From an uncultured Lachnospiraceae bacterium (GTDB taxonomy: Bacteria; Bacillota; Clostridia; Lachnospirales; Lachnospiraceae), in contig CAMUYQ010000007.1 of assembly GCA_947165025.1 (NCBI GenBank), forward strand, positions 62,001 to 126,000: DNA of 64,000 nt, read 5' to 3'. This document shows positions 1-64,000 of the stretch, piece after piece. Under the pieces are notes generated by a model that worked only from the letters and a program-made list of their open reading frames with translations, was not told where the DNA came from and ran no database searches. Numbering within the stretch: the first letter of the stretch is position 1; each line of letters begins with the position of its first letter. Position numbers and translations under genes: made by a program.

Positions 1-1001
1 TTGATCTTTGCAGCTGCAGCTCTTGCTTCATTTTCATTTGATGAAGTATTTGCCGTTTTGATATCTGATCTTGCATCGCTAAGACCTGTTTCAGTACCAT
101 TTACTGCTTTTTTAGTCTCAATGTCTGTTGCATCCTTGTAGACGAGCTTTTTCTTCGTGACTTTTTGCATCACAGGCTGGCCTGTTGCATCAAGCTTTTG
201 AACAAGTCTCGGCGCACCATTCTCATCGTATATAGGGTTATTGTTTATGTCTAGAGCCTGTACATACACCGGCTCCATCTTATAGACCGGATTTCCATCA
301 CCATCTGTTATCGGATTTCCGTTTTCATCCGTTTCCTGCTCGTAAATAAGATTGCCGTTTTCATCTGTCTCATCTACAAGTTCAGCAATAATCTTTGCAT
401 CGGCGCCAGCCAATTCATTGTTTGCATCATTTTTAAGACCTGTTATCTTCGCATCAGACTGACCAAACTTGATGACATTCTCAAGTGCTTCTTTTGTCAG
501 ATCCATGCTCTCGTCAATATATCCGGGAACATTGTTAATGTACTGACCCTGTTTCTGATCGAGTGTATTCTTATTGCCATAAGCATCAAGTCCGGCAGCA
601 GCATCTTCGCTGGGATTTGTTACGGGGTACTTCTCGTTAAGCTTTTCGCCCGAGTTGATCACAGTTCCATCCTTTGTGATCACAACGGGAGTCTGTATTG
701 CTTCATTTACCTCTTTCTTAGCTTCGGTCTGATCGATCACAGTGATCGTTGCCGGTGTAAGATTCGATGCCTGCTGAGATCCTGATGAAGGCTGAGGATC
801 CGATGAAGGCTCAGACGACTGGGGTTCAGACGTAGTTGTTGATACACTAGTCGTCGTTGTCGTCGTAGTCGTAGTAGTCGTCGAACCGGACTCGCCGTCT
901 CCTGCAAATGTAGTAACAGGTACGCTTGTTACTGCGATCATGGTTGCAAGACCGAGTGCCATGGCACGAAGTACTTTCTTGCTGCCGTTTCTCTTTTTCA
1001 T
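1..1001 (-). CDS. Secreted Thr/Ser-rich protein, 5' part only
   Basis: An open frame starts with ATG at 1001-999 and runs off the left edge without a stop, so only about the first 333 codons are seen. A consensus AGGAGG lies 9 bases before the ATG. The first 33 residues are a clear signal peptide (KKRNGSKK, then a hydrophobic stretch ending TTFA). A run of 11 Thr and a Ser/Thr/Pro/Gln-rich linker follow, then a hydrophilic segment rich in Asn, Asp, Glu and Lys. Short similar phrases recur (ENGNLIYEQ, ENGNPI, DGNPVYK, NNPIYDENG), so the visible part is partly repetitive. I do not recognise a domain. The Thr run suggests a flexible extracellular linker. Export is well supported; the function is unknown. 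Confidence 0.8.
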   Translation of the reverse strand, partial: MKKRNGSKKVLRAMALGLATMIAVTSVPVTTFAGDGESGSTTTTTTTTTTTSVSTTTSEPQSSEPSSDPQPSSGSQQASNLTPATITVIDQTEAKKEVNEAIQTPVVITKDGTVINSGEKLNEKYPVTNPSEDAAAGLDAYGNKNTLDQKQGQYINNVPGYIDESMDLTKEALENVIKFGQSDAKITGLKNDANNELAGADAKIIAELVDETDENGNLIYEQETDENGNPITDGDGNPVYKMEPVYVQALDINNNPIYDENGAPRLVQKLDATGQPVMQKVTKKKLVYKDATDIETKKAVNGTETGLSDARSDIKTANTSSNENEARAAAAKI

Positions 1002-1046
1002 TACTCTTTTTCCTCCTGGTTTGTAGTAGGCCCTTCCTTACTCAAT

Positions 1047-1097
1047 AAAAAAGAGCCTTGACTCCTTCGTCCTTTGGACGGGTGCTTGTCTAGGCTC
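1047..1097 (-). promoter_or_regulatory. Structured leader hairpin with U-tract before the secreted-protein gene
   Basis: On the minus strand GAGCC (1097-1093) pairs with GGCTC (1057-1053). Inside are a GAC/GUC helix and a CGTCC/GGACG stem (1080-1076 with 1072-1068) closed by a three-base loop. TTTTTT (1052-1047) follows directly. It lies between a good promoter and the ATG at 1001, so it can act as a leader terminator. I could not match it to a riboswitch consensus I know. Confidence 0.55.
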
Positions 1098-1148
1098 AAA
1101 AAATCGGGCGTTCCTAACAAAAATGTTACAATATATTCACTTGTTGTG

Positions 1149-1177
1149 ATTATAAACCACCACATATTGAAATGCAA
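1149..1177 (-). promoter_or_regulatory. Sigma-A promoter of the secreted-protein gene
   Basis: Minus strand: TTGCAT (1177-1172), 17-base spacer, TATAAT (1154-1149). Predicted start near 1142 gives a leader of about 140 nt that contains the hairpin at 1047-1097. The rest of 1098-1313 shows no gene. Confidence 0.7.
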
Positions 1178-1313
1178 GAGGTTGTTTAATCACGCAGTGA
1201 CATTTTGTGATTCACTTATAATGACTCTGGGATCACCCCAAATGGTCCAGAATTTATTCAAAATTTATAAAGAAATATTTCCGGTTTTATCGACTATCTG
1301 AGTCAATCAGCTT

Positions 1314-3617
1314 CTACAGCTTCCAGATATCCTCGTTGTACTGGGCGATGGTGCGGTCTGATGAGAAGAAGCCGGCCTTTGCGATGTTGACGAGCATCTT
1401 CTTACCCCACGCGCCTCTCTTTTCGTAGTCGGCAAATGCTTTGTCCTTGACTGCGATGTACTCTTCAAGATCGAGAAGCGTCATGAACCAGTCTTTGTTG
1501 ATGAGCTCCTTCTGCAGTCTCTCAAGGTTTTCCTTGTGACCGACCTTGAGCACTTTCTTATCGGTGATAAAATCAACCGCTTCCTTTATCACTTTGCTCT
1601 TCTTGTAATAATCCTTCGAAACATACGCGCTCTTTGCGTACAGGTCAATGACCGTATCGGAATCCTTACCGAATACATATATGTTGTCATCTCCGACAAG
1701 ATCATGGATCTCTACGTTCGCGCCGTCCATTGTACCGAGCGTAACGGCACCGTTGAGCATGAACTTCATGTTTCCTGTTCCGGAAGCTTCCTTTGACGCA
1801 AGGCTGATCTGCTCGGAGATATCGCATGCGGGGATGAGCTTCTCGGCATAGGTAACGTTATAGTTTTCGACCATAACGACCTTCATGTGATCCTTCACAT
1901 CCGGGTCATTGTTAATGATCTCCTGCAGGCACAGTATCAGATGAATGACATCCTGCGCGATGACATAGGCAGGCGCTGCCTTTGCACCGAATATGAAAGT
2001 CATGGGCCGGGTCGGTTTCTTACCGACCTTGATCTCGAGATATTTATGTATGATGTAGAGTGCGTTCATCTGCTGGCGCTTGTACTCATGCATTCTCTTG
2101 ATCTGGATATCGAATATAGAATAGGGATCAAGCTCAACTCCTTCACGTGCCTTGATATAGTCGCACAGCTGGGCTTTCTTCGTGTTCTTGACCGTCATGA
2201 TTTTCGCGACAGCGGACTCGTCCTCAACAAAGTCCATGAGCTTTTCGAGCTTGCCGGCATCCTTCTTCCATGATCCGCCGATCAGCGATGTGATGAGCGT
2301 TGCAAGTTCGGGATCGCATGACATCAGCCATCTTCTGAACGTGATACCGTTTGTCTTGTTGTTGAACTTCTCGGGATATATCTTGTAGAAGCAGTTCAGC
2401 TCGGTCTCTTTGAGTATCTCCGTGTGAAGCGCCGCAACGCCGTTTACCGAGAATCCGTAGTGGATGTCGATGTGCGCCATGTGGACGCGCTTCTCCTTGT
2501 CGATGATCTGGACCTTTTTGTCCTTGTATTTTGCGCGGACTCTCTTATCAAGTTCCCTGATGATCGGGATAAGCTGAGGCACAACCTTTTCAAGATACTC
2601 AAGCGGCCACTTCTCGAGCGCTTCCGCAAGTATCGTATGGTTCGTGTATGCGCAAGTCTTCGATACAATGTCGATCGCCTCATCCATTGACATCGCCTTC
2701 TCTTCGGTCAGGATCCTGATGAGCTCGGGGATGACCATCGTCGGATGCGTGTCATTGATCTGGATAACGGCATGCTTGTACATCTGATGCAGATCGATCT
2801 GCTGGTCGTGGAGCTCTTTTAATATGAGCTGCGCAGCGTTTGATACCATGAAGTACTGCTGGTATATACGAAGCAGGTTACCCGCTTCATCGGAATCGTC
2901 AGGATACAGGAAGAGCGTGAGGTTCTTCTCAATATCTTCCTTATCAAACGAGATGCCCTTTTTGACGATCGACTCGTCAACCGTGTCTATATCAAAGAGG
3001 TGCAGTCTGTTGACGCCGTTCTCGTAACCGATAACGTCGATATCGTAAAGCACGGACCTGACCTTCCTGTCGCCGAAGCACACATCAAATCCGATGTCCG
3101 TCTTGTGAAGCCATGAATGATCCGACAGCCATTTGTCGGGCTTTGCCTTCTGGAGTCTGTCCTCAAACACCTGCTTGAACAGTCCGAAGTGATAGTTAAG
3201 GCCGATACCGTCTCCGCACAGTCCGAGCGTTGCGATCGAATCGAGGAAGCATGCAGCCAGTCTTCCGAGTCCGCCGTTTCCGAGTGAAGGCTCACACTCG
3301 GCGTCTTCTATGTCGGCGATATTCTTGCCGTACTTTGCAAGGACTTCCTTTACCTTGTCATATATTCCCAGGTTGATGAGGTTGTTCGCAAGAAGCTTTC
3401 CTATAAGAAACTCTGCCGAGATATAGTAGATCTTCTTGTCGCCGGAAATACGATGCGTTGATGCCGTAAGACCCTTTGTCACCTGCAGCACGCAGTTATA
3501 CGTCTGCGCATCATCAAGATCCGCAAGGCTCTTGCCGTACAGCTTCTGCGCCGCATCGGTAAGACCCTTCTCAACCTCCTCATTGAATACCTGCTCCCTG
3601 ATACGTTCGATTCCCAT
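1314..3617 (-). CDS. glgP: Glycogen/starch/maltodextrin phosphorylase
   Basis: Releases glucose 1-phosphate from alpha-1,4-glucans in the cytoplasm using pyridoxal phosphate. The cofactor signature [15 protein letters not shown] is intact, with the PLP lysine near residue 618, and is followed by the family block GTMDGANVE. The N-terminal block [17 protein letters not shown] is also present. The protein is 767 residues, slightly shorter than enteric GlgP (about 800) but full length for this group. An in-frame ATG at 3635 exists, but GGGAGG sits 6 bases before the ATG at 3617, so I place the start there. It has its own divergent promoter. With the nearby PPi-dependent phosphofructokinase it fits storage-glucan breakdown feeding glycolysis, although the genes between them are not co-directional as one operon. 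Confidence 0.96.
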
Positions 3618-3635
3618 AATATCCTCCCGTTTCAT

Positions 3636-3664
3636 TTGACAGTTGATACTTTACTACATATAGT
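3636..3664 (+). promoter_or_regulatory. Promoter for the small gene at 3737
   Basis: TTGACA (3636-3641), 17-base spacer, TATAGT (3659-3664). Its -10 box overlaps the -10 of the opposing glgP promoter, so the two directions probably compete for polymerase. Confidence 0.7.
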
Positions 3665-3688
3665 AGTTTCAGAGCATGATCAGTGCAA
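3660..3688 (-). promoter_or_regulatory. Promoter of glgP
   Basis: Minus strand TTGCAC (3688-3683), 17-base spacer, TACTAT (3665-3660). Transcription would start near 3653, which excludes nothing downstream but fits the 3617 start with its ribosome site. Confidence 0.6.
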
Positions 3689-3736
3689 GAGTCAATCTGC
3701 ATAAATAACGCTGTTATGTAACGCACGGATACCATC

Positions 3737-4177
3737 ATGAGCGACAATACATTCGCAAAAGCACTTCACAATTTCACCATGGATGTAGCCTGCGGCGATG
3801 CGATACGGCATCTTACCGACAAAGGATATCTGCCCGGGGAGATACGCGAGAAGCTGACGTTTCCCGCGCCGATGGAGTATGTGGAAGAAGTGATGTGGGA
3901 GAGGCTTGTGGAGACACGAAAGGTGATCGATGAACCGTCCCCCCGTGCAAGTGCCAACCCCTCCGGCTCCGAGATCATCGAGCACCGTGATGCCTACGGA
4001 CGCAAGAGTTTTCTTCAGGTCAAAAAAGAATCCCCCGGGGAAATGATCTTCTCCCCGGAGGATTATGTTCAGTATGAAAACCTACTGGTGTTTAAGCATG
4101 CTCAAGAGCAAGTGTCCGCGTTGTCAGATCACATACTTCGGAAGGTCCGTAGTACTGGATCGCACCGGGATATGTGA
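3737..4177 (+). CDS. Small conserved hypothetical protein
   Basis: A 146-residue acidic, soluble protein with no signal or membrane segment. The N-terminal 60 residues ([25 protein letters not shown], quoted in part, then [15 protein letters not shown]) are predicted helical and resemble small uncharacterised proteins I associate with Lachnospiraceae. A second block around DAYGRKSF fits the same family. The consensus promoter at 3636-3664 supports expression, but the ribosome site is weak. Its last 86 bases overlap the 3' end of pfp on the other strand, and its codons pass through the pfp terminator. It could help regulate glucan or sugar-phosphate use, but nothing in the sequence proves this. 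Confidence 0.65.
4022..4064 (-). terminator. Intrinsic terminator of pfp
   Basis: Minus strand: AATCC, CCGGGGA, loop, TCCCCGG, GGATT, then CTTTTTTG. It begins 28 bases after the pfp stop and lies inside the coding region of the convergent gene at 3737-4177. Confidence 0.8.
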
Positions 4178-5750
4178 AGCATGTCTCAACTGCCCACTTG
4201 TCACGGTTTGCTGCGAAGTACTTGAACGGTGCGCCGTCAAGTTCAACGAGTGCCTTTCTGATAACGGGCTTGTCTTCACCGTTTCTTCTCTCGATATTCA
4301 TCATCTTCGTGATGGGCATTCCGCCTGCAACCCACTCCTCAGCCGGCTTTGAAAGGTTTGAAACCTTTGAAAGGTAACCTGTGTAACCGTACTGGATGAG
4401 CATGAATGCGTTGTATCCGAGTGAATAGCAGTAGTCTGCATCAAAGTTTGAAGGGAATGCGCATCTTCCTTCGTAACCGAAGAAATGATGGAGTGATCCG
4501 AACTTACCCTTGTATGTGCCTGCTGCCTTTCTCTTATCAAGCTCGTCCTTAACAAGCGCGGACAGGAGCTTCTCTGACTCGATGAGTGAAACCTGTACGT
4601 TTCCGTGAGGATCTCTCTCAAGGAAGAGCTGCTGCTGGATGAGCTGCGGAAGGATAGCGAACACAGCCATCGATTCCTTTGTAAGTCCTTCTTCGATGAA
4701 CTTATACTTTGCATCCCAGTCGGGAAGTGCGTTGAACTTCTCTGTGTTTGCGCCTGCAAGGAGCTCGTTGATCTCAGCGATGAGCTTTGAGAACTCGGGG
4801 ACGAACTCTACGATACCCTCGGGAATGATGGCAACACCGAAGTTGTTTCCTGCATTTCCTCTCTTCTCTACCGAATCAGCGATCTGTGAAGCGATCTGTG
4901 AAAGAGACATCTTCTTTGCTGCAACTTCCTCACCGATAAGGCAGATGTTGGGCTGAGTCTCAAGCGCACACTCAAGTGCAACGTGGCTTGCACTTCTTCC
5001 CATAACCTTGATGAAGTGCCAGTACTTCTTGGCTGAGTTCGCATCTCTTTCGATGTTACCGATGAGCTCAGAATATGTCTTTGTAGCTGTATCAAATCCG
5101 AATGAAGCTTCGATATCCTCGTTCTTAAGGTCGCCGTCGATCGTCTTCGGGCATCCGATTACCTGAACACCTGTGTTATGAGCTGCCATGTATTCGGCAA
5201 GAACTGCTGCGTTCGTGTTGGAATCGTCACCACCGATGATAACGATAGCTGTAAGACCGTGCTTCTTAGCAACTTCCGTTACGATCTTGAACTGGTCTTC
5301 TGTCTCGAGCTTTGTTCTGCCCGATCCGATGATATCAAATCCGCCTGTGTTTCTGTATGCGTCGATGAACTTGTCGTCAAACTCAACAAAATCATCGTCG
5401 ATAAGTCCCGAAGGGCCGCCCTTGAATCCGAGAAGAACGTTGTTCTTGTCGGTAGCCTTGAGGGCATCATAAAGACCGCTTATAACGTTATGTCCGCCGG
5501 GAGCCTGTCCGCCCGAGAGGATAACGCCCACAACCTGCTTCTTTGCTGCAGATGTGTTGCTGCCCTTCATGAACGTGATCTCATTCTTACCGTATGTATT
5601 GGGGAACAGAGCCTTGATCTTGTCCTGATCCGCAACGCTTGATGTTGCTTCCCCGTCCTTTACGCATATCTCGGCGATACCGTTTCTCAGCATGCCGGGA
5701 AGCTTCGGTACATACTCATATCTTGCTTTCTGAAGAGGTGATAGATTCAT
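4092..5750 (-). CDS. pfp: Diphosphate--fructose-6-phosphate 1-phosphotransferase (PPi-PFK)
   Basis: Phosphorylates fructose 6-phosphate reversibly with pyrophosphate in glycolysis and gluconeogenesis. The 552-residue length is that of the long, plant-beta-like PPi-PFK type, not of the 320-residue ATP enzyme. [10 protein letters not shown] near residue 180 carries the Asp that marks PPi use, and the substrate block TIDGDLKN (PKTIDGD) follows. [14 protein letters not shown] is also typical. An upstream in-frame ATG exists at 5780, but AAGGAG lies 8 bases before the ATG at 5750, so I use that start. It has its own promoter overlapping the end of the next gene and its own terminator, so it is probably a single-gene unit. 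Confidence 0.96.
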
Positions 5751-5798
5751 AGTGGTTCTCCTTTTCTTAATATGTATCACTCAAAAAACGCTTTAAAG

Positions 5799-5826
5799 AT
5801 TGTAACACAACCGCGCATTTTTTCAA
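5799..5826 (-). promoter_or_regulatory. Promoter of pfp
   Basis: Minus strand TTGAAA (5826-5821), 16-base spacer, extended -10 TGTTACAAT (TACAAT at 5804-5799). The -35 box overlaps the stop codon of the gene ending at 5823. Confidence 0.6.
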
Positions 5827-7349
5827 TAGAAATTATCCGCGTAAAACTGCGAATATTTAAGCACTTCCCCGTCGATGTAGTCGCTGCCCAGAGTCTCGCA
5901 CAGCGTCTTTTTGCCGGAGAACATGTTTGTGCCAAGTCCCAAGCGGTCATCTGGGATCGAGTAGCCCATCGCGCCGAGTACCGACGGGAACATATCCATC
6001 GTGTTGAACTGTCTGTTCTTAATGTCAAGCTTTGACTTGTCGTAACCTGTATTAATGAAGCAGTTGTAGACCTTCCTGTCCTTTGCCTCGGCCACGAGTG
6101 CCTGGTCCATTCTCGGATGGTCACCCTGGATCACGATAACGGTATCATCGTACCATGGTTGCTGACTGCACCAGTCAAGGAACCCGTTTATCTGCTTGTC
6201 AGCGCATTCCAGCACGTTTGCAAGCTGCTCGGGGTAATGATCTTCGCAAAGCGGACATATCCATCCGTCGTAGTGATGCGTGTCAACGGTCAGCATCGTC
6301 ATGTTGAACGGCTCGCCTTCCTCATAAAGCCTTGTGAGCTCATCCTTTGCTATCTCATAAAGGCGCCAGTCCTCAACGCCCCAGTTTACTTCCTCTTCGG
6401 GTGTCAGATAACCCTTCTCTTCTGCCGTGAACAGATCGAATATCTCAAAATGACCGTGCTGCTCAAAGAACGCTTTTCTGCCTCCGAACGTCGCATCGGA
6501 TCCGCACAGGAACTCCTGATGATACCCTTTTTTCTCAAGTATATCCCCCAGCGTTATTGCATTTTGGGCGAAATGCTCCTGGTTTCCGAAGTCCTCGTTA
6601 CCGCCGATCGGGAATGCGAATGCGGCACCGGTCTCGGTTGCCCATATCGCGGACATCGTCCAGTCGGTATTCTGTGCGCTTATAAACCCGCCAAGTCCGT
6701 CCTCATCCGAGAACGAAATATTCTCATCCGCGATCCTTGTCAGGTTCGGGATATAGTTGATCTCCGGCTGCTCCCCGCCGACCGCCTTTGAAGCATACGT
6801 CGTCTCCATGCTTTCCATATAGATATAGAGAAGATTTTTCTTCTTATCCGCCGTGATCCTCTCCTCGTCGGGAAGAACGTAATACTCCTCGTATATCTCC
6901 GTCCTGTCGTTGTAATCCTTTATGAACTTGCTGATCTGAAGCGTCGAGTCGATGTTGTACAGTATCTTTGCGCTGTATCCGACAACTGCCACGAACAGGA
7001 TGACGGAGAGAACCGCAATCCCGTTTATCTTCTTTTCTTTTCCTTTTGGAAGCTTAACAAACAGATCGAGCGACAGATACTTCTTCAGTTTGAAGAAAAT
7101 GAAGACAGCAAGCACAAGAATGACGACAAACGCCACAAGCTGAGGTGCCACGAACCTTGAAGCGGTCCTGAAAAAATCATTGTTCGCACCTTTAAGCGGT
7201 GATTTTATCGTATAGACTATCTCACGGAACGTAACGCCGAACGATACAAGAAACCAGCTGTACATTCCGGAAATGAACGTGTCAACAAAAAGCGCGATGA
7301 CAAATATGACGAAACAGATTTTCTTTAAGATACCAAAACTACTTTTCAT
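5823..7349 (-). CDS. LtaS/MdoB-like sulfatase-fold membrane enzyme
   Basis: Three predicted membrane helices (about residues 10-33, 66-87, 109-130) are followed by an extracellular alkaline-phosphatase/sulfatase-fold domain from about 172. The fold's metal and catalytic positions are visible: E in YMES (179), a Thr-rich stretch at QNTDWTMS, THHY, and the late GDH motif. LtaS-family enzymes polymerise or transfer glycerol phosphate, and this one is probably a phosphoglycerol transferase. There are only three helices before the domain instead of the usual five. An in-frame ATG at 7382 lacks a ribosome site. The ATG at 7349 overlaps the previous stop by 11 bases and has AAAGG upstream, suggesting translational coupling. 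Last gene of a three-gene operon. Confidence 0.8.
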   Translation of the reverse strand: MKSSFGILKKICFVIFVIALFVDTFISGMYSWFLVSFGVTFREIVYTIKSPLKGANNDFFRTASRFVAPQLVAFVVILVLAVFIFFKLKKYLSLDLFVKLPKGKEKKINGIAVLSVILFVAVVGYSAKILYNIDSTLQISKFIKDYNDRTEIYEEYYVLPDEERITADKKKNLLYIYMESMETTYASKAVGGEQPEINYIPNLTRIADENISFSDEDGLGGFISAQNTDWTMSAIWATETGAAFAFPIGGNEDFGNQEHFAQNAITLGDILEKKGYHQEFLCGSDATFGGRKAFFEQHGHFEIFDLFTAEEKGYLTPEEEVNWGVEDWRLYEIAKDELTRLYEEGEPFNMTMLTVDTHHYDGWICPLCEDHYPEQLANVLECADKQINGFLDWCSQQPWYDDTVIVIQGDHPRMDQALVAEAKDRKVYNCFINTGYDKSKLDIKNRQFNTMDMFPSVLGAMGYSIPDDRLGLGTNMFSGKKTLCETLGSDYIDGEVLKYSQFYADNFY

Positions 7350-7674
7350 CAGGTTTATTGCCTTTGATCTCGCACCTGACATTTACGTATGTCGTGATGA
7401 TCTCCTTAATATAAGGAACGACCAGTGCGACAGCGGTTGCTATTACGGTATAGACATCCGAGCCCGGATCCGTATTGATCCCGACGCCGAGCCTTGATAT
7501 GACAAGCCTTAATACATACGATACGATGATGATCGTAACGGCGTATGATGCATACTTCAGGAATGATTTTAGCGTTAAGCTGATATCGTCCTTAGAACGC
7601 TTCAGATCGATCCCGAGCGATATGAACGGGATGAGCAGATAATCCACAAACATAAGAATGTAATCGTTGTTCAT
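7339..7674 (-). CDS. Small membrane protein of unknown function
   Basis: A 111-residue protein with hydrophobic segments at about residues 5-20, 40-60 and 72-92 and a charged tail. I do not recognise the family. It begins 2 bases after the stop of the glycerophosphodiesterase-like gene and overlaps the next gene, so it is almost certainly co-translated with both. It may be a partner or anchor for the LtaS-like enzyme, possibly supplying the helices that protein seems to lack. Confidence 0.7.
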   Translation of the reverse strand: MNNDYILMFVDYLLIPFISLGIDLKRSKDDISLTLKSFLKYASYAVTIIIVSYVLRLVISRLGVGINTDPGSDVYTVIATAVALVVPYIKEIITTYVNVRCEIKGNKPDEK

Positions 7675-7675
7675 T

Positions 7676-8593
7676 TTACTCTCCTTCGGTAAGACGGTCT
7701 TCCCTGTTTACAACATCCGTATATACTGCCGATATGCCGCGGTCAAAATATGCACGCATATCTTCCTTATCATTTATCGTATGCACGAAAAGCGGCAGGT
7801 GCGACTCCTTCAGCACCTCAAAGCTTTCCGGGAACTCGTCGCAAAAATCATCCCAGAAGCATATACCGGTCAGGTTGGTTTCATTTATGAAATACTTCAG
7901 TGACTCGGGCAGAAGCTCATCATCGGTCGCCCTGTAGAGCGTGTAGATGATGTACGAAAAGCCCAGCTTGCGGATCTTCTCATACTCATCCTCATGATAT
8001 ATCTGGATGATGAAGTTGTTCATGAGCTTCGGGTATTTCTCCCTGATCGCACGGCAGACGAGCACGTTGTCGTCCTTCACGTCAGTTACCACGTAAAAAT
8101 CGCTGTGCTGCTGCATGAACGCTGCCAGGTCGTCAAGCGACATCGTGGATAAAAATCCCTCAAAGTGGGCATCCTTGAAATGATCGAGTGTCGGGGGATT
8201 GCCGTTTGTTCCCGCACCCTCAACGCCGTGCGCCCACAGCTCTTCCTCATCATCTCCGTGCGCACATACAACCTCGTCATCGGCCGTTATCATGAAGTCA
8301 AATTCCGATACGTGGTTTCCTTTTTCGTAACAGTTATTGAGCGCCTCAAGGCTGTTCGTGTAACTGTACTCGACGCCGTCATCGCCCGCAACAAGACCGC
8401 CCGCATGAATGATGTAGCGCTCATTCGTCAGGATCTTCTTTGCCTGAGACACGGTCATGATGCCCCGTCCCGGTATCATGATGATCACCGCCAGGCACGC
8501 AACAGCCGCCAGCACCGTCAGAACTGCGACAAGCGCACCGATGCCGATCTTCTTCTTTCCTATATAAAGATTTACATCAACGTACCTGCTCAA
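7676..8593 (-). CDS. Membrane-anchored glycerophosphodiester phosphodiesterase-like protein
   Basis: One membrane helix (about 17-40) is followed by an extracellular GDPD domain. Visible catalytic features are HAGG (63-66; usually HRG, so the Arg is replaced by Ala), N80-S-L-E, E98-x-D100 and H112. The family hydrolyses glycerophosphodiesters; next to an LtaS-like enzyme the likely substrate is glycerol-phosphate polymer or its turnover products. The start is TTG: GAAAGGAAG lies 6-7 bases before it and no ATG is suitably placed. First gene of the operon. The missing Arg in the HRG motif may alter activity. Confidence 0.82.
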   Translation of the reverse strand: MSRYVDVNLYIGKKKIGIGALVAVLTVLAAVACLAVIIMIPGRGIMTVSQAKKILTNERYIIHAGGLVAGDDGVEYSYTNSLEALNNCYEKGNHVSEFDFMITADDEVVCAHGDDEEELWAHGVEGAGTNGNPPTLDHFKDAHFEGFLSTMSLDDLAAFMQQHSDFYVVTDVKDDNVLVCRAIREKYPKLMNNFIIQIYHEDEYEKIRKLGFSYIIYTLYRATDDELLPESLKYFINETNLTGICFWDDFCDEFPESFEVLKESHLPLFVHTINDKEDMRAYFDRGISAVYTDVVNREDRLTEGE

Positions 8594-8619
8594 TAGTGCT
8601 TCCTTTCAACCAATTTATC

Positions 8620-8648
8620 ATTTTATCATCTGACAGATTATTGGGCAA
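8620..8648 (-). promoter_or_regulatory. Promoter of the GDPD/LtaS-like operon
   Basis: Minus strand TTGCCC (8648-8643), 17-base spacer, TAAAAT (8625-8620); about 27 bases before the TTG start. Confidence 0.45.
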
Positions 8649-8666
8649 GAATGAGTGTCGGGGACG

Positions 8667-8695
8667 TTGATAGATAGGGGGTATTATGTTATTAT
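8667..8695 (+). promoter_or_regulatory. Promoter of tRNA-Leu
   Basis: TTGATA (8667-8672), 17-base spacer, TATTAT (8690-8695), followed by a small CCCAC/GTGGG hairpin and then the tRNA. Confidence 0.65.
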
Positions 8696-8744
8696 ACGAC
8701 GGTAAGGAATCCTCCCACTTCGTGGGTCCCTCCTTCCTGCCTTT

Positions 8745-8824
8745 GCGGATATGGCGGAATTGGCAGACGCGCCAGATTTAGGTTCTGGTGGGAGACCGTG
8801 CAGGTTCAAGTCCTGTTATCCGCA
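8745..8824 (+). tRNA. tRNA-Leu (anticodon UAG)
   Basis: Acceptor stem GCGGATA/TATCCGC with discriminator A at 8824, anticodon stem CCAGA/TCTGG enclosing TTTAGGT (anticodon TAG), a class II variable arm and the T arm GCAGG-TTCAAGT-CCTGT. CCA is not encoded. The 3' part from 8776 is the attachment site of the inserted element and is restored by it, so the tRNA stays intact. Confidence 0.95.
8776..8824 (+). repeat. attL, 49-bp direct repeat
   Basis: Identical to 33789-33837. It begins at the last anticodon-stem base before the loop and ends at the discriminator base of tRNA-Leu. The bases outside the 49 differ at both sides. Confidence 0.93.
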
Positions 8825-8867
8825 GTCCACCCAATAGGGTATCTGTGAAAAATATTGCAGAATAAAG

Positions 8868-8909
8868 GCGTTCAGAGACTTTTAATGATCTCTGGACGCT
8901 TTTGTTTTT
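8868..8909 (+). terminator. Terminator just inside the element's left end
   Basis: GCGTTCAGAGA (8868-8878) pairs with TCTCTGGACGC (8889-8899), one mismatch, followed by TTTTGTTTTT. It would stop transcription leaving tRNA-Leu from entering the element. Confidence 0.75.
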
Positions 8910-8948
8910 GTGATATAGACCGATGTAGTCAAGCATATTCTCATGTAT

Positions 8949-8968
8949 TTGACAGCAACGCTGACATC
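8949..8968 (+). repeat. Left integrase-arm-like repeat
   Basis: TTGACAGCAAC followed by GCTGACATC. It matches 33663-33686 near the other end (TCTGACATCAAC, GTTGACATCAAC) in the same orientation. It begins 125 bases from attL. Paired TGACA units of this kind are expected of arm-type integrase sites. The rest of 8825-9168 holds no gene. Confidence 0.6.
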
Positions 8969-9098
8969 TACAATAACTCGTCTATGCATATCTCGCATGA
9001 AGATAAACGACAAAATCTGCTTTCCATTACCGATTTATCACTTAAGAACATCATGTCAAGAATTGCTGATATTTGGGGCAATATGATAAAATTAAAGC

Positions 9099-9119
9099 AA
9101 TGGAAAATGGAAATCCGCC
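9099..9119 (+). repeat. 21-bp inverted repeat, left copy
   Basis: AATGGAAAATGGAAATCCGC plus one C. The exact reverse complement is at 33570-33590, about 200-275 bases inside each end of the element. It contains two TGGAAA units. Confidence 0.8.
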
Positions 9120-9168
9120 TATTATTTTCAATTTCCGCATTCCAACACACCCACCCAGGAGGAACGCT

Positions 9169-10992
9169 ATGAGTTCGCAAAAGCATTATATCAGTGATGA
9201 GATCGGCGACGATTATAAGAAATGGGGGCGCGGCGATACCATTTTCCTTACAGCACCAACAGGTTCTGGGAAAACCTATTTTGTGTTATACGAATTGCTT
9301 GAATGGGCGTCTATCCAGAATCAAACAGTCACTCTTCTTGTTAATCGAAGTGTTTTACGTGATCAGATATTATCTGAAATACACAATCTTCCAAATGGAA
9401 AAGCCAGAAGTTCCATTATTCTTACAACGTATCAGGATTTGGAAATGCGGCTAAGAACAGGTGATTCTTATAATCCCAATTCACTCATAGCACACATTAG
9501 GCAAAGTTCTTATATCGTATGTGATGAGAGTCATTATTTTTCTATGGACTCTTTGTTTAATTCGCATACAGAAATATCATATTCATTTATCCACTCAATA
9601 CGCGGAGATCATACAACTATTTTTATATCCGCTACGTTGGAGTGCATACGCAAAAGGCTTGAAAACGATTTCTGCTTAACTTATCCAGTCTCCTCTCCGC
9701 GGTACAATATAAAAATCAATGCGAGAAAACTACCGAGAAACCGTCAACAGGATTCCATAATTCCTCGAATAAGTATGGATCCCAAGGTATATGAGTACTC
9801 GATTCCACAAGACTACTCATGGATAAATCCAATACTTGTTTCTGATATTGAGGATTTATGCTTACAAATAATAAATAGCAAAGAAAAATGGCTGATTTTT
9901 GTAGATAGTATCGCAAAAGGGCAGGAAATTCAGAAAAAACTAGAAAATCGCTCCGAAAGTATCAAAGTATGTTTATTATACTCAGCATATTGGAACGAGT
10001 CAGAGGAAGCTTGGTGTGAAATGAATCACATAGTTGACAACGAACGGCAATCCTCCACCGTATTGATAGCAACATCCGTCATGGATAATGGGGTTTCTTT
10101 GAAGGATACTGAGCTTCGAAATATGGTCATTAATACCGATAGCCGGGAAGAATTAATACAAATGCTTGGTCGGAAAAGAATCTCAAGCCCGACCGAACGG
10201 ATTGATTTATATCTTGTTTGCAAGAGCAAAGAACAAATCACCCGGCGGCTCAACAATCTTTTGAGAATTAGGGATTCCCTTGAGACATATAGTAAGCGTT
10301 TAGAACAGTTAGCAGGTCCGTACAATGCAATTGTAAGTTCTGATCAGATGCCCGAAGCCTTAGATCAATTGATTAAAGGCGAAAATAAACTGATCTGGGA
10401 AATGCATATGGAATACTTGAATTTAATAGTAGAAACCAAATTGTTTCAATTATCACGGGTTTTTTACGTTTCAGAAATCGGAAACCTTATTCTGAACCGA
10501 TTTGCTTTTGAAAGGATTAGAGAACAATGTGACCTCTACATGCAGATAGTAAAGGAGGATGAACAACACCCAGATCTGAAATATAGTTTGGGGCTGATAA
10601 AACAGCAACTAATGTGGATTGGCCATGGCCATATTGCGGATGAAAAAATCCAAGAGCATGTAAAAAAAGAGACAGAAAGATGCATAAACGCAGTTATCAA
10701 ACTATTTCAAGACTCAAAAGACCACCTATTACATATAGAAGGCAAGGAATTGAGCGAACCCTATATAGAATTGAAGAGGGAACTCAAGAAAAATATGTCA
10801 ATTATCTGGCCTGATCCTAATAATGACTCAGAAGAAAGCAAGGAGCGTAAGAAGTTCTTGCGCGAGCTCGGAAAGAACGATAGACCGTTGACTGATAATC
10901 AGATGAAAACAATCAGCGACCTAATTGGTGTGAATGTAGGGCTTGAAAAGCTGGAAACTAATAGCGGTGTAGACTACAAAATTATAATTTAA
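9169..10992 (+). CDS. DEAD/DEAH-type superfamily 2 helicase
   Basis: A 607-residue protein with the SF2 motifs in order: APTGSGKT (29-36, Walker A), DESH (119-122, motif II), SAT (154-156, motif III) and QMLGRKR near 340 (motif VI). The C-terminal 250 residues are helical and unrecognised. It should be a nucleic-acid-dependent ATPase or translocase. It lies between attL and the integrase genes, where mobile elements often carry replication, maintenance or defence helicases; which applies here is not shown. An ATG at 9073 lacks a ribosome site; AGGAGG lies 6 bases before the ATG at 9169. It could also be one component of a multi-gene defence system, but no partner is adjacent. Confidence 0.82.
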   Translation: MSSQKHYISDEIGDDYKKWGRGDTIFLTAPTGSGKTYFVLYELLEWASIQNQTVTLLVNRSVLRDQILSEIHNLPNGKARSSIILTTYQDLEMRLRTGDSYNPNSLIAHIRQSSYIVCDESHYFSMDSLFNSHTEISYSFIHSIRGDHTTIFISATLECIRKRLENDFCLTYPVSSPRYNIKINARKLPRNRQQDSIIPRISMDPKVYEYSIPQDYSWINPILVSDIEDLCLQIINSKEKWLIFVDSIAKGQEIQKKLENRSESIKVCLLYSAYWNESEEAWCEMNHIVDNERQSSTVLIATSVMDNGVSLKDTELRNMVINTDSREELIQMLGRKRISSPTERIDLYLVCKSKEQITRRLNNLLRIRDSLETYSKRLEQLAGPYNAIVSSDQMPEALDQLIKGENKLIWEMHMEYLNLIVETKLFQLSRVFYVSEIGNLILNRFAFERIREQCDLYMQIVKEDEQHPDLKYSLGLIKQQLMWIGHGHIADEKIQEHVKKETERCINAVIKLFQDSKDHLLHIEGKELSEPYIELKRELKKNMSIIWPDPNNDSEESKERKKFLRELGKNDRPLTDNQMKTISDLIGVNVGLEKLETNSGVDYKIII

Positions 10993-11052
10993 AAATCACT
11001 CTCCTCATAACATATGGATAAACCCATATTATTTTGAAGGAGGATGGAAACA

Positions 11053-11283
11053 ATGGAAAAACTGGTATTTTCCACGCAGGAAATAGCTAATCTGTTAGGA
11101 ATAAGCAAAAGTTATGCTTATGAAATGGTGCGGCAGGGAATCATCCCATCGATGCGCCTGGGCAAGCATAAGCGGCTAATACCAAAAGAAATGTTTTATA
11201 ACTGGCTCGGCGAACAGTCCGGGAACAAGAAAGAGCTTGATAAAAGCTCTTTTTTTAATGAAAGGAAGGAGGATGAAATGTGA
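11053..11283 (+). CDS. Excisionase-type HTH DNA-binding protein
   Basis: A 76-residue protein with a winged HTH of the excisionase/MerR-like type: FSTQEIANLLGISKSYAYEM followed by the wing PSMRLGKHKRLIPK. Such proteins bend DNA at attachment sites and favour excision. AAGGAGG lies 9 bases before the ATG at 11053; the ATG at 11044 directly abuts it and is too close. Its stop overlaps the integrase GTG start (ATGTGA), the usual xis-int coupling. Confidence 0.85.
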   Translation: MEKLVFSTQEIANLLGISKSYAYEMVRQGIIPSMRLGKHKRLIPKEMFYNWLGEQSGNKKELDKSSFFNERKEDEM

Positions 11284-12434
11284 AAAAACGCGGAAATGGT
11301 GAAGGATCCATATATCGACGAAAAGACGGACGGTGGGTGGGTGCATATTACGATGAAAACTACAAGCGTAAATATGTCTATGCGCACAGCCAAAAAGAAG
11401 CCAAACAGCTACTAAGTGAAAAAATGGCGACAATTGGCTATAGCAAGGGTGAAGAAATGACACTGGCAGACTGGGTGTTCTATTTTCTTGAAGAATATAA
11501 GAAGAACGAAATAAAGGTCACTACCTATGATTCTTATATGATGACATATCGGGTGCATATAAAGAACTCTGATTTAGGGAAAACTCTTCTATTGGATCTT
11601 GATACGGCAATGCTCCAGAAGTATTACAATTCCCGAGTAAGGACGGGTGCAAACGCCAAGACAGTTATCCATTCTAGAACAGTCATCGGCTCTGCGCTTG
11701 ACCAAGCCGTAAAAATGCATCTGATCCCTGTAAACCCCAATAAGTATACGACAGCCCCCAAAAAGAAAACTTTCGAGGCAAAAGTACTAGACAAATCAGA
11801 TATCATGCGATTTGTAGCTGAAGCAAAGGACGAACCCCTATACCCGATTATTATCACGACCGTATATACCGGTATGCGAAAAGGTGAAGTAATGGGGCTT
11901 CGATGGCAGGATGTGGACTTTGATAAACGAGAAATCCATGTAAGACACAGTCTTTGCAAAGTATTGGAAGCTCCGGATGAGACCGGACGCAGAAAATCAC
12001 ACTATGAGCTACTTGAGCCCAAAAGCAAAAAGAGTATCCGGACAATCCCGATGCTTGATGAAGTCTATGAAGCCTTACAACTACAGAAAATGCGACAAAA
12101 AGAGGAGAAAAGGCTTTTCTCTGATGTGTACATTGATCGGGATTACATCTTTGCTGATCAGACAGGAAATTATCTTCCGCAGAGAACATTTATGACAGAT
12201 TACCACAGACTTCAGGAGCGTTATCAACTCCCCAAAGTGCGATTTCATGATTTAAGGCACTCATTTGCGACACTATTGATTGAGGCTAACGTTTCTATGA
12301 AAGTGATACAGGAGCTGTTGGGGCATTCTACCATCACTACCAGTATGGACTTGTATGCACATGTTTCGGAAAAAATGAAACGCCAGGCATTGGAAGATAT
12401 ACGGAAGATTACCTCATCGAACGGGGATCAATAG
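11280..12434 (+). CDS. int: Tyrosine recombinase (integrase)
   Basis: A 384-residue Tn916/phage-type integrase that should recombine the 49-bp site in tRNA-Leu. N-terminal arm-binding domain at about 1-55 (GSIYRRKDGRWVGAYYD), core-binding domain at about 60-150, catalytic domain from about 170. The catalytic set is complete: R200, a Lys-rich beta-hairpin near 248-252, H323-x-x-R326, H349 and nucleophile Y359. The start is GTG with GGAAGGAGG upstream. It is followed by a strong hairpin and a convergent gene. Unusually it is about 2.5 kb from the left attachment site, with the helicase between. Confidence 0.95.
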   Translation: MKKRGNGEGSIYRRKDGRWVGAYYDENYKRKYVYAHSQKEAKQLLSEKMATIGYSKGEEMTLADWVFYFLEEYKKNEIKVTTYDSYMMTYRVHIKNSDLGKTLLLDLDTAMLQKYYNSRVRTGANAKTVIHSRTVIGSALDQAVKMHLIPVNPNKYTTAPKKKTFEAKVLDKSDIMRFVAEAKDEPLYPIIITTVYTGMRKGEVMGLRWQDVDFDKREIHVRHSLCKVLEAPDETGRRKSHYELLEPKSKKSIRTIPMLDEVYEALQLQKMRQKEEKRLFSDVYIDRDYIFADQTGNYLPQRTFMTDYHRLQERYQLPKVRFHDLRHSFATLLIEANVSMKVIQELLGHSTITTSMDLYAHVSEKMKRQALEDIRKITSSNGDQ

Positions 12435-12443
12435 CAAAAAGAT

Positions 12444-12467
12444 GCAGGGTGCAATACCGCACCCTGC
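12444..12467. terminator. Hairpin between convergent int and HTH genes
   Basis: Perfect 9-bp stem GCAGGGTGC/GCACCCTGC with a 6-base loop, just after the int stop. There is no immediate U-run, so termination is likely but unproven. Confidence 0.55.
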
Positions 12468-12515
12468 GCGAGATGACTATGCCTATGTTTATTTTTTATA
12501 ATTCTGAAAGTCCCT

Positions 12516-12716
12516 CTATTTCCAGGGATTTGCAGATAGCTTTGCCTGTCTAACAATGTACTCTTCCACACCGCGACGTGGTATCTTCCAGCATCTTCCT
12601 ATTCGAAAAGCCGGAATTACCTGCTTATTCAACAATTCGTATGCTCGGTTTTTCCCTACCTGGAGCGTCTCTTGGAGCTCATCAATGCTTATGATATCTG
12701 TTATGTCCTCTGTCAT
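12516..12716 (-). CDS. Small excisionase-like HTH protein
   Basis: A 66-residue protein with HTH SIDELQETLQVGKNRAYELL and wing PAFRIGRCWKIPRRGVEEY, the same fold class as the protein at 11053 but clearly divergent from it. GGAGG lies 8 bases before the ATG. It is convergent to int and divergent from the mobilization genes, a position suited to a regulator of the mobilization promoter or a second directionality factor. The element thus has two such proteins flanking int. Confidence 0.75.
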   Translation of the reverse strand: MTEDITDIISIDELQETLQVGKNRAYELLNKQVIPAFRIGRCWKIPRRGVEEYIVRQAKLSANPWK

Positions 12717-13119
12717 GCGTCCTGCCTCCTTTGTTTGATTAATTGCTACTTTTATATTTATGTTTCACAGATAAAACGTAAAACATATTGTTTTCAGATC
12801 ATGGAAGTACATAAAGCGTTGTTAACTATTATTAATTTTTGATGGACACATAACACCTTAGTAAAGACAATACTAAAAAAGGAGGGGCCCTATCGTGAGA
12901 ACATAAACACTATTAACATTTAACGTTAAGGCAATTTTTTTGAGTGGTTTTTTCAAGAAACAATGATGAATCTACGCATTTTGTCTGACATTATGCGTAT
13001 TCATTATTATTAAAGAGATCCGGAAAGTTGCAATGCAACTTTCCGGAGTCGTTTACTGTGATAAACTCTACGGTTCTCTTAACGTAGAACACTAAGCTAA
13101 GATACGGAGGATAAGAACA
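12717..13119 (+). other. Non-coding region with four inverted repeats, candidate oriT
   Basis: About 400 bases without a gene, directly before the mob genes. Inverted repeats: TACGCAT/ATGCGTA (12973-12999), a near-perfect 27-base palindrome CCGGAAAGTTGCA/TGCAACTTTCCGG around one A (13020-13046), GTTTA/TAAAC (13051-13066), and TCTACG/CGTAGA (13067-13088). Near 12880 an AAGGAGG is followed by GTG and a stop after three codons. Position and repeats suit an origin of transfer or a control region; no nick site can be named. Confidence 0.5.
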
Positions 13120-13452
13120 ATGCAATGTAAGACAATAAAAAATAAAAGAATAACTAATAGAATGACAGATAATGATTACAACATTATCAAAGATAAAGCT
13201 AATAAACTTGGAATGTCTATAGGTGAATATATGACTACTTCAGCAAGAGATAATAAACCAAAGTTAAGCAAGGCATATAAGAAAAGTATTGTTGCAGATA
13301 CTGTTCGTCTTCTTCAAGCAACAAATAATCTAAAAAGTGCTGTGATCGAAGGTCCTGGCTGTATGTATCAGCAAGAAAGAATATGCAAACTGGCTGATGA
13401 AATTGAAAGAGAGGTTGAGAAGATTTATGGCTCTGTTGTTAATTGCAAATAA
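13120..13452 (+). CDS. MobC-like relaxosome accessory protein
   Basis: A 110-residue basic protein. Its N-terminal 45 residues (NRMTDNDYNIIKDKANKLG, then MSIGEYM) have the ribbon-helix-helix pattern of MobC/relaxosome proteins that bind oriT and help the relaxase. The ribosome site is GGAGG 10 bases before the ATG. It overlaps the relaxase gene by 26 bases, so the two are coupled. It could be described as a plain RHH regulator, but the relaxase next to it supports the mobilization role. Confidence 0.75.
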   Translation: MQCKTIKNKRITNRMTDNDYNIIKDKANKLGMSIGEYMTTSARDNKPKLSKAYKKSIVADTVRLLQATNNLKSAVIEGPGCMYQQERICKLADEIEREVEKIYGSVVNCK

Positions 13453-14041
13453 CGGATCATACACAAATCCGGATGCGATAGATAATGTTCTTCGATATGT
13501 TACACGTACACGGAAATGCGAGAAGAGAGAAAATGAGCTGGTTTACTGTAATTCACTAGGAGTAATGCTCTCCTTGGGTATAGATCATTGTATTTATGAA
13601 ATGGAACAGTTACAGCGATTCTACAGTATCAACAATCGCGGAGGTCGTAGGATGTTTCACGAAACTCTCGAATTAACCGAGCAGGAAACGAGTTGTTTTG
13701 ATAGCATCGCTTCATTGTCAAAATTCGCAGATTCCTGTGCCTATATCTACTATCAGATGGGGTTCCAGGTTGTTTATGCTGTGCATTTTGTCCCTTATTC
13801 TGATGAAGATATGACAATCCTACAGAGACAACAAAAGGTCCGTCGTGGAGTCCATATTCATTTTGCGGTAAATATCATTTCTTTTTTGGACGGGAGAAAG
13901 TTTCACAGCACAGGCTCGGCCAGAATACAACGGGAGCGGTATTTCAATCGTCTGTTGAACTGCTATTTATCAATACAAACATTGAAAAAAGACCCAGCAA
14001 AAAGCTATATGTATGGAATGGAAGAAGAATTCTTTGTGTAA
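13427..14041 (+). CDS. Small relaxase (mobilization endonuclease)
   Basis: About 204 residues from the ATG at 13427, which lies inside the end of mobC. The histidine motif GVHIHFAVN (H143, H145, with H120 nearby), followed by FLDGRKFH, is typical of HUH relaxases that nick oriT. RYVTRTR near residue 24 may hold the catalytic Tyr. It is much shorter than usual relaxases and has no C-terminal helicase or primase part, so it represents little more than the nicking domain. An ATG at 13397 gives a longer form but would overlap mobC by 56 bases. The exact relaxase class is unclear. Confidence 0.72.
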   Translation: MALLLIANNGSYTNPDAIDNVLRYVTRTRKCEKRENELVYCNSLGVMLSLGIDHCIYEMEQLQRFYSINNRGGRRMFHETLELTEQETSCFDSIASLSKFADSCAYIYYQMGFQVVYAVHFVPYSDEDMTILQRQQKVRRGVHIHFAVNIISFLDGRKFHSTGSARIQRERYFNRLLNCYLSIQTLKKDPAKSYMYGMEEEFFV

Positions 14042-14146
14042 TTGATATGTTGAGAATTGCCATAAAAGGCACTGTATTCTTCGAAAAAACCGATCCGAGA
14101 AAGAAATACACGTCCTCAAATAACGAATGCAAGAGAGGTGATTAAA

Positions 14147-14464
14147 ATGCTTATTGAGACTAGAGATGACACTGAAGAGATTATTGTGCCGCCTGCGGAT
14201 GCGTATATCGATATAAATATGGTTGTTCCAGGAAAAGACGTCCCGTTGCCTTTATTTGATGATGAAGGTATCAAAGAGCTTGCAGAAAGCATAAAACAGC
14301 ATGGAATGCTATTTCCAATTATGGTTATCGCTAAAGGGGAGAAATACGAGATTGTTACGGGTATAAACCGATGGTTTGCGGGCAAAATGGCAGGTCTTAA
14401 GGAGGTTCCTGTAGTATTTGCCCATTATGATAACGAATCGGCGATAGTAGAACTCGTGCAATAA
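14147..14464 (+). CDS. ParB-like N-terminal domain protein
   Basis: A 105-residue protein consisting only of the ParB/Srx-like domain: FDDEGIKELAESIKQHGML, then the nucleotide-binding region EIVTGINRWFAGKMAGLKEVP, where classic ParB has GERR. There is no HTH or C-terminal dimer domain, so it is unlikely to be a partition protein. Free ParB-like domains occur in mobile elements as regulators, nucleases or CTPase-like switches. AGAGG lies 9 bases before the ATG at 14147. It follows the relaxase by about 100 bases and probably belongs to the mobilization operon. Confidence 0.75.
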   Translation: MLIETRDDTEEIIVPPADAYIDINMVVPGKDVPLPLFDDEGIKELAESIKQHGMLFPIMVIAKGEKYEIVTGINRWFAGKMAGLKEVPVVFAHYDNESAIVELVQ

Positions 14465-14470
14465 TACTAT

Positions 14471-14499
14471 GAGGGGTGGCTCGCAAAGGACTGCCCCTC
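14471..14499. terminator. Possible terminator between convergent genes
   Basis: GAGGGG (14471-14476) pairs with CCCCTC (14494-14499), with TGGC/GCC extending the stem. No U-run; position between two convergent stops is the main support. Confidence 0.35.
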
Positions 14500-14510
14500 C
14501 CAATCCCAAA

Positions 14511-15203
14511 TCAACCGTATACAACTGAAAGAATTATTACAGTAACTACAATGAAGAGAACGAGCAATCCAACAGCAATAATTCCTGTAATGGCAAACCC
14601 TCTTTTTTGAGTTTTTCCTTTTAGTGCCAAAATACCAAGAACAATTGACGCAATCATAAGCGGCGGACATAGCAACGCAAAGATTATGGTCATTGGCCAT
14701 GATCCTAAACCAAACACCATCGATAACAATGCCTGCGTATTGGCTGTTTTTAATGCCTTCCGTTCTTTTTCTTCAGCTTCAAATTGAGTCTTGGCGTTTC
14801 GCATCTCCTCTATAGAATCATACAAAACACCATTAAAGGTTCGGGCTAACTCTTCGTGCCGTTTCTTTTCTGCCTCTACGCGCTCCTTTTCTATGCGTTC
14901 TTGTTCTGCTTTAGCTTCTGCCTCAAACTGAGTCTTGGCGGCCTGCATTTCATCTATAGAACCGTACAAAACCCCATTGAAAGTACGGCTTAATTCCTCT
15001 TGCTGCCTCTTTTCTGCTTCGAGCCTTTCTCGCTCCAGACGCTCTTGTTCTTCTTTTTCTTTTACCCGTTTGAGTTCACGTTCATCTTGCAATTCGGTCT
15101 CTGACGTAATATCCGTGGACCCAGTCTGCCCTTCAAACCTAGTACCGCACTCCGGGCAAAAGATGCCTTCATCAAATTCAGTTCCGCAGTTTTTACAAAT
15201 CAT
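14511..15203 (-). CDS. Zinc-ribbon, coiled-coil, two-helix membrane protein
   Basis: A 230-residue protein. A zinc ribbon begins at residue 3 (C3, C6, C16, C19; CKNCGTEFDEGIFCPECG). A highly charged coiled coil (about 35-150) contains two copies, 47 residues apart, of RTFNGVLY-SI-EM--AKTQFEAE. A C-terminal DUF4190-like pair of membrane helices (about 165-228) places the protein in the membrane with its ribbon in the cytoplasm. Third gene of a minus-strand operon with 15238-16968 and 16981-20145, whose products also start with zinc ribbons; its ribbon is clearly homologous to that of the next gene. Function unknown. Confidence 0.8.
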   Translation of the reverse strand: MICKNCGTEFDEGIFCPECGTRFEGQTGSTDITSETELQDERELKRVKEKEEQERLERERLEAEKRQQEELSRTFNGVLYGSIDEMQAAKTQFEAEAKAEQERIEKERVEAEKKRHEELARTFNGVLYDSIEEMRNAKTQFEAEEKERKALKTANTQALLSMVFGLGSWPMTIIFALLCPPLMIASIVLGILALKGKTQKRGFAITGIIAVGLLVLFIVVTVIILSVVYG

Positions 15204-15237
15204 TCGCGTTCTCCATCAATTAAGCTGTTTCATCAGA

Positions 15238-16968
15238 TTACTTCTTGTTTGTGAGGAAAATTACATTATCCTTTTCAATCTGGTTCAATTCTGCCTCAAT
15301 CTCACTCATTTCATATGTTCTTCCGTTATACCAAGACTTGCTGTTAAAGTAATTAGAAAGCCCTGCATCTTTAAACATCATCCCGTGACGGGCATATATT
15401 TCGTTGATCATCATCTGAGCTAATCCACGTCCACCTGGGAAGGAATCCATTTTATTCTCATACTTATCACGAATGCTATTAAAATCAGACGTTCCTAATA
15501 GCTTAGTATCAGCATATTCACAGATATAATCTCCAGACAATCCTTTTTCCAGTTTTCCCTTTTCTGCAAGGAAGATCACATTATCCTTTTCAATCTGGTT
15601 CAATTCTGCCTCAATATCGCTCATTTCATATGTTTTTCCATTATACCAAGACTTGCTGTTAAAGTAATTAGAAAGGCCTTCATCCTTATACATCATCCCA
15701 TGACGGGCATATATTTCGTTGATCATCATCTGAGCCAAACCACGCCCACCAGGGAAGGAAGATATCTGATCCTCATACTTATCACGAATGCTGTTATAAT
15801 CAGACGTTCCTAATAGCTTTGAACCCGTATATTCACAAATATACTCCTCATTGGCATCTGCACTTTGATCGCCACTATCAGATGTATAGCAAACAGTGAT
15901 AATAGGTATTAACTTCTTTTCACCATTTCCAAAAGTAAACCGCTTAAATCCAGAGTATGCTCCATATATGTGCGCATAACTATCCTCGATGAATGGTTCC
16001 CCATCCAATCGTTTATCAAGAATAAAGAAGTACTTGTTGTTAAAATCTCCCAAAGCAAGAAACTCCGGTTCCGACTCACCATCCCCCTGTAATTCTCCTG
16101 TTACAGCATAGTAGATTGGTTCAGATGTCGTTGAAACATCAACCTTCTGTCCTATCTTGACATCACACGAGACAAAACGACCGGGCGGTATCACTTCATT
16201 CACAGCATCATCGTATGTTATGAATACTCCATTATTCTCCATCGATTTTTTATATGATGTACCTGATTCGTCATACTTAAATTGTTTATAGTTTTCTTCA
16301 ATCTGTATGTCATCATCATTATTGTTTTCTATTCGTTCAGGTTCGTTTTCCTTTGTTTTCGAGTTCTCTTTCTCCGATTTTTTTGAACTGACTTCTTTTT
16401 GAGACGAATCAGTGGTTTCGTCGCTGTTTGTTACGGTTTCATTACTCACTACTTTAGAATTATCGGAATTACCGCCAAAAACCAAAACGCATGTAATAGA
16501 AAGCCATATTGCAGCAACAGCAAAAGAAATATATGAGCAAATATGCTTCTTTGTCTTTTCGCGTGATTTAAATAAATCAATAATTGCTACAATGATTCCG
16601 AAAAGAAACGTGAACGGGATTGCAGATAATATCAACGCTACAATAGAAAGACCTGAATGTTGTGGACCTATTACAACATTAGGCTGAGGCTTCTGCGAAA
16701 TGTCTATATGGTTTTCGGCTGCATGCCCAGATTTTACCTCAACCTTTTCTTCCTGTATCTCAACTTGTTCCTTTATACTTACTGCGGTAGTATCTTCCGA
16801 GGGTTTCTCGCTTGAATCATCATTCTGCTGGGTAGGCGATACATCGGAAGCGTCCGCGGACTTAATTGCATCCGCATCTTCTTGAATTAGAGGTTCATTT
16901 TTTGTCCCGCACATAGGGCAAAAGATGCCTTCATCAAATTCAAATCCACATTTCGAGCATTTAATCAT
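15238..16968 (-). CDS. Zinc-ribbon membrane protein with two YARHG domains
   Basis: A 576-residue protein: N-terminal zinc ribbon (C4, C7, C17, C20), acidic linker, two membrane helices at about 103-165, a low-complexity Ser/Glu/Lys/Asn stretch, a central beta-rich region around 245-370, then two near-identical YARHG domains (NEIYARHGMM, YNSKSWY-like blocks), 105 residues apart. YARHG domains are thought to be extracellular; with two helices the C-terminal part could be on either side. AAAGGGG lies before the ATG. It starts 12 bases after the stop of the large gene at 16981-20145. The three genes look like one functional unit. I know of no function for this combination. Confidence 0.82.
   Translation of the reverse strand: MIKCSKCGFEFDEGIFCPMCGTKNEPLIQEDADAIKSADASDVSPTQQNDDSSEKPSEDTTAVSIKEQVEIQEEKVEVKSGHAAENHIDISQKPQPNVVIGPQHSGLSIVALILSAIPFTFLFGIIVAIIDLFKSREKTKKHICSYISFAVAAIWLSITCVLVFGGNSDNSKVVSNETVTNSDETTDSSQKEVSSKKSEKENSKTKENEPERIENNNDDDIQIEENYKQFKYDESGTSYKKSMENNGVFITYDDAVNEVIPPGRFVSCDVKIGQKVDVSTTSEPIYYAVTGELQGDGESEPEFLALGDFNNKYFFILDKRLDGEPFIEDSYAHIYGAYSGFKRFTFGNGEKKLIPIITVCYTSDSGDQSADANEEYICEYTGSKLLGTSDYNSIRDKYEDQISSFPGGRGLAQMMINEIYARHGMMYKDEGLSNYFNSKSWYNGKTYEMSDIEAELNQIEKDNVIFLAEKGKLEKGLSGDYICEYADTKLLGTSDFNSIRDKYENKMDSFPGGRGLAQMMINEIYARHGMMFKDAGLSNYFNSKSWYNGRTYEMSEIEAELNQIEKDNVIFLTNKK
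15241..15535 (-). repeat. YARHG coding repeat, copy 2
   Basis: In-frame DNA repeat of 15556-15850 at an offset of 315 bases (105 codons). Differences are mostly silent or conservative, so the duplication is recent or kept similar. Confidence 0.8.
15556..15850 (-). repeat. YARHG coding repeat, copy 1
   Basis: Partner of 15241-15535 within the same gene; upstream copy in the reading direction. Confidence 0.8.
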
Positions 16969-16980
16969 GATAGTTCCCCT

Positions 16981-19900
16981 TTATTGATTCTGAACCTTTC
17001 CACAAAAATTGCAGAACTTAGCCTCTTTCATAATGGTTTTTCCACAATGAATGCATTGCTTATCCGCTGATAATTCGCTTCCGCAAAAATTACAGAATTT
17101 CACATTTGGCTTAAGTTTCTTTCCGCAATTAGGGCATATCTTGGACTCGTCAGTTTTCTCTACCTCAGAAGAATTCGCTGCTTCAACATTTTCTTCCAAC
17201 TTACTATCCAAGGGATTATCGACAGAACTCGTGGCAGCGATTTGTTGCACCGGCTCAGTTGTTTTATCAACTTCCTTGTACTCTGCGGGGATTCTAAAAA
17301 GATTCCCGTCAAAACTGGAGCCTCGCATATACTCCAATGCATCATTAATGCATTTAGCAAGCTTAACTGCGTCTGTACTAACATATCCCACTATTTTTTT
17401 ATTAGTTGTCTTGAAGGTTACCCATTGTGCTCCTACAACACCGCTCTTACCTTTAACAGAATCTAGATCTTTTATATAAACGCTGTCTAGTGCGCCCTCA
17501 ACAAACGTTTCATCCATCATATTACTAAACGTTGGCTTCATTTCACAAATAACACGTTTATTAGTTATTGCGAAGTTTAAGCTCGCTCCATAAGTCTGTT
17601 GGAGAATTGTATGCTCATCGTCATCAAAATTCAGTTCATCAATCTTTCTTGGCTCATCATCAAGGTATCCATACATTGAATTTGTGAAATACGGTGTGCA
17701 AGCAAATTCCAAATCCTTTGCATCATCTTCCTCGAGCGGGTATTCTTTCATCAAACGGTACCGAAGTTTCATTTCAAATCTGCCGGGTTTTGTTCGGCTG
17801 TATTTATCAATCTCTTCAATTTTCTTATTTAAGTACTCTAATTCTTCGTCGACCTTCTCTGATTCGATTTTTAGCATTTTTTCCTTTATGTATAATAGTT
17901 TCGGAAGAAATGTTGTTGCATCTATTATTGATGTGAAATCGGAACCTGATGTCGCATCCCGATAGATCCTCGCTTCATCAAGAGTTTTAAACGTATAATC
18001 TCCACATTTAAGAGCTAAATCCGTCAGCTCTTTTTCAAAAGCAAAGTATTCTTCTCTGATTGAATTCCATTCTGCAGGATCTACATTCTCAACATTTTCT
18101 TTATTAATATCAATTCCAGCTTCTTTTATTTCGGAATACAGCATATCAAGGAGCCTAATTGCACTACCATATGATAGATAGTCTCCACATTTTGTCATTT
18201 CGTCCCGGACTTTTTTTATAATGTATCTAATCTTGATTGCTTCGTTTGATTTAACATCAGTATTCCCTTTATCTACACTTTGAGTCTGATCAAATAAATA
18301 ATGATAATGATCAAATATTTTTTGGAGCAGAGCAGCTATTGTTGTTCCCCAATAGCCCCAATCCTCCCTCTCTAGACGCGAAAACTTACAGGGTATTTGA
18401 ACTTCTCCAGATTCAATAGTAATCATCCAAATGGAACCAGATGGATTATAGGCAATTTTCTTAATAACCTTAAGAGGAATAACTTGCTTAGTTTCAAGAA
18501 CAAAGAACTTGGTTTCTCCCAGTGCGAAGCCGGCCCCACCAGTCGCCATAAGGGAAGAATCATATGCGATGAGTGGATATTCATTGATGTATTTCATGCA
18601 CTTGTCATTAACCCATTGCATATCATATTTATATTGCTTATAAGCCGTTCCCGGCACATTAAGAACAGCATATTCCAACATTCGCGAATCGGCTGCCTTT
18701 TGGAACAGATTATGCACATAATCCTTCATGTTAAGTATGTCTTCATCTTTATCCGTTTGGACTTCCAATAGTTGTTCCGGATTAAGCTTTGAACTAGCAG
18801 TGCTAAGATAACGATACAGTTTTGTGTATCGAAAAACGCTCATGGGCGCGCCAACCTCAGATACTCCTAATTCTGATAAAAGCTTCTTTTCTTCCTCTTT
18901 CACAGAATAATATAACTCGGCACTATAAGAAGAATAATCCAAGTCTTTTAAAACGCTTGAATTATTGAAGAATGTAGCCATTTTTACGTTTAATCCAACA
19001 TCATTGCGTTCGGGAAATTCTCTGCTAATAACAGGATGGCTCATCCCCAAATAATCCAGTAGGTAATATAAAGAATCATAATCCCCCATCCCTTCATCTT
19101 TATCGATTGCTTTATACACCACAGCGTAAATATGCTCATAATAAGGGTATTTTGAAATTACAGATGCGTAATTAGACACAGCTTTCTGAGGATCGCTTTC
19201 AAATTTCGACGAAACTTCTAAAAGAGATTTAGCATCCCTCTCATTTGCAATACAATACGCCCAGCTGTTTGTCTTGGGATACATCTCCTGTAGATAGCAT
19301 TCAAAAAACTCGATAATCACTCGATATGCACCATAAACAATCTGGTTTCTGCAATAGTCTGAATCATGAAGCTGTCTGATTTTCTGACGTATTACAGCGT
19401 TATCGTTGGATTCTCTTGACGAATCGCCAAAACTACGAATAAAATCTGTTCCTGCATTCATGATAGATGCGGTAACAGCCCCCTTGATGGCACCTTTGAC
19501 GCCAAATCCGCCTCCTACCCATCTCCCGCGGGAAGCCTTCTGCATTTCTCGATAATTCGCCAACTGAGCCTTCTCGCTCATGATATTCGCGTATTTTTCG
19601 ACAATACCATCAATATACGTGTTATAGTCTAAATCAGAGCAATAGTATTTCTCGTAGAAATCCTCCATTGAAAAGACTTTTCCGGACGAGTAACACATTT
19701 CAGACATGGAATCTACCAGTTTACTCAATGTCTGATTCATGATATCTGACGCCTGCTGAACTAAACCTCCAACATCTGTCGTGCTATTATATAGCCGCAA
19801 CATAGCAGCTTTGCATTCGTTTGCAATCAATTCGAAAGGCTTACGTAATGCAATATACTCGTCCTGTTTTTTGTTAAAGACTATTTTCCCGCCACATATT

Positions 19901-20145
19901 GTAAAGCTCTTAACAACCTGGTTCTCCATGGCTGCATCTTTAGAAGGAAGATCCTTGTTTTTTGATTCCTTCTTTCTATTCTCAGGTTTATCCTTTTTTT
20001 CGGAGTTCACAGGATTCTTCGTACTCTGTTTTTTTTCTATTGTTTCTGCTTCATCGAAATATTCAGAAGGGCATCCACAAAACGGGCACTGAAAAGCTCG
20101 TGAAGAAATACTTTTTCCGCAGTCTGGACATTTGATTAATCCCAT
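16981..20145 (-). CDS. Large zinc-ribbon protein with PH-like domains
   Basis: A 1054-residue protein, first gene of the zinc-ribbon operon. It has an N-terminal ribbon (C6, C9, C20, C23) and two C-terminal ribbons in tandem (CPNCG...CNFCG and CIHCG...CNFCG). Between them: a Lys/Glu-rich linker, a short Gly-rich segment (GGGFGVKGAIKGAV, about 215) that may insert in a membrane, long helical regions, a beta-rich stretch near 560-610 (FFVLETKQVIPLKVIKKI) and another near 890-970 (FAITNKRVICEMK), both like bacterial PH/bPH2 domains. No enzyme motif is visible. The ribosome site is GGAGG. It is divergent from hsdR across 186 bases. The ribbons may mediate assembly with the other two proteins; function is unknown. 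Confidence 0.78.
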   Translation of the reverse strand: MGLIKCPDCGKSISSRAFQCPFCGCPSEYFDEAETIEKKQSTKNPVNSEKKDKPENRKKESKNKDLPSKDAAMENQVVKSFTICGGKIVFNKKQDEYIALRKPFELIANECKAAMLRLYNSTTDVGGLVQQASDIMNQTLSKLVDSMSEMCYSSGKVFSMEDFYEKYYCSDLDYNTYIDGIVEKYANIMSEKAQLANYREMQKASRGRWVGGGFGVKGAIKGAVTASIMNAGTDFIRSFGDSSRESNDNAVIRQKIRQLHDSDYCRNQIVYGAYRVIIEFFECYLQEMYPKTNSWAYCIANERDAKSLLEVSSKFESDPQKAVSNYASVISKYPYYEHIYAVVYKAIDKDEGMGDYDSLYYLLDYLGMSHPVISREFPERNDVGLNVKMATFFNNSSVLKDLDYSSYSAELYYSVKEEEKKLLSELGVSEVGAPMSVFRYTKLYRYLSTASSKLNPEQLLEVQTDKDEDILNMKDYVHNLFQKAADSRMLEYAVLNVPGTAYKQYKYDMQWVNDKCMKYINEYPLIAYDSSLMATGGAGFALGETKFFVLETKQVIPLKVIKKIAYNPSGSIWMITIESGEVQIPCKFSRLEREDWGYWGTTIAALLQKIFDHYHYLFDQTQSVDKGNTDVKSNEAIKIRYIIKKVRDEMTKCGDYLSYGSAIRLLDMLYSEIKEAGIDINKENVENVDPAEWNSIREEYFAFEKELTDLALKCGDYTFKTLDEARIYRDATSGSDFTSIIDATTFLPKLLYIKEKMLKIESEKVDEELEYLNKKIEEIDKYSRTKPGRFEMKLRYRLMKEYPLEEDDAKDLEFACTPYFTNSMYGYLDDEPRKIDELNFDDDEHTILQQTYGASLNFAITNKRVICEMKPTFSNMMDETFVEGALDSVYIKDLDSVKGKSGVVGAQWVTFKTTNKKIVGYVSTDAVKLAKCINDALEYMRGSSFDGNLFRIPAEYKEVDKTTEPVQQIAATSSVDNPLDSKLEENVEAANSSEVEKTDESKICPNCGKKLKPNVKFCNFCGSELSADKQCIHCGKTIMKEAKFCNFCGKVQNQ

Positions 20146-20281
20146 ACGACAATACCTCCGCTACAAGACATATATTGCATAGCGATTTTGTTTTATTATT
20201 TGCATTTAATTTTATCACAAACACGTTCTTTTGTTGAGTCTTCAACGGTTTATTGACATATGCAGAGTTCTACAAAGAATA

Positions 20282-20306
20282 GCGTATTTATGATAAAATA
20301 ATACGC
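20282..20306. promoter_or_regulatory. Inverted repeat in the zinc-ribbon/hsdR divergent region
   Basis: GCGTATT (20282-20288) and AATACGC (20300-20306), perfect 7-bp arms around 11 bases that include TATGATAAAAT. A TTGACA lies at about 20253. It could be an operator or the hsdR promoter region. Confidence 0.45.
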
Positions 20307-20331
20307 ATAAATGTTGTAAGGGAGAAATGAT

Positions 20332-23082
20332 ATGACTCCGGAAGAACAGGCACGTGAACAGATTGACAAAAGACTTATTCAATCAGGCTGGATAATACAA
20401 GATTTTAGGCAACTAAACCCGATGGCATCATTGGGTGTTGCCGTGCGCGAATTTCCCACAAGCACGGGGCCGGTCGATTATGCATTGTTTGTAGAGGGTA
20501 TACCAGTTGGAGTTATTGAAGCAAAGAAGGATACTGTTGGGGAAAGGATTACTACTGTAGAGACTCAGTCGGGTCGTTATGCTAATAGTAAGCTTAAATA
20601 CGTCAGCGTTGATTATCGGATAAGGTTTGCCTATGAGGCAACAGGCGTTCTCACCAGATTTACGGATTATGATGATGTCAAATATCGATCAAGGGATGTC
20701 TTCTCGTTTCATAGACCCGAAACATTACATTCTTTATTGAAGGCACCGGATACTATCCGCAATAACATGAAGCATTTTCCTGAACTTGACACGACAGGTT
20801 TTAGGGATTGCCAGATAAAAGCCATTAAGAATCTTGATAAGTCGTTTTCGGAGAACCGTCCAAGAGCTCTTGTCCAAATGGCAACCGGTGCAGGAAAGAC
20901 CTTTACGGCTATTACCGCAGCCTATCGGCTTCTTAAATATGGCAAGATGAGGCGTATCTTGTTCCTTGTTGATACAAAGTCCTTAGGGGAACAGGCTGAA
21001 AGAGAGTTTCTTGCCTATATTCCCAATGATGAAAATAGATCCTTTTCAGAACTCTATGGCGTGAGAAGGCTTAAAAACTCGTATATTCCTAATGATATTC
21101 AGATCTGTATCAGTACGATCCAAAGGATGTATTCAATTCTCAAGGGAGAAGAACTTGACGAATCAGTGGAGGATGAGTCGTTATTCGAACAGAATGGCGT
21201 TGAATCTCAGCCTGTTAAGGAGGTTGTGTATAACGAAAAGTATCCCCCTGAGTTCTTTGACTGCATTATTGTCGATGAATGTCACAGATCCATCTATAAC
21301 ATATGGAGTCAGGTCCTTGAGTATTTTGATTCATTTATGATAGGTCTTACTGCCACTCCGGATAAGCGTACATTTGCGTTCTTCCAACAAAATGTAGTGA
21401 GTGAGTATTCTCGTGAGCAGGCGATCATTGATGGCGTTAATGTCGGGGAAGATGTGTTCCTTATCGAAACACAGGTTACAAAGAATGGCGCCCATGTGAT
21501 GAAACAGCTTATCGAATACAGAAACAGGCTCACTAGGCAGAAACGTTGGAAACAGATGGACGAGGATGAAAGATATAACTCCGACATGCTCGATAAAGAT
21601 GTCGTTAATCCTAGCCAGATACGTACAGTGATCAGGACATTCAAAGAAAACCTCTTCACGCAACTCTTCCCTCACCGTAGTGAGGTTCCCAAAACGCTCA
21701 TATTTGCGAAAACAGACAGCCACGCTGATGATATCATTCAAATTGTCCGGGATGAATTTGGAGAGGGAAATGAGTTCTGCCAAAAAATCACATGTCAGGC
21801 TGATAAGCCGGAAACTGTATTATCGGCATTTCGGAACGATTACTATCCCCGTATAGCTGTTACAGTAGACATGATCGCGACAGGAACAGATGTAAAACCG
21901 ATAGAATGTCTTGTTTTCATGCGCGATGTTCGGAGTAAAAACTATTTTGAACAGATGAAGGGACGTGGTACAAGGGTTCTTGATAAGGAAGACTTGAAAA
22001 AAGTATCTCCTTCAGCTACAGAAAACAAGGATCATTTTGTTATTGTTGATGCCGTAGGGGTTACAAAATCCAGAAAAACAGATACCCGTCCGCTTGAGCA
22101 TATGCCTAGCGTGAGCCTTAAACAGCTTATGATGAATGTTGCTTTGGGAGCAAGGGATGAAAAGACGCTTACCTCCCTTGCAAACAGGATCATTAGATTA
22201 AACAGCCAGTTAACTCCCAAAGAGAGAAAGGAGTTTACTGCTACTGTTGGATCTCCAGCCAACCAAGTAGCCCAGAATCTTCTTGACGCATTTGATGATG
22301 ATGTAATAGCGGAAAAAGCCGGATTGGTGCTTAGTGATGAATATGAGCTCACTCCGGAAGACGCAGAAAAGATGGAGCAAGCCAAGAATGAGTTAATAAA
22401 GGAAGCGGTTAAGCCGTTTTATGATCCGGATGTACGCACTTTTATTGAGGAAGTCAGACGAAGTCACGAACAGCTTATTGATTCTGTTAATATTGACTAT
22501 GTTTTGTATTCAGGATATGACACTAATCAGCAAGAGAACGCAGATCGCGTTATCTCAACGTTCAAGGAGTTTATCGAAGAAAACAAGGATGAAATCATAG
22601 CGCTTCGGATTATATATGATCAGAGGTACAAGGACAGACCGATGGCCATAAAAAACTTGAAGTCACTGTATGACAAGTTGAATGCCAAGGGCATTACCAT
22701 TGAACGTCTTTGGGACTGTTATGCAATAAAGAATCCCGATAAGGTTCGGAGAGGCAAAATGGCACAGATAACGGATCTTATTTCAATTATAAGATTTGAA
22801 ATGGGATACGGCGATAATCTTACACCATTTGCCGATAGGGTAAATTACAATTTCATGCAATGGACACTAAAGAGAAACGCCGGTGCTGTACATTTTACAG
22901 ATGAGCAGATGGAATGGCTTAGGCTTATAAAAGAACACATCATTACTTCTCTATCAATAGAGCCAGAAGACCTTGATCTCAGCCCGTTCGACCATAAAGG
23001 TGGATTGGGACGGTTCTATGATGTGTTTGGGGATGAGTATGAAAGCATACTTCAAGAGATGAATATAGAATTGGTGGCATAG
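20332..23082 (+). CDS. hsdR: Type I restriction enzyme, R subunit
   Basis: A 916-residue restriction and translocation subunit that cuts unmodified DNA. The N-terminal PD-(D/E)xK nuclease is visible as VDYALFVEG...GVIEAKKD (D-x14-ExK). Then come SF2 motor motifs: MATGAGKT (Walker A), DECHRS (motif II), GLTATPDKRT, TGTDVKP and MKGRGTRV (motif VI-like). A C-terminal helical region would contact the M/S complex. GGGAG precedes the ATG. The start of hsdS follows after 7 bases. All motifs are intact, so it is probably active. Confidence 0.96.
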   Translation: MTPEEQAREQIDKRLIQSGWIIQDFRQLNPMASLGVAVREFPTSTGPVDYALFVEGIPVGVIEAKKDTVGERITTVETQSGRYANSKLKYVSVDYRIRFAYEATGVLTRFTDYDDVKYRSRDVFSFHRPETLHSLLKAPDTIRNNMKHFPELDTTGFRDCQIKAIKNLDKSFSENRPRALVQMATGAGKTFTAITAAYRLLKYGKMRRILFLVDTKSLGEQAEREFLAYIPNDENRSFSELYGVRRLKNSYIPNDIQICISTIQRMYSILKGEELDESVEDESLFEQNGVESQPVKEVVYNEKYPPEFFDCIIVDECHRSIYNIWSQVLEYFDSFMIGLTATPDKRTFAFFQQNVVSEYSREQAIIDGVNVGEDVFLIETQVTKNGAHVMKQLIEYRNRLTRQKRWKQMDEDERYNSDMLDKDVVNPSQIRTVIRTFKENLFTQLFPHRSEVPKTLIFAKTDSHADDIIQIVRDEFGEGNEFCQKITCQADKPETVLSAFRNDYYPRIAVTVDMIATGTDVKPIECLVFMRDVRSKNYFEQMKGRGTRVLDKEDLKKVSPSATENKDHFVIVDAVGVTKSRKTDTRPLEHMPSVSLKQLMMNVALGARDEKTLTSLANRIIRLNSQLTPKERKEFTATVGSPANQVAQNLLDAFDDDVIAEKAGLVLSDEYELTPEDAEKMEQAKNELIKEAVKPFYDPDVRTFIEEVRRSHEQLIDSVNIDYVLYSGYDTNQQENADRVISTFKEFIEENKDEIIALRIIYDQRYKDRPMAIKNLKSLYDKLNAKGITIERLWDCYAIKNPDKVRRGKMAQITDLISIIRFEMGYGDNLTPFADRVNYNFMQWTLKRNAGAVHFTDEQMEWLRLIKEHIITSLSIEPEDLDLSPFDHKGGLGRFYDVFGDEYESILQEMNIELVA

Positions 23083-23089
23083 AAGAAAA

Positions 23090-24271
23090 ATGAAAACTGT
23101 AAAATTAGGCAGCATTGCGACTATTTATAATGGGAATAGTATAAATAAAACAGTAAAAAAACAGAAATATATGAATGATGTTCCAGGATGGAATTACGTT
23201 GGAACAAAAGATGTGGATTTTGACGGAACCATTACATATGATACAGGTGTCATAATCCCATATTCTGAGGAAGGTTTTAGACGCGCTCCCGCAGGGAGTG
23301 TATTTGTGTGTTCAGAAGGTGGGAGTGCAGGAAGAAAAACAGCCATTGTGAAGCAAGAAGTCTGTTTTGGAAATAAACTATTTGCGATAGTGAATGACAA
23401 GGGACTATTTGATGCCCAATATGTGTATTATTACACTAGATATGAAAATTTCAGAGAACAGTTTAAACTTTTGGCGACTTCTTTGATGGGTGGTATTTCA
23501 GCAAGGAATTTTTCGAAGATTGAAATACCATTGTGTGATCTTGCGGAACAGAAGCGAATTGTATCACGAATTGAAGAAGCGTTCTCGGAACTTGATTCCG
23601 GCATAGAAACACTGAAAAAAACGAAGGAACTGCTTGCTGTTTATCGCCAAGCTGTAATTAAAGATGCCTTCATAAAATGTAATTCTTCTGCAGAAATAGC
23701 ATCGGTCTGTGAGCATGTGACTGATGGGGACCATATGCCACCACCTAAGGCAGCAGAGGGTATTCCATTCATAATGATTTCTAATGTTGAAGATCACATC
23801 ATTAATTGGTCGAATACTGCATTTGTTAGGAAGGATTACTACGATAATATTGATGCAAAGAGAAAACCGCAAAAAGGGGACGTTTTATATACAGTTACAG
23901 GCTCATATGGTATTCCGATATTAGTTGATTATGATAAGGAATTCTGCTTTCAAAGGCATATTGCTCTGCTGAGACCTAAAAAGTCTATTATTCAGAAATA
24001 CCTTTACTATGCAATGATGGAGCCTGGTGTTTATGCTCAAGCTACTAATGTGGCGACGGGAACAGCTCAAAAAACAGTGGGATTAGGTGTTTTACGCAAA
24101 ATCAAGATACCTTTCGTTGAAAATCTTGAGGAACAGAGGCGTATTGTTGAGGGTATAGAGGGAAGGTTATCGGTTTGCCTGAGCATTGAGGAAACAGTAG
24201 ATGTTTCTATCCAACATGCTGATGCAATGCGACAAAGTATACTAAAACAGGCTTTCGAAGGGAGATTATAA
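23090..24271 (+). CDS. hsdS: Type I restriction-modification specificity subunit
   Basis: A 393-residue target-recognition subunit with the usual two halves: TRD1 (about 1-150), a conserved coiled-coil spacer (EQKRIVSRIEEAFSELDSGI), TRD2 (about 200-340) and a second spacer ending QSILKQAFEGRL. It sets the DNA sequence recognised by methylase and nuclease. Only one hsdS is present, with no inverted-repeat partner, so shuffling of specificity is not suggested. Its stop directly abuts the hsdM start. Confidence 0.95.
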   Translation: MKTVKLGSIATIYNGNSINKTVKKQKYMNDVPGWNYVGTKDVDFDGTITYDTGVIIPYSEEGFRRAPAGSVFVCSEGGSAGRKTAIVKQEVCFGNKLFAIVNDKGLFDAQYVYYYTRYENFREQFKLLATSLMGGISARNFSKIEIPLCDLAEQKRIVSRIEEAFSELDSGIETLKKTKELLAVYRQAVIKDAFIKCNSSAEIASVCEHVTDGDHMPPPKAAEGIPFIMISNVEDHIINWSNTAFVRKDYYDNIDAKRKPQKGDVLYTVTGSYGIPILVDYDKEFCFQRHIALLRPKKSIIQKYLYYAMMEPGVYAQATNVATGTAQKTVGLGVLRKIKIPFVENLEEQRRIVEGIEGRLSVCLSIEETVDVSIQHADAMRQSILKQAFEGRL

Positions 24272-25771
24272 ATGAGTGAGAGTTCATCGACTATAATATC
24301 AAAAGTATGGGGCATGTGCGGTCCACTAAGGGATGATGGTGTTTCCTATGGAGATTATCTGGAACAGCTTACTTACCTCATTTTCCTAAAGATGTCAGAT
24401 GAGTATTCAAAACCGCCGTATAATAAGAATACCGGTATTCCTAACGGATATGGTTGGGAGGATATGAACACCCTCACAGGGGCTTCTCTGGAAGATAAGT
24501 ATAAGTCTATTTTAGAAAAACTGGGCGAACAAAGCGGAATTCTTGGACAAATCTTTAAAGGAGCAATCAATAAGGTCAGTAATGCTGCTATTTTGTATCG
24601 CATTGTCCAGATGATAGATAAGGAAAAATGGGTATCAATGTCATCTGATGTTAAGGGTGAGATATATGAAGGACTTCTTCAAAAGAATGCTGAGGATATC
24701 AAGTCCGGTGCTGGACAGTATTTCACTCCCCGACCTCTTATAAGGGCAATGGTGAAGTGTCTTCGACCAGAGCCGATGAAGACAATCGCGGATCCGTGTT
24801 CTGGTAGTGGCGGATTCTTCCTTGCGGCTCAAGAATACCTTTCAGATCCGCAGAATTACTCTATGGATAGGGAGCAAAAGGAATTTCTAAAAAATGAAAC
24901 ATTTTATGGAAATGAGCTTGTGGCTACAACATACAAGCTATGTTTGATGAATCTTTATCTTCATAATATCGGAGATATCTATGGAAAGGTTCCTGTCACA
25001 CATGGCGATTCATTATTGACAGACCCCGGATACCGCGTTGACTATGTAATGACTAATCCTCCGTTTGGGAAAAAATCTTCGTTGACTTTTACCAATGAAG
25101 AAGGTGAACAGGAAGAGGAAGATTTAGTCTATAATAGGCAAGACTTCTGGACTACCAGTAGCAATAAACAACTGAATTTCGTACAACATATCAATACTAT
25201 TCTTAAAAGTGATGGTAAAGCAGCGGTAGTTGTGCCTGATAATGTTTTATTTGAGGGTGGAGCCGGCGAGACTATAAGGGAAAAACTGCTTAAGACTACG
25301 GATTTGCACACTATTCTTCGACTTCCCACGGGTATTTTTTATAAACCTGGTGTTAAGGCGAATGTGATTTTCTTTGATAAAAGACCCGCAAGCGCAGAAA
25401 CCCAAACAAAAGAGGTATGGATCTACGATTTTAGAACAAATGTGCATTTTACATTGAAACAGAACCCTATGACAGACAAAGATCTTGAGGATTTTGTTAA
25501 GTGTTACAATCCTGAAAACAGATTCGATCGCCAAGAAACATATACAGAAGACAATCCTGACGGAAGGTTCCGCAAGTTTAAGGTTAAAGATATTCTAGAA
25601 AGAGATAAAAAGAGCCTTGATATATTCTGGATCAAAGACAAATCACTGGCAGATCTTGATAACCTGCCTTCACCAGATATATTGGCAGACGATATTATTG
25701 AGAATTTGCAGAGTGCATTGGAGAGTTTTGAGAGTTTAAAAGCCCAACTGAAAGCAAAAAAGGATTCATAA
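24272..25771 (+). CDS. hsdM: Type I restriction-modification methylase, M subunit
   Basis: A 499-residue N6-adenine methyltransferase that protects host DNA. N-terminal HsdM helical domain; SAM motif I as ADPCSGSGGF near 172; catalytic motif IV as TNPPFGKKS near 255. The ATG immediately follows the hsdS stop, with GGGAG inside the hsdS end, so the two are coupled. The R-S-M order is less usual than M-S-R or R-M-S. A strong terminator follows. Confidence 0.96.
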   Translation: MSESSSTIISKVWGMCGPLRDDGVSYGDYLEQLTYLIFLKMSDEYSKPPYNKNTGIPNGYGWEDMNTLTGASLEDKYKSILEKLGEQSGILGQIFKGAINKVSNAAILYRIVQMIDKEKWVSMSSDVKGEIYEGLLQKNAEDIKSGAGQYFTPRPLIRAMVKCLRPEPMKTIADPCSGSGGFFLAAQEYLSDPQNYSMDREQKEFLKNETFYGNELVATTYKLCLMNLYLHNIGDIYGKVPVTHGDSLLTDPGYRVDYVMTNPPFGKKSSLTFTNEEGEQEEEDLVYNRQDFWTTSSNKQLNFVQHINTILKSDGKAAVVVPDNVLFEGGAGETIREKLLKTTDLHTILRLPTGIFYKPGVKANVIFFDKRPASAETQTKEVWIYDFRTNVHFTLKQNPMTDKDLEDFVKCYNPENRFDRQETYTEDNPDGRFRKFKVKDILERDKKSLDIFWIKDKSLADLDNLPSPDILADDIIENLQSALESFESLKAQLKAKKDS

Positions 25772-25815
25772 CATATTTGTAAAACTTCTATTAATCAAGC
25801 ATATATTATTATTCT

Positions 25816-25850
25816 GAAGAGGCCTCGGGATTTATTCCCGGGGCCTCTTC
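25816..25850 (+). terminator. Terminator after hsdM
   Basis: GAAGAGGCC-CGGGA pairs with TCCCG-GGCCTCTTC over a 5-base loop. It is symmetric enough to work in both directions and separates the hsd operon from the GTPase gene. Confidence 0.75.
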
Positions 25851-25888
25851 TATTGCAAATTCCGGAGAATAGATTGGAGGCGATGCAG

Positions 25889-26968
25889 ATGAATAATAAT
25901 GTACCGGAAGAAAAAAGAGATTTAAAGAAGCCAAGTGTAGTCATTTCGAAGGATCATCCTAAGGAGAAGAAAAAGCATATCAAGAAGGAGGGGCGGACAA
26001 TATATGAGATTCTGACAGACGAGATTAACCGGAATCCCGATATGACTGATGATGAGAAGGTTGCAAAACTGGATGAACTGTCAAAAATACAGGAAATGAA
26101 GGTAAATATCTTGATCGTAGGTCCAGCGGGAGTTGGAAAAAGCTCGACGATCAACTCTTTATTCGAAATGAATGTAGCTACCGTAGGTGAGGGGGTTGAC
26201 CCAGAAACGGATAGCTTAACACGTTATGATCTTAATAATCTTAGGCTTTATGACACGCCTGGCTTCGGTGATGGGATCAAAGATGTGGACTATGCAAAAA
26301 TGGTCGAAAAGAAGCTGAATGATTTAGACAAAAACGGCGATCCGCTTATTGATCTTGTTCTTGTGATACTGGATGCCGGCTCAAAGGATTTGGGAACTTC
26401 AATGAGTCTGATTAATGACACTATTATCCCCAATCTTGGAAGAAAAGCTGAGGATCGTGTGCTAATTGCGCTGAATCAGGCGGATGTTGCTATGAAGGGA
26501 AGGCATTGGGATGAGGTAAACAACAAGCCGGATGCAGTGTTAACTAAGTTCCTTAAGGACAAGGCTGAGTCTGTGAGAAGACGTATTTCGGAGGCTACCG
26601 GGGTGGACACCTGCCCAATTTATTATGCTGCAGGGTATACCGAGAACGGAGTTCAGAGAGAGCCATATAACCTTACAAAGCTTCTATATCACATTGTTCA
26701 TTCGATACCGGCAAAAAAGAGGCTGGCGCTTGCCGATCACGTCAATAAAAAGCGTAAGAACTGGCGCTATGATGATGGAGAAGATGATTACAAAGGCAAT
26801 ACCCTCCTTGACTTTTTTGATGACGTCAAAGGCTTCATGCTGTCGGGTGCAGATACGGGAAGAAACATAGGAAAAATTGTTCTTGGAAAACCTGGAGAGC
26901 TTATCGGAGCAATCATTGGTGGAACACTTGGAGCAATTGGAGGGTTCTTCTCGAGACTGTTTGGATGA
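25889..26968 (+). CDS. Dynamin/IRG-like GTPase, single gene
   Basis: A 359-residue protein: Lys/Glu-rich N-terminus (1-70), GTPase domain with GPAGVGKSST (G1, near 80), DTPGFGD (G3) and NQAD (G4, usual form NKxD), a linker, then a C-terminal Gly-zipper-like hydrophobic tail GELIGAIIGGTLGAIGG that could insert in a membrane. It resembles the YfjP/50S-binding-GTPase-like group often found near defence genes. GGAGG is 8 bases before the ATG at 25889 and too close to the ATG at 25883. Terminators on both sides make it a one-gene unit. A role in phage defence or abortive infection is an inference from motif set and neighbourhood. Confidence 0.82.
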   Translation: MNNNVPEEKRDLKKPSVVISKDHPKEKKKHIKKEGRTIYEILTDEINRNPDMTDDEKVAKLDELSKIQEMKVNILIVGPAGVGKSSTINSLFEMNVATVGEGVDPETDSLTRYDLNNLRLYDTPGFGDGIKDVDYAKMVEKKLNDLDKNGDPLIDLVLVILDAGSKDLGTSMSLINDTIIPNLGRKAEDRVLIALNQADVAMKGRHWDEVNNKPDAVLTKFLKDKAESVRRRISEATGVDTCPIYYAAGYTENGVQREPYNLTKLLYHIVHSIPAKKRLALADHVNKKRKNWRYDDGEDDYKGNTLLDFFDDVKGFMLSGADTGRNIGKIVLGKPGELIGAIIGGTLGAIGGFFSRLFG

Positions 26969-26972
26969 TATG

Positions 26973-26996
26973 ACCGGGATTGCCCCGGTTTTTTTA
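26973..26996 (+). terminator. Terminator of the GTPase gene
   Basis: ACCGGG/CCCGGT stem followed by TTTTTTTT within a few bases of the stop codon. Confidence 0.8.
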
Positions 26997-27019
26997 TTGC
27001 TTGGAAAGGAGCAAATGAC

Positions 27020-27958
27020 ATGAGGAAGATAGCATCAACATTGGAATTATCTCACGATGACTGGCTCAAACTGCGAAAAACAGGTATAGGCGGTTCCGAC
27101 GCAGGAGCGATAAGCGGTCTTAATCCGTATGTCTCGCCAATGCATGTGTATTTGGAAAAGACATCAGAGTACTTCGAGGATGAAGATAATGAGGCCATGA
27201 GACAGGGACGAGACTTGGAAGAATATGTTGCCAGGAGATTCGTGGAAGAGACTGGAAAGCGTGTTATGCGTAGAAACTGCATGTTTGGTAGCGATGAGCC
27301 GGGCTATGAGTTCATGTATGCCAATATTGATCGCATGGTAGTTGGTGAAAACGCGGGGCTTGAGTGTAAGACGGCCTCCACGTTCAGTGCAAACAACTGG
27401 AAGGAGGGCAAGATACCGCCCCATTACCTTTGCCAGTGTTATCACTATATGGCTGTCACGGGAGCAGACGCGTGGTATCTGGCTGTAGTTGTTCTTGGCA
27501 AGGACTTCAGATATTTCAAGGTGGAGCGCGATGAGGGAGTTATCAATAATCTGAAGGCAATAGAATATCGGTTCTGGCATGAAAATGTTTTGGCACTTAA
27601 TCCTCCGGATCCGGACGGATCAGATGCAACAGAGGAGTATTTCAGACAGAGATATAAGGACAGCGACCCGGGAAAGAGCGTTGTTCTAGGTTCCGAGTAT
27701 AGCGAGAAGCTTAAGAGATACGAGGAGATATCGGAGCTAATGAAGAAACTTGACCAGGAGAAGAAAAAGATCGAGGAGGAAACCAAGGCATATATGGATA
27801 CTGCTGAAGTCGGAGTTGCAGACGGATATCTGGTTTCCTGGAAGTCGTATGAGTCTGAAAGGCTGGATACAAAGATGCTTAAAGCTGAAAAGCCTGAGAT
27901 TTACAAGGATTATGCCAAAACAACAAGCAGTCGCCGGTTTACCGTCCGGGTAGCATGA
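27020..27958 (+). CDS. YqaJ-family exonuclease (viral recombinase type)
   Basis: A 312-residue phage-lambda-Exo-like nuclease that chews one strand at double-strand ends to make substrate for RecT. Visible family features are RKTGIGGSDAGAISGLNPY at the N-terminus, ARRFVEETG, and the core LECKTAS (ExK). The C-terminal 70 residues are a coiled coil typical of the family. AAAGGAG precedes the ATG. recT follows after 14 bases, the standard exonuclease-annealase pair. Confidence 0.93.
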   Translation: MRKIASTLELSHDDWLKLRKTGIGGSDAGAISGLNPYVSPMHVYLEKTSEYFEDEDNEAMRQGRDLEEYVARRFVEETGKRVMRRNCMFGSDEPGYEFMYANIDRMVVGENAGLECKTASTFSANNWKEGKIPPHYLCQCYHYMAVTGADAWYLAVVVLGKDFRYFKVERDEGVINNLKAIEYRFWHENVLALNPPDPDGSDATEEYFRQRYKDSDPGKSVVLGSEYSEKLKRYEEISELMKKLDQEKKKIEEETKAYMDTAEVGVADGYLVSWKSYESERLDTKMLKAEKPEIYKDYAKTTSSRRFTVRVA

Positions 27959-27972
27959 GGAAGGAGAAAAGT

Positions 27973-28770
27973 ATGGCGGAAACAAATGAAAATGATGTTA
28001 AGGAGCTCATCGCCGGTAAGGCCGTAAAGCCTGAGGAAAAGAAGGCTCTCACGAAGAATATGAGCATAGCAGACATGATAAAGGCACTTGAACCGGAGCT
28101 TAAGAGGGCTCTTCCGGCTGTTATCACACCGGAAAGGTTCACAAGAATAGCATTATCAGCACTTAATACCACACCGAAGCTTGCGGAATGCTCGAAGATG
28201 TCGTTTCTTGCGGCATTGATGAATGCAGCCCAGTTGGGCCTAGAGGTGAATACGCCCCTGGGACAGGCATATTTGATCCCATATAATAACAAATCACAGC
28301 TTGAATGTCAGTTCCAGATCGGATACAAGGGATTGCTGGATTTGGCATACCGCAACCCGCAGGTTCAAACAATACAGGCTCAGGCAGTATATGAAAACGA
28401 CGAGTTTGATTATGAACTTGGGCTTAATTCACGGCTTTATCATCATCCGACACTGAGTGATCGGGGCGAGGTGAAATGCTATTACGCAATATATAAACTT
28501 CAGAACGGCGGTTATGGGTTTGAGGTCATGTCTAAGAAGGATATAGACGCCTATGCCCAGCGGTATTCGAAGTCTGCAGAAAGCAAATACAGTCCTTGGT
28601 CGACAAATTATGACTCGATGGCAAAGAAGACTGTAATAAAACAGTTGCTGAAATATGCTCCGTTACGATCGGAGCTTCAGAAAGCAATGTCGATGGATGA
28701 GTCGATCAAACAGGACTTTTCGGTTGATATGTCTGAGGTGGCAAATACAGAGATAGTGGATGTAGAGTAA
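27973..28770 (+). CDS. recT: RecT-family single-strand annealing protein
   Basis: A 265-residue annealase that pairs complementary single strands during end repair. Family blocks are intact: PERFTRIALSALNTTPKL, AAQLGLEVNTPLGQAYLIPY, FQIGYKGLLDLAYR and SKYSPWSTNYDSMAKKT. AAGGAG precedes the ATG at 27973. Together with YqaJ it could repair or help circularise the element, or recombine it with related DNA. Followed by a hairpin terminator. Confidence 0.95.
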   Translation: MAETNENDVKELIAGKAVKPEEKKALTKNMSIADMIKALEPELKRALPAVITPERFTRIALSALNTTPKLAECSKMSFLAALMNAAQLGLEVNTPLGQAYLIPYNNKSQLECQFQIGYKGLLDLAYRNPQVQTIQAQAVYENDEFDYELGLNSRLYHHPTLSDRGEVKCYYAIYKLQNGGYGFEVMSKKDIDAYAQRYSKSAESKYSPWSTNYDSMAKKTVIKQLLKYAPLRSELQKAMSMDESIKQDFSVDMSEVANTEIVDVE

Positions 28771-28784
28771 ACTGTGGTGTTTTG

Positions 28785-28811
28785 GGAGCTCCGGTTATCG
28801 GAGCTCCTTTT
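28785..28811 (+). terminator. Terminator after recT
   Basis: GGAGCTCCG/CGGAGCTCC with a 5-base loop, followed by TTTTC. Confidence 0.7.
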
Positions 28812-28834
28812 CTGTGCGAAAAATGGAGGTGCAC

Positions 28835-29734
28835 ATGGAATACAAAGAGTTTAAAGATGAGGTATTGACTCGATTGGTCGATTATTACGGGGAGGATGCC
28901 AGCGTAACGGTCAGCACGACTTTGAAGAACAACGACATCAAGTTGGATGGTATCCACATATGTTATGAAGGAGAGAAAGTTTCGCCGGTAATATATCTGA
29001 ATCCGTTCTATCATCGTTACCTTGATGATGTTCAGACAATAGATGAGATTGTTGAGGATATTATCGATACAAGAAAGAACGCAAGTCAGTCCGGCTTTGA
29101 TTATGATGAAATAACGTCATTGGATCACTGGGAGGCTGTTAAGGATAAGATTTTTCCGATTCTTCTTTCGACCAGTATGAACGAAGAGTTGTTGCAGAAG
29201 CTTGTGAGCAAGAAGTTCCTGGATCTTTCCATAGTATATGTGATACGCCTTACGAGTAATAGCTCTGATACGGGCAGTGTGAAGATCACACATGATCTTC
29301 TGAAGGGATATGGAGTATCGGAGCATGCGTTATACGCTCAGGCAATGGTAAATATGGACCGCGAGGGCTATGCGATACAGGACATAGCGAGCGTCCTTAG
29401 GTCGATGGGTCTGAATTCAGATAGTCTGGACATGGATAGGGATACGATGGATCCCCAGATGTTTGTATTGAGTAATAAGAACAAGTTATATGGCGCAGCG
29501 GGGATACTCAACAATAGACTGCTTCGGTCAATAGGCAAGGATCTGTACATTCTTCCGAGTTCGGTCCATGAAACGATACTTGTTCCGGCTGATGTAGGAA
29601 CAAGCGTAGAGCAATTAAACCAGATGATCACGGAAGTCAATGACACACAGCTTGATCCGGAGGAGCGCTTGTCAGACCATGCTTACTATTATGATTTCAA
29701 GACCAACAAGGTAAGTATCAAGGCTGCTGCATAG
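28835..29734 (+). CDS. DUF5688 family protein
   Basis: A 299-residue soluble acidic protein. The N-terminal half has the DUF5688 pattern as I recall it: TLKNNDIKLDGIHI, then SPVIYLNPFYHRY and a helical segment; the C-terminal half ends with a regular beta/alpha layout (LPSSVHETILVP). The family is common in mobile elements and accessory regions of Clostridia and has no assigned function that I know. TGGAGG lies just before the ATG at 28835. The resolvase gene follows after 11 bases, so the two probably share a transcript. Confidence 0.7.
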   Translation: MEYKEFKDEVLTRLVDYYGEDASVTVSTTLKNNDIKLDGIHICYEGEKVSPVIYLNPFYHRYLDDVQTIDEIVEDIIDTRKNASQSGFDYDEITSLDHWEAVKDKIFPILLSTSMNEELLQKLVSKKFLDLSIVYVIRLTSNSSDTGSVKITHDLLKGYGVSEHALYAQAMVNMDREGYAIQDIASVLRSMGLNSDSLDMDRDTMDPQMFVLSNKNKLYGAAGILNNRLLRSIGKDLYILPSSVHETILVPADVGTSVEQLNQMITEVNDTQLDPEERLSDHAYYYDFKTNKVSIKAAA

Positions 29735-29745
29735 GAGGAATATGT

Positions 29746-30354
29746 ATGGCTGTATATGGGTATGCTCGTGTCAGCTCCACAGAACAGAACCTAGACCGAC
29801 AGATAATCCAACTAAAGAAGTATGTTCCGGAGGAAAACATTATTACCGATAAGGCAAGCGGTAAAAACATGAATCGTCCGGGAGTGGTCGCTCTTAAGGG
29901 ACCCCTGGGGTTAAGGCCCGGCGACACCCTTTATATTGTTTCGCTCGATCGACTATCACGAAGCAAGGCAGACCTTAAGGCTGAGTTATCGTGGTTTAAG
30001 GATAATCAGATCAATCTTAAGATTTTAGATCTGCCAACCTCGATGATAGAGGTGCCGGAAGGACAAGAATGGGTGCGTGACATGACAACAAATATATTGA
30101 TTGAAGTTCTTAGCAGTATGGCCGAACAAGAGCGCTTGACGATTCGTAAGAGGCAACGGGAAGGAATCGATGCCGCCAAAGCAAAAGGCAAGCACTTGGG
30201 TAGACCCCGCAAGGAGCTCCCCGATGGTTTTCCCGAGACATATGATCAGTGGAGAATCCAGAATAAGATCACAGCAAAGGAAGCGATGCGTCGGCTTCAA
30301 ATGTCAGCCTCATCGTTCTACCGATGCGTGAGAACATACGAGACAAAATCATGA
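29746..30354 (+). CDS. Serine recombinase (resolvase/invertase type)
   Basis: A 202-residue recombinase. Catalytic Ser is S10 in YGYARVSS; the Arg motif LDRLSRSKADL and the block EQERLTIRKRQREGID, KAKGKHLGRP are typical. A C-terminal HTH (ITAKEAMRRLQMSASSFYR) binds the site. It is a small resolvase, not a large serine integrase, so it probably resolves dimers or inverts a segment and does not integrate the element. No pair of resolvase sites was recognised nearby. AGGAGG precedes the ATG. A second recombinase class in an element that already has a tyrosine integrase. Confidence 0.93.
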   Translation: MAVYGYARVSSTEQNLDRQIIQLKKYVPEENIITDKASGKNMNRPGVVALKGPLGLRPGDTLYIVSLDRLSRSKADLKAELSWFKDNQINLKILDLPTSMIEVPEGQEWVRDMTTNILIEVLSSMAEQERLTIRKRQREGIDAAKAKGKHLGRPRKELPDGFPETYDQWRIQNKITAKEAMRRLQMSASSFYRCVRTYETKS

Positions 30355-30359
30355 CGAGG

Positions 30360-30390
30360 TGTGGCAGAAAGGTTATTTCTTTCTGCCACA
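30360..30390 (+). terminator. Terminator after the serine recombinase gene
   Basis: Perfect 12-bp stem TGTGGCAGAAAG/CTTTCTGCCACA, 7-base loop; T-rich but no clean U-run. The rest of 30391-30566 is AT-rich promoter-like sequence without a gene. Confidence 0.55.
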
Positions 30391-30566
30391 TGTTTCATAA
30401 TAGCTTTTTAGGCTTTTTGGTTTGCATTACATAGAATTTACAGCGTATTCGAAAAGGTAGAGGTTTTTGAGAATTTTTTTTTTGCCGTCGAGGATTGAAC
30501 TACAAGTTTATTTTTCGACTGAAAACTTGTTGATATATTTAGATATTCGAAAGAAGGGATTAATTT

Positions 30567-31640
30567 ATGAATTTACCATTATCGGTCACGCAGAATGACC
30601 TTAAAGAAGTACTACTAAACGTTGCTCCTACAAGACCTGTTTTTATTTGGGGCGCACCTGGCATAGGAAAATCCGCAATCGTTGAGGAGTTTGCTGAAGA
30701 TATGTCGCTAAAATGCACGTCTTTGTTGGGTTCGCAGCTCTGTGCCGAAGATATTTTAGGCATTCCTAGGCTCGATTTAGAAACGAACACCAGTGAATTT
30801 CTCCCCCCGAAAATGATTGCGCAGAAGGAACCCTATCTTCTGTTCCTAGATGAACTAAACGCATGTAGTCAAGAAGTTCAACGAGCATTCTACAGCTTAA
30901 TATATGAGAAGAGAATAGGTTCCTATCATCTTCCGGAAGGAAGTATTGTTGTTGGAGCCGGAAATAGAACTCAAGATTCTGCAATTGTAAAAACGATGTC
31001 ATCTGCACTGATCAATAGAATGTTTCATGTTCAATTGCGAGTAGATGCCAGACAATGGATCAAGTGGGCAGAAAAAAATAGTATCCATCCGTGGGTACTG
31101 GATTATATACGACAGAGACCGGATCATCTTTTCTCAGAACCGCCCAAAACCGAGGAGCCCTTTTCTACTCCCCGCTCTTGGCATATTCTTAGCGATGCTT
31201 TAACAGAGTATGGTGCAGGGACACGGGAAATATCGAATGAAACGCTTAAAATGCTGACATACGGGTGCTTGAGTGCCTCTCATGCCGGGATGTTTCTTGG
31301 ATACACAAAAACACTCCGCGACAATTGCATGCTTGAAAAAATCATTGCAAACAAAGCGAAATGGCCATCAAAACCTGAAGAACGTGATGTTTTGTATTTC
31401 CTCGCTCAATCTTTCAGAGCAAAACTATTAACGGAGATGCCCAAGTCAAAGCAGGATGTGTCAGGCGATATGCTCTCGTTCATTTATCGGGTAAAATCAA
31501 TGATCAAGGAATTATCCGTTATAAACTTTGAGATAGCTCAAATGGTTGTTGCGGCAGATGATGATCAAGCCCTTCCGGAGTGGCTTATGATGGATATAGT
31601 CAAGGACCTTCCTCGATTAGTGAATACCAAAGCATCATAG
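30567..31640 (+). CDS. MoxR-type AAA+ ATPase
   Basis: A 357-residue ATPase with Walker A GAPGIGKS (29-36), Walker B LLFLDELNA (near 95) and sensor region GAGNRTQDS, SALINRM. MoxR proteins act as chaperone-like remodelers together with a VWA protein, which is encoded directly downstream (9-base gap). MoxR/VWA pairs of mobile elements have been proposed to be NTP-dependent conflict systems. GAAGGG precedes the ATG. Confidence 0.9.
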   Translation: MNLPLSVTQNDLKEVLLNVAPTRPVFIWGAPGIGKSAIVEEFAEDMSLKCTSLLGSQLCAEDILGIPRLDLETNTSEFLPPKMIAQKEPYLLFLDELNACSQEVQRAFYSLIYEKRIGSYHLPEGSIVVGAGNRTQDSAIVKTMSSALINRMFHVQLRVDARQWIKWAEKNSIHPWVLDYIRQRPDHLFSEPPKTEEPFSTPRSWHILSDALTEYGAGTREISNETLKMLTYGCLSASHAGMFLGYTKTLRDNCMLEKIIANKAKWPSKPEERDVLYFLAQSFRAKLLTEMPKSKQDVSGDMLSFIYRVKSMIKELSVINFEIAQMVVAADDDQALPEWLMMDIVKDLPRLVNTKAS

Positions 31641-31649
31641 GAGGGCGTC

Positions 31650-33503
31650 ATGGCATATATAAAGAAGAAATACTACTATCGTGAGGAGGACATTCCTAAA
31701 GAACTGGCTGCTCTATACAATGGGTTTGATAGGTTGGAATACCATCCTATTTTTTCTGGATTAAGTGGCACCATCCATTCGAAAACAACACATCTTTATA
31801 GCAAAGACAGTATTGCTTGTGTGACAAAAGACGGCGATGTATTTGTTAATTGTCATGCTGAACTGAGTGTGGAAACCTGGGCATACGTGTTGGCCTACGC
31901 TCTTCTGCACCTGGCATTCGGCCATTTTGATAAAGATAAGATGCCACAGGGTACAATTATTTACCCGGAGGTTTGGGCCAAGGCATCCGATATATATGTA
32001 GCAAGATTTCTGGCTGATGCATGCTTCGGTAGTGCTCTATTTCCGGATCCGGCCTCCATATACCCCATTAAGCTTAACGATGAAGTGAAGATATATGAGT
32101 ATTTACTCAAAAACGAGGGCAAACATCCTATTCAGAGCTTTAGTTTAAACACATCTGATTCATTGGATCTGATCGGATTGGAATCCCCTGTAGTATATAA
32201 ACCCGGTGAGGTAAACCCATATACGGAGAGGTTTATTCACTCTATAACCAGTTCTATGAGAGCTGTGTTAAGGAGCGCGGGCGGGCACAGTCGTGAAGAG
32301 GACAAGAATACCATAATTACAAAAGCAGCCGAGTGGTTCTTGGCACATTATCCGTTGCTTGGAGGTTTGGCATCTTCATTAAAAATCATCGAAGATGTCG
32401 AGATATGCCACAAATACGATGTGAAGATAGCTGCCGTTGATGTGGATCGTGGGATAATATATGCCAATCCATCATGTGGACTAACCTTTGAAAACTGGCT
32501 ATTTGTTATATCTCACGAACTATTACACTGTGGGCTGTGTCATCATTCCCGCTGTCAGGGACGGGATCACTATCTTTGGAACATCGCTTGCGATTATGTA
32601 ATAAATGATTGGCTTCAGGAGATGGGGATTGGCGATATGCCGGCAGGGGTTCTTTATGATAAATCCCTTCATAATATGTCGGCGGAAGCTATATATGATC
32701 TCATCGTAAATGAAATGAAAATACGGAAGGTTAAGAAGTATGTTACATTCAGAGGCTACGGAAAGGGAGATATCATAGGTAAATGTGGACCGCGATTTGA
32801 AGGAATGGATAAAGGAATATCCTTGGATGACTTCTTTAAAAACTCTCTTCGAGAAGGACTGGACTACCATCTCACTCAAAAGCGTGGATACTTACCTGCA
32901 GGACTTGTGGAAGAGATTCGAGCCTTAACGATGCCTCCTATTCCATGGGAGGTTGAACTTGGAAAATGGTTTGATGAACAGTTCCCGCCGATTGAGAAGC
33001 ATCGAACATACGCCAGACCAAGCCGAAGGCAGGGATCAACACCGGATATACCGCGTCCAAGGTACGTAATACAAAATCAAGAGCTACAGAGTCGAACCTT
33101 TGGCGTGGTTATAGATACCTCCGGATCGATGTGTTCTCAGCAAATAGGCCTAGCCTTAGGTGCGATTGCCAGTTATGCGGTTTCTAAAGACGTTCCGTTT
33201 GTAAGGATCATCTTCTGTGATGCTGAGGCCACAGATGCCGGATACATGGCTCCGGAGGATATTGCTGGAAGGGTTGAGGTGACCGGGCGCGGTGGAACTG
33301 TGCTACAGCACGGAGTCAATGCCATTGAAAATGCCAAGGATTTCCCTAAAGACGGGCCCATTCTGATAATCACAGATGGATATTGTGAAGACAAGATAAT
33401 AATAAGAAGGGAACATGCCTATCTGATTCCCTATGGTCGGAGACTCCCGTTCAGAGCAAAAGGTAAGGTGTTCTATATGAAGAATAAAGAGCAGGATCGA
33501 TAA
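31650..33503 (+). CDS. Putative metallopeptidase with C-terminal VWA-like domain
   Basis: A 617-residue DUF2201-type protein, partner of the MoxR ATPase. It has a zinc-peptidase signature HELLH at 289-293 with further His at 298-299, and an earlier, degenerate copy HLAFGH at 87-92 that lacks Glu, in a similarly built N-terminal half. The C-terminal VWA domain carries the metal-site motif DTSGS (489-493) and ITDGY. The expected mechanism is that MoxR acts on the VWA/peptidase protein; target and trigger are unknown. AGGAGG precedes the ATG. Confidence 0.85.
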   Translation: MAYIKKKYYYREEDIPKELAALYNGFDRLEYHPIFSGLSGTIHSKTTHLYSKDSIACVTKDGDVFVNCHAELSVETWAYVLAYALLHLAFGHFDKDKMPQGTIIYPEVWAKASDIYVARFLADACFGSALFPDPASIYPIKLNDEVKIYEYLLKNEGKHPIQSFSLNTSDSLDLIGLESPVVYKPGEVNPYTERFIHSITSSMRAVLRSAGGHSREEDKNTIITKAAEWFLAHYPLLGGLASSLKIIEDVEICHKYDVKIAAVDVDRGIIYANPSCGLTFENWLFVISHELLHCGLCHHSRCQGRDHYLWNIACDYVINDWLQEMGIGDMPAGVLYDKSLHNMSAEAIYDLIVNEMKIRKVKKYVTFRGYGKGDIIGKCGPRFEGMDKGISLDDFFKNSLREGLDYHLTQKRGYLPAGLVEEIRALTMPPIPWEVELGKWFDEQFPPIEKHRTYARPSRRQGSTPDIPRPRYVIQNQELQSRTFGVVIDTSGSMCSQQIGLALGAIASYAVSKDVPFVRIIFCDAEATDAGYMAPEDIAGRVEVTGRGGTVLQHGVNAIENAKDFPKDGPILIITDGYCEDKIIIRREHAYLIPYGRRLPFRAKGKVFYMKNKEQDR

Positions 33504-33506
33504 AAC

Positions 33507-33535
33507 ATAGCCACCAGGAGCTACCTGGTGGCTAT
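33507..33535. terminator. Hairpin after the MoxR/VWA operon
   Basis: Perfect 12-bp stem ATAGCCACCAGG/CCTGGTGGCTAT with a 5-base loop, 3 bases after the stop. No U-run follows. The remainder up to attR (33536-33788) holds no gene, only the two end repeats listed separately. Confidence 0.5.
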
Positions 33536-33569
33536 AAAACATGATGAAGAATGTGATATAATACAAGGC

Positions 33570-33590
33570 GGCGGATTTCCATTTTCCATT
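33570..33590 (-). repeat. 21-bp inverted repeat, right copy
   Basis: Exact reverse complement of 9099-9119. No other copy was noticed in the window. Confidence 0.8.
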
Positions 33591-33662
33591 TGTATTGACG
33601 GAATAGGGGATGCGAGTAAAACTCTCTCACCGAAGGGACAGTTGGTCAGGTCTATATCATGA

Positions 33663-33686
33663 TCTGACATCAACGTTGACATCAAC
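33663..33686 (+). repeat. Right integrase-arm-like repeat
   Basis: TCTGACATCAAC followed by GTTGACATCAAC: two tandem TGACATCAAC units matching the left-end repeat at 8949-8968, and ending about 100 bases from attR. Confidence 0.6.
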
Positions 33687-33788
33687 CAGAAACAAATCGA
33701 GTAGAATTATAAGTTTACTCAAATAAAAGAACGCCCGAAAATGTGCTTTTGTAGAAAGAATCGAGGCTGTGATCATCTTGTTTTTATA

Positions 33789-33837
33789 ATTTAGGTTCTG
33801 GTGGGAGACCGTGCAGGTTCAAGTCCTGTTATCCGCA
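33789..33837 (+). repeat. attR, 49-bp direct repeat
   Basis: Second copy of the tRNA-Leu 3' part. Its first two bases complete a TATAAT (33785-33790) with the element's terminal bases, a sequence absent from the intact tRNA. Confidence 0.93.
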
Positions 33838-33839
33838 CT

Positions 33840-36212
33840 ATGAATTCAAGGTTCAACCTTACAACAAAGATAATACTGATGGTCGAAAGCATACTTCTCA
33901 TTTCAAGTATGCTCTTTTGCAGCGTCTCCGTTTACAGGGCAAGAGGTGATATCAGAAAAGCCATTCAGCAGAGAATGCTTGACATTGCAAACTGCGCATC
34001 CGGTTCGGTAAGCGGTGATGTGCTCGAGACGATCGATGAGGACGATATCGGAAGTGCGCAGTACAACGAGATCTACAACACTCTTGCGGTGTTCCGTGAC
34101 AACGCAGAGCTTGAGTACGTTTACAGCTTAAGAAAAGTTTCTGAAGATAATTACATTTTCGTAATGGACACCGACCCGGAAGACCCCGGACAGTACGGCG
34201 AAAAAGCAAAATCAACACAGGCGCTTGCAGCGGCCGCAGGCGGCACTGCCGCTGTCGATGAGGTACCCTACTCGGATTCATGGGGTGAGTTCTACAGTTC
34301 ATACAGTCCCGTCATCGATTCAGAAGGAAACGTTGCCGGTATCGTCGTTGTTGACTTTACGGCGGACTGGTTTGACGGGCAGCTGACAGCACAGACACGC
34401 TCAACCGTTATCAGTTATCTGTTGATACTTATCCTGTCACTTCTTGTTGCGGCAATCCTTGCGCTCGTGACAGTCAGACCGTTCATGCAGATGCAGGGCA
34501 GCCTCTTTGAGGAAAAGGTAAGTGCCGAAAGCGCGAACCGTGCAAAGAGCGAATTCCTTGCCAACATGTCGCATGAGATAAGAACACCGATCAATGCGAT
34601 GCTCGGAATGAACGAGATGATCATCCGCGAAGATAAGAGCATTCAGGAGATAAAATCACCCGATCCGAGAACCATGAAGGCCGCGATAAAGAGCATCGGC
34701 GTTTATGCATCGGATGTCAAAAAGGCCGGTAACAACCTGCTGTCCATAGTCAACGACATCCTTGATTTTTCCAAGATCGAGGACGGAACGATGGACATAA
34801 CCGAGGCGCCTTACCAGCTCTGTTCGCTTCTCAACGATCTGTCAAACATGATACTTTTCAAGGCCCATGACAAGGGACTTGAGTTCTCGATAAACGTTGA
34901 CAGTGCACTTCCGAATGACCTTTCGGGCGACGAAGTCCGGATACGCCAGATACTTACCAACCTTCTGAGCAATGCGATCAAGTATACCGAAAAAGGTTCC
35001 GTTAAGCTTGATGTCACGGGAAAAACAGATGAAGCCGGAACACTTCTTCTTACGGCATCGGTTACCGATACCGGCATAGGCATACGCGAGGAAGATATCG
35101 AGAAACTGTTCACGCGGTTCGAACGTCTTGAGATGGAACATAACAGTACGATCGAGGGCACGGGCCTTGGTCTTGTCATCACGAAAAAGCTCGTTGACGC
35201 GATGAGCGGAACGATCGACGTTAAGAGCGATCACGGAAAGGGATCGGTCTTTACAGTGACGATACCCCAGAAGGTTAACGGCAAAACTCCGGTGGGTGAT
35301 TTTCGCGAACGCTTTGAATCATACACGCAGACGGTTCAGAAACCTTACCGCGAGTCGTTCGTCGCACCCACGGCGCGCGTTCTTGTTGTTGACGATACGA
35401 AGACGAATCTGTTCGTTGTTGTCAGTCTTCTGAAGAAAACACTGATGCGCATGGACACCGCATCTTCCGGAAAAGAAGCGGTCGAGATGGCAAAAGATAC
35501 AATGTACGATGTCATCCTTATGGACCAGAGAATGCCCGAGATGGAAGGCAGCGAGGCGATGCACCGGATCCGCGAAACGGCCGGCGGCGCAAGCTGTAAC
35601 TCTCCTATCATCTGTCTGACGGCCGACGCGGTCATCGGTGCAAAAGAAAGATATCTTGCAGAGGGATTCAACGATTACATGTCCAAACCGGTTGACGGGG
35701 CATCACTTGAAAAGCTGATGTTAAAACATCTTCCCGCGGATAAGGTTAGCAAAAGCGGTGACGGGGCCGACAGGGCAAAGGTCACGGATCCTGCTGCTGA
35801 CGAAAGCTTTGCCGCACTTGAGAAGGCGGGTATCGATACGAAGACGGGCCTTCTTTACAGTAACGATGACCACGATCTGTACCGCTCGATACTGACCGAA
35901 TATGCTGCAAGCCATACTGAGCGGAGCGGCAAACTTCGCGCAGACTATGAATCCGAAAACTGGGATGAGTATTCGATCTATGCTCATTCTCTTAAGAGTT
36001 CGTCAAGAATGATCGGCGCTTCCAACCTGTCGGAGATCGCGGCAGGACTTGAAAAGGCCGCAAACATGGGTGATGCCGCGGCAGTACGCGCGGACCATGA
36101 TACGATGATGGCAAAGTACACTGCCGTCTCTGATGCTATAAAGAATGCTCTTAACGTTGAAGATAACGCTAACGATGAGAGCGATGTCCTCGAATTTACT
36201 CCTGAGAATTAA
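33840..36212 (+). CDS. Hybrid sensor histidine kinase with receiver and Hpt domains
   Basis: A 790-residue membrane sensor: helix 1 at about 8-30, extracellular sensor region to about 188, helix 2 at about 189-212, HisKA with H245 in MSHEIRTP, HATPase (N box NLLSNAIKY, later GTGLGLVITKKL), receiver domain starting VLVVDDTK near 518 with phospho-Asp in VILMDQRMPEM, and a C-terminal Hpt domain with AHSLKSSSRMIG. Phosphate should pass H-D-H to an unlinked regulator. An ATG at 33801 lies inside attR and belongs to the frame only by chance. The ATG at 33840 starts 2 bases after attR and has no ribosome site. It converges with the LysR gene with a 2-base gap. Confidence 0.92.
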   Translation: MNSRFNLTTKIILMVESILLISSMLFCSVSVYRARGDIRKAIQQRMLDIANCASGSVSGDVLETIDEDDIGSAQYNEIYNTLAVFRDNAELEYVYSLRKVSEDNYIFVMDTDPEDPGQYGEKAKSTQALAAAAGGTAAVDEVPYSDSWGEFYSSYSPVIDSEGNVAGIVVVDFTADWFDGQLTAQTRSTVISYLLILILSLLVAAILALVTVRPFMQMQGSLFEEKVSAESANRAKSEFLANMSHEIRTPINAMLGMNEMIIREDKSIQEIKSPDPRTMKAAIKSIGVYASDVKKAGNNLLSIVNDILDFSKIEDGTMDITEAPYQLCSLLNDLSNMILFKAHDKGLEFSINVDSALPNDLSGDEVRIRQILTNLLSNAIKYTEKGSVKLDVTGKTDEAGTLLLTASVTDTGIGIREEDIEKLFTRFERLEMEHNSTIEGTGLGLVITKKLVDAMSGTIDVKSDHGKGSVFTVTIPQKVNGKTPVGDFRERFESYTQTVQKPYRESFVAPTARVLVVDDTKTNLFVVVSLLKKTLMRMDTASSGKEAVEMAKDTMYDVILMDQRMPEMEGSEAMHRIRETAGGASCNSPIICLTADAVIGAKERYLAEGFNDYMSKPVDGASLEKLMLKHLPADKVSKSGDGADRAKVTDPAADESFAALEKAGIDTKTGLLYSNDDHDLYRSILTEYAASHTERSGKLRADYESENWDEYSIYAHSLKSSSRMIGASNLSEIAAGLEKAANMGDAAAVRADHDTMMAKYTAVSDAIKNALNVEDNANDESDVLEFTPEN

Positions 36213-36214
36213 TC

Positions 36215-37108
36215 TCAGGTCAGGTCCTTGTATTTCTGTCTGATATGTTCCACAAACTTTTCCGCGACAGGTGAGAGCGGATGATTTTCAGGGTAAATCA
36301 GAATATATGTAGTTGTAAATCCGGGCTGCGTGATACGTCTGATCCGGACTTTTTCATCATGTACGATGTCGCCCACGGCTGCCGGGTATATTGCTACTCC
36401 GACATTCTGCTCGCACAGTTCGTACGCACTCGTCGCGTTTGCGATCCTTGCCCTGATCTTCGGAGTGATCGAAAGCGGTGCAAACCAGTCGCTTATCTCC
36501 TGCAGTCTCGAGCCTCTCGACGGAATGATAAGTTCGTGATCGGCCAGCATCTTCAGCGGGATCGTTTTGCCGTTTGTCCTGGCAAGCGGATGCTTTGACG
36601 AGAACATCGCGATCCAGTGCTCGCGGTAGATAGGCACGCTGTGAAGGTTCTGCGGATCGTACGGTTCCATTATTATCGCCAGATCTGCCAGGCCGTTCCT
36701 GACTCTCTGCGTGACCTCGTCGGAGTTTCCGTTCCATATGTTGTACTGGACATCGGGATATTTCCTCGCAAACGATGCGATAAACGAAGCGGTAAGATGC
36801 GGTGCTTTACCCTCGACCTCCGCGATGTAGACCGTTCCGCGAAGACCCGTGTGCATCTCCCTGATGTCTTCGATCGACCTGTCCGAAAGCGCGATTATCC
36901 TGTTCGCGTACGATCTGAACCTGACCCCCTCATCGGTAAGTCTGAGCATATGGTGTTCTCTGATAAAAAGCTTCGCCCCGACCTCCTCTTCAAGATCCTT
37001 TATCTGGCGCGACAGCGGCGGCTGGGCGATCATCAGTTTTTCTGCCGCCTTCGTAATGTTCATCTCTTCACAGACTGCCAGAAAGTAGCGTAAATGCCTG
37101 AGTTCCAT
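36215..37108 (-). CDS. LysR-family transcriptional regulator
   Basis: A 297-residue regulator. N-terminal winged HTH (LRYFLAVCEEMNITKAAEKL, then IAQPPLSRQIKDLEEE) and a C-terminal effector-binding domain from about 90, of the type seen in regulators of aromatic or organic acid use, which does not fix the ligand. GGGGAG lies 8 bases before the ATG at 37108; an upstream in-frame ATG at 37144 is disfavoured because it lies in the operator. No metabolic gene is divergently paired with it; only a 21-residue ORF is. Confidence 0.92.
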   Translation of the reverse strand: MELRHLRYFLAVCEEMNITKAAEKLMIAQPPLSRQIKDLEEEVGAKLFIREHHMLRLTDEGVRFRSYANRIIALSDRSIEDIREMHTGLRGTVYIAEVEGKAPHLTASFIASFARKYPDVQYNIWNGNSDEVTQRVRNGLADLAIIMEPYDPQNLHSVPIYREHWIAMFSSKHPLARTNGKTIPLKMLADHELIIPSRGSRLQEISDWFAPLSITPKIRARIANATSAYELCEQNVGVAIYPAAVGDIVHDEKVRIRRITQPGFTTTYILIYPENHPLSPVAEKFVEHIRQKYKDLT

Positions 37109-37142
37109 AGGCTTCTCCCCTCTTGTATCGACCGGATCCATC

Positions 37143-37157
37143 ATACCTAAATGGTAT
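37143..37157. promoter_or_regulatory. LysR-type operator
   Basis: ATACC-TAAAT-GGTAT, that is ATAC-N7-GTAT, a T-N11-A box as bound by LysR proteins. It lies just downstream of the predicted LysR transcription start, fitting autorepression. Confidence 0.5.
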
Positions 37158-37169
37158 CGTTACCCCTTT

Positions 37170-37198
37170 ATTATATGTATTTTACTATAGTCGTGCAA
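37170..37198 (-). promoter_or_regulatory. Promoter of the LysR gene
   Basis: Minus strand TTGCAC (37198-37193), 17-base spacer, TATAAT (37175-37170). Confidence 0.65.
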
Positions 37199-37272
37199 GG
37201 GTTTATATTAAAGTCAGAAAGAAGGTAAACGCTCCGAACGGAGCAGCACAGGCGCAAAAGGAGGCGGTTATC

Positions 37273-37338
37273 ATGTTGAAGAAGATCATCGAATTTATGA
37301 ACGAGTATTACAAAGAGTTTTCACACGCAGAGAAGTAA
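37273..37338 (+). CDS. 21-residue small protein
   Basis: MLKKIIEFMNEYYKEFSHAE plus K. A consensus AAAGGAGG is 8 bases before the ATG, and a strong terminator follows the stop, so this looks like a real transcription and translation unit. The peptide is a charged amphipathic helix. It is divergent from the LysR gene. Function unknown; a membrane-surface or protein-binding peptide is possible. Confidence 0.55.
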   Translation: MLKKIIEFMNEYYKEFSHAEK

Positions 37339-37372
37339 TAAACCATCCCTATAATGCATCATTGAAACAGGG

Positions 37373-37420
37373 GAACGGTCCTGCGATACGATATCGTATC
37401 ACAGGACCGTTCTCTTTTTT
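37373..37420 (+). terminator. Terminator after the small ORF
   Basis: GAACGGTCCTG and CAGGACCGTTC enclose a second palindrome (ATACGAT/ATCGTAT); CTCTTTTTT follows. Confidence 0.85.
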
Positions 37421-37447
37421 ATCAGACACATGGGGACTTGTTTAAAT

Positions 37448-37813
37448 TCAACTCATCCCGTTCAGCAGTGCATCAACCTCTTCCTGGGAAAGTCCGACCT
37501 TGAAATTGCTTGATATTATCTGTCCCGCAAGCGCCGCCGGATCGGGATCCGGTGCTGCCGGAGCAGGTTCCTGAGGTGCGCTTTTTATTGCAGCAGGTTC
37601 GGGTGCAGCCTGCGTTGCCTCGCCGGCCATCCTCTGCATCTCAGCCATCTCAGCCATCGGAGAGCGCATTGAAGCATCATCCGTACGCTCCGCATAGAAC
37701 GGATGATCCTGTGTGATCGCCCGCTCTTTCACCATCGTGTACGTTCCGTATTTGAATATCTTATTCCGTCCTACTCTTGACAGATATAAGACCTTTTCAT
37801 CTTCCTGATCCAT
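37448..37813 (-). CDS. Small protein ending in a FliM/FliN-like motif
   Basis: A 121-residue soluble protein: an N-terminal block (KVLYLSRVGRNKIFKYGTY), a Met/Ala/Pro/Glu-rich flexible middle, and a C-terminal LSQEEVDALLNG. That last motif strongly resembles the N-terminal CheY-P-binding segment of FliM (LSQxEIDALL) also seen in FliN/FliY. No flagellar or chemotaxis gene is nearby. AGAGG precedes the ATG by 8 bases. The protein could be an adaptor that borrows this docking motif; the resemblance may also be chance. Confidence 0.65.
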   Translation of the reverse strand: MDQEDEKVLYLSRVGRNKIFKYGTYTMVKERAITQDHPFYAERTDDASMRSPMAEMAEMQRMAGEATQAAPEPAAIKSAPQEPAPAAPDPDPAALAGQIISSNFKVGLSQEEVDALLNGMS

Positions 37814-37928
37814 TCAAAACCTCTGTAAAATGGCTCCCCGCTAGATATATTATACTACTTTTTTGTATGCACGGCAAAGGGACCCGCGCGCTGCACAGGC
37901 CCCTTTGAAAATCATATGCTCACTTCTT

Positions 37929-38864
37929 TTATTGTTCAGTAAAAAGTGCTGTCGAATAATATCTGTCGCCGCTGTCGGGAAGAAGTGCGACGATAGTCTT
38001 ACCCTTGTTCTCCGGCCTCTTCGCAAGTTCTATAGCTCCGTAAAGTGCTGCTCCCGATGAGATACCTACCGAGATACCTTCCTTCTTTGCAAGAAGCTTT
38101 GCTGTCTCGAACGCTTCCTTGCCGGGTGCTTTGAACACTTCATCATAGATCTTTGTGTTGAGAACATCGGGAACAAATCCTGCGCCGATACCCTGGATCT
38201 TATGTGCTCCGGCTCTTCCTTCCGAAAGCACCGGTGAATCCTCGGGCTCAAGAGCGACAACCTTGATGTCGGGATTTTTCTCCTTCAGGAATTCTCCGGT
38301 ACCTGTTACGGTTCCGCCTGTTCCGACGCCGGCGATAAAGATATCAACCTTACCGTCCGTATCGTTCCAGATCTCGGGACCCGTTGTTGCTTTGTGGATA
38401 GCAGGATTGGCGGGATTAACGAACTGTCCGGGAATGAATCCCCCGGGTATTTCCTTTGCAAGTTCCTCGGCCTTTGCGATCGCGCCCTTCATGCCCTTTG
38501 AGCCTTCCGTAAGAACGATCTCTGCGCCGTAGCTCTTCAGTATGCTTCTTCTCTCTACGCTCATCGTCTCGGGCATCGTAAGGATCACACGGTATCCCTT
38601 TGCGGCTGCGATAGCGGCAAGCCCGATACCTGTGTTACCGGATGTCGGCTCGATGATAACGCTTCCTTCCTTAAGCTTTCCGCTCTTTTCCGCGTCCTCG
38701 ATCATAGCTTTTGCGATACGGTCCTTAACGCTTCCGGCGGGATTGAAGTACTCAAGCTTTACGAGAACGGTTGCCTCAAGTCCGAGCTCCTTTTCAATGT
38801 TAACCACCTCTACGAGCGGTGTGTTTCCTACAAGTCCGAGTGTTCCTTTGTAAATGTTAGACAT
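37929..38864 (-). CDS. cysK: Cysteine synthase (O-acetylserine sulfhydrylase)
   Basis: A 311-residue PLP enzyme that makes cysteine from O-acetylserine and sulfide. PLP Lys is K47 in NPAGSVKDR; the substrate loop [10 protein letters not shown] and the phosphate-binding [12 protein letters not shown] are intact. A much longer open frame reaches 39002, but AGGAGG lies 7 bases before the ATG at 38864. It follows an Rrf2 regulator gene by 92 bases, as in cymR-cysK arrangements. A GC-rich hairpin (AAAGGG/CCCTTT, 37876-37906) follows, without a clear U-run. Confidence 0.96.
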
Positions 38865-38902
38865 ATTTTTTCCTCCTGAATAGTCTGTGTATATGATACA
38901 AC

Positions 38903-38937
38903 TTTTTTGTTTTCGGGTTAATGTTTTTTTGTTTTCG
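38903..38937 (-). promoter_or_regulatory. Direct repeats and possible promoter before cysK
   Basis: Minus strand has two copies of CGAAAACAAAAAA, 22 bases apart (38937-38925 and 38915-38903). TTAACC between them and TATCAT downstream give a 17-base-spaced promoter. The repeats may bind the adjacent Rrf2 protein. Confidence 0.45.
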
Positions 38938-38956
38938 TCATCTTCCGCGCCATACT

Positions 38957-39394
38957 CTAGATGATGTACAGGTCCCAGTCTCCGGGGATCCTGCTCCTGC
39001 ACTGGTTTGCAAAATCACTCAGCTTCATTCCGTTCAGATACTGATAAAGATTGCTGTTGATCTTGTCCCAGAAACAGTCGTTGATCACGGGTCCGAGCCC
39101 TCCTTCATCCTTCTTGTCCATCCCCGCGAGGATGTTGTTATCAAGCGCGTTGATGACTTCGGACAGAGATACTTCGTCAGGATTACACGCGAGGGTGTAT
39201 CCGCCCTTCAGGCCCTTCTGTGCCCTTATAAATCCCGCCTGCCGAAGAAGAAGCAGAATGTGCTCCAGATACTTATGCGATATGTTCTGTCTTTTGGAAA
39301 TATCAGGTGCCGATACACTCGATCCGTTCTCACTGTATATCACGATGTCCGTCAGTGCTACCAGCCCGTATTCCACTCTTGTCGAGATCTTCAT
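38957..39394 (-). CDS. Rrf2-family regulator (CymR-like)
   Basis: A 145-residue winged-HTH regulator: [33 protein letters not shown] and [12 protein letters not shown] are the Rrf2 signature. The three clustered Cys that bind an FeS cluster in IscR and NsrR are missing (only C109 and C131-like scattered Cys are seen), which points to a CymR-type repressor of cysteine metabolism. CymR works with CysK as co-repressor, and cysK is the next gene. GAAGGA precedes the ATG. Confidence 0.88.
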
Positions 39395-39441
39395 CTGTTT
39401 CCTTCGTCTCCGGAAGTGTCCTTTCTTTCTTGATTTCGTAC

Positions 39442-39480
39442 ACTATAACACTATTTACCTACTATGTCAATAGGTGTTAT
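39442..39480 (-). promoter_or_regulatory. Promoter and inverted repeat of the Rrf2 gene
   Basis: Minus strand TTGACA (39470-39465), 17-base spacer, TATAGT (39447-39442). The -35/-10 region is flanked by ATAACAC and GTGTTAT, so the regulator could bind across its own promoter. Confidence 0.7.
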
Positions 39481-39598
39481 GATTTTTTTTACCCAGTATA
39501 CCGATGGTCTATTTTGAAAACGGAAAAATACGCAACAATGGGGCGATTCTGTGTCGCTGCTTGTGCTATAATATGAAATCATATGCAGGGGGTGAGCA

Positions 39599-41029
39599 AT
39601 GATGAGTGATGCACAAGCAGTTCAAAAGCAGGATATGGTAAGTATCCTTAAGTTCAGTTCACAGTACACTATGTCTGTGCCGTCAACCGCCAAGAAGATC
39701 GAAGAATTCGAGCAGTCCAAAGGCGGGATGACAAGTCCTTTCGGACAGAAGTACATGCAGCGTCTGTCCGAGATTGCCCAGGGTACACCGGCCGGCGAAT
39801 GTAAGTGTCTTTTCTGCAAGACAGCAGCATCAGTTGACGGGATCGTATGCGAGCCCTGTATGAGCAAATATACGAGCGGAAAGCTTACCATTAAGAAGGC
39901 AGCTTCCGCATCTGCAAATACTGCATCATCTCAGACAAATAATACAGCTTCAGGTGCTCAGACCGGATTTACATCCGAACAGGCAAAAGCGGCTGCTGCG
40001 GATATCGCAAAAAATGCATCATCTGCCGTTAAATCCGGCGTAGACAAGTTTACCGAGAAGATACATGAACTCTCCGGCGGATCCGGCAAGGTCGATCTTC
40101 GTCTCAAGGATCTGTTCTCAGATATATTCCATCATCATTCATCCGATGAATCAGAAGAGATATTTATATGCGGAACCAAGAAAACCACGCCGCGATTTTC
40201 GGAGATATCAACCGAATGGCCTAAGCCATGGCTGTACACCCGCGTGTTTGTTCTGCTGTTTGCGGCGTTTCTCATCCTTGATTTCGGATACAGGCAGTTC
40301 GTTAATCCGAACTTCCTTCCCGGCATCATTTTCCTTGGCTCTGCTATGGTGCCGCTTTCCATTCTCATCTTTTTCTTTGAGGTCAATGCCCCGAGAAACA
40401 TAAGCATTTTCAGAGTGATACAGGTCTTCCTGATCGGAGGTGCCGCATCGCTTATCACAACATCATTCCTGTTTGAGATCGGACTTGATACGGGCGGTAC
40501 GCTGATCGGAGCGATCTGTATCGGACTTATCGAAGAGACCGGAAAGATAGTTGTTGTTGCTTTCTATATCATGAAGATTCGCGGACGGCGTTACATACTG
40601 AACGGTATGCTTTACGGTGCGGCCGTCGGCGCAGGATTCCAGGTGTTTGAATCAGCAGGATATGCTTACTACTATCTTCAGGGCGGCGGATTCAAATTCA
40701 TGATGGACACAATCCGCATCCGCGCTATACTTGCACCAGGCGGACACATCGCGTATACGGCACTTGCAGGAACCGCGCTTATCATTGCTCTTGGTGACAA
40801 GGAATTCAAATGGAACGTTCTCGTATCGAAGAAGTTCCTTGTACTGTTTGCATTCTCCGTACTCCTTCACGCGTTCCATGACTGGGATATTTCAATCAAA
40901 GAACTCGATATATTTGATATCCCTGTTGTGCTTCTTGCCAAGATCGCTGTTGAGTGGATCATCCTCCTTGTGTTCATCCACAGGGGACTGTCGGAGATCA
41001 ATGAGCTCGACACGGTTCAACAAGGTTAA
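39599..41029 (+). CDS. PrsW-family intramembrane protease with N-terminal zinc motif
   Basis: A 476-residue membrane protein. Residues about 66-86 hold two CxxC pairs (CLFC, CEPC), a likely zinc ribbon, followed by a Ser/Ala/Thr-rich linker. From about 208 there are seven or more membrane helices with the PrsW motifs EETGK (first Glu pair), the FESAGY block and a late H-AFHD. PrsW proteases cut anti-sigma factors within the membrane in some Gram-positives; no anti-sigma factor gene is next to it. An extended -10 (TGCTATAAT, 39564-39572) and AGGGGG precede the ATG. Confidence 0.85.
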   Translation: MMSDAQAVQKQDMVSILKFSSQYTMSVPSTAKKIEEFEQSKGGMTSPFGQKYMQRLSEIAQGTPAGECKCLFCKTAASVDGIVCEPCMSKYTSGKLTIKKAASASANTASSQTNNTASGAQTGFTSEQAKAAAADIAKNASSAVKSGVDKFTEKIHELSGGSGKVDLRLKDLFSDIFHHHSSDESEEIFICGTKKTTPRFSEISTEWPKPWLYTRVFVLLFAAFLILDFGYRQFVNPNFLPGIIFLGSAMVPLSILIFFFEVNAPRNISIFRVIQVFLIGGAASLITTSFLFEIGLDTGGTLIGAICIGLIEETGKIVVVAFYIMKIRGRRYILNGMLYGAAVGAGFQVFESAGYAYYYLQGGGFKFMMDTIRIRAILAPGGHIAYTALAGTALIIALGDKEFKWNVLVSKKFLVLFAFSVLLHAFHDWDISIKELDIFDIPVVLLAKIAVEWIILLVFIHRGLSEINELDTVQQG

Positions 41030-41035
41030 ATGCGT

Positions 41036-41263
41036 ATGTCATTATTTCGAAAGCATAAAAAGGAACTCACGGAATTAATACCATATGATCCTGCCACCCA
41101 GCATGCGGTTATCAGGAGTTCCATTTGTACCGGGGAGAAAATCGCGGGATTCAAGAATGATTCTGACGGGCATTTTACAGAAGTGATGTTGATACGTTCA
41201 CCGGAAGATGAAGAATATTTTAAAGAGATATACGGAATTGAAACGGTGAAGATCGAGTACTGA
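41036..41263 (+). CDS. Small conserved cytoplasmic protein
   Basis: A 75-residue protein with the block IRSSICTGEKIAGFKN and HFTEVMLIRSPEDEE. I recall similar small proteins of unknown function in Lachnospiraceae. An ATG at 41030 lies 1 base after the PrsW stop; the ATG at 41036 is better spaced from AAGG. It lies between the PrsW gene and a zinc-ribbon membrane protein gene, in one operon. Confidence 0.7.
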   Translation: MSLFRKHKKELTELIPYDPATQHAVIRSSICTGEKIAGFKNDSDGHFTEVMLIRSPEDEEYFKEIYGIETVKIEY

Positions 41264-41283
41264 TATGAAAGGAGTTTTAAAAA

Positions 41284-42261
41284 ATGAATTGTCCCAGATG
41301 TGGTTATGAGGTGGCCGACGGACAGAAGTTCTGCAATGAGTGCGGTGCTTCTTTGCCGGAGAATGCTCCGGAGCAGGTGTTTGACTACGGATATGCAGAA
41401 AGCAATGAACCGTATGACAGCGAAGAGCCTGTCAGACCGAATTCCAGGAAGTGGCTGATCCCGCTCATAATAGGTATATCCCTGTTTGTGACGATCATCA
41501 TTGTCGTCGTTGCGTTTGTCGCTTTCAAGAGAGTAGCAAAGAATATTCAACAGAGCACACAGGAACACCTTAAAGATATGGATCTCCATATCGATGTTCC
41601 GCAGGATGTCGATCTTGATGAACTCAACAAGGCTGTCGATGAGATGAAGAACCTTGATCTGACACCGCCTGATATGGATATCAATATTGGAGACACCGAA
41701 GTACCCGAAGTTCCGGACATCACAGCGGACGATACGAAGAGCGAACCGCAGGGAGACAAGACTGAATACAGTTATGTTGATGTTTACAGAAACGGAAACG
41801 AAGTCAAAGTCATCCCCAACGGAAAGCTGAACGGATCAACGGTTCTTGCAAACGGGAAAGATCTTGATGGATTCCTTGACTATGTTGACAACACTGTTCT
41901 TGAAAAGGGACGCAATATCAACAGAAGCTTCTTCTACGAGATACTTGCTACCATGCTTGTCGACAAGGATATGAATCCGGGATTTGAAGATATTGAGAAG
42001 AATATGATCATGGCACTTGCGATGGGTAATAACTTCTACAACACCGATGTTACTGTCATCGACTGTGATCTTGATGCGAACAATGCTGCAGAGTACAGAT
42101 ACAATGTTAAGGCATACGGCAAAGATGACACATGGCTCGTGAACTACCAGAACAGAACGATCTACTTCAACAACGGTAAGACCGAGTATTCATCTGATAT
42201 GTTCAAAACTGATTATCTGTCGATGTGGATGATCGCCACAGAGGAATACTACAACAAATAA
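41284..42261 (+). CDS. Zinc-ribbon membrane protein
   Basis: A 325-residue protein: N-terminal zinc ribbon (C3, C6, C17, C20), acidic linker, one membrane helix at about 58-82, then an extracellular region with Asp/Pro-rich linker and a C-terminal alpha/beta domain (about 165-325, YSYVDVYRNGNEVKV, FFYEILATML). The architecture resembles DUF4854-like zinc-ribbon proteins; I do not assign a function. AAAGGAG precedes the ATG. Last gene of the PrsW cluster. Confidence 0.78.
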   Translation: MNCPRCGYEVADGQKFCNECGASLPENAPEQVFDYGYAESNEPYDSEEPVRPNSRKWLIPLIIGISLFVTIIIVVVAFVAFKRVAKNIQQSTQEHLKDMDLHIDVPQDVDLDELNKAVDEMKNLDLTPPDMDINIGDTEVPEVPDITADDTKSEPQGDKTEYSYVDVYRNGNEVKVIPNGKLNGSTVLANGKDLDGFLDYVDNTVLEKGRNINRSFFYEILATMLVDKDMNPGFEDIEKNMIMALAMGNNFYNTDVTVIDCDLDANNAAEYRYNVKAYGKDDTWLVNYQNRTIYFNNGKTEYSSDMFKTDYLSMWMIATEEYYNK

Positions 42262-42282
42262 AATTTAGGAGTTGGCGCAACA

Positions 42283-42322
42283 GGGAGGCGGTACCGTATC
42301 ACGGAACCGTCCCCGTATTTTA
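42283..42322 (+). terminator. Terminator of the PrsW cluster
   Basis: GGCGGTACCG pairs imperfectly with CGGAACCGTCC, then GTATTTTATT. Confidence 0.6.
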
Positions 42323-42324
42323 TT

Positions 42325-43353
42325 CTACAAAAGTTCCGCTATCTCGTATATCAGTCTCTCGGATGCTTCCCAGCCGAGGCACGGATCGGTGATCGATTTG
42401 CCGTAGCAGCCGCCGCCGGGAGTCTGGGCGCCGTCTTCGATGTAACTCTCGATCATGAAGCCTTTGAGAAGCTTTGCGATGCGCTCGTCATGGCGTGCGG
42501 AGTGGAGCACTTCCTTGACGATCCTGGGCTGTTCGAAAGGATTCTTGTTGGAGTTACAGTGGTTTGTGTCAACGATCAGACCGGGGTTTTGAAGTTCCAT
42601 CTCATCATAGATATCGCAGAGCCTCACAAGATCCTCATAGTGATAGTTCGGTTTCATCGAGCCGTGCTGGTCGGTGTAGCCGCGAAGGATCGCATGTGTG
42701 TGGCGGTTTCCGTCGGAGTGAACCTGCCATCCGCGGTATATGAAAGTGTGCGAATTCTGCGCAGCACTGATCGCGTTCATCATCACGCGGTAATCTCCGG
42801 AGGTGGGATTTTTCATGCCGACAGGAACGCTGATGCCGCTTGATGTAAGTCTGTGCTGCTGGTCTTCCACCGAACGTGCGCCGACCGCAACGTACAGAAG
42901 CAGGTCATCAAGATACCCGTAGTTTTCCGTGTACAGCATCTCATCTGCGCATGCAAATCCGGTTTCCATCACAGCACGCATATGAAGATGACGTGTTGCC
43001 TCAATACCCTTGAACAGGTTCGGCTTATCGGTCGGATCGGGCTGATGGAGCATTCCCTTGTACCCTTCCGCAGTCGTCCTGGGCTTGTTCGTGTATATTC
43101 TCGGTACGATGAATATCCTGTCCTTCACCTTTTCCTGAACCGACACAAGCCGTGTGATATAGTCCATGACCGACTCCTCGTTATCGGCCGAGCACGGACC
43201 GATTATGAGGATAAGCTTATCCCGTCTTCCTTCGAAGATCGATATCAGTTCCGCCTTCCTCTCCTGGATCGTCTCATTCATCTTGGCAGTCAGAGGATAC
43301 ATCTCCTTAAGTTCCGCCGGTATCGCAAGCTGCCTTTCATACATCATTCCCAT
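42325..43353 (-). CDS. aroF: 3-deoxy-7-phosphoheptulonate synthase (DAHP synthase, type I)
   Basis: A 342-residue enzyme for the first step of the aromatic pathway (PEP plus erythrose 4-phosphate). Family blocks LILIIGPCSADNEE, PRTTAEGYKGMLHQPD, GARSVEDQQHR, MKNPTSGD, VDTNHCNSNK and SYIEDGAQTPGG are all present. Gene symbol aroF is used generically; feedback type cannot be read here. AAGGAG precedes the ATG. It lies 15 bases after the prephenate dehydratase-like gene and shares its Phe attenuator, which predicts that this isozyme responds to phenylalanine supply. Confidence 0.95.
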   Translation of the reverse strand: MGMMYERQLAIPAELKEMYPLTAKMNETIQERKAELISIFEGRRDKLILIIGPCSADNEESVMDYITRLVSVQEKVKDRIFIVPRIYTNKPRTTAEGYKGMLHQPDPTDKPNLFKGIEATRHLHMRAVMETGFACADEMLYTENYGYLDDLLLYVAVGARSVEDQQHRLTSSGISVPVGMKNPTSGDYRVMMNAISAAQNSHTFIYRGWQVHSDGNRHTHAILRGYTDQHGSMKPNYHYEDLVRLCDIYDEMELQNPGLIVDTNHCNSNKNPFEQPRIVKEVLHSARHDERIAKLLKGFMIESYIEDGAQTPGGGCYGKSITDPCLGWEASERLIYEIAELL

Positions 43354-43368
43354 CTTTTTTTCTCCTTC

Positions 43369-43920
43369 TTAACCTTCCTGTTTTTTTGTTACGACTGCAA
43401 ATGTTGTTTCGTTATCGTCAGTTTCATTTATATGTTCATCAAGTACCCTGAGTCCGTAAAACGCTGCCGTCTCAAGACTTGCTATTGCTGCGACCGACAT
43501 GTTCTGCATCCTTGATACTTCTCGCGCCGCAACAGCTGTGTTTGCCGCCTCGATGACTTCGTATCCGTTTGCCTTTATGTACCCGTCGCACTGCTCGAGA
43601 GCCTTTATCTGGCTGATCACTTTTTTGATGTCGCTCTTCCTGCTGCCGCGCACCCCGAGAAGGTTCTGTATGATCGGGATCGTATGCGTCGATACGACCT
43701 CAAGGTCACCGCGCTCAAGAAGTCCCTTTACTTCCTTAACCTCTCCCGCATAACTGTTTCTTACGGGGAGGACCGCGCACTCACATTCACCGGCAGTAAC
43801 GGCCTCATATGCTTTTGTAAAACTTTCAAACGAAACGTGAATCTCATCCGGAAACAGCCTTCTCGTTACGACATGTGCAAACGCACCTTCAATTCCGCAA
43901 TACGCGATCTTTTTCAGCAT
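43369..43920 (-). CDS. Prephenate dehydratase-like protein, short and divergent
   Basis: A 183-residue protein covering only the dehydratase domain, without the usual C-terminal ACT domain (full PheA proteins are about 280 or more). It keeps the fold pattern: YCGIEGAFAHVV for GPxGTFSH, AVLPVRNSYAGEV for PxENSxEG, and NETTFAVV near the end. The catalytic TRF motif reads TTF, so the Arg is absent, and ENS is RNS. It could still make phenylpyruvate, or it could be a regulatory or inactive form. AAGGAGG precedes the ATG. The Phe-rich leader upstream shows the operon is tied to phenylalanine. Confidence 0.82.
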   Translation of the reverse strand: MLKKIAYCGIEGAFAHVVTRRLFPDEIHVSFESFTKAYEAVTAGECECAVLPVRNSYAGEVKEVKGLLERGDLEVVSTHTIPIIQNLLGVRGSRKSDIKKVISQIKALEQCDGYIKANGYEVIEAANTAVAAREVSRMQNMSVAAIASLETAAFYGLRVLDEHINETDDNETTFAVVTKKQEG

Positions 43921-43940
43921 ACATTCCCTCCTTAAGCAAT

Positions 43941-43973
43941 AAAAAAGCGGCCCGGGTTTGTTTTCCGGACCGC
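43941..43973 (-). terminator. Attenuator terminator of the Phe leader
   Basis: Minus strand GCGGTCCGG, loop AAAACAAAC, CCGGGCCGC, then TTTTTT. It lies 30 bases after the leader peptide stop and 21 before the first enzyme gene. Confidence 0.88.
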
Positions 43974-44002
43974 TGCAGGTTCAACTCATGATCATCTTCG
44001 CA

Positions 44003-44086
44003 TCACAAATTGCCCTTACATCGGTCCGACGTAAAGGTAAAGAAAAATGCGAATGATGAAATTGTCATCTGTGATGATCTTCTCAT
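44003..44086 (-). CDS. Phenylalanine-rich leader peptide
   Basis: A 27-residue peptide, MRRSSQMTISSFAFFFTFTS followed by DRCKGNL, with five Phe in seven residues. AAAGGAAC is 4-5 bases before the ATG. It sits between a consensus promoter and the attenuator. Ribosome stalling at the Phe codons when charged tRNA-Phe is scarce should allow read-through into the aromatic genes, as in classical pheA attenuation. Confidence 0.85.
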   Translation of the reverse strand: MRRSSQMTISSFAFFFTFTSDRCKGNL

Positions 44087-44112
44087 GTCTGTTCCTTTAA
44101 TGAATTTTTTTC

Positions 44113-44141
44113 AGAATACACGTTTATGTAAAGCCTGTCAA
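44113..44141 (-). promoter_or_regulatory. Promoter of the Phe-controlled aromatic operon
   Basis: Minus strand TTGACA (44141-44136), 17-base spacer, TATTCT (44118-44113). It lies immediately after the gltD stop, with no clear gltD terminator before it. Confidence 0.75.
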
Positions 44142-44148
44142 TAACTTT

Positions 44149-45654
44149 TTAAAGATTTGTGTATCCCATCAGCGACTTATCAACCGCTGCCGCACACGCT
44201 CTTCCTTCGGCGATAGCCCATACGACGAGCGACTGTCCGCGGTGCATGTCGCCTGCCGTAAATACGCGTTCAGCTGACGCAGCATATTCTCCTTCGCCTG
44301 TCGCAACATTTCCTCTTGCGCTTACATCAACTCCGAACGAAGACGTTACATATTCTTCGCTTCCGAGAAATCCTGCCGCGATCAGAACGATGTCCGCAGG
44401 AAGCTCCGCTTCGCTTCCCTTGACGTTCTCAAACGACATCTTTCCGTCCTTGGATATCTTTCTCTCAAGCTTCACGGTCTTAACACCGGTCAGGTTTCCT
44501 TTGTCATCCTTGATGAATTCGGTTACCGTTGTCGAGAATATCCTCGGGTCTTTTCCGAACCTGTATATCGCCTCTTCCTGGCCGTAATCGGTCTTGAGTA
44601 CCTTCGGCCATTCGGGCCACGGGTTTGAAGGGGTTCTCTCTTCGGGTGCCGCAGGCATCATCTCTATCTGTGTTACCGATGCAGCCCCGAGTCTGATGCT
44701 CGTTCCTACGCAGTCATTTCCGGTATCACCGCCGCCGATGACGATAACGTTTTTGCCCTTCATATTCCCAAAGGAAAAATCATCCGCCGCGGTCACTTTT
44801 TTATAATCATAGTCTTCATCCATTATACGCTTTGATACTTCGCGAAGGAAGGGAACCGCAAACATGATACCGTTTGCATCTCTTCCTGTTGCATTGATGT
44901 CACGCGGTTTTGAAGCGCCGCAGCAAAGCACAACGCGGTCATGATTTTCGAGGAGTTCTTTTGCGGTGATATCTTCTCCGACATTAACGCCGTACTTAAA
45001 TTCTATCCCCGCTTTTTCCATGAGCGCGATACGCCTGTCGACAACTCTCTTGTCAAGCTTCATGTTCGGGATGCCGTAACGGAGCAGTCCTCCGGCCCTG
45101 TCAAATCTCTCGTATACGGTAACCTTGTGTCCGCGCATGTTGAGAAGCTGTGCGCATGCAAGTCCTGAAGGTCCGCTTCCGACGATCGCAACGCTCTTGC
45201 CGGTCCTTACCTTTGGCGCAAGTTCATCGACCAGTCCGTGCTCAAATGCATATTCAATTATGTCTCTTTCATTATCTTTTGTTGTGACGGATGCACCGGT
45301 GTTCTGGCATGTACATGCCGCTTCACAAAGTGCGGGACACACGCGCGCCGTAAACTCCGGAAAACTGTGCGTTCTCGACAGTCTCTTATATGCCTCTTTG
45401 AAGTTTCCGTGATACACGAGTTCGTTTGTTTCGGGAACAAGGTTGTGCAGCGGACATCCGCTTGCCATTCCCGATATCATCACTCCCGCCTGGCAGAACG
45501 GAACACCGCATGCCATGCATCGTGCCGCCTGCTGCTGTCTTTCCTTTAGAGGAAGCGGCGAATGAAACTCATCAAAATTCGTTATCCTCTTTTCAGGGGA
45601 TGTGCATTTATTGTCGCACCTTTTGTATTCCATGAATCCGGTAGGTTTTCCCAT
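44149..45654 (-). CDS. gltD: Glutamate synthase, small subunit
   Basis: A 501-residue flavoprotein that takes electrons from NAD(P)H and passes them to GltB. N-terminal FeS Cys sets (CMACGVPFCQ...CPLHN, CPALCEAACTC), FAD site VGSGPSGLACAQLL, NAD(P) site VIGGGDTGNDCVG, and late AGDMHRGQSLVVWAI. A GTG at 45663 overlaps the gltB stop, but spacing from AAGGGGG favours the ATG at 45654. Last gene of the glnA-asnB-pyrG-gltB-gltD series; its end abuts the promoter of the Phe operon. Confidence 0.96.
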   Translation of the reverse strand: MGKPTGFMEYKRCDNKCTSPEKRITNFDEFHSPLPLKERQQQAARCMACGVPFCQAGVMISGMASGCPLHNLVPETNELVYHGNFKEAYKRLSRTHSFPEFTARVCPALCEAACTCQNTGASVTTKDNERDIIEYAFEHGLVDELAPKVRTGKSVAIVGSGPSGLACAQLLNMRGHKVTVYERFDRAGGLLRYGIPNMKLDKRVVDRRIALMEKAGIEFKYGVNVGEDITAKELLENHDRVVLCCGASKPRDINATGRDANGIMFAVPFLREVSKRIMDEDYDYKKVTAADDFSFGNMKGKNVIVIGGGDTGNDCVGTSIRLGAASVTQIEMMPAAPEERTPSNPWPEWPKVLKTDYGQEEAIYRFGKDPRIFSTTVTEFIKDDKGNLTGVKTVKLERKISKDGKMSFENVKGSEAELPADIVLIAAGFLGSEEYVTSSFGVDVSARGNVATGEGEYAASAERVFTAGDMHRGQSLVVWAIAEGRACAAAVDKSLMGYTNL

Positions 45655-45659
45655 TTCGA

Positions 45660-48600
45660 TCACGCCCCCTTCCTTTGATTTTCGAGGATACGTTTGTATT
45701 CCTCGGGTATTATCTTTTTAAACCTGCCCATCGACTCCTCAAATTCATCGAGGATCTTCTGCGCCTTAACGGATCCCGTGTACTTCACGTGAGCTTCAAG
45801 AAGCTTTCTGATCTCGTCTTTATCTTCTGATGCTGTAACGCTTTCCATCAGGACGAGTTCCTTGTTGAGGTTTTTATAAAGAGTGTTGTGCTCGTCAAGT
45901 ACATATGCGATACCGCCGCTCATGCCGGCCGCAAAGTTCTTTCCGACGCTTCCGAGAATGACCGCAACGCCACCCGTCATGTACTCGCATCCGTGCTCGG
46001 CAACTCCTTCGACAACGCTCTTCGCACCGGAATTACGAACGCAGAAACGCTCGCCGGCCATGCCCGCGATATATGCTTCACCGCTCGTTGCACCGTAAAG
46101 CGCAACGTTACCGATGATCATGTTGTTCTCCGCATCGTATGCCGCATCTTCCGGAGCCTTGATAACAAGTCGTCCGCCCGACAGACCCTTTCCGAAGTAA
46201 TCGTTCGCATCGCCCGTAAGCTCGATCGTCTCGCCCTTCGGGATGAACGCGCCGAAGCTCTGTCCGCCTGCGCCGTGAGCCTTGATAATGACCGCGTCGT
46301 TGCGAAGTCCCTTATGATGGAACTGCGTGATATATGCGCCGATCATCGTTCCGAACGCTCTGTCTGTATTCTTGACTTCACACGCCACATCAACGGCCGT
46401 GCCCGCCTCGATATCCTTCTTCACGCCCTTCTTACCTGACAGGATCTGCGAATCACGCCGCTCTTCGAGCTGAAAATCATATGCAGCCTTTTTGTCATAT
46501 CCCTTCGAAAGCGGAAGCGGCTCGGTTATCATCCTGGAGAAGTCAAGCTTTGAAGCATGACCCGTAAGTCCTTCCTTCACCTTAAGAAGATCGAACCTTC
46601 CGACGAGTTCATCAACACTCCTGACTCCGAGCTTTGCCATGTATTCACGGAGTTCTTCGGCGATGAACATCATAAATCTTTCAACATATTCGGGCTTTCC
46701 GGCAAAGTTTTTGCGAAGCTCCGGATTCTGCGTTGCGATACCCATCGGACATGTGTCAAGGTTGCAGACACGCATCATCACACATCCGAGTGTTACAAGA
46801 GGAGCTGTCGCAAATCCGAACTCTTCCGCACCGAGGATCGCCGCGATCGCAACATCTCTTCCGCTCATGAGCTTACCGTCAGTCTCGACAACAACCATGT
46901 CACGAAGACCGTTCTGCATGAGTGTCTGGTGAGTCTCGGCAACACCGAGTTCCCACGGAAGACCCGCATTGTGTATCGAGCTTATCGGTGCCGCACCGGT
47001 TCCTCCGTCATATCCCGATATAAGGATGACGCCGGCTCCTGCCTTTGCAACGCCCGCTGCTATCGTTCCGACACCGGCCTCAGATACGAGCTTGACCGAT
47101 ATCCTTGCTTTCCTGTTCGCACATTTAAGATCGTAGATAAGCTGTGCGAGATCTTCTATTGAATAAATGTCATGATGGGGCGGCGGTGAGATAAGGCTGA
47201 CACCGGGTGTCGAATGCCTTGTCTTTGCGATCCACGGATAAACCTTTCCGCCCGGAAGATGTCCGCCCTCACCGGGCTTTGCTCCCTGTGCCATTTTGAT
47301 CTGTATCTCTTTGGCGCTCTGAAGATAGCGTGATGTAACACCGAATCTTCCCGATGCGACCTGCTTGATGGCGCTGCTCCTGTCATGTGCGGTTCCTGCG
47401 CTCTCCAGTCTCTCATCGCTCTCGCCGCCTTCTCCGCTGTTTGATTTTCCGTGAAGGTGGTTCATCGCAACTGCAAGCGCTTCATGAGCTTCTTCTGATA
47501 TTGAACCGTATGACATCGCACCGGTCTTGAACCTCTTTACTATCTCCGATGCAGGCTCGACCTCCGAAATATCAACGCTCTTATCGGCATATTTCAGATC
47601 GAGAACGCTTCTGATGTAACCGGTCTCTTCTTTGTCTACCATTGCCGTATACTGTTTGAACTTCGAATAATCATCCTCACGCGTTGACATCTGAAGCATA
47701 TGTATCGTCTGGGGATTGTATCTGTGAAGCTCTCCGCCAGAGCGCATCTTATGATATCCGAGCGATTCAACGGACAGATCGCTTGATAGACCGAGCGGGT
47801 CAAAAGCCTTTGAATGCTGGTCTGTCGTCGCCTTTGCGATATCATCCATATCGATACCGCCGATCCTTGAAACGGTACCGGTAAAGTACCTGTCGATCAC
47901 CGCAGTCGATACACCGACAGCTTCGAATATACGGCTGCCCTGATACGACTGGATCGTTGATATTCCCATCTTGGAAGCGATCTTGACTATTCCGGAAAGA
48001 ACGGCCCTGTCGTAATCCTCGACCGCCGCATAGTAATCCTTGTCCAGGATTCCGTCTTCTATGAGCTCTTTGATCGTCGCATGCGCCAGATAAGGATTGA
48101 CCGCGCACGCACCGAATCCGAGAAGTGTTGCGAAATGATGCACATCCCTCGGCTCACCGGTCTCAAGTATGAGCGACAGTGCCATGCATTTTTTCGTCGT
48201 AACAAGATAGTTGTGAACAGCTGACACACACAGAAGAGAAGGTATGGCGATATGATTTTCGTCCACGCCCCTGTCTGAGAGGATGAGTATGTTGGCCCCC
48301 CTCCTGTATGCCCTGTCGACCTCAACAAAGAGGTTTTCGATCGCACGCTCAAGCGGTGTGCCTTTGTAGTAGAGCATCGATACTCTTCCGACCTCAAGGC
48401 CGTTTCTGTGAAGGTGCGATATCTTCATAAGATCAAGGTCCGAGAGGATCGGATTGTTGATCTTAAGAACGTTGCAGTTTTCGGGATCGTCGGATAAGAT
48501 GTCACCGTTCTTTCCCGCATAAACGCATGTTGCGGTAACGATCTTCTCTCTTGCAGAGTCTATGGGCGGGTTCGTGACCTGCGCGAACAGCTGCTTGAAG

Positions 48601-50120
48601 TAATCAAACAGCGGTCTGTACTCTTTGGAAAGGACCGCAAGCGGTGTATCAACACCCATCGATCCGATCTGCTCGCTTCCGGAAAGAGCCATGTTATATA
48701 TGCGCTCGCGGCACTCTTCGTATGTATATCCGAACGCTCTCTGAAGTCTTAAGAGGTCCTCGCCTTCAACTGCGGGAACAGATTCGTTCGGGATCTTAAG
48801 AGCCTTCAGCGTTACAAGGTTTGAATCAAGCCATTCACCGTAAGGACGCGCCATCGCATAGCGTTCCTTGATCTCCCCGTCATCCATGATCCTGCGTGTC
48901 TTCGTATCCGCAAGGATCATCTTGCCGGGAAGCAGGCAGCCCTTCTTTGTTATACGCGACTCTTCGATATCGAGCACGCCGACCTCCGATGAAAGAATCA
49001 GTCGTCCGTCATCGAGGATGTAATAACGTGAAGGCCTCAGTCCGTTCCTGTCAAGGATCGCAGCCATCATGTCACCGTCCGAGAACATTATCGAAGCCGG
49101 GCCGTCCCAGGGTTCGATCATCGTCGCATAGTACTGGTAGAAATCACGCTCCTGAGTTGTGAGCGTATCGTTGTTTTCCCAAGGTTCGGGAACGAGTATC
49201 ATCGCTGCGAGCGCGGGATCCATACCGCCCATAACAAGAAACTCAAGCGCGTTGTCAAGCATTGCCGAATCCGATCCGCCGCGGCTTATGACAGGCAGTA
49301 CCTTGCCGAGTTCATCCTCGGAAAAGTTTCCGCTCTTGATCGTCTCCTCGCGTGCAAACATCTTGTCGACGTTACCGCGTATCGTATTGATCTCACCGTT
49401 ATGTACTATGAACCTGTTGGGATGTGCTCTCAACCAGCTTGGCTGTGTATTGGTCGAAAATCGCGAATGCACCATTGCTATGGCCGACTCGTAATCTTCA
49501 TCCATCAGATCCGAAAAGAACGTGCGAAGCTGTCCCACAAGGAACATTCCCTTGTAGACGATCGTACGGCATGAAAGTGTTGCCACATATGTATCAGCGT
49601 TGGAGTGTTCAAATACGCGTCTTACAACGTAAAGCTTTCTGTCAAATTCAAGATCGCTGATCTCTTCATCGGGGCGTTTTACAAATGCCTGATAGATCGC
49701 TGGACAGCTTTCAAGAGCACGCATTCCGAGAACATCTTCATGTACCGGAACCTTTCTGTATCCGAGGAACTCAAGTCCCTCTTTTTCGACGATGATCTCG
49801 AACATCTTCATCGCCTGCATGCGTGAGAGTTCATCGGCCGGGAAGAAGAACATTCCGACACCGTATGAGCGACGCTCTCCTATATTGATCCCAAGCGCTT
49901 TACACTCTCTTGCAAAAAACTTATGCGGTATCTGTGTCAGTATTCCGACACCGTCTCCGGTCGCACCTTCCGCATCTTTTCCGGCACGGTGCTCAAGGTT
50001 TTCTACGATCGAAAGAGCATCGCTGACGACCTGATGACTTGCCGTTCCGTTTATGTCTATTATTGCGCCGACGCCGCAGTTGTCATGTTCAAACTCCGGC
50101 TCGTAAAGTGTTTTATTCAT
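45660..50120 (-). CDS. gltB: Glutamate synthase, large subunit
   Basis: A 1486-residue protein that makes two glutamates from glutamine and 2-oxoglutarate. The class II amidotransferase nucleophile is C15 in [10 protein letters not shown] after a short propeptide. The FMN/synthase domain contains [24 protein letters not shown] and the 3Fe-4S Cys set [15 protein letters not shown]; the C-terminal beta-helix is Gly-rich ([17 protein letters not shown]). The start overlaps the pyrG stop as ATGA, so translation is coupled. Full length and apparently intact. Confidence 0.97.
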
Positions 50121-51727
50121 CTGTTACCTCCCTTTACAAGAAGTGCCGCACCGATAAGTCCTTTAAACAGAGGATGCGGCATATCGGGTCTTGACTTGAA
50201 TTCCGGATGTGCCTGTGTCGCAACAAAGAACGGATGATCTTTCAGTTCTATCATCTCAACGATCCTCTTATCAGGTGACATACCCGACAGGACCATTCCG
50301 TTTGATTCAAACACTTCGCGGTAATCGTTGTTGACCTCATACCTGTGGCGGTGTCTCTCCGTGATATCCGTTGTCGCATACAGCTCATGCGCTTTTGTCC
50401 CTTCCTTAAGAACACACGGATATGATCCGAGGCGAAGTGTGCCTCCGATGTCTTCGAGGTTTTCTTTTTCGGGAAGGATGTGGATCACGGGATCCGGTGT
50501 TGACGGATCCAGCTCTGTCGATGATGCAGCGGAAAGTTTGCAGACGTTTCTCGAAAACTCGATCAGTGCAAGCTGCATTCCGAGACATATGCCAAGATAC
50601 GGTATCCTGTTCTCTCTTGCATACCTGATGGCAGCGATCTTTCCGTCGCAGCCGCGCACCCCGAAACCGCCGGGAACGATGATGCCGTCCGTACCGGACA
50701 GGATCGCCGATGCATTGTCATCGTTCACTTCCTCGGCATCGACCCATTTGACCGAAACTTCGGTGCGGTGTGCGATACCGCCGTGGCGCAGTGCTTCAAC
50801 TACACTTAAGTAAGCATCGTGAAGTGCAACGTACTTTCCGACTATCGCTATGGTCACTTTGTGAAGCGGCTCACGGTTGTCGGAGACGAGCTTTCTCCAG
50901 GCAACAAGATCCGGCTCCGGGCACTCAAGATTCAGACATTCGCAGACCTGCTGTGCAAGCCTTTCGTCCTCCATCAGGAGCGGCACCTCATAAAGAGAAG
51001 CTGCATCCAGATTCTGAAGAACATTCTGACGTTTAACGTTACAGAACAGAGCGATCTTCCCTTTCAGGTCATCATCGATCGGAAGATCCGAACGGCACAC
51101 GATGATGTCGGGCCAGAGGCCCATACTCTGCAAAGTCTTGACGCTCATCTGCGTAGGCTTGGTCTTGAGCTCTCCCGAAGCCTTCAAATATGGGATAAGA
51201 GTAACATGTATGATAACGGAATTTTGTCTTCCGATATCAACCTGAAATTGACGGATCGCTTCAAGGAAAGGCTGGCTCTCGATATCACCTACCGTTCCGC
51301 CGATCTCGATTATCGAGATGGTATCCTCGTCGGATGATCTTCCCTTATAAAAACGATCCTTGATCTCATTGGTGATATGCGGGATGACCTGTACGGTACC
51401 TCCGCCGTAATCACCGTGACGCTCCTTGTTCAGGACCGCCTGATATATCTTACCTGTAGTAACATTTGAATTTTTGTCGAGCGATTCGTTTATGAACCTC
51501 TCGTAATGTCCGAGATCCAGATCGGTCTCGGTCCCGTCGTCAGTCACGAACACTTCGCCGTGCTGGATCGGGTTCATCGTTCCCGGATCGACGTTGATGT
51601 ACGGGTCGAACTTCTGCATGGTCACATTAAAGCCGCGGGCCTTAAGAAGCCTTCCGAGAGATGCGGCGGTTATTCCCTTGCCAAGTCCCGATACAACGCC
51701 TCCCGTTACAAATACGTATTTGACCAT
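50117..51727 (-). CDS. pyrG: CTP synthase
   Basis: A 536-residue enzyme that aminates UTP with glutamine. The synthase domain starts [16 protein letters not shown]; the amidotransferase domain has GICLGMQ with nucleophile Cys near 380 and late [11 protein letters not shown]. An upstream ATG at 51739 is too close to GAGGT; the ATG at 51727 is used. It lies 8 bases after asnB and overlaps gltB by 4. A pyrimidine enzyme inside a nitrogen operon makes sense as another glutamine user. Confidence 0.96.
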
Positions 51728-51735
51728 ACCGCACC

Positions 51736-53316
51736 TCACTTACCGCTGTCGCCGTAGTTCGACAGGACTCTCGCGGAAGGATCGTTAACGTTACATCCTT
51801 CCCACTCTTTGTTAGGCATCCAGAAATCCGCAACCATCTGAGACTGTCCCGGATAGTACTCTTCGAATATCTCCCTGTACAAAAGAGACTCTTTCGTAAA
51901 GGGTCTGGCATGGTCATATTTTCTGCACTTTTTCTCAAACTCTTCGTCGGTGTATTTTCCTTCGGCATACTCTTTTAAATGATCGACCATCGAGTGTCCG
52001 ACCGCATCCGAGAATGCAGCCTTCTCTCTCATCAGTATGTCCTCCGGAAGGAAATCTCCGACAAACGCATGACGGAGAAGGTATTTACCTTTGTTATATT
52101 TATTGAGCTTCATTTCGGGATCGATGCTCATGACATATTTCACAAAATCAAGATCACCGAACGGAACTCTTGCCTCGAGGCTGTTTACGGAAATACATCT
52201 GTCCGCGCGAAGCACGTCATACATATGTATCTCGCTTATGCGCTTAACTGCCTCTTTCTGAAAATCATCTGCCGAGGGTGCGAAATCGGTATATTTATAT
52301 CCGAACAGTTCGTCGGATATCTCACCTGTCAGGATGACTCTCACATCGGTCCTCTCATGTATCGCCTTGCAGCACAGATACATTCCGATCGAAGCCCTTA
52401 TAGTTGTGATGTCATATGTTCCGAGAAGATGGATGACATCGGGAAGAGCATTGATAACGTCTTCCTTCGTGATGATGACTTCCGTATGATCGGCACCGAT
52501 ATAATCAGCAACCTGCTTTGCGTATTTAAGATCGATCGCATCCTCGCTCATACCGATCGCAAATGTACGGACAGGCTTCTTTAATATCTTTGCGGAAACG
52601 GCACATACAAGCGACGAATCAAGTCCGCCGGATAACAGAAATCCAAGAGGCGCATCGGAATCAAGCCTCTTTGCGATACCCTTTACGAGCTTGTTGTTTA
52701 TCGTCCTGCATACCGTTTCAAGATCATCTTTAACAACACTGTCGACCCTTGTGATGTCGCAGTATCTGATGAACTGTCCGTCCTCATAATAGAATCCGGG
52801 CGGGAACGGCTCGATCCTCTTTACCAGGCCGACAAGGTTCTTTGCCTCACTTGCAAATATGATGCCGCCGTCATCAGTGTTTCCGTAATACAGGGGACGA
52901 ATGCCGATCGGATCGCGTGCCGCGATAAATGAACCTTTCTTTGCATCGTAGATAATGCATGCAAATTCGGCATCGAGCTTTTCAAACATCTTTGTGCCGT
53001 ACTGCTCGTAAAGCGGAAGCAGTATCTCACAGTCCGAATTGCTCTTGAACGTATATCCCTTTCTGATAAGTTCTTCCTTGATCGGGCGGAATCCGTAGAT
53101 CTCACCGTTACATACAACACAGTTACCGTCTTTTTCGAAAGGCTGCATACCTGCTTCCGAAAGTCCCATGATGGACAGTCTCTCAAATCCCATGACCCCT
53201 CCGGGAACCCCGATAAGCTTCTGCATATCGGGTCCCCTTGAGATCGTCCGGTCAAAAAACGGTTTTAAATCTTCCTTTGTCAGGCTATCTCCCAAATAGC
53301 CGAAAATTGAACACAT
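51736..53316 (-). CDS. asnB: Asparagine synthetase, glutamine-hydrolysing
   Basis: A 526-residue enzyme. Nucleophile C2 ([10 protein letters not shown]), then the glutaminase region and the synthetase PP-motif [10 protein letters not shown] near 230. [13 protein letters not shown] is the usual C-terminal block. GAAAGGGAAG precedes the ATG. It starts 46 bases after glnA ends, with no terminator between, so read-through from glnA is likely. Confidence 0.95.
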
Positions 53317-53362
53317 GTTACTCTTCCCTTTCCTGTATGATTTTTATTCAGAGCCTTACGGC

Positions 53363-55462
53363 TTATACATAAAACAGAATCTTCTCGTATGTCGGGTACG
53401 GCAGGTATCCTTCCGGAATGAGCGGCTCTGCCTGGTCTGCATACTTCCTGATCTCTTCCATGTCCGCGATCACAACGTCGTGATAGAACTTCGCCTGATC
53501 GAGTGTAGGATCCATGCTCTCGGCCTTGTCTGTATCTGCAACAAGTTTCTTTGTAGCCTTAACAACTTCATCGTAGAATCCGGCAAGCTTTTCGATAAGC
53601 TCTGTCTGGGCTGCACATGCTGCCTTGATACCAAGTTCCTTCTTGGACAGTGCAGACTGTGTCAGGTCATCGATGTAATCCATGAGTGACGGAGCGAACT
53701 GCTTCTCTACCATGTCGATCAGTGTGAGTGATTCGATATGAACTGTCTTCGTATAGTTCTCGATACGTATCTCATACCTTGACTCAAGCTCTGTCTCGGA
53801 ATAAATGCCATGCTTGATGAACATCTTCTTATTCTTCTCTGCGATAAGTGCAGGCATAGCATCGGGTGTTGACTTGAGATTGAACAGTCCTCTCTTCTCA
53901 GCCTCTTTTACCCATTCATCCGTGTAACCGTTTCCGTTGAATATGACTCTCTTATGCTTTGTGATCGTCTCCTTAACAAGTTCATGAACCGCTTCGTCCA
54001 TCTTCTCCTTCGGAGTATCTTTCAGCTTCTCATAGAAGAGACTGAGTGATTCCGCAACGGCCGTGTTGAGCATGATGTTCGGGCCTGCTATCGAGAGCGA
54101 AGATCCGAGTGATCTGAACTCAAACTTATTACCCGTAAATGCAAACGGTGAAGTACGGTTTCTGTCCGTTGTATCCTTTGCGAAATGGGGAAGTACCTTT
54201 GCACCTGTTTCGATCGTAACCTTCTCGGCATTGCTGAAGTATTCACCCTTTTCAACCGCCTCGATGACTGCATTGAGTTCGTCTCCGAGGAACATCGAGA
54301 TGATAGCCGGAGGTGCTTCGTTTGCTCCGAGTCTGTGATCGTTTCCGGCACTTGCAACGGAGAGTCTCAGAAGATCCGCATAATCATCAACCGCCTGGAT
54401 GACTGCTGATAAGAAGAGCAGGAACTGAGTGTTCTCACCGGGTGTCTTGCCGGGATTTAACAGGTTTTCGCCTGTGTTTGTCGTAAGTGACCAGTTGTTG
54501 TGTTTTCCTGATCCGTTGATGCCTGCGAAAGGCTTTTCATGAAGGAGACATGCATATCCGTGCTTTTCGGCAACTCTCTTCATGATCTCCATTGTCAGCT
54601 GGTTATGATCTACAGCAACGTTTGTTGTATCGAATATCGGAGCAAGTTCGTGCTGGCACGGTGCAACCTCGTTGTGCTTTGTCTTTGCGGGAATTCCGAG
54701 CTTCCAAAGTTCCTCATCGAGGTCATGCATGAATGCCGCAACTCTTGTCCTGAGGTTTCCGAAGTAGTGATCGTCCATCTCCTGTCCCTTCGGAGCGGGA
54801 GCGCCGAGAAGTGTTCTTCCGGTGAAGATCAGGTCCTTCCTGAGCTTGTAATCTTCTTTGTCTATAAGGAAGTATTCCTGCTCGGGTCCGACTGTTGTCA
54901 GAACGTTCGTAACATCTTCCTTGCCGAGAAGCTTTAATATCTTGACTGCTTCCTTGCTGATCGCATCCATCGAACGAAGGAGCGGTGTCTTCTTGTCGAG
55001 CGCTTCACCGCTGTATGAACAGAATGCGGTGGGAATGTAAAGTGTTTCGTCCTTGATGAACGCGGGGCTTGTAGGATCCCAAGCTGTATATCCTCTTGCC
55101 TCGAATGTTGCCCTTATTCCGCCTGACGGAAAACTTGATGCATCGGGCTCACCCTTAACAAGTTCCTTACCGGAGAAATCCATTATGACTTCACCCTTGT
55201 CAACGGGGCAGATGAAGCTGTCGTGCTTTTCTGCCGTATATCCTGTCATCGGCTGGAACCAGTGTGTGAAATGTGTTGCACCGTTTTCAACAGCCCATTC
55301 CTTCATTGCAACCGCAACCGCATTTGCAACGTCAAGCTCCAGATGTGTGTTGTTGTCGATAGTCTTACGAAGGGCCTTGTACATGTCCTTCGGAAGCTTT
55401 TCACGCATGATCTTATCTCCGAAAACCATGCTTCCGTATAACTCCGGGATGTTCTTTTCCAT
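53363..55462 (-). CDS. glnN: Glutamine synthetase, type III
   Basis: A 699-residue enzyme that makes glutamine from glutamate, ammonia and ATP. Length and the blocks HFTHWFQPMTGYTAEKHDSF, FPSGGIRATFEARGYTAWDP, GPEQEYFL and KHNEVAPCQHELAP identify GSIII, the type common in Bacteroidetes and Clostridia, distinct from the 450-residue GlnA. AGGAGG precedes the ATG. Its leader has two attenuator hairpins with a motif shared with purF and amt, so expression is probably set by nitrogen status through antitermination. Heads the glnN-asnB-pyrG-gltB-gltD series. Confidence 0.97.
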   Translation of the reverse strand: MEKNIPELYGSMVFGDKIMREKLPKDMYKALRKTIDNNTHLELDVANAVAVAMKEWAVENGATHFTHWFQPMTGYTAEKHDSFICPVDKGEVIMDFSGKELVKGEPDASSFPSGGIRATFEARGYTAWDPTSPAFIKDETLYIPTAFCSYSGEALDKKTPLLRSMDAISKEAVKILKLLGKEDVTNVLTTVGPEQEYFLIDKEDYKLRKDLIFTGRTLLGAPAPKGQEMDDHYFGNLRTRVAAFMHDLDEELWKLGIPAKTKHNEVAPCQHELAPIFDTTNVAVDHNQLTMEIMKRVAEKHGYACLLHEKPFAGINGSGKHNNWSLTTNTGENLLNPGKTPGENTQFLLFLSAVIQAVDDYADLLRLSVASAGNDHRLGANEAPPAIISMFLGDELNAVIEAVEKGEYFSNAEKVTIETGAKVLPHFAKDTTDRNRTSPFAFTGNKFEFRSLGSSLSIAGPNIMLNTAVAESLSLFYEKLKDTPKEKMDEAVHELVKETITKHKRVIFNGNGYTDEWVKEAEKRGLFNLKSTPDAMPALIAEKNKKMFIKHGIYSETELESRYEIRIENYTKTVHIESLTLIDMVEKQFAPSLMDYIDDLTQSALSKKELGIKAACAAQTELIEKLAGFYDEVVKATKKLVADTDKAESMDPTLDQAKFYHDVVIADMEEIRKYADQAEPLIPEGYLPYPTYEKILFYV

Positions 55463-55485
55463 AATATGTTCCTCCTTTCAATCCC

Positions 55486-55590
55486 AAAAAAGTGAAAGGC
55501 GCATCCGCCCGTTTGCAGGGTGATGCGCCTTTGCATTCAAAAAACAAAAAGAAAAAGGTGCCTTGGCCAAAGCCAAAGCACCTTTGCTCT
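55486..55590 (-). promoter_or_regulatory. Tandem attenuator leader of the glutamine synthetase gene
   Basis: Minus strand: first hairpin AAGGTGCTTTGG/CCAAGGCACCTT (55584-55555) with TTTTT, second AAAGGCGCATC/GATGCGCCTTT (55532-55495) with a T-run. Each 5' arm begins GCAAAGGYGC, about 50-60 bases apart, as in the amt leader. Confidence 0.7.
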
Positions 55591-55602
55591 TTACGTTTTA
55601 AA

Positions 55603-55631
55603 AATATATACTCATTTCTCCGGTGTGTCAA
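55603..55631 (-). promoter_or_regulatory. Promoter of the glutamine synthetase operon
   Basis: Minus strand TTGACA (55631-55626), 17-base spacer, TATATT (55608-55603). Confidence 0.75.
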
Positions 55632-55652
55632 TACCTTTTTCGAAAATCATAT

Positions 55653-58600
55653 TTAAAAGATCGTGGACACCCTTATAGTCTGTTCCTCGAGCACATCAAG
55701 AAGCACGCGGACCGTATCAAGTGATGTGAAGATCGTAACATTATTTTCGATCGCACATCTTCTTATCGCAGCACCGTCAACGTAGTGAACACCCGATAAA
55801 ACGGCACGGCTGTTGATGACATACGCGACGTTTCCCGACTTGATCGCATCAAGTATCTCTTCCGATCCTTCGGAAAGTTTCTTCCTGATACGTGTCTTTA
55901 CACCGTAGTTGTTAAGATACTCTCCGGTAAGACTTGTCGCCTCGATATTAAATCCCATATCGTAAAACCGTTTGATGAGCGGCATTCCTTCTATCTTGTC
56001 TTCATCGGCAAGCGAGACGATAACCGTTCCGTAATTCCGAAGTTTTATTCCCGATGCAACAAGAGCCTTGTACATAGCGCGGTGAAGTTTGTCATCGTAT
56101 CCTATCGCCTCACCCGTTGACTTCATCTCAGGCGACAGATACGAATCCATTCCGGACAGTTTTGAGAACGAGAATGCCGGAACCTTTACGCACCATCTCT
56201 TCTTCTCTTCGGGGTATATCGTAAATATTCCCTGCTCGCGGAGACTCTCTCCGAGTATGCACTTTGTCGCGATATCGGCAAGAGCATATCCGGTTGCTTT
56301 TGACAGGAAAGGAACCGTTCTTGACGATCTCGGATTAACTTCTATGATGTAAACTTTTTCATCGTCATCAACTATGAACTGGATGTTAAAAAGGCCCACG
56401 ATACCGATCCCGACACCGAGCTTTTTCGAGTACTGAAGTATCGTTCCCTTTACGCTGTCGGAAAGTGAGAACGGCGGGTAAACACTTATCGAATCTCCCG
56501 AATGAACACCTGTCCTTTCGACAAGTTCCATGATACCGGGAACAAACACATCTACTCCGTCGCATACGGCATCGACTTCAACTTCCTTACCCTTGATGTA
56601 TTTATCGACGAGGACAGGTTTGTCCTCATCTATCTCGACGGCAGTTTTCAGATAGTGTCTCATCTCCTCTTCTTTTGACACGATCTGCATCGCCCTGCCG
56701 CCGAGAACGAAGCTCGGGCGAACAAGCACAGGATATCCTATTTCGGCTGCGGCCTTAACACCGTCCTCAACGTTTGTTACCGCAACACCTTTGGGCTGAG
56801 GGATGTTAAGATCGAGAAGCACCTTTTCAAATGCATCCCTGTTCTCGGCCCGCTCGATGGCATCGCAGTCTGTTCCGATGATTTTCACTCCGTATTCAAG
56901 AAGCGGCTCGGCAAGATTGATCGCGGTCTGTCCGCCGAGTATCGCTATGACACCTTCGGGCTTTTCGGTCTCGATGATGTTGACGACATCTTCCACGCAG
57001 AGCGGCTCGAAGTAAAGCTTGTCACTCGTCGTGTAATCAGTGGAGACCGTTTCGGGATTGTTGTTGATTATTATCGCCTCGTATCCCATCCCTTTAAGTG
57101 TCTGGATCGCGTGAACGGTCGAGTAATCAAACTCAACACCCTGGCCGATCCTGATCGGTCCGGATCCGAGAACGATTATCTTTTTATGATCGGTAACGAC
57201 CGATTCGTTTTCATCTTCGTATGTCGAATAGAAGTACGGAACGTAAGATGAAAATTCCGACGCGCACGTATCGATCATTTTGTAGACGGGCATTATGCCG
57301 TTCTGTTTTCTGATATCAAATATCTCATGCGCACTCTTTCCGGTAAGCACACCGATCTCCCTGTCGGAAAATCCCATGCGCTTTGCTCTTCGCAATGTTT
57401 CAGGATCATCAGGGGCAGCCTTTATCGTCTTCTCCATGCCGACGATGTTCTTAAACTTTTCGATAAAGAACGGATCGATACCTGTGTTCTTTGATATGTC
57501 GGGAATGGATGTACCGCGCCTCAGAAGCTCTGCGATCGCATATATCCTGTCGTCGGTTCCTATCTGTATGTAATCAAGAAGCTCTTTGTCAGTCTCATTA
57601 TCAAACTTCTCGAGATGAAGATGAAAGGCTCCCGATTCAAGACTTCTGATCGCCTTAAGCAGGCTTTCCTCGATCGTGCGGCCGACGCTCATGACCTCAC
57701 CGGTTGCTTTCATCTGAGTACCGAGACTGTTCTTGGCATCAGTGAATTTATCAAACGGGAAACGCGGCATCTTTGATACGACATAATCCATCGAAGGCTC
57801 AAACGATGCGACCGTGTTTGCAAGTTCAATCTCTTCGAGCTGCATTCCGACCGCGATCTTTGCTGACACCCTTGCTATCGGATATCCGCTTGCCTTTGAT
57901 GCAAGTGCCGAAGACCTTGATACACGCGGGTTAACTTCGATCAGATAATAATCAAACGACTTCGGATCGAGTGCGAACTGAACATTACATCCGCCTTCTA
58001 TCTCAAGAGCACGGATGATCCTGAGCGCGGAACTTCTCAGCATCTGATACTCTTTATTCGCAAGTGTCTGCGAAGGACATACGACTATCGAATCCCCTGT
58101 GTGAATGCCGACCGGATCGATGTTCTCCATGTTACAGACGGTTATCGCCGTATCATTTGCATCCCTTATTACTTCGTATTCTATCTCCTTGTATCCCTTG
58201 ACGCTCTTTTCGACGAGCACCTGATGCACGGGCGAAAGCGCAAGGGCATTCTTCATTATCTTTTCAAACTCTTCTTCATTATCGGCAAATCCGCCGCCGG
58301 TTCCGCCGAGTGTAAATGCGGGACGAAGAACGAGCGGGAATCCTATCTCCTTTGCTGCCTCAATCCCTTCCTCCATCGATGACGCGATCATGGAAGGAAG
58401 TGTCGGCTCACCGATCCTCTCGCACAACTCCTTGAACAGTTCCCTGTCCTCGGCCATCTCGATACTCTCTATCCTTGTTCCGAGAAGCTCTGCACCGCAC
58501 TCTTCCAGGACGCCTTTTTTCTCAAGGGCGACGGCTAAGTTCAGGCCCGTCTGTCCCCCGATGCCCGGGAGGATGGCATCGGGGCGTTCCATACGGATTA

Positions 58601-58829
58601 TCTTTGCCACGAACTCAAGTGTGAGCGGTTCCATATAGACTTTATCAGCGATGACCGAATCAGTCATGATCGTTGCCGGGTTCGAATTACACAGCACAAC
58701 TTCATAGCCTTCCTCGCGAAGTGCCAGACACGCCTGTGTTCCGGCGTAGTCAAATTCCGCGGCCTGTCCGATCACGATCGGTCCCGAACCGATCACCAGT
58801 ATCTTTTTGATGTCAGATCTTTTGGGCAT
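55653..58829 (-). CDS. carB: Carbamoyl-phosphate synthase, large subunit
   Basis: A 1058-residue ATP-using subunit that makes carbamoyl phosphate for pyrimidines and arginine. Two homologous ATP-grasp halves are visible ([20 protein letters not shown] and [20 protein letters not shown]), plus [25 protein letters not shown] and the C-terminal MGS-like allosteric domain. Spacing to carA is 15 bases. Last gene of purF-carA-carB. Confidence 0.97.
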
Positions 58830-58844
58830 GATCTTTGCTCCTTG

Positions 58845-59936
58845 TTACATATTCATGTTCGTTTCGAAAATATCAAACAGGTACTCGCTGTCGCACGGCC
58901 CGGGCGCACTCTCGGGATGGTACTGCACCGAGAAGAGCCTGTCATCTTTGCACTCAACACCTTCCACGGTATTATCAAGAAGATTTAAGTGCGTGACACA
59001 AAGTCCGGTTCCCTCAAGGCTTTCCGGGACTACCGCATACGAATGGTTCTGCGAAGTTATCTCGATCTTACCGGTTTTCAGGTTCTTGACCGGATGGTTC
59101 CCTCCGCGGTGTCCGAACTTAAGCTTGTATGTCTTTGCACCATACGCAAGTGATATTATCTGATGTCCGAGACATATTCCGAATATCGGGATACGCCCTT
59201 TAAGCTTTCTGATCGTTTCAATGGTCGGGATACAGTCCTCGGGATTTCCGGGGCCGTTTGATATGAACACTCCGGCAGGATCATACTTCATTATCGTCTC
59301 ATGATCCGTATCAAAAGGAACCACAATAAGCTGGTGGTTTCTCTTTTTCAGCATCGCAAGAATATTTGTCTTGATCCCGCAGTCAATTACGACAACGGGA
59401 CGTGCGCCGGGCGTATGATTTTCGCTCTCGAGCGTGTATATCTCCTTCGTCGCCGCTCTTCTGACCTGATCGGTCGACGGCACCCATTCCTTCACTTTCC
59501 GGACAGCTTCATCGCGGTGCCCGGTATCTGAAGTGATAAGCGCCTTGATGCTTCCAACGTCGCGGATATGCCTTGCGATCATCCTTGTATCCACACCGCA
59601 CACGCCGGCGATACCGTGCTCTTTCATCGCGTCCTCAATGGTCGCGGCGCATCTGAAATTGGACGGCGTAGTGCAGAACTCCCTGACAACAAGGCCCGAA
59701 ATACCGAACACCTTTGACTCAAAATCACCGTCGCATATACCGTAGTTTCCGATGAGCGGATACGTCATCACGACGGCCTGGTCGGTGTATGAAGGATCGG
59801 AAATTATCTCCTGATATCCTGCCATCGATGTGTTGAACACGAGCTCGACGAACCTGTCCTCACTGCACCCGAAGCCCTCTCCTTCGTAAACGCTTCCGTC
59901 CTCAAGAACTATCATCCTGTCAGATTGCTGCCCCAT
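58845..59936 (-). CDS. carA: Carbamoyl-phosphate synthase, small subunit
   Basis: A 363-residue glutaminase subunit. N-terminal domain (VLEDGSVYEGEGFG, QEIISDPSY) and class I amidotransferase with FGICLGHQ (nucleophile Cys near 257), KFGHRGGNHPV and a late HPE. AAGGGAG precedes the ATG at 59936, giving a 7-residue extension over the usual MIVLEDG start. Lies 35 bases after purF. Confidence 0.96.
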   Translation of the reverse strand: MGQQSDRMIVLEDGSVYEGEGFGCSEDRFVELVFNTSMAGYQEIISDPSYTDQAVVMTYPLIGNYGICDGDFESKVFGISGLVVREFCTTPSNFRCAATIEDAMKEHGIAGVCGVDTRMIARHIRDVGSIKALITSDTGHRDEAVRKVKEWVPSTDQVRRAATKEIYTLESENHTPGARPVVVIDCGIKTNILAMLKKRNHQLIVVPFDTDHETIMKYDPAGVFISNGPGNPEDCIPTIETIRKLKGRIPIFGICLGHQIISLAYGAKTYKLKFGHRGGNHPVKNLKTGKIEITSQNHSYAVVPESLEGTGLCVTHLNLLDNTVEGVECKDDRLFSVQYHPESAPGPCDSEYLFDIFETNMNM

Positions 59937-59971
59937 GATATCTCCCTTTTATCCTGCAAAAATCATATTTA

Positions 59972-61393
59972 TCACTTATCTGTTACCGGGTAGCTGCCGT
60001 CAAAGCAGGCTTTGCAAAGCGGCAGATTGCCCGTCATCATATCAAGATCTTCTATATCCAGATACTCGAGCGAATCGGCATCGATCCTCTTTCGTATCTC
60101 CTCCTTCGTGTGTCCGTTTGCAATGAGCTGCGAGTTGTCAGGTACATCAGTACCATAATAACACGGATGCAGAAAAGGAGGAGATGAAATCCGAACGTGC
60201 ACTTCAAGTGCTCCGAAACGGCGCATCTCCCTTATAATGTTCGCAAGCGTCGTACCTCTTACGATCGAATCATCGGTAAGAACGACCCTTTTCCCTTTTA
60301 TCACGTCTTCGATCACGCGAAGTTTTATCGCGACCGAACTTGTTCTCTCTTCCTGTGTCGGCTTGATAAATGTCCGTCCGACATAACTGTTCTTTGCAAA
60401 TGCGAGCCTGAACGGAATACCTGACTCTTCTGCATATCCCGCTGCCGCAGTCAGTCCCGAATCGGGAACTCCTGTTACAACATCGGCTTCAACCGGGAAA
60501 CGTCTTGCCAGACATCTTCCGCCTTCCATCCTTGCGCCGTAAACGCTTATGCCGTCGATCTTCGAATCAAGCCTTGCGAAGTATATGTATTCGAAAACAC
60601 AATGTGCTTTGACCGGTGATGAAAGGATCTGTTTTGAAGTGATGCCTTCCTCGGTGATAACGACCATTTCGCCCGGGGCTACATCTCTTACATAGTCGGC
60701 TCCGATACACCTGAGTGCACTGCTCTCGGATGCGCAGACGATGCACTTACTGCTCTCGTCCTTCTCAACCGAAGTCTCAATGTTTCCGAGACACAGCGGT
60801 TTTAATCCCCACGCATCCCTTATGCATATAAGTTTTCTCGGACTTAATATGAGAAGTGCAAAGCCTCCCTTTAAAAGCTTTGCAACATTTTCCGCCGCCT
60901 CTTCTATGGATGAAGTATGCATCCTCTCTTCGGCGATCTTGTATGCGATGACTTCCGAATCGGCGGTGCCGGTAAATACCGCTCCCTCATTTATGAGTTC
61001 GTTTCTGATATCATCTATGTTAATGATGTTTCCGTTATGAGCCAGTGCTATCGTACCCTTTGCATAGTTGATGAACACCGGCTGAGCGTTCTCTTTTGTA
61101 CTGCCACCTGCCGTCGAATAGCGGACATGTCCTATACCTATGTTTCCGACGAGCCTGTCGATCACTCCTTTATGAAACACTTCGTTCACAAGGCCCATGT
61201 CCTTGTGCGCACTTATGTTCCCGATCGGTCCGCACGTATCGCAGACAGCGATGCCCGCACTTTCCTGACCCCTGTGCTGAAGCGCGGTCAGTCCGTAATA
61301 TATGTATCTTGCGGCGTTGATGCTCTTCCTGCTGTAGATCCCGAATACGCCGCACTCTTCGTGCAGTTTGTCATTTTCCATAACGCTGTTCAA
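59972..61393 (-). CDS. purF: Amidophosphoribosyltransferase
   Basis: First committed step of purine synthesis, using glutamine and PRPP. Class II glutaminase start EECGVFGIYS (the Cys nucleophile follows a short propeptide), later the PRPP motif VVLTDDSIVRGTT, and Cys residues that suit the FeS-containing Bacillus type. The frame opens at 61438 inside the leader terminator, so that cannot be the start. TTG at 61393 has GGAG 8 bases upstream and gives 473 residues; an ATG at 61381 is possible but poorly spaced. It heads purF-carA-carB, an unusual purine-pyrimidine grouping under one glutamine-type leader. Confidence 0.93.
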   Translation of the reverse strand: MNSVMENDKLHEECGVFGIYSRKSINAARYIYYGLTALQHRGQESAGIAVCDTCGPIGNISAHKDMGLVNEVFHKGVIDRLVGNIGIGHVRYSTAGGSTKENAQPVFINYAKGTIALAHNGNIINIDDIRNELINEGAVFTGTADSEVIAYKIAEERMHTSSIEEAAENVAKLLKGGFALLILSPRKLICIRDAWGLKPLCLGNIETSVEKDESSKCIVCASESSALRCIGADYVRDVAPGEMVVITEEGITSKQILSSPVKAHCVFEYIYFARLDSKIDGISVYGARMEGGRCLARRFPVEADVVTGVPDSGLTAAAGYAEESGIPFRLAFAKNSYVGRTFIKPTQEERTSSVAIKLRVIEDVIKGKRVVLTDDSIVRGTTLANIIREMRRFGALEVHVRISSPPFLHPCYYGTDVPDNSQLIANGHTKEEIRKRIDADSLEYLDIEDLDMMTGNLPLCKACFDGSYPVTDK

Positions 61394-61417
61394 ATGATTT
61401 TCTCCAAAACGAGCCCG

Positions 61418-61456
61418 CAAAAAAAGACACTTCGCCAATCGCGAAGCGCCTTTGCT
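61418..61456 (-). promoter_or_regulatory. Attenuator leader of purF
   Basis: Minus strand AGCAAAGGCGCTTCGC-GATTG-GCGAAGTGTCT then TTTTTT. The 5' arm carries the same AGCAAAGGCGC as the leaders of the glutamine synthetase and amt genes; only one hairpin is seen here. Confidence 0.7.
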
Positions 61457-61468
61457 TTTTCCATAAAC

Positions 61469-61497
61469 ATACTACTCTCTGATACATATAATGTCAA
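61469..61497 (-). promoter_or_regulatory. Promoter of purF-carA-carB
   Basis: Minus strand TTGACA (61497-61492), 17-base spacer, TAGTAT (61474-61469). Confidence 0.7.
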
Positions 61498-61538
61498 TGC
61501 CGAAGGGGACGGTTCAAAAAAAAATTTTCAAAAAAATG

Positions 61539-61567
61539 TTGACAGGATGAAAAAACAGGTTTATAGT
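61539..61567 (+). promoter_or_regulatory. Promoter of amt
   Basis: TTGACA (61539-61544), 17-base spacer, TATAGT (61562-61567). Divergent from the purF promoter, about 40 bases between the -35 boxes. Confidence 0.78.
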
Positions 61568-61580
61568 TCATCAACATAAA

Positions 61581-61667
61581 GAGCAAAGGCGCTTTGGATT
61601 TTTCCAAGGCGCTTTTTCTTTTGCAAGGGCAAAGGCGCGCACCCGTTTTTCGGGCAGTGCGTTTTTT
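61581..61667 (+). promoter_or_regulatory. Tandem attenuator leader of amt
   Basis: First hairpin AAGGCGCTTTGG/CCAAGGCGCTT with TTTTT (61586-61617); second CGCACCCG/CGGGCAGTGCG with TTTTTT (61638-61667). GCAAAGGCGC occurs at the base of each (61583-61592 and 61629-61638). Confidence 0.7.
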
Positions 61668-61699
61668 ATTTGCCGAAAAGAAAAAAGGAGGAGATTGAT

Positions 61700-63466
61700 A
61701 TGGATGAGATTTTAAGCATGATCAACACAGAAGTCTACGGCGTCTGGTTCCTTATCGGAGCGGCACTCGTATTCTGGATGCAGGCAGGCTTCGCAATGTG
61801 CGAGGCGGGATTTACGAGGGCCAAGAATGCCGGCAATATCATCATGAAGAACCTGATGGACTTTTGTATCGGTACAGTGATGTGGTTCATCTGCGGTGCT
61901 TCACTGATGCTCGGCGAAAACATTATGCATGGTTTTGCGGGAGGATTCAGTTTCGATGTTTTCTCAAATTACGGAAACTTTGATTACTCCGCATTCGTTT
62001 TCAACCTTGTGTTCTGTGCAACAACAGCAACGATCGTTTCGGGATCGATGGCAGAAAGAACAAAGTTCTCAAGCTACTGTATCTACTCAGCGATCATCAG
62101 TGCAGTGATCTACCCGATCGAAGCACACTGGACATGGGGCGGCGGATTCCTTGCAGAGTGGGGATTCCACGATTACGCAGGTTCAAACTGTATTCACATG
62201 GTAGGTGGTATATGTGCATTCATCGGTGCATGGATGCTCGGTCCCAGGATCGGTAAGTTCGAAAAAGATAAATCCGGTAAGATCACAAAGGTAAACGCAT
62301 TCCCCGGACACAACCTTGTTATCGCAGCACTCGGTGTGTTTATCCTGTGGCTCGGCTGGTACGGTTTCAACGGCGCTGCCGCAACCGATATCCCTACACT
62401 CGGATCGATATTCCTGACAACTACCGTGGCACCCGCTGTTGCGACTGTTGTATGTATGATCTTTACATGGGTAAAATACGGCAAACCCGATGTTTCGATG
62501 TGTCTTAACGCGTCACTTGCAGGTCTTGTTGCTATCACCGCTCCCTGTGACGTAACCGACTGTGCAGGTGCAGCCATCATCGGTGCCATCGCAGGCGTAC
62601 TCGTAGTATTCGGTGTATGGTTCAATGATAACGTAGCACACGTTGACGATCCCGTCGGTGCTGTTGCGGTTCATATGTTAAACGGTATCTGGGGTACGAT
62701 CGCTGTTGGTCTGTTTGCAACAAGCACAGCTCCCGGATTTGCAAGCGCAGGGATTACGGAAGGTCTGTTCTACGGCGGCGGTATCTCACAGCTGATCAAG
62801 CAGCTCGGTGGTATGGGCATTACGATCATCTGGACTGTTGTTACGATACTTATAGCATTTACGATCATCAAAAAGACTGTCGGACTCAGAGTCAGTGAAG
62901 ACGAGGAGATCTCAGGTCTTGATATCAAGGAACATGGTCTTCCTTCAGCATATGCAGGCTTCTCGATCATGGATATTTCAAACACCATGATGATGGATGT
63001 CAACGAGAACACAAACCTCGGTTCAGACAGCTACGAGGAAGCTTCCGAAGCAAAGAGAAATGCAGCGGTACAGGTGGAGCGTGCGGATGCAGTCATCCCG
63101 GCTACATCAACCGGTATGTCAAAGGTTGTTATCATCGCAAGACTCTCGCGTTACGATGCACTTCGTAAAGCCATGAACGAACTCGGTGTTACCGGTATGA
63201 CTGTCACCCAGGTCATGGGCTGCGGCGTCCAGAAGGGCGGCGGCGAGCGCTACCGTGGTGTTGAGATCGATGCAACACTTATCCCGAAGGTTAAACTTGA
63301 AGTTGTTGTCAGTGCGATACCTGTCGACAGCGTCATCGAAACAGCCAAGAAAGTTCTTTACACAGGCCATATCGGCGACGGTAAGATCTTCGTATATCCC
63401 GTTAACAGGGTTGTGAAGGTAAGGACCGGTGAAGAAGACTTCGCAGCACTTCAGGACGTAGAGTAA
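61700..63466 (+). CDS. amt: Ammonium transporter fused to a PII signalling domain
   Basis: A 588-residue fusion. Residues 1 to about 415 are an Amt/Mep channel with 11 expected helices (MCEAGFTRAKNAGNIIMKN, HMVGGICAFIGAW, WFNDNVAHVDDPVGA). After an acidic linker, about 475-588 form a PII/GlnK domain (SKVVIIARLSRYDALRKAM, T-loop GVQKGGGERYRG, TGHIGDGKIFV). In separate systems GlnK plugs the channel when nitrogen is plentiful; here sensor and channel are one chain. The usual uridylylated Tyr of the T-loop (RGAEY) is Ile (RGVEI), so control is probably by ATP/ADP and 2-oxoglutarate only. AGGAGG precedes the ATG at 61700. Confidence 0.94.
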   Translation: MDEILSMINTEVYGVWFLIGAALVFWMQAGFAMCEAGFTRAKNAGNIIMKNLMDFCIGTVMWFICGASLMLGENIMHGFAGGFSFDVFSNYGNFDYSAFVFNLVFCATTATIVSGSMAERTKFSSYCIYSAIISAVIYPIEAHWTWGGGFLAEWGFHDYAGSNCIHMVGGICAFIGAWMLGPRIGKFEKDKSGKITKVNAFPGHNLVIAALGVFILWLGWYGFNGAAATDIPTLGSIFLTTTVAPAVATVVCMIFTWVKYGKPDVSMCLNASLAGLVAITAPCDVTDCAGAAIIGAIAGVLVVFGVWFNDNVAHVDDPVGAVAVHMLNGIWGTIAVGLFATSTAPGFASAGITEGLFYGGGISQLIKQLGGMGITIIWTVVTILIAFTIIKKTVGLRVSEDEEISGLDIKEHGLPSAYAGFSIMDISNTMMMDVNENTNLGSDSYEEASEAKRNAAVQVERADAVIPATSTGMSKVVIIARLSRYDALRKAMNELGVTGMTVTQVMGCGVQKGGGERYRGVEIDATLIPKVKLEVVVSAIPVDSVIETAKKVLYTGHIGDGKIFVYPVNRVVKVRTGEEDFAALQDVE

Positions 63467-63481
63467 ACTTCACGATACATA

Positions 63482-63516
63482 AAAGCCCGCGGGCCATAAG
63501 GCCTGCGGGCTTTCTT
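63482..63516 (+). terminator. Terminator of amt
   Basis: 14-bp near-perfect stem AAAGCCCGCGGGCC/GGCCTGCGGGCTTT with loop ATAA, then CTT. Confidence 0.85.
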
Positions 63517-63580
63517 AAACGCTAAAGACCGTGTTATAATGCCTTTATAATGATACTATGCAGTGTAAGGGACATTCTAT

Positions 63581-64000
63581 ATGAATAAAAAAGCAGTTAT
63601 CCTGCTTGTCTGTATGATCGCGCTCATCTGCCTTCCGACTGTTACATATGCGGATCAGAAAAGCGAAAAGGTTCGCGTGGGCTATTACGAGAACGAAGTT
63701 TTTCAGGAGGGAGCCGGTGAAGGCGAGATCAGATGCTTCTTGACGGCGATATAGATCTGCTTGCAGGTCTTGCACTGAAAGATGACAGAACTTCGTTGAT
63801 CGGCTACCCGAATGAAATAATGGGCAGAGAATCCTACTACCTTGTCAAGTATGATGAAGATACGGCTATAACAGCCGATCCCGTTACATTGAACGGATGC
63901 AGGATCGGCATGAGTGCGGACTTCCAAAAGACAATATTCGAGCCATTCACCCGTGAAAAAACCAGCACAGTCAGCGGCATACAGGGAACCGGTCTTGGCA
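63581..64000 (+). pseudogene. Broken sensor histidine kinase with extracellular solute-binding-type domain
   Basis: An ATG at 63581 opens a signal peptide (MNKKAVILLVCMIALICLP, cleavage after TYA) and the start of a periplasmic-binding-type sensor (VRVGYYENEVFQEGAGEG). The frame then hits a stop at about 63754. A shifted frame from 63732 continues the sensor (LLDGDIDLLAGLALKDD, NEIMGRESYYLV, ADPVTLNGCRIG) and then, with no membrane or HisKA segment between, becomes kinase ATPase sequence (IFEPFTREKTSTVSGIQGTG) at the window edge. This fits two internal deletions, one with a frameshift. The 3' end lies outside the window. Confidence 0.72.

Follow-up and report, generated by a model that had tools for sequence, protein, structure and literature searches.

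Three adjacent genes on a mobile element of a Lachnospiraceae bacterium, here termed g1, g2 and g3, may encode one membrane-anchored envelope-surveillance complex. The g3 product would be the hub, the g1 and g2 products would be its anchors, and g3 would cluster on a signal. This is the best explanation of the operon, and it is put forward tentatively.

Gene layout and domain content of the operon

The window analysed here is a 64,000-nucleotide stretch of contig CAMUYQ010000007.1. A three-gene minus-strand operon of ribbon proteins had been noticed in it in the first-pass annotation, and this observation was confirmed: g3 (16981..20145), g2 (15238..16968) and g1 (14511..15203) are real genes. 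All features within them are given on the minus strand. Ribbons were found in all three products by sequence and Pfam; the Pfam ribbon scores of g1 and g2 were below the cut-offs, and their CxxC pairs are plain in the sequence. Pfam scans of g1–g3 detected no DNA-binding domain besides the ribbons, no PspA, Band-7/SPFH or TPM domain, no TerD, TerB or TerC domain and no GTPase or NTPase domain. Promoter-like sites (24 vs. 19.3 in shuffled sequence) and terminator-like sites (5 vs. 4.2) occurred near the shuffled number.

The 1054-aa g3 product, defined by its ORF, Pfam ribbons and family searches, starts with a CxxC-CxxC ribbon (C6, C9, C20 and C23; 20077..20130) and ends with two further ribbons (residues 1004–1049; 16999..17136; Pfam DZR, 7.4e-9). 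Between them, family alignment and a structure model delimit a helical domain (residues 75–350; 19096..19923), for which the name GGGF was coined in this analysis. Block pLDDT of the model was mostly 73–93 over residues 81–350, with dips at 151–170 and 291–300. Within this domain, alignment revealed the conserved stretch RGRWxGGGFGVxGAIKGAVTASIMN (19456..19530) with a glycine zipper (G218/G222/A226/N230). The RGRWxGGGFGxxGAIKG core and the GAxxGxxxAxxxN helix of g3 align with 19 relatives, and 21 of 23 GGGF loci retain the zipper pattern, their sampling being partly biased to it. Residues 503–632 (18250..18639) are predicted to form a PH-like domain, i.e., a seven-stranded barrel capped by a C-terminal helix as in the PH superfamily, with PH, PTB and FERM structural neighbours of the model. 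A putative second PH-like stretch (about residues 845–945; 17311..17613) was recognised in the sequence by eye only, the model being too weak there.

The g2 product (ORF, Pfam, hydropathy) combines its ribbon with hydrophobic segments (residues 104–136 and 142–167; 16468..16659) and a C-terminal part with two YARHG domains (residues 375–470, 15559..15846; residues 480–575, 15244..15531). It belongs to the YARHG family (PF13308) with 89.7 bits against a cut-off of 27 (E 1.2e-25, two stretches). The hydrophobic segments precede the YARHG domains, the extracellular placement of which is putative and based on hydropathy. In the g1 product (ORF, motif search, hydropathy), the ribbon is followed by two copies of an RTFNGVxY motif (14916..14990 and 14772..14846) and by C-terminal hydrophobic stretches (residues 163–197 and 201–230; 14514..14717). 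The latter are read as three membrane helices, their number being judged by eye.

The combination of ribbon, transmembrane segment and extracellular YARHG domain is already in print: the available portion of PMC3355149 counts 73 instances with a ribbon pair, places YARHG outside the cell and proposes it as a peptidoglycan binder. The order of parts in g2 is the same, from N-terminal ribbon through membrane segment to C-terminal YARHG. However, g2 has a single ribbon instead of a pair, its hydrophobic stretch is longer and its YARHG domain is duplicated, and a GGGF protein and another ribbon anchor are encoded in the same operon.

The GGGF family and its link to ribbon proteins

Searches with g3 or GGGF profiles covered overlapping sets of 250, 391 and 398 genomes, about a thousand in all. 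Altogether, 23 GGGF loci were assembled from at least three phyla, yet Pfam and NCBIfam hold no model matching the domain above cut-off, and no meaningful match was found among PDB sequences. Since the domain has no name, the literature was searched via neighbouring terms; no report was found, which is no proof of its absence from print.

Conserved co-occurrence of all three genes, named as a check in the first-pass annotation, was not borne out. Among 250 family genomes, the own genome included, g1 (E ≤ 1e-4) was matched in 19, g2 (E ≤ 1e-10) in 12 and g3 (E ≤ 1e-10) in 4, and the three do not form a conserved set. One other genome has both g3 and g2, the g2 match lying on a different contig (G112), and one other has both g3 and g1 (G116, i.e., locus L011). 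A lack of co-occurrence, which had been named as evidence against the proposal, was thus largely observed for g2 and was not observed for g1. The L011 partner shares 39% identity with g1 in a 230-column alignment (6e-33) and runs on into an end that resembles SH3 (Pfam SH3_3, E 1.8e-5; 25.2 bits, below the cut-off of 27). A candidate SPFH protein two genes after the L011 pair was dropped because Pfam showed only ribbons there.

A link between g3 and g1 gains support from ribbon genes that neighbour other GGGF genes and from the presence of the g1 motif inside GGGF proteins elsewhere. At the 22 other loci, 7 of 28 adjacent same-strand ORFs were ribbon genes, compared with 11 of 318 in the background (p 1.8e-4). 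When one Cys-rich lipoprotein that had been wrongly included among these was left out, 6 of 28 remained (p 1.1e-3). An HMM of the g1 motif, built only from the two g1 copies and the L011 copy, was searched against a set of 507 distinct ORFs that includes 23 GGGF proteins. Its five best other matches were all GGGF proteins (E 2.8e-4, 0.0023, 0.013, 0.069 and 0.42). None of 40 column-shuffled versions placed more than two GGGF proteins among its top five, and with ORFs of at least 500 aa (21 of 91 GGGF) the chance odds of five out of five are 4e-4. In 150 family genomes, the motif matched all four known GGGF genomes, which had supplied training rows, and one of the 146 others. The first-pass proposal, in which a cytoplasmic ribbon/PH protein belongs to an assembly tethered to the membrane, was therefore upheld in part: the assembly is supported by the anatomy and by these relatives, i.e., the g3–g1 pair, the neighbouring ribbon genes and the shared motif, whereas conservation of the three genes together is not.

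A candidate envelope-surveillance complex

We infer a physical complex of g1–g3, with its topology, ligand and output, as follows. The g3 protein would be a cytoplasmic hub, the GGGF domain of which offers a glycine-zipper helix for helix-to-helix packing, by which it would oligomerise or insert into the membrane surface. The PH-like domain of g3 may bind either a lipid or a partner protein, and the ribbons at the g3 termini may dock on other ribbons. The g1 and g2 proteins would act as anchors with a cytoplasmic ribbon and membrane helices, g2 adding two wall-facing YARHG domains. The sensor of a change in wall or membrane would be g2 (in the L011 relative, the SH3-like version), and the signal would pass via g1/g2 to g3, which would then cluster at the membrane and either protect it or shut the cell down.

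A working precedent is found in Bacillus subtilis: YdjI/PspA is drawn from the cytosol by the membrane proteins YdjG/YdjH, and wall synthesis is disturbed when they are lost (PMC8581546). There, as excerpts of PMC8581546 and PMC11237479 describe, membrane proteins, one of them ribbon-bearing, bring cytosolic oligomers to the membrane, and g1 and g2 are likewise ribbon-bearing membrane proteins by hydropathy and sequence. In contrast, g1–g3 lack PspA, Band-7/SPFH and TPM domains by Pfam, and the hub would be a GGGF protein instead. A likeness to TerD/Ter stress systems (PMC3710099 and PMC7159879, in the portions available) is confined to one relative, a Paenibacillus GGGF protein fused to TerD (locus L013; Pfam 1.1e-30) that also bears a ribbon, whereas the window operon has no Ter domain. 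The DO-GTPase conflict systems described in the accessible part of PMC7159879 also combine ribbons, membrane segments and wall-binding SH3 domains, but g1–g3 are devoid of any GTPase or NTPase domain by Pfam.

It is conceivable, though doubtful, that GGGF proteins in general are an undescribed family of membrane hubs, assembled through zippers and acting in bacterial immunity or envelope stress. A wall-facing sensor and an RTFxGVxY coupling segment would be swapped between cis, within a hub that has a membrane hairpin itself, and trans, on a ribbon-docked anchor such as g1. One hub could thus be equipped with YARHG, SH3, TM2 or TerD modules, in some cases on mobile elements. If envelope surveillance by g1–g3 is true, one more such machine would stand beside the known ones. 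YARHG, 'in search of a function' in the title of PMC3355149, would gain a working partner, and there would be one reason for a mobile element to carry ribbon-membrane proteins beside a restriction system.

The mobile element and alternative roles

The operon lies inside a 25.0-kb element integrated in a tRNA-Leu gene (8744..8825, plus strand; ARAGORN). Two exact, unstranded 49-bp attachment repeats were found (8776..8824 and 33789..33837), and the element is missing from three congener loci. The suspected carriage on a mobile element was thus corroborated. On the plus strand, the element encodes a tyrosine integrase (11280..12434; Pfam Phage_integrase, 6e-29), a NikA-like mobilisation protein with a short MobA/VirD2-type relaxase-like ORF (13120..14041; Pfam, the relaxase with 24.0 bits just below the cut-off of 24.6) and, as divergent neighbours of the operon, type I restriction hsdR, hsdS and hsdM (20332..25771; PADLOC). 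A GTPase at 25853 follows hsdM and is separate from g1–g3. A relaxase search for sister elements led back to the window alone (1 of 200).

Alternatively, the operon may be an abortive-infection module, the wall-facing domains of which sense phage contact or injection, with g3 oligomers breaching the membrane via the zipper helix and stopping the cell. We regard this as possible but unlikely, the evidence for it being indirect. The restriction system carried on the same element, the AbiE genes (AbiEi antitoxin and AbiEii toxin domains) adjoining L011 and the TerD fusion, in view of a TerD-dependent anti-phage system mentioned in the available text of PMC3710099, are consistent with it. No specific defence link emerged from PADLOC-DB 2.0.0: g2 and g3 had no match, and residues 41–191 of g1 matched LeoBC only (E 0.0015; 15.8 bits). 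The toxicity of g3 is putative. Element or recombinase genes lie within 10 kb at 6 of 11 loci in the clade of the window, the window included, which speaks for this reading, and at 2 of 12 in the other clade (p 0.089; without the window, p 0.17). The clades are separated by one starred branch in a tree of 23 GGGF rows with many long branches. The clade split was dropped as an argument because the difference is not significant. Moreover, 15 of the 23 loci have none of 13 mobile-gene queries inside 10 kb, some contigs ending sooner. By tblastn (E ≤ 1e-5), g3 was unmatched in phage and plasmid collections, as were the GGGF proteins of L012 and L019 in plasmids. A first viral_contigs scan gave one GGGF locus and a second, with 20 rows, none; of the six proteins queried, PHROGs matched ribbon or motif stretches only.

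It is improbable that the operon encodes a membrane-tethered transcription regulator with nucleic acid-binding ribbons freed by an outside signal. The same proposal is printed for ribbon-TM-YARHG proteins in the accessible part of PMC3355149, and all three products bear ribbons, but these are the only DNA-binding candidates in Pfam, and g3 has PH-like and zipper parts that suggest contacts with membranes or proteins. Housekeeping of the element, i.e., mating exclusion or stabilisation unconnected to stress or defence, appears quite improbable. NikA-like, relaxase-like and ParB_N genes adjoin the operon, and homologues of the YqaJ and DUF5688 genes of the element lie within 9 kb of the L012 and L016 GGGF genes; the majority of loci without mobile-gene queries argues against it. 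Least probable is that three unrelated ribbon genes share a transcription unit by chance and have no joint function, a reading suggested by the partial g1 and g2 relatives that mostly occur without a g3 match and opposed by the recurring g3–g1 pair, the neighbour statistics and the motif sharing.

The tRNA-Leu element and its three ribbon genes

Window positions 8776–33837 constitute a 25.0-kb element integrated in tRNA-Leu. A 49-base repeat near the 3' end of the tRNA-Leu gene that serves as integration site (8744–8825) spans 8776–8824, and an exact copy lies at 33789–33837. Element sequence was absent beside tRNA-Leu in all three congener loci inspected (8–14 kb fetched each), and the right-flank sequence of the window was found near tRNA-Leu in two of them. 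Thus, the mobile-element setting proposed in the first-pass annotation was supported by the repeats and the element-free congener loci. Between the repeats lie ORFs for a helicase, an integrase, NikA-like and relaxase-like proteins, ParB_N, g1–g3, hsdRSM, a GTPase, YqaJ, RecT, DUF5688, a resolvase, a MoxR-like ATPase and DUF2201. The GTPase (25853–26968), located after hsdM, showed a LeoBC-like score of 2.2e-11 in PADLOC and a possible C-terminal glycine zipper under the Pfam cut-off (E 0.024). Outside the element, pattern and hydropathy indicated a 325-aa ribbon and membrane protein at 41284–42261.

The ORFs g3 (16981–20145, 1054 aa), g2 (15238–16968, 576 aa) and g1 (14511–15203, 230 aa) follow one another on the minus strand, 12 and 34 bases apart, as first annotated. 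The N-terminal ribbons of g1 and g2, called homologues in the first-pass annotation, are closely alike (16/22 residues); both score under the curated Pfam cut-offs, with four cysteines evident in each. Pfam assigned one N-terminal and two C-terminal ribbons to g3 and two YARHG domains to g2 (E 1.2e-25), the latter a tandem duplication with 81/96 aa and 254/288 nt alike. In the hydrophobic stretches of g1 (residues 163–197 and 201–230), we read three helices by eye. Positively charged loops sit on the cytoplasmic side (positive-inside rule); by this rule, the g1 ribbon is predicted to lie inside, given the positively charged KGKTQKRG loop that joins the second and third helices.

The GGGF domain of g3

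In a search of 250 genomes of the same family, full-length g3 had matches at E ≤ 1e-10 in four, its own genome counted. Residues 75–350 of g3, the helical N-terminal domain named GGGF here, were aligned with the relatives from those four genomes. When genome contigs were scanned with this alignment, 15 GGGF loci were obtained, from Bacillota, Pseudomonadota and Verrucomicrobiota as well as from unassigned bins; a viral-contig scan yielded one. In the genome samples, GGGF occurred in 6/391 genomes at class level and 4/398 at phylum level, the window's genome included in each. After removal of duplicates (same length and sequence of contig), 23 loci remained. In one Lachnospiraceae genome (CAJTEY, isolate B79_4_CH_BP), two distant GGGF genes (L010 and L016) were observed, one g3-type with a ribbon, the other with Sel1 repeats.

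The outer parts and ribbons are of known kinds, and the GGGF hub domain is in neither Pfam nor NCBIfam: Pfam gave no match above cut-off in g3 or ten relatives, and NCBIfam none near any cut-off. PDB sequences gave no meaningful match, the best being a designed repeat protein (E 0.0083). The conserved core reads RGRWxGGGFGLxGAIKGAxTAGAxN, and G218, G222, A226 and N230 of g3, spaced by four, fall on a single helix face. The pattern GAxxGxxxAxxxN was present in 21/23 loci, a count biased because the contig scan was queried with patterns derived from that motif; among the six loci found by other routes, it was present in four.

For g3, AlphaFold gave a model (mean pLDDT 52, pTM 0.36) that was usable over the N-terminal ribbon and residues 81–370, the latter predicted as a beta hairpin, long helices and then TPR-like helices. 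Here, pLDDT blocks were mostly 71–93, with dips at 151–170, 291–300 and 351–360. Beyond residue 370, the model was mostly below 50, except for residues 631–715.

Links between g3 and its partner genes

In family genome G116 (locus L011), a 758-aa g3 relative bearing N- and C-terminal ribbons comes directly before a 577-aa g1-like protein, 39% identical to g1 across 230 aligned columns, which extends past the g1-like part into an SH3-like end marginally under the Pfam cut-off. At the 22 other GGGF loci, with neighbours called mechanically, ribbons were found in 7/28 adjacent same-strand ORFs versus 11/318 in the background (p 1.8e-4), or in 6/28 (p 1.1e-3) when L024, whose Cys-rich lipoprotein had wrongly been counted as a ribbon, is left out. 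By our criterion, 16 of the 22 loci (17 without the miscount) lacked an adjacent ribbon gene. Two of the adjacent partners, at L017 and L022, are ribbon–TM2 proteins, one clostridial and the other from Verrucomicrobia.

An HMM trained only on the two RTFNGVLY copies of g1 and the L011 copy was searched against 507 distinct ORFs, 23 of them GGGF. The next five matches were all GGGF proteins (L008, L019, L024, L018 and L035; E 2.8e-4 to 0.42). With column-shuffled HMMs (n = 40), GGGF proteins accounted for at most two of the five best matches, and the lowest E was 0.017; the chance of five of five was 4e-4 when limited to ORFs of at least 500 aa (21/91 GGGF). With L008, L023 and L024 as extra seeds, the refined profile recovered six motif-bearing GGGF proteins at E < 0.001; L022, at E 0.13, was comparable to the first unrelated ORF at 0.15. 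Among 150 family genomes, it matched the four known GGGF genomes, whose sequences are in the profile, and 1/146 others, the latter through a membrane protein without the GGGF domain. Based on these searches, some lineages have RTFNGVxY within the GGGF protein itself, whereas two others have it within the membrane anchor. The g1–g3 tie is, as judged from these motifs, a Rosetta-stone type of link; that of g2 to g1 and g3 is one of position only. Co-occurrence, suggested earlier as a check, was observed in part: the g3–g1 pair recurs in G116, but partial relatives of g1 and g2 were found in 19/250 and 12/250 family genomes, respectively, mostly with no g3 match.

The g1 repeat (window 14772–14990, residues 78–103) weakly matched phage head-tail joining families (phrog_2545 of PHROG, E 1.3e-7, but no individual stretch passed; NF047331, E 6e-4, under cut-off) and was similar to a Helitron helicase stretch (E 0.16). 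A short hairpin-helix motif may be what these sequences share.

Possible roles in envelope surveillance or defence, and GGGF neighbourhoods

YARHG is described in PMC3355149 as extracellular, with peptidoglycan binding proposed and a pair of N-terminal ribbons counted 73 times among 290 proteins. In Bacillus subtilis, according to PMC8581546, YdjG and YdjH serve as anchors for YdjI and PspA, which are cytosolic, and wall synthesis is disturbed when these anchors are lost; ribbons in this PspA/YdjGHI operon are described in PMC11237479. By analogy, g1–g3 are proposed to work like the PspA–YdjGHI complex, although they are not members of it, since they contain no PspA or Band-7. Envelope surveillance, with either repair or cell arrest as output, would on this analogy have a nearly even chance of being their function. 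A broader reading, in which GGGF proteins are undescribed zipper-assembled membrane hubs of immunity or envelope stress with swappable modules, is speculative and rather doubtful. Defence, the role inferred in the first-pass annotation, is unlikely for g1–g3: mobile genes (13-protein query set) lay within 10 kb of 8/23 GGGF genes, some contigs ending sooner, with 6/11 in the window's clade (window counted) versus 2/12 in the other (p 0.089), and PADLOC gave no match for g2 or g3.

The remaining flanking ORFs were read by eye. DUF932, YqaJ and DUF5688 genes lie within about 9 kb of GGGF at L012 (12725–19194) and L016 (14714–19564), YqaJ and DUF5688 being common to the window's element. At L021 (4577–7678), a MoxR ATPase and DUF2201 pair located 4–6 kb from the GGGF gene is 63% and 46% identical to that of the element. 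Two lineages (L023, 7471–12631; L024, 5296–8440) both combine GGGF with a gene for a Cys-rich lipoprotein-like product, and a third gene common to them resembles that of prolipoprotein diacylglyceryl transferase. At L013 (8618–12025), a single Paenibacillus protein combines a TerD domain, a ribbon and GGGF, and terminates in a CFITTAVC stretch, which may be a CFI-box; the end of L025 is similar by eye.
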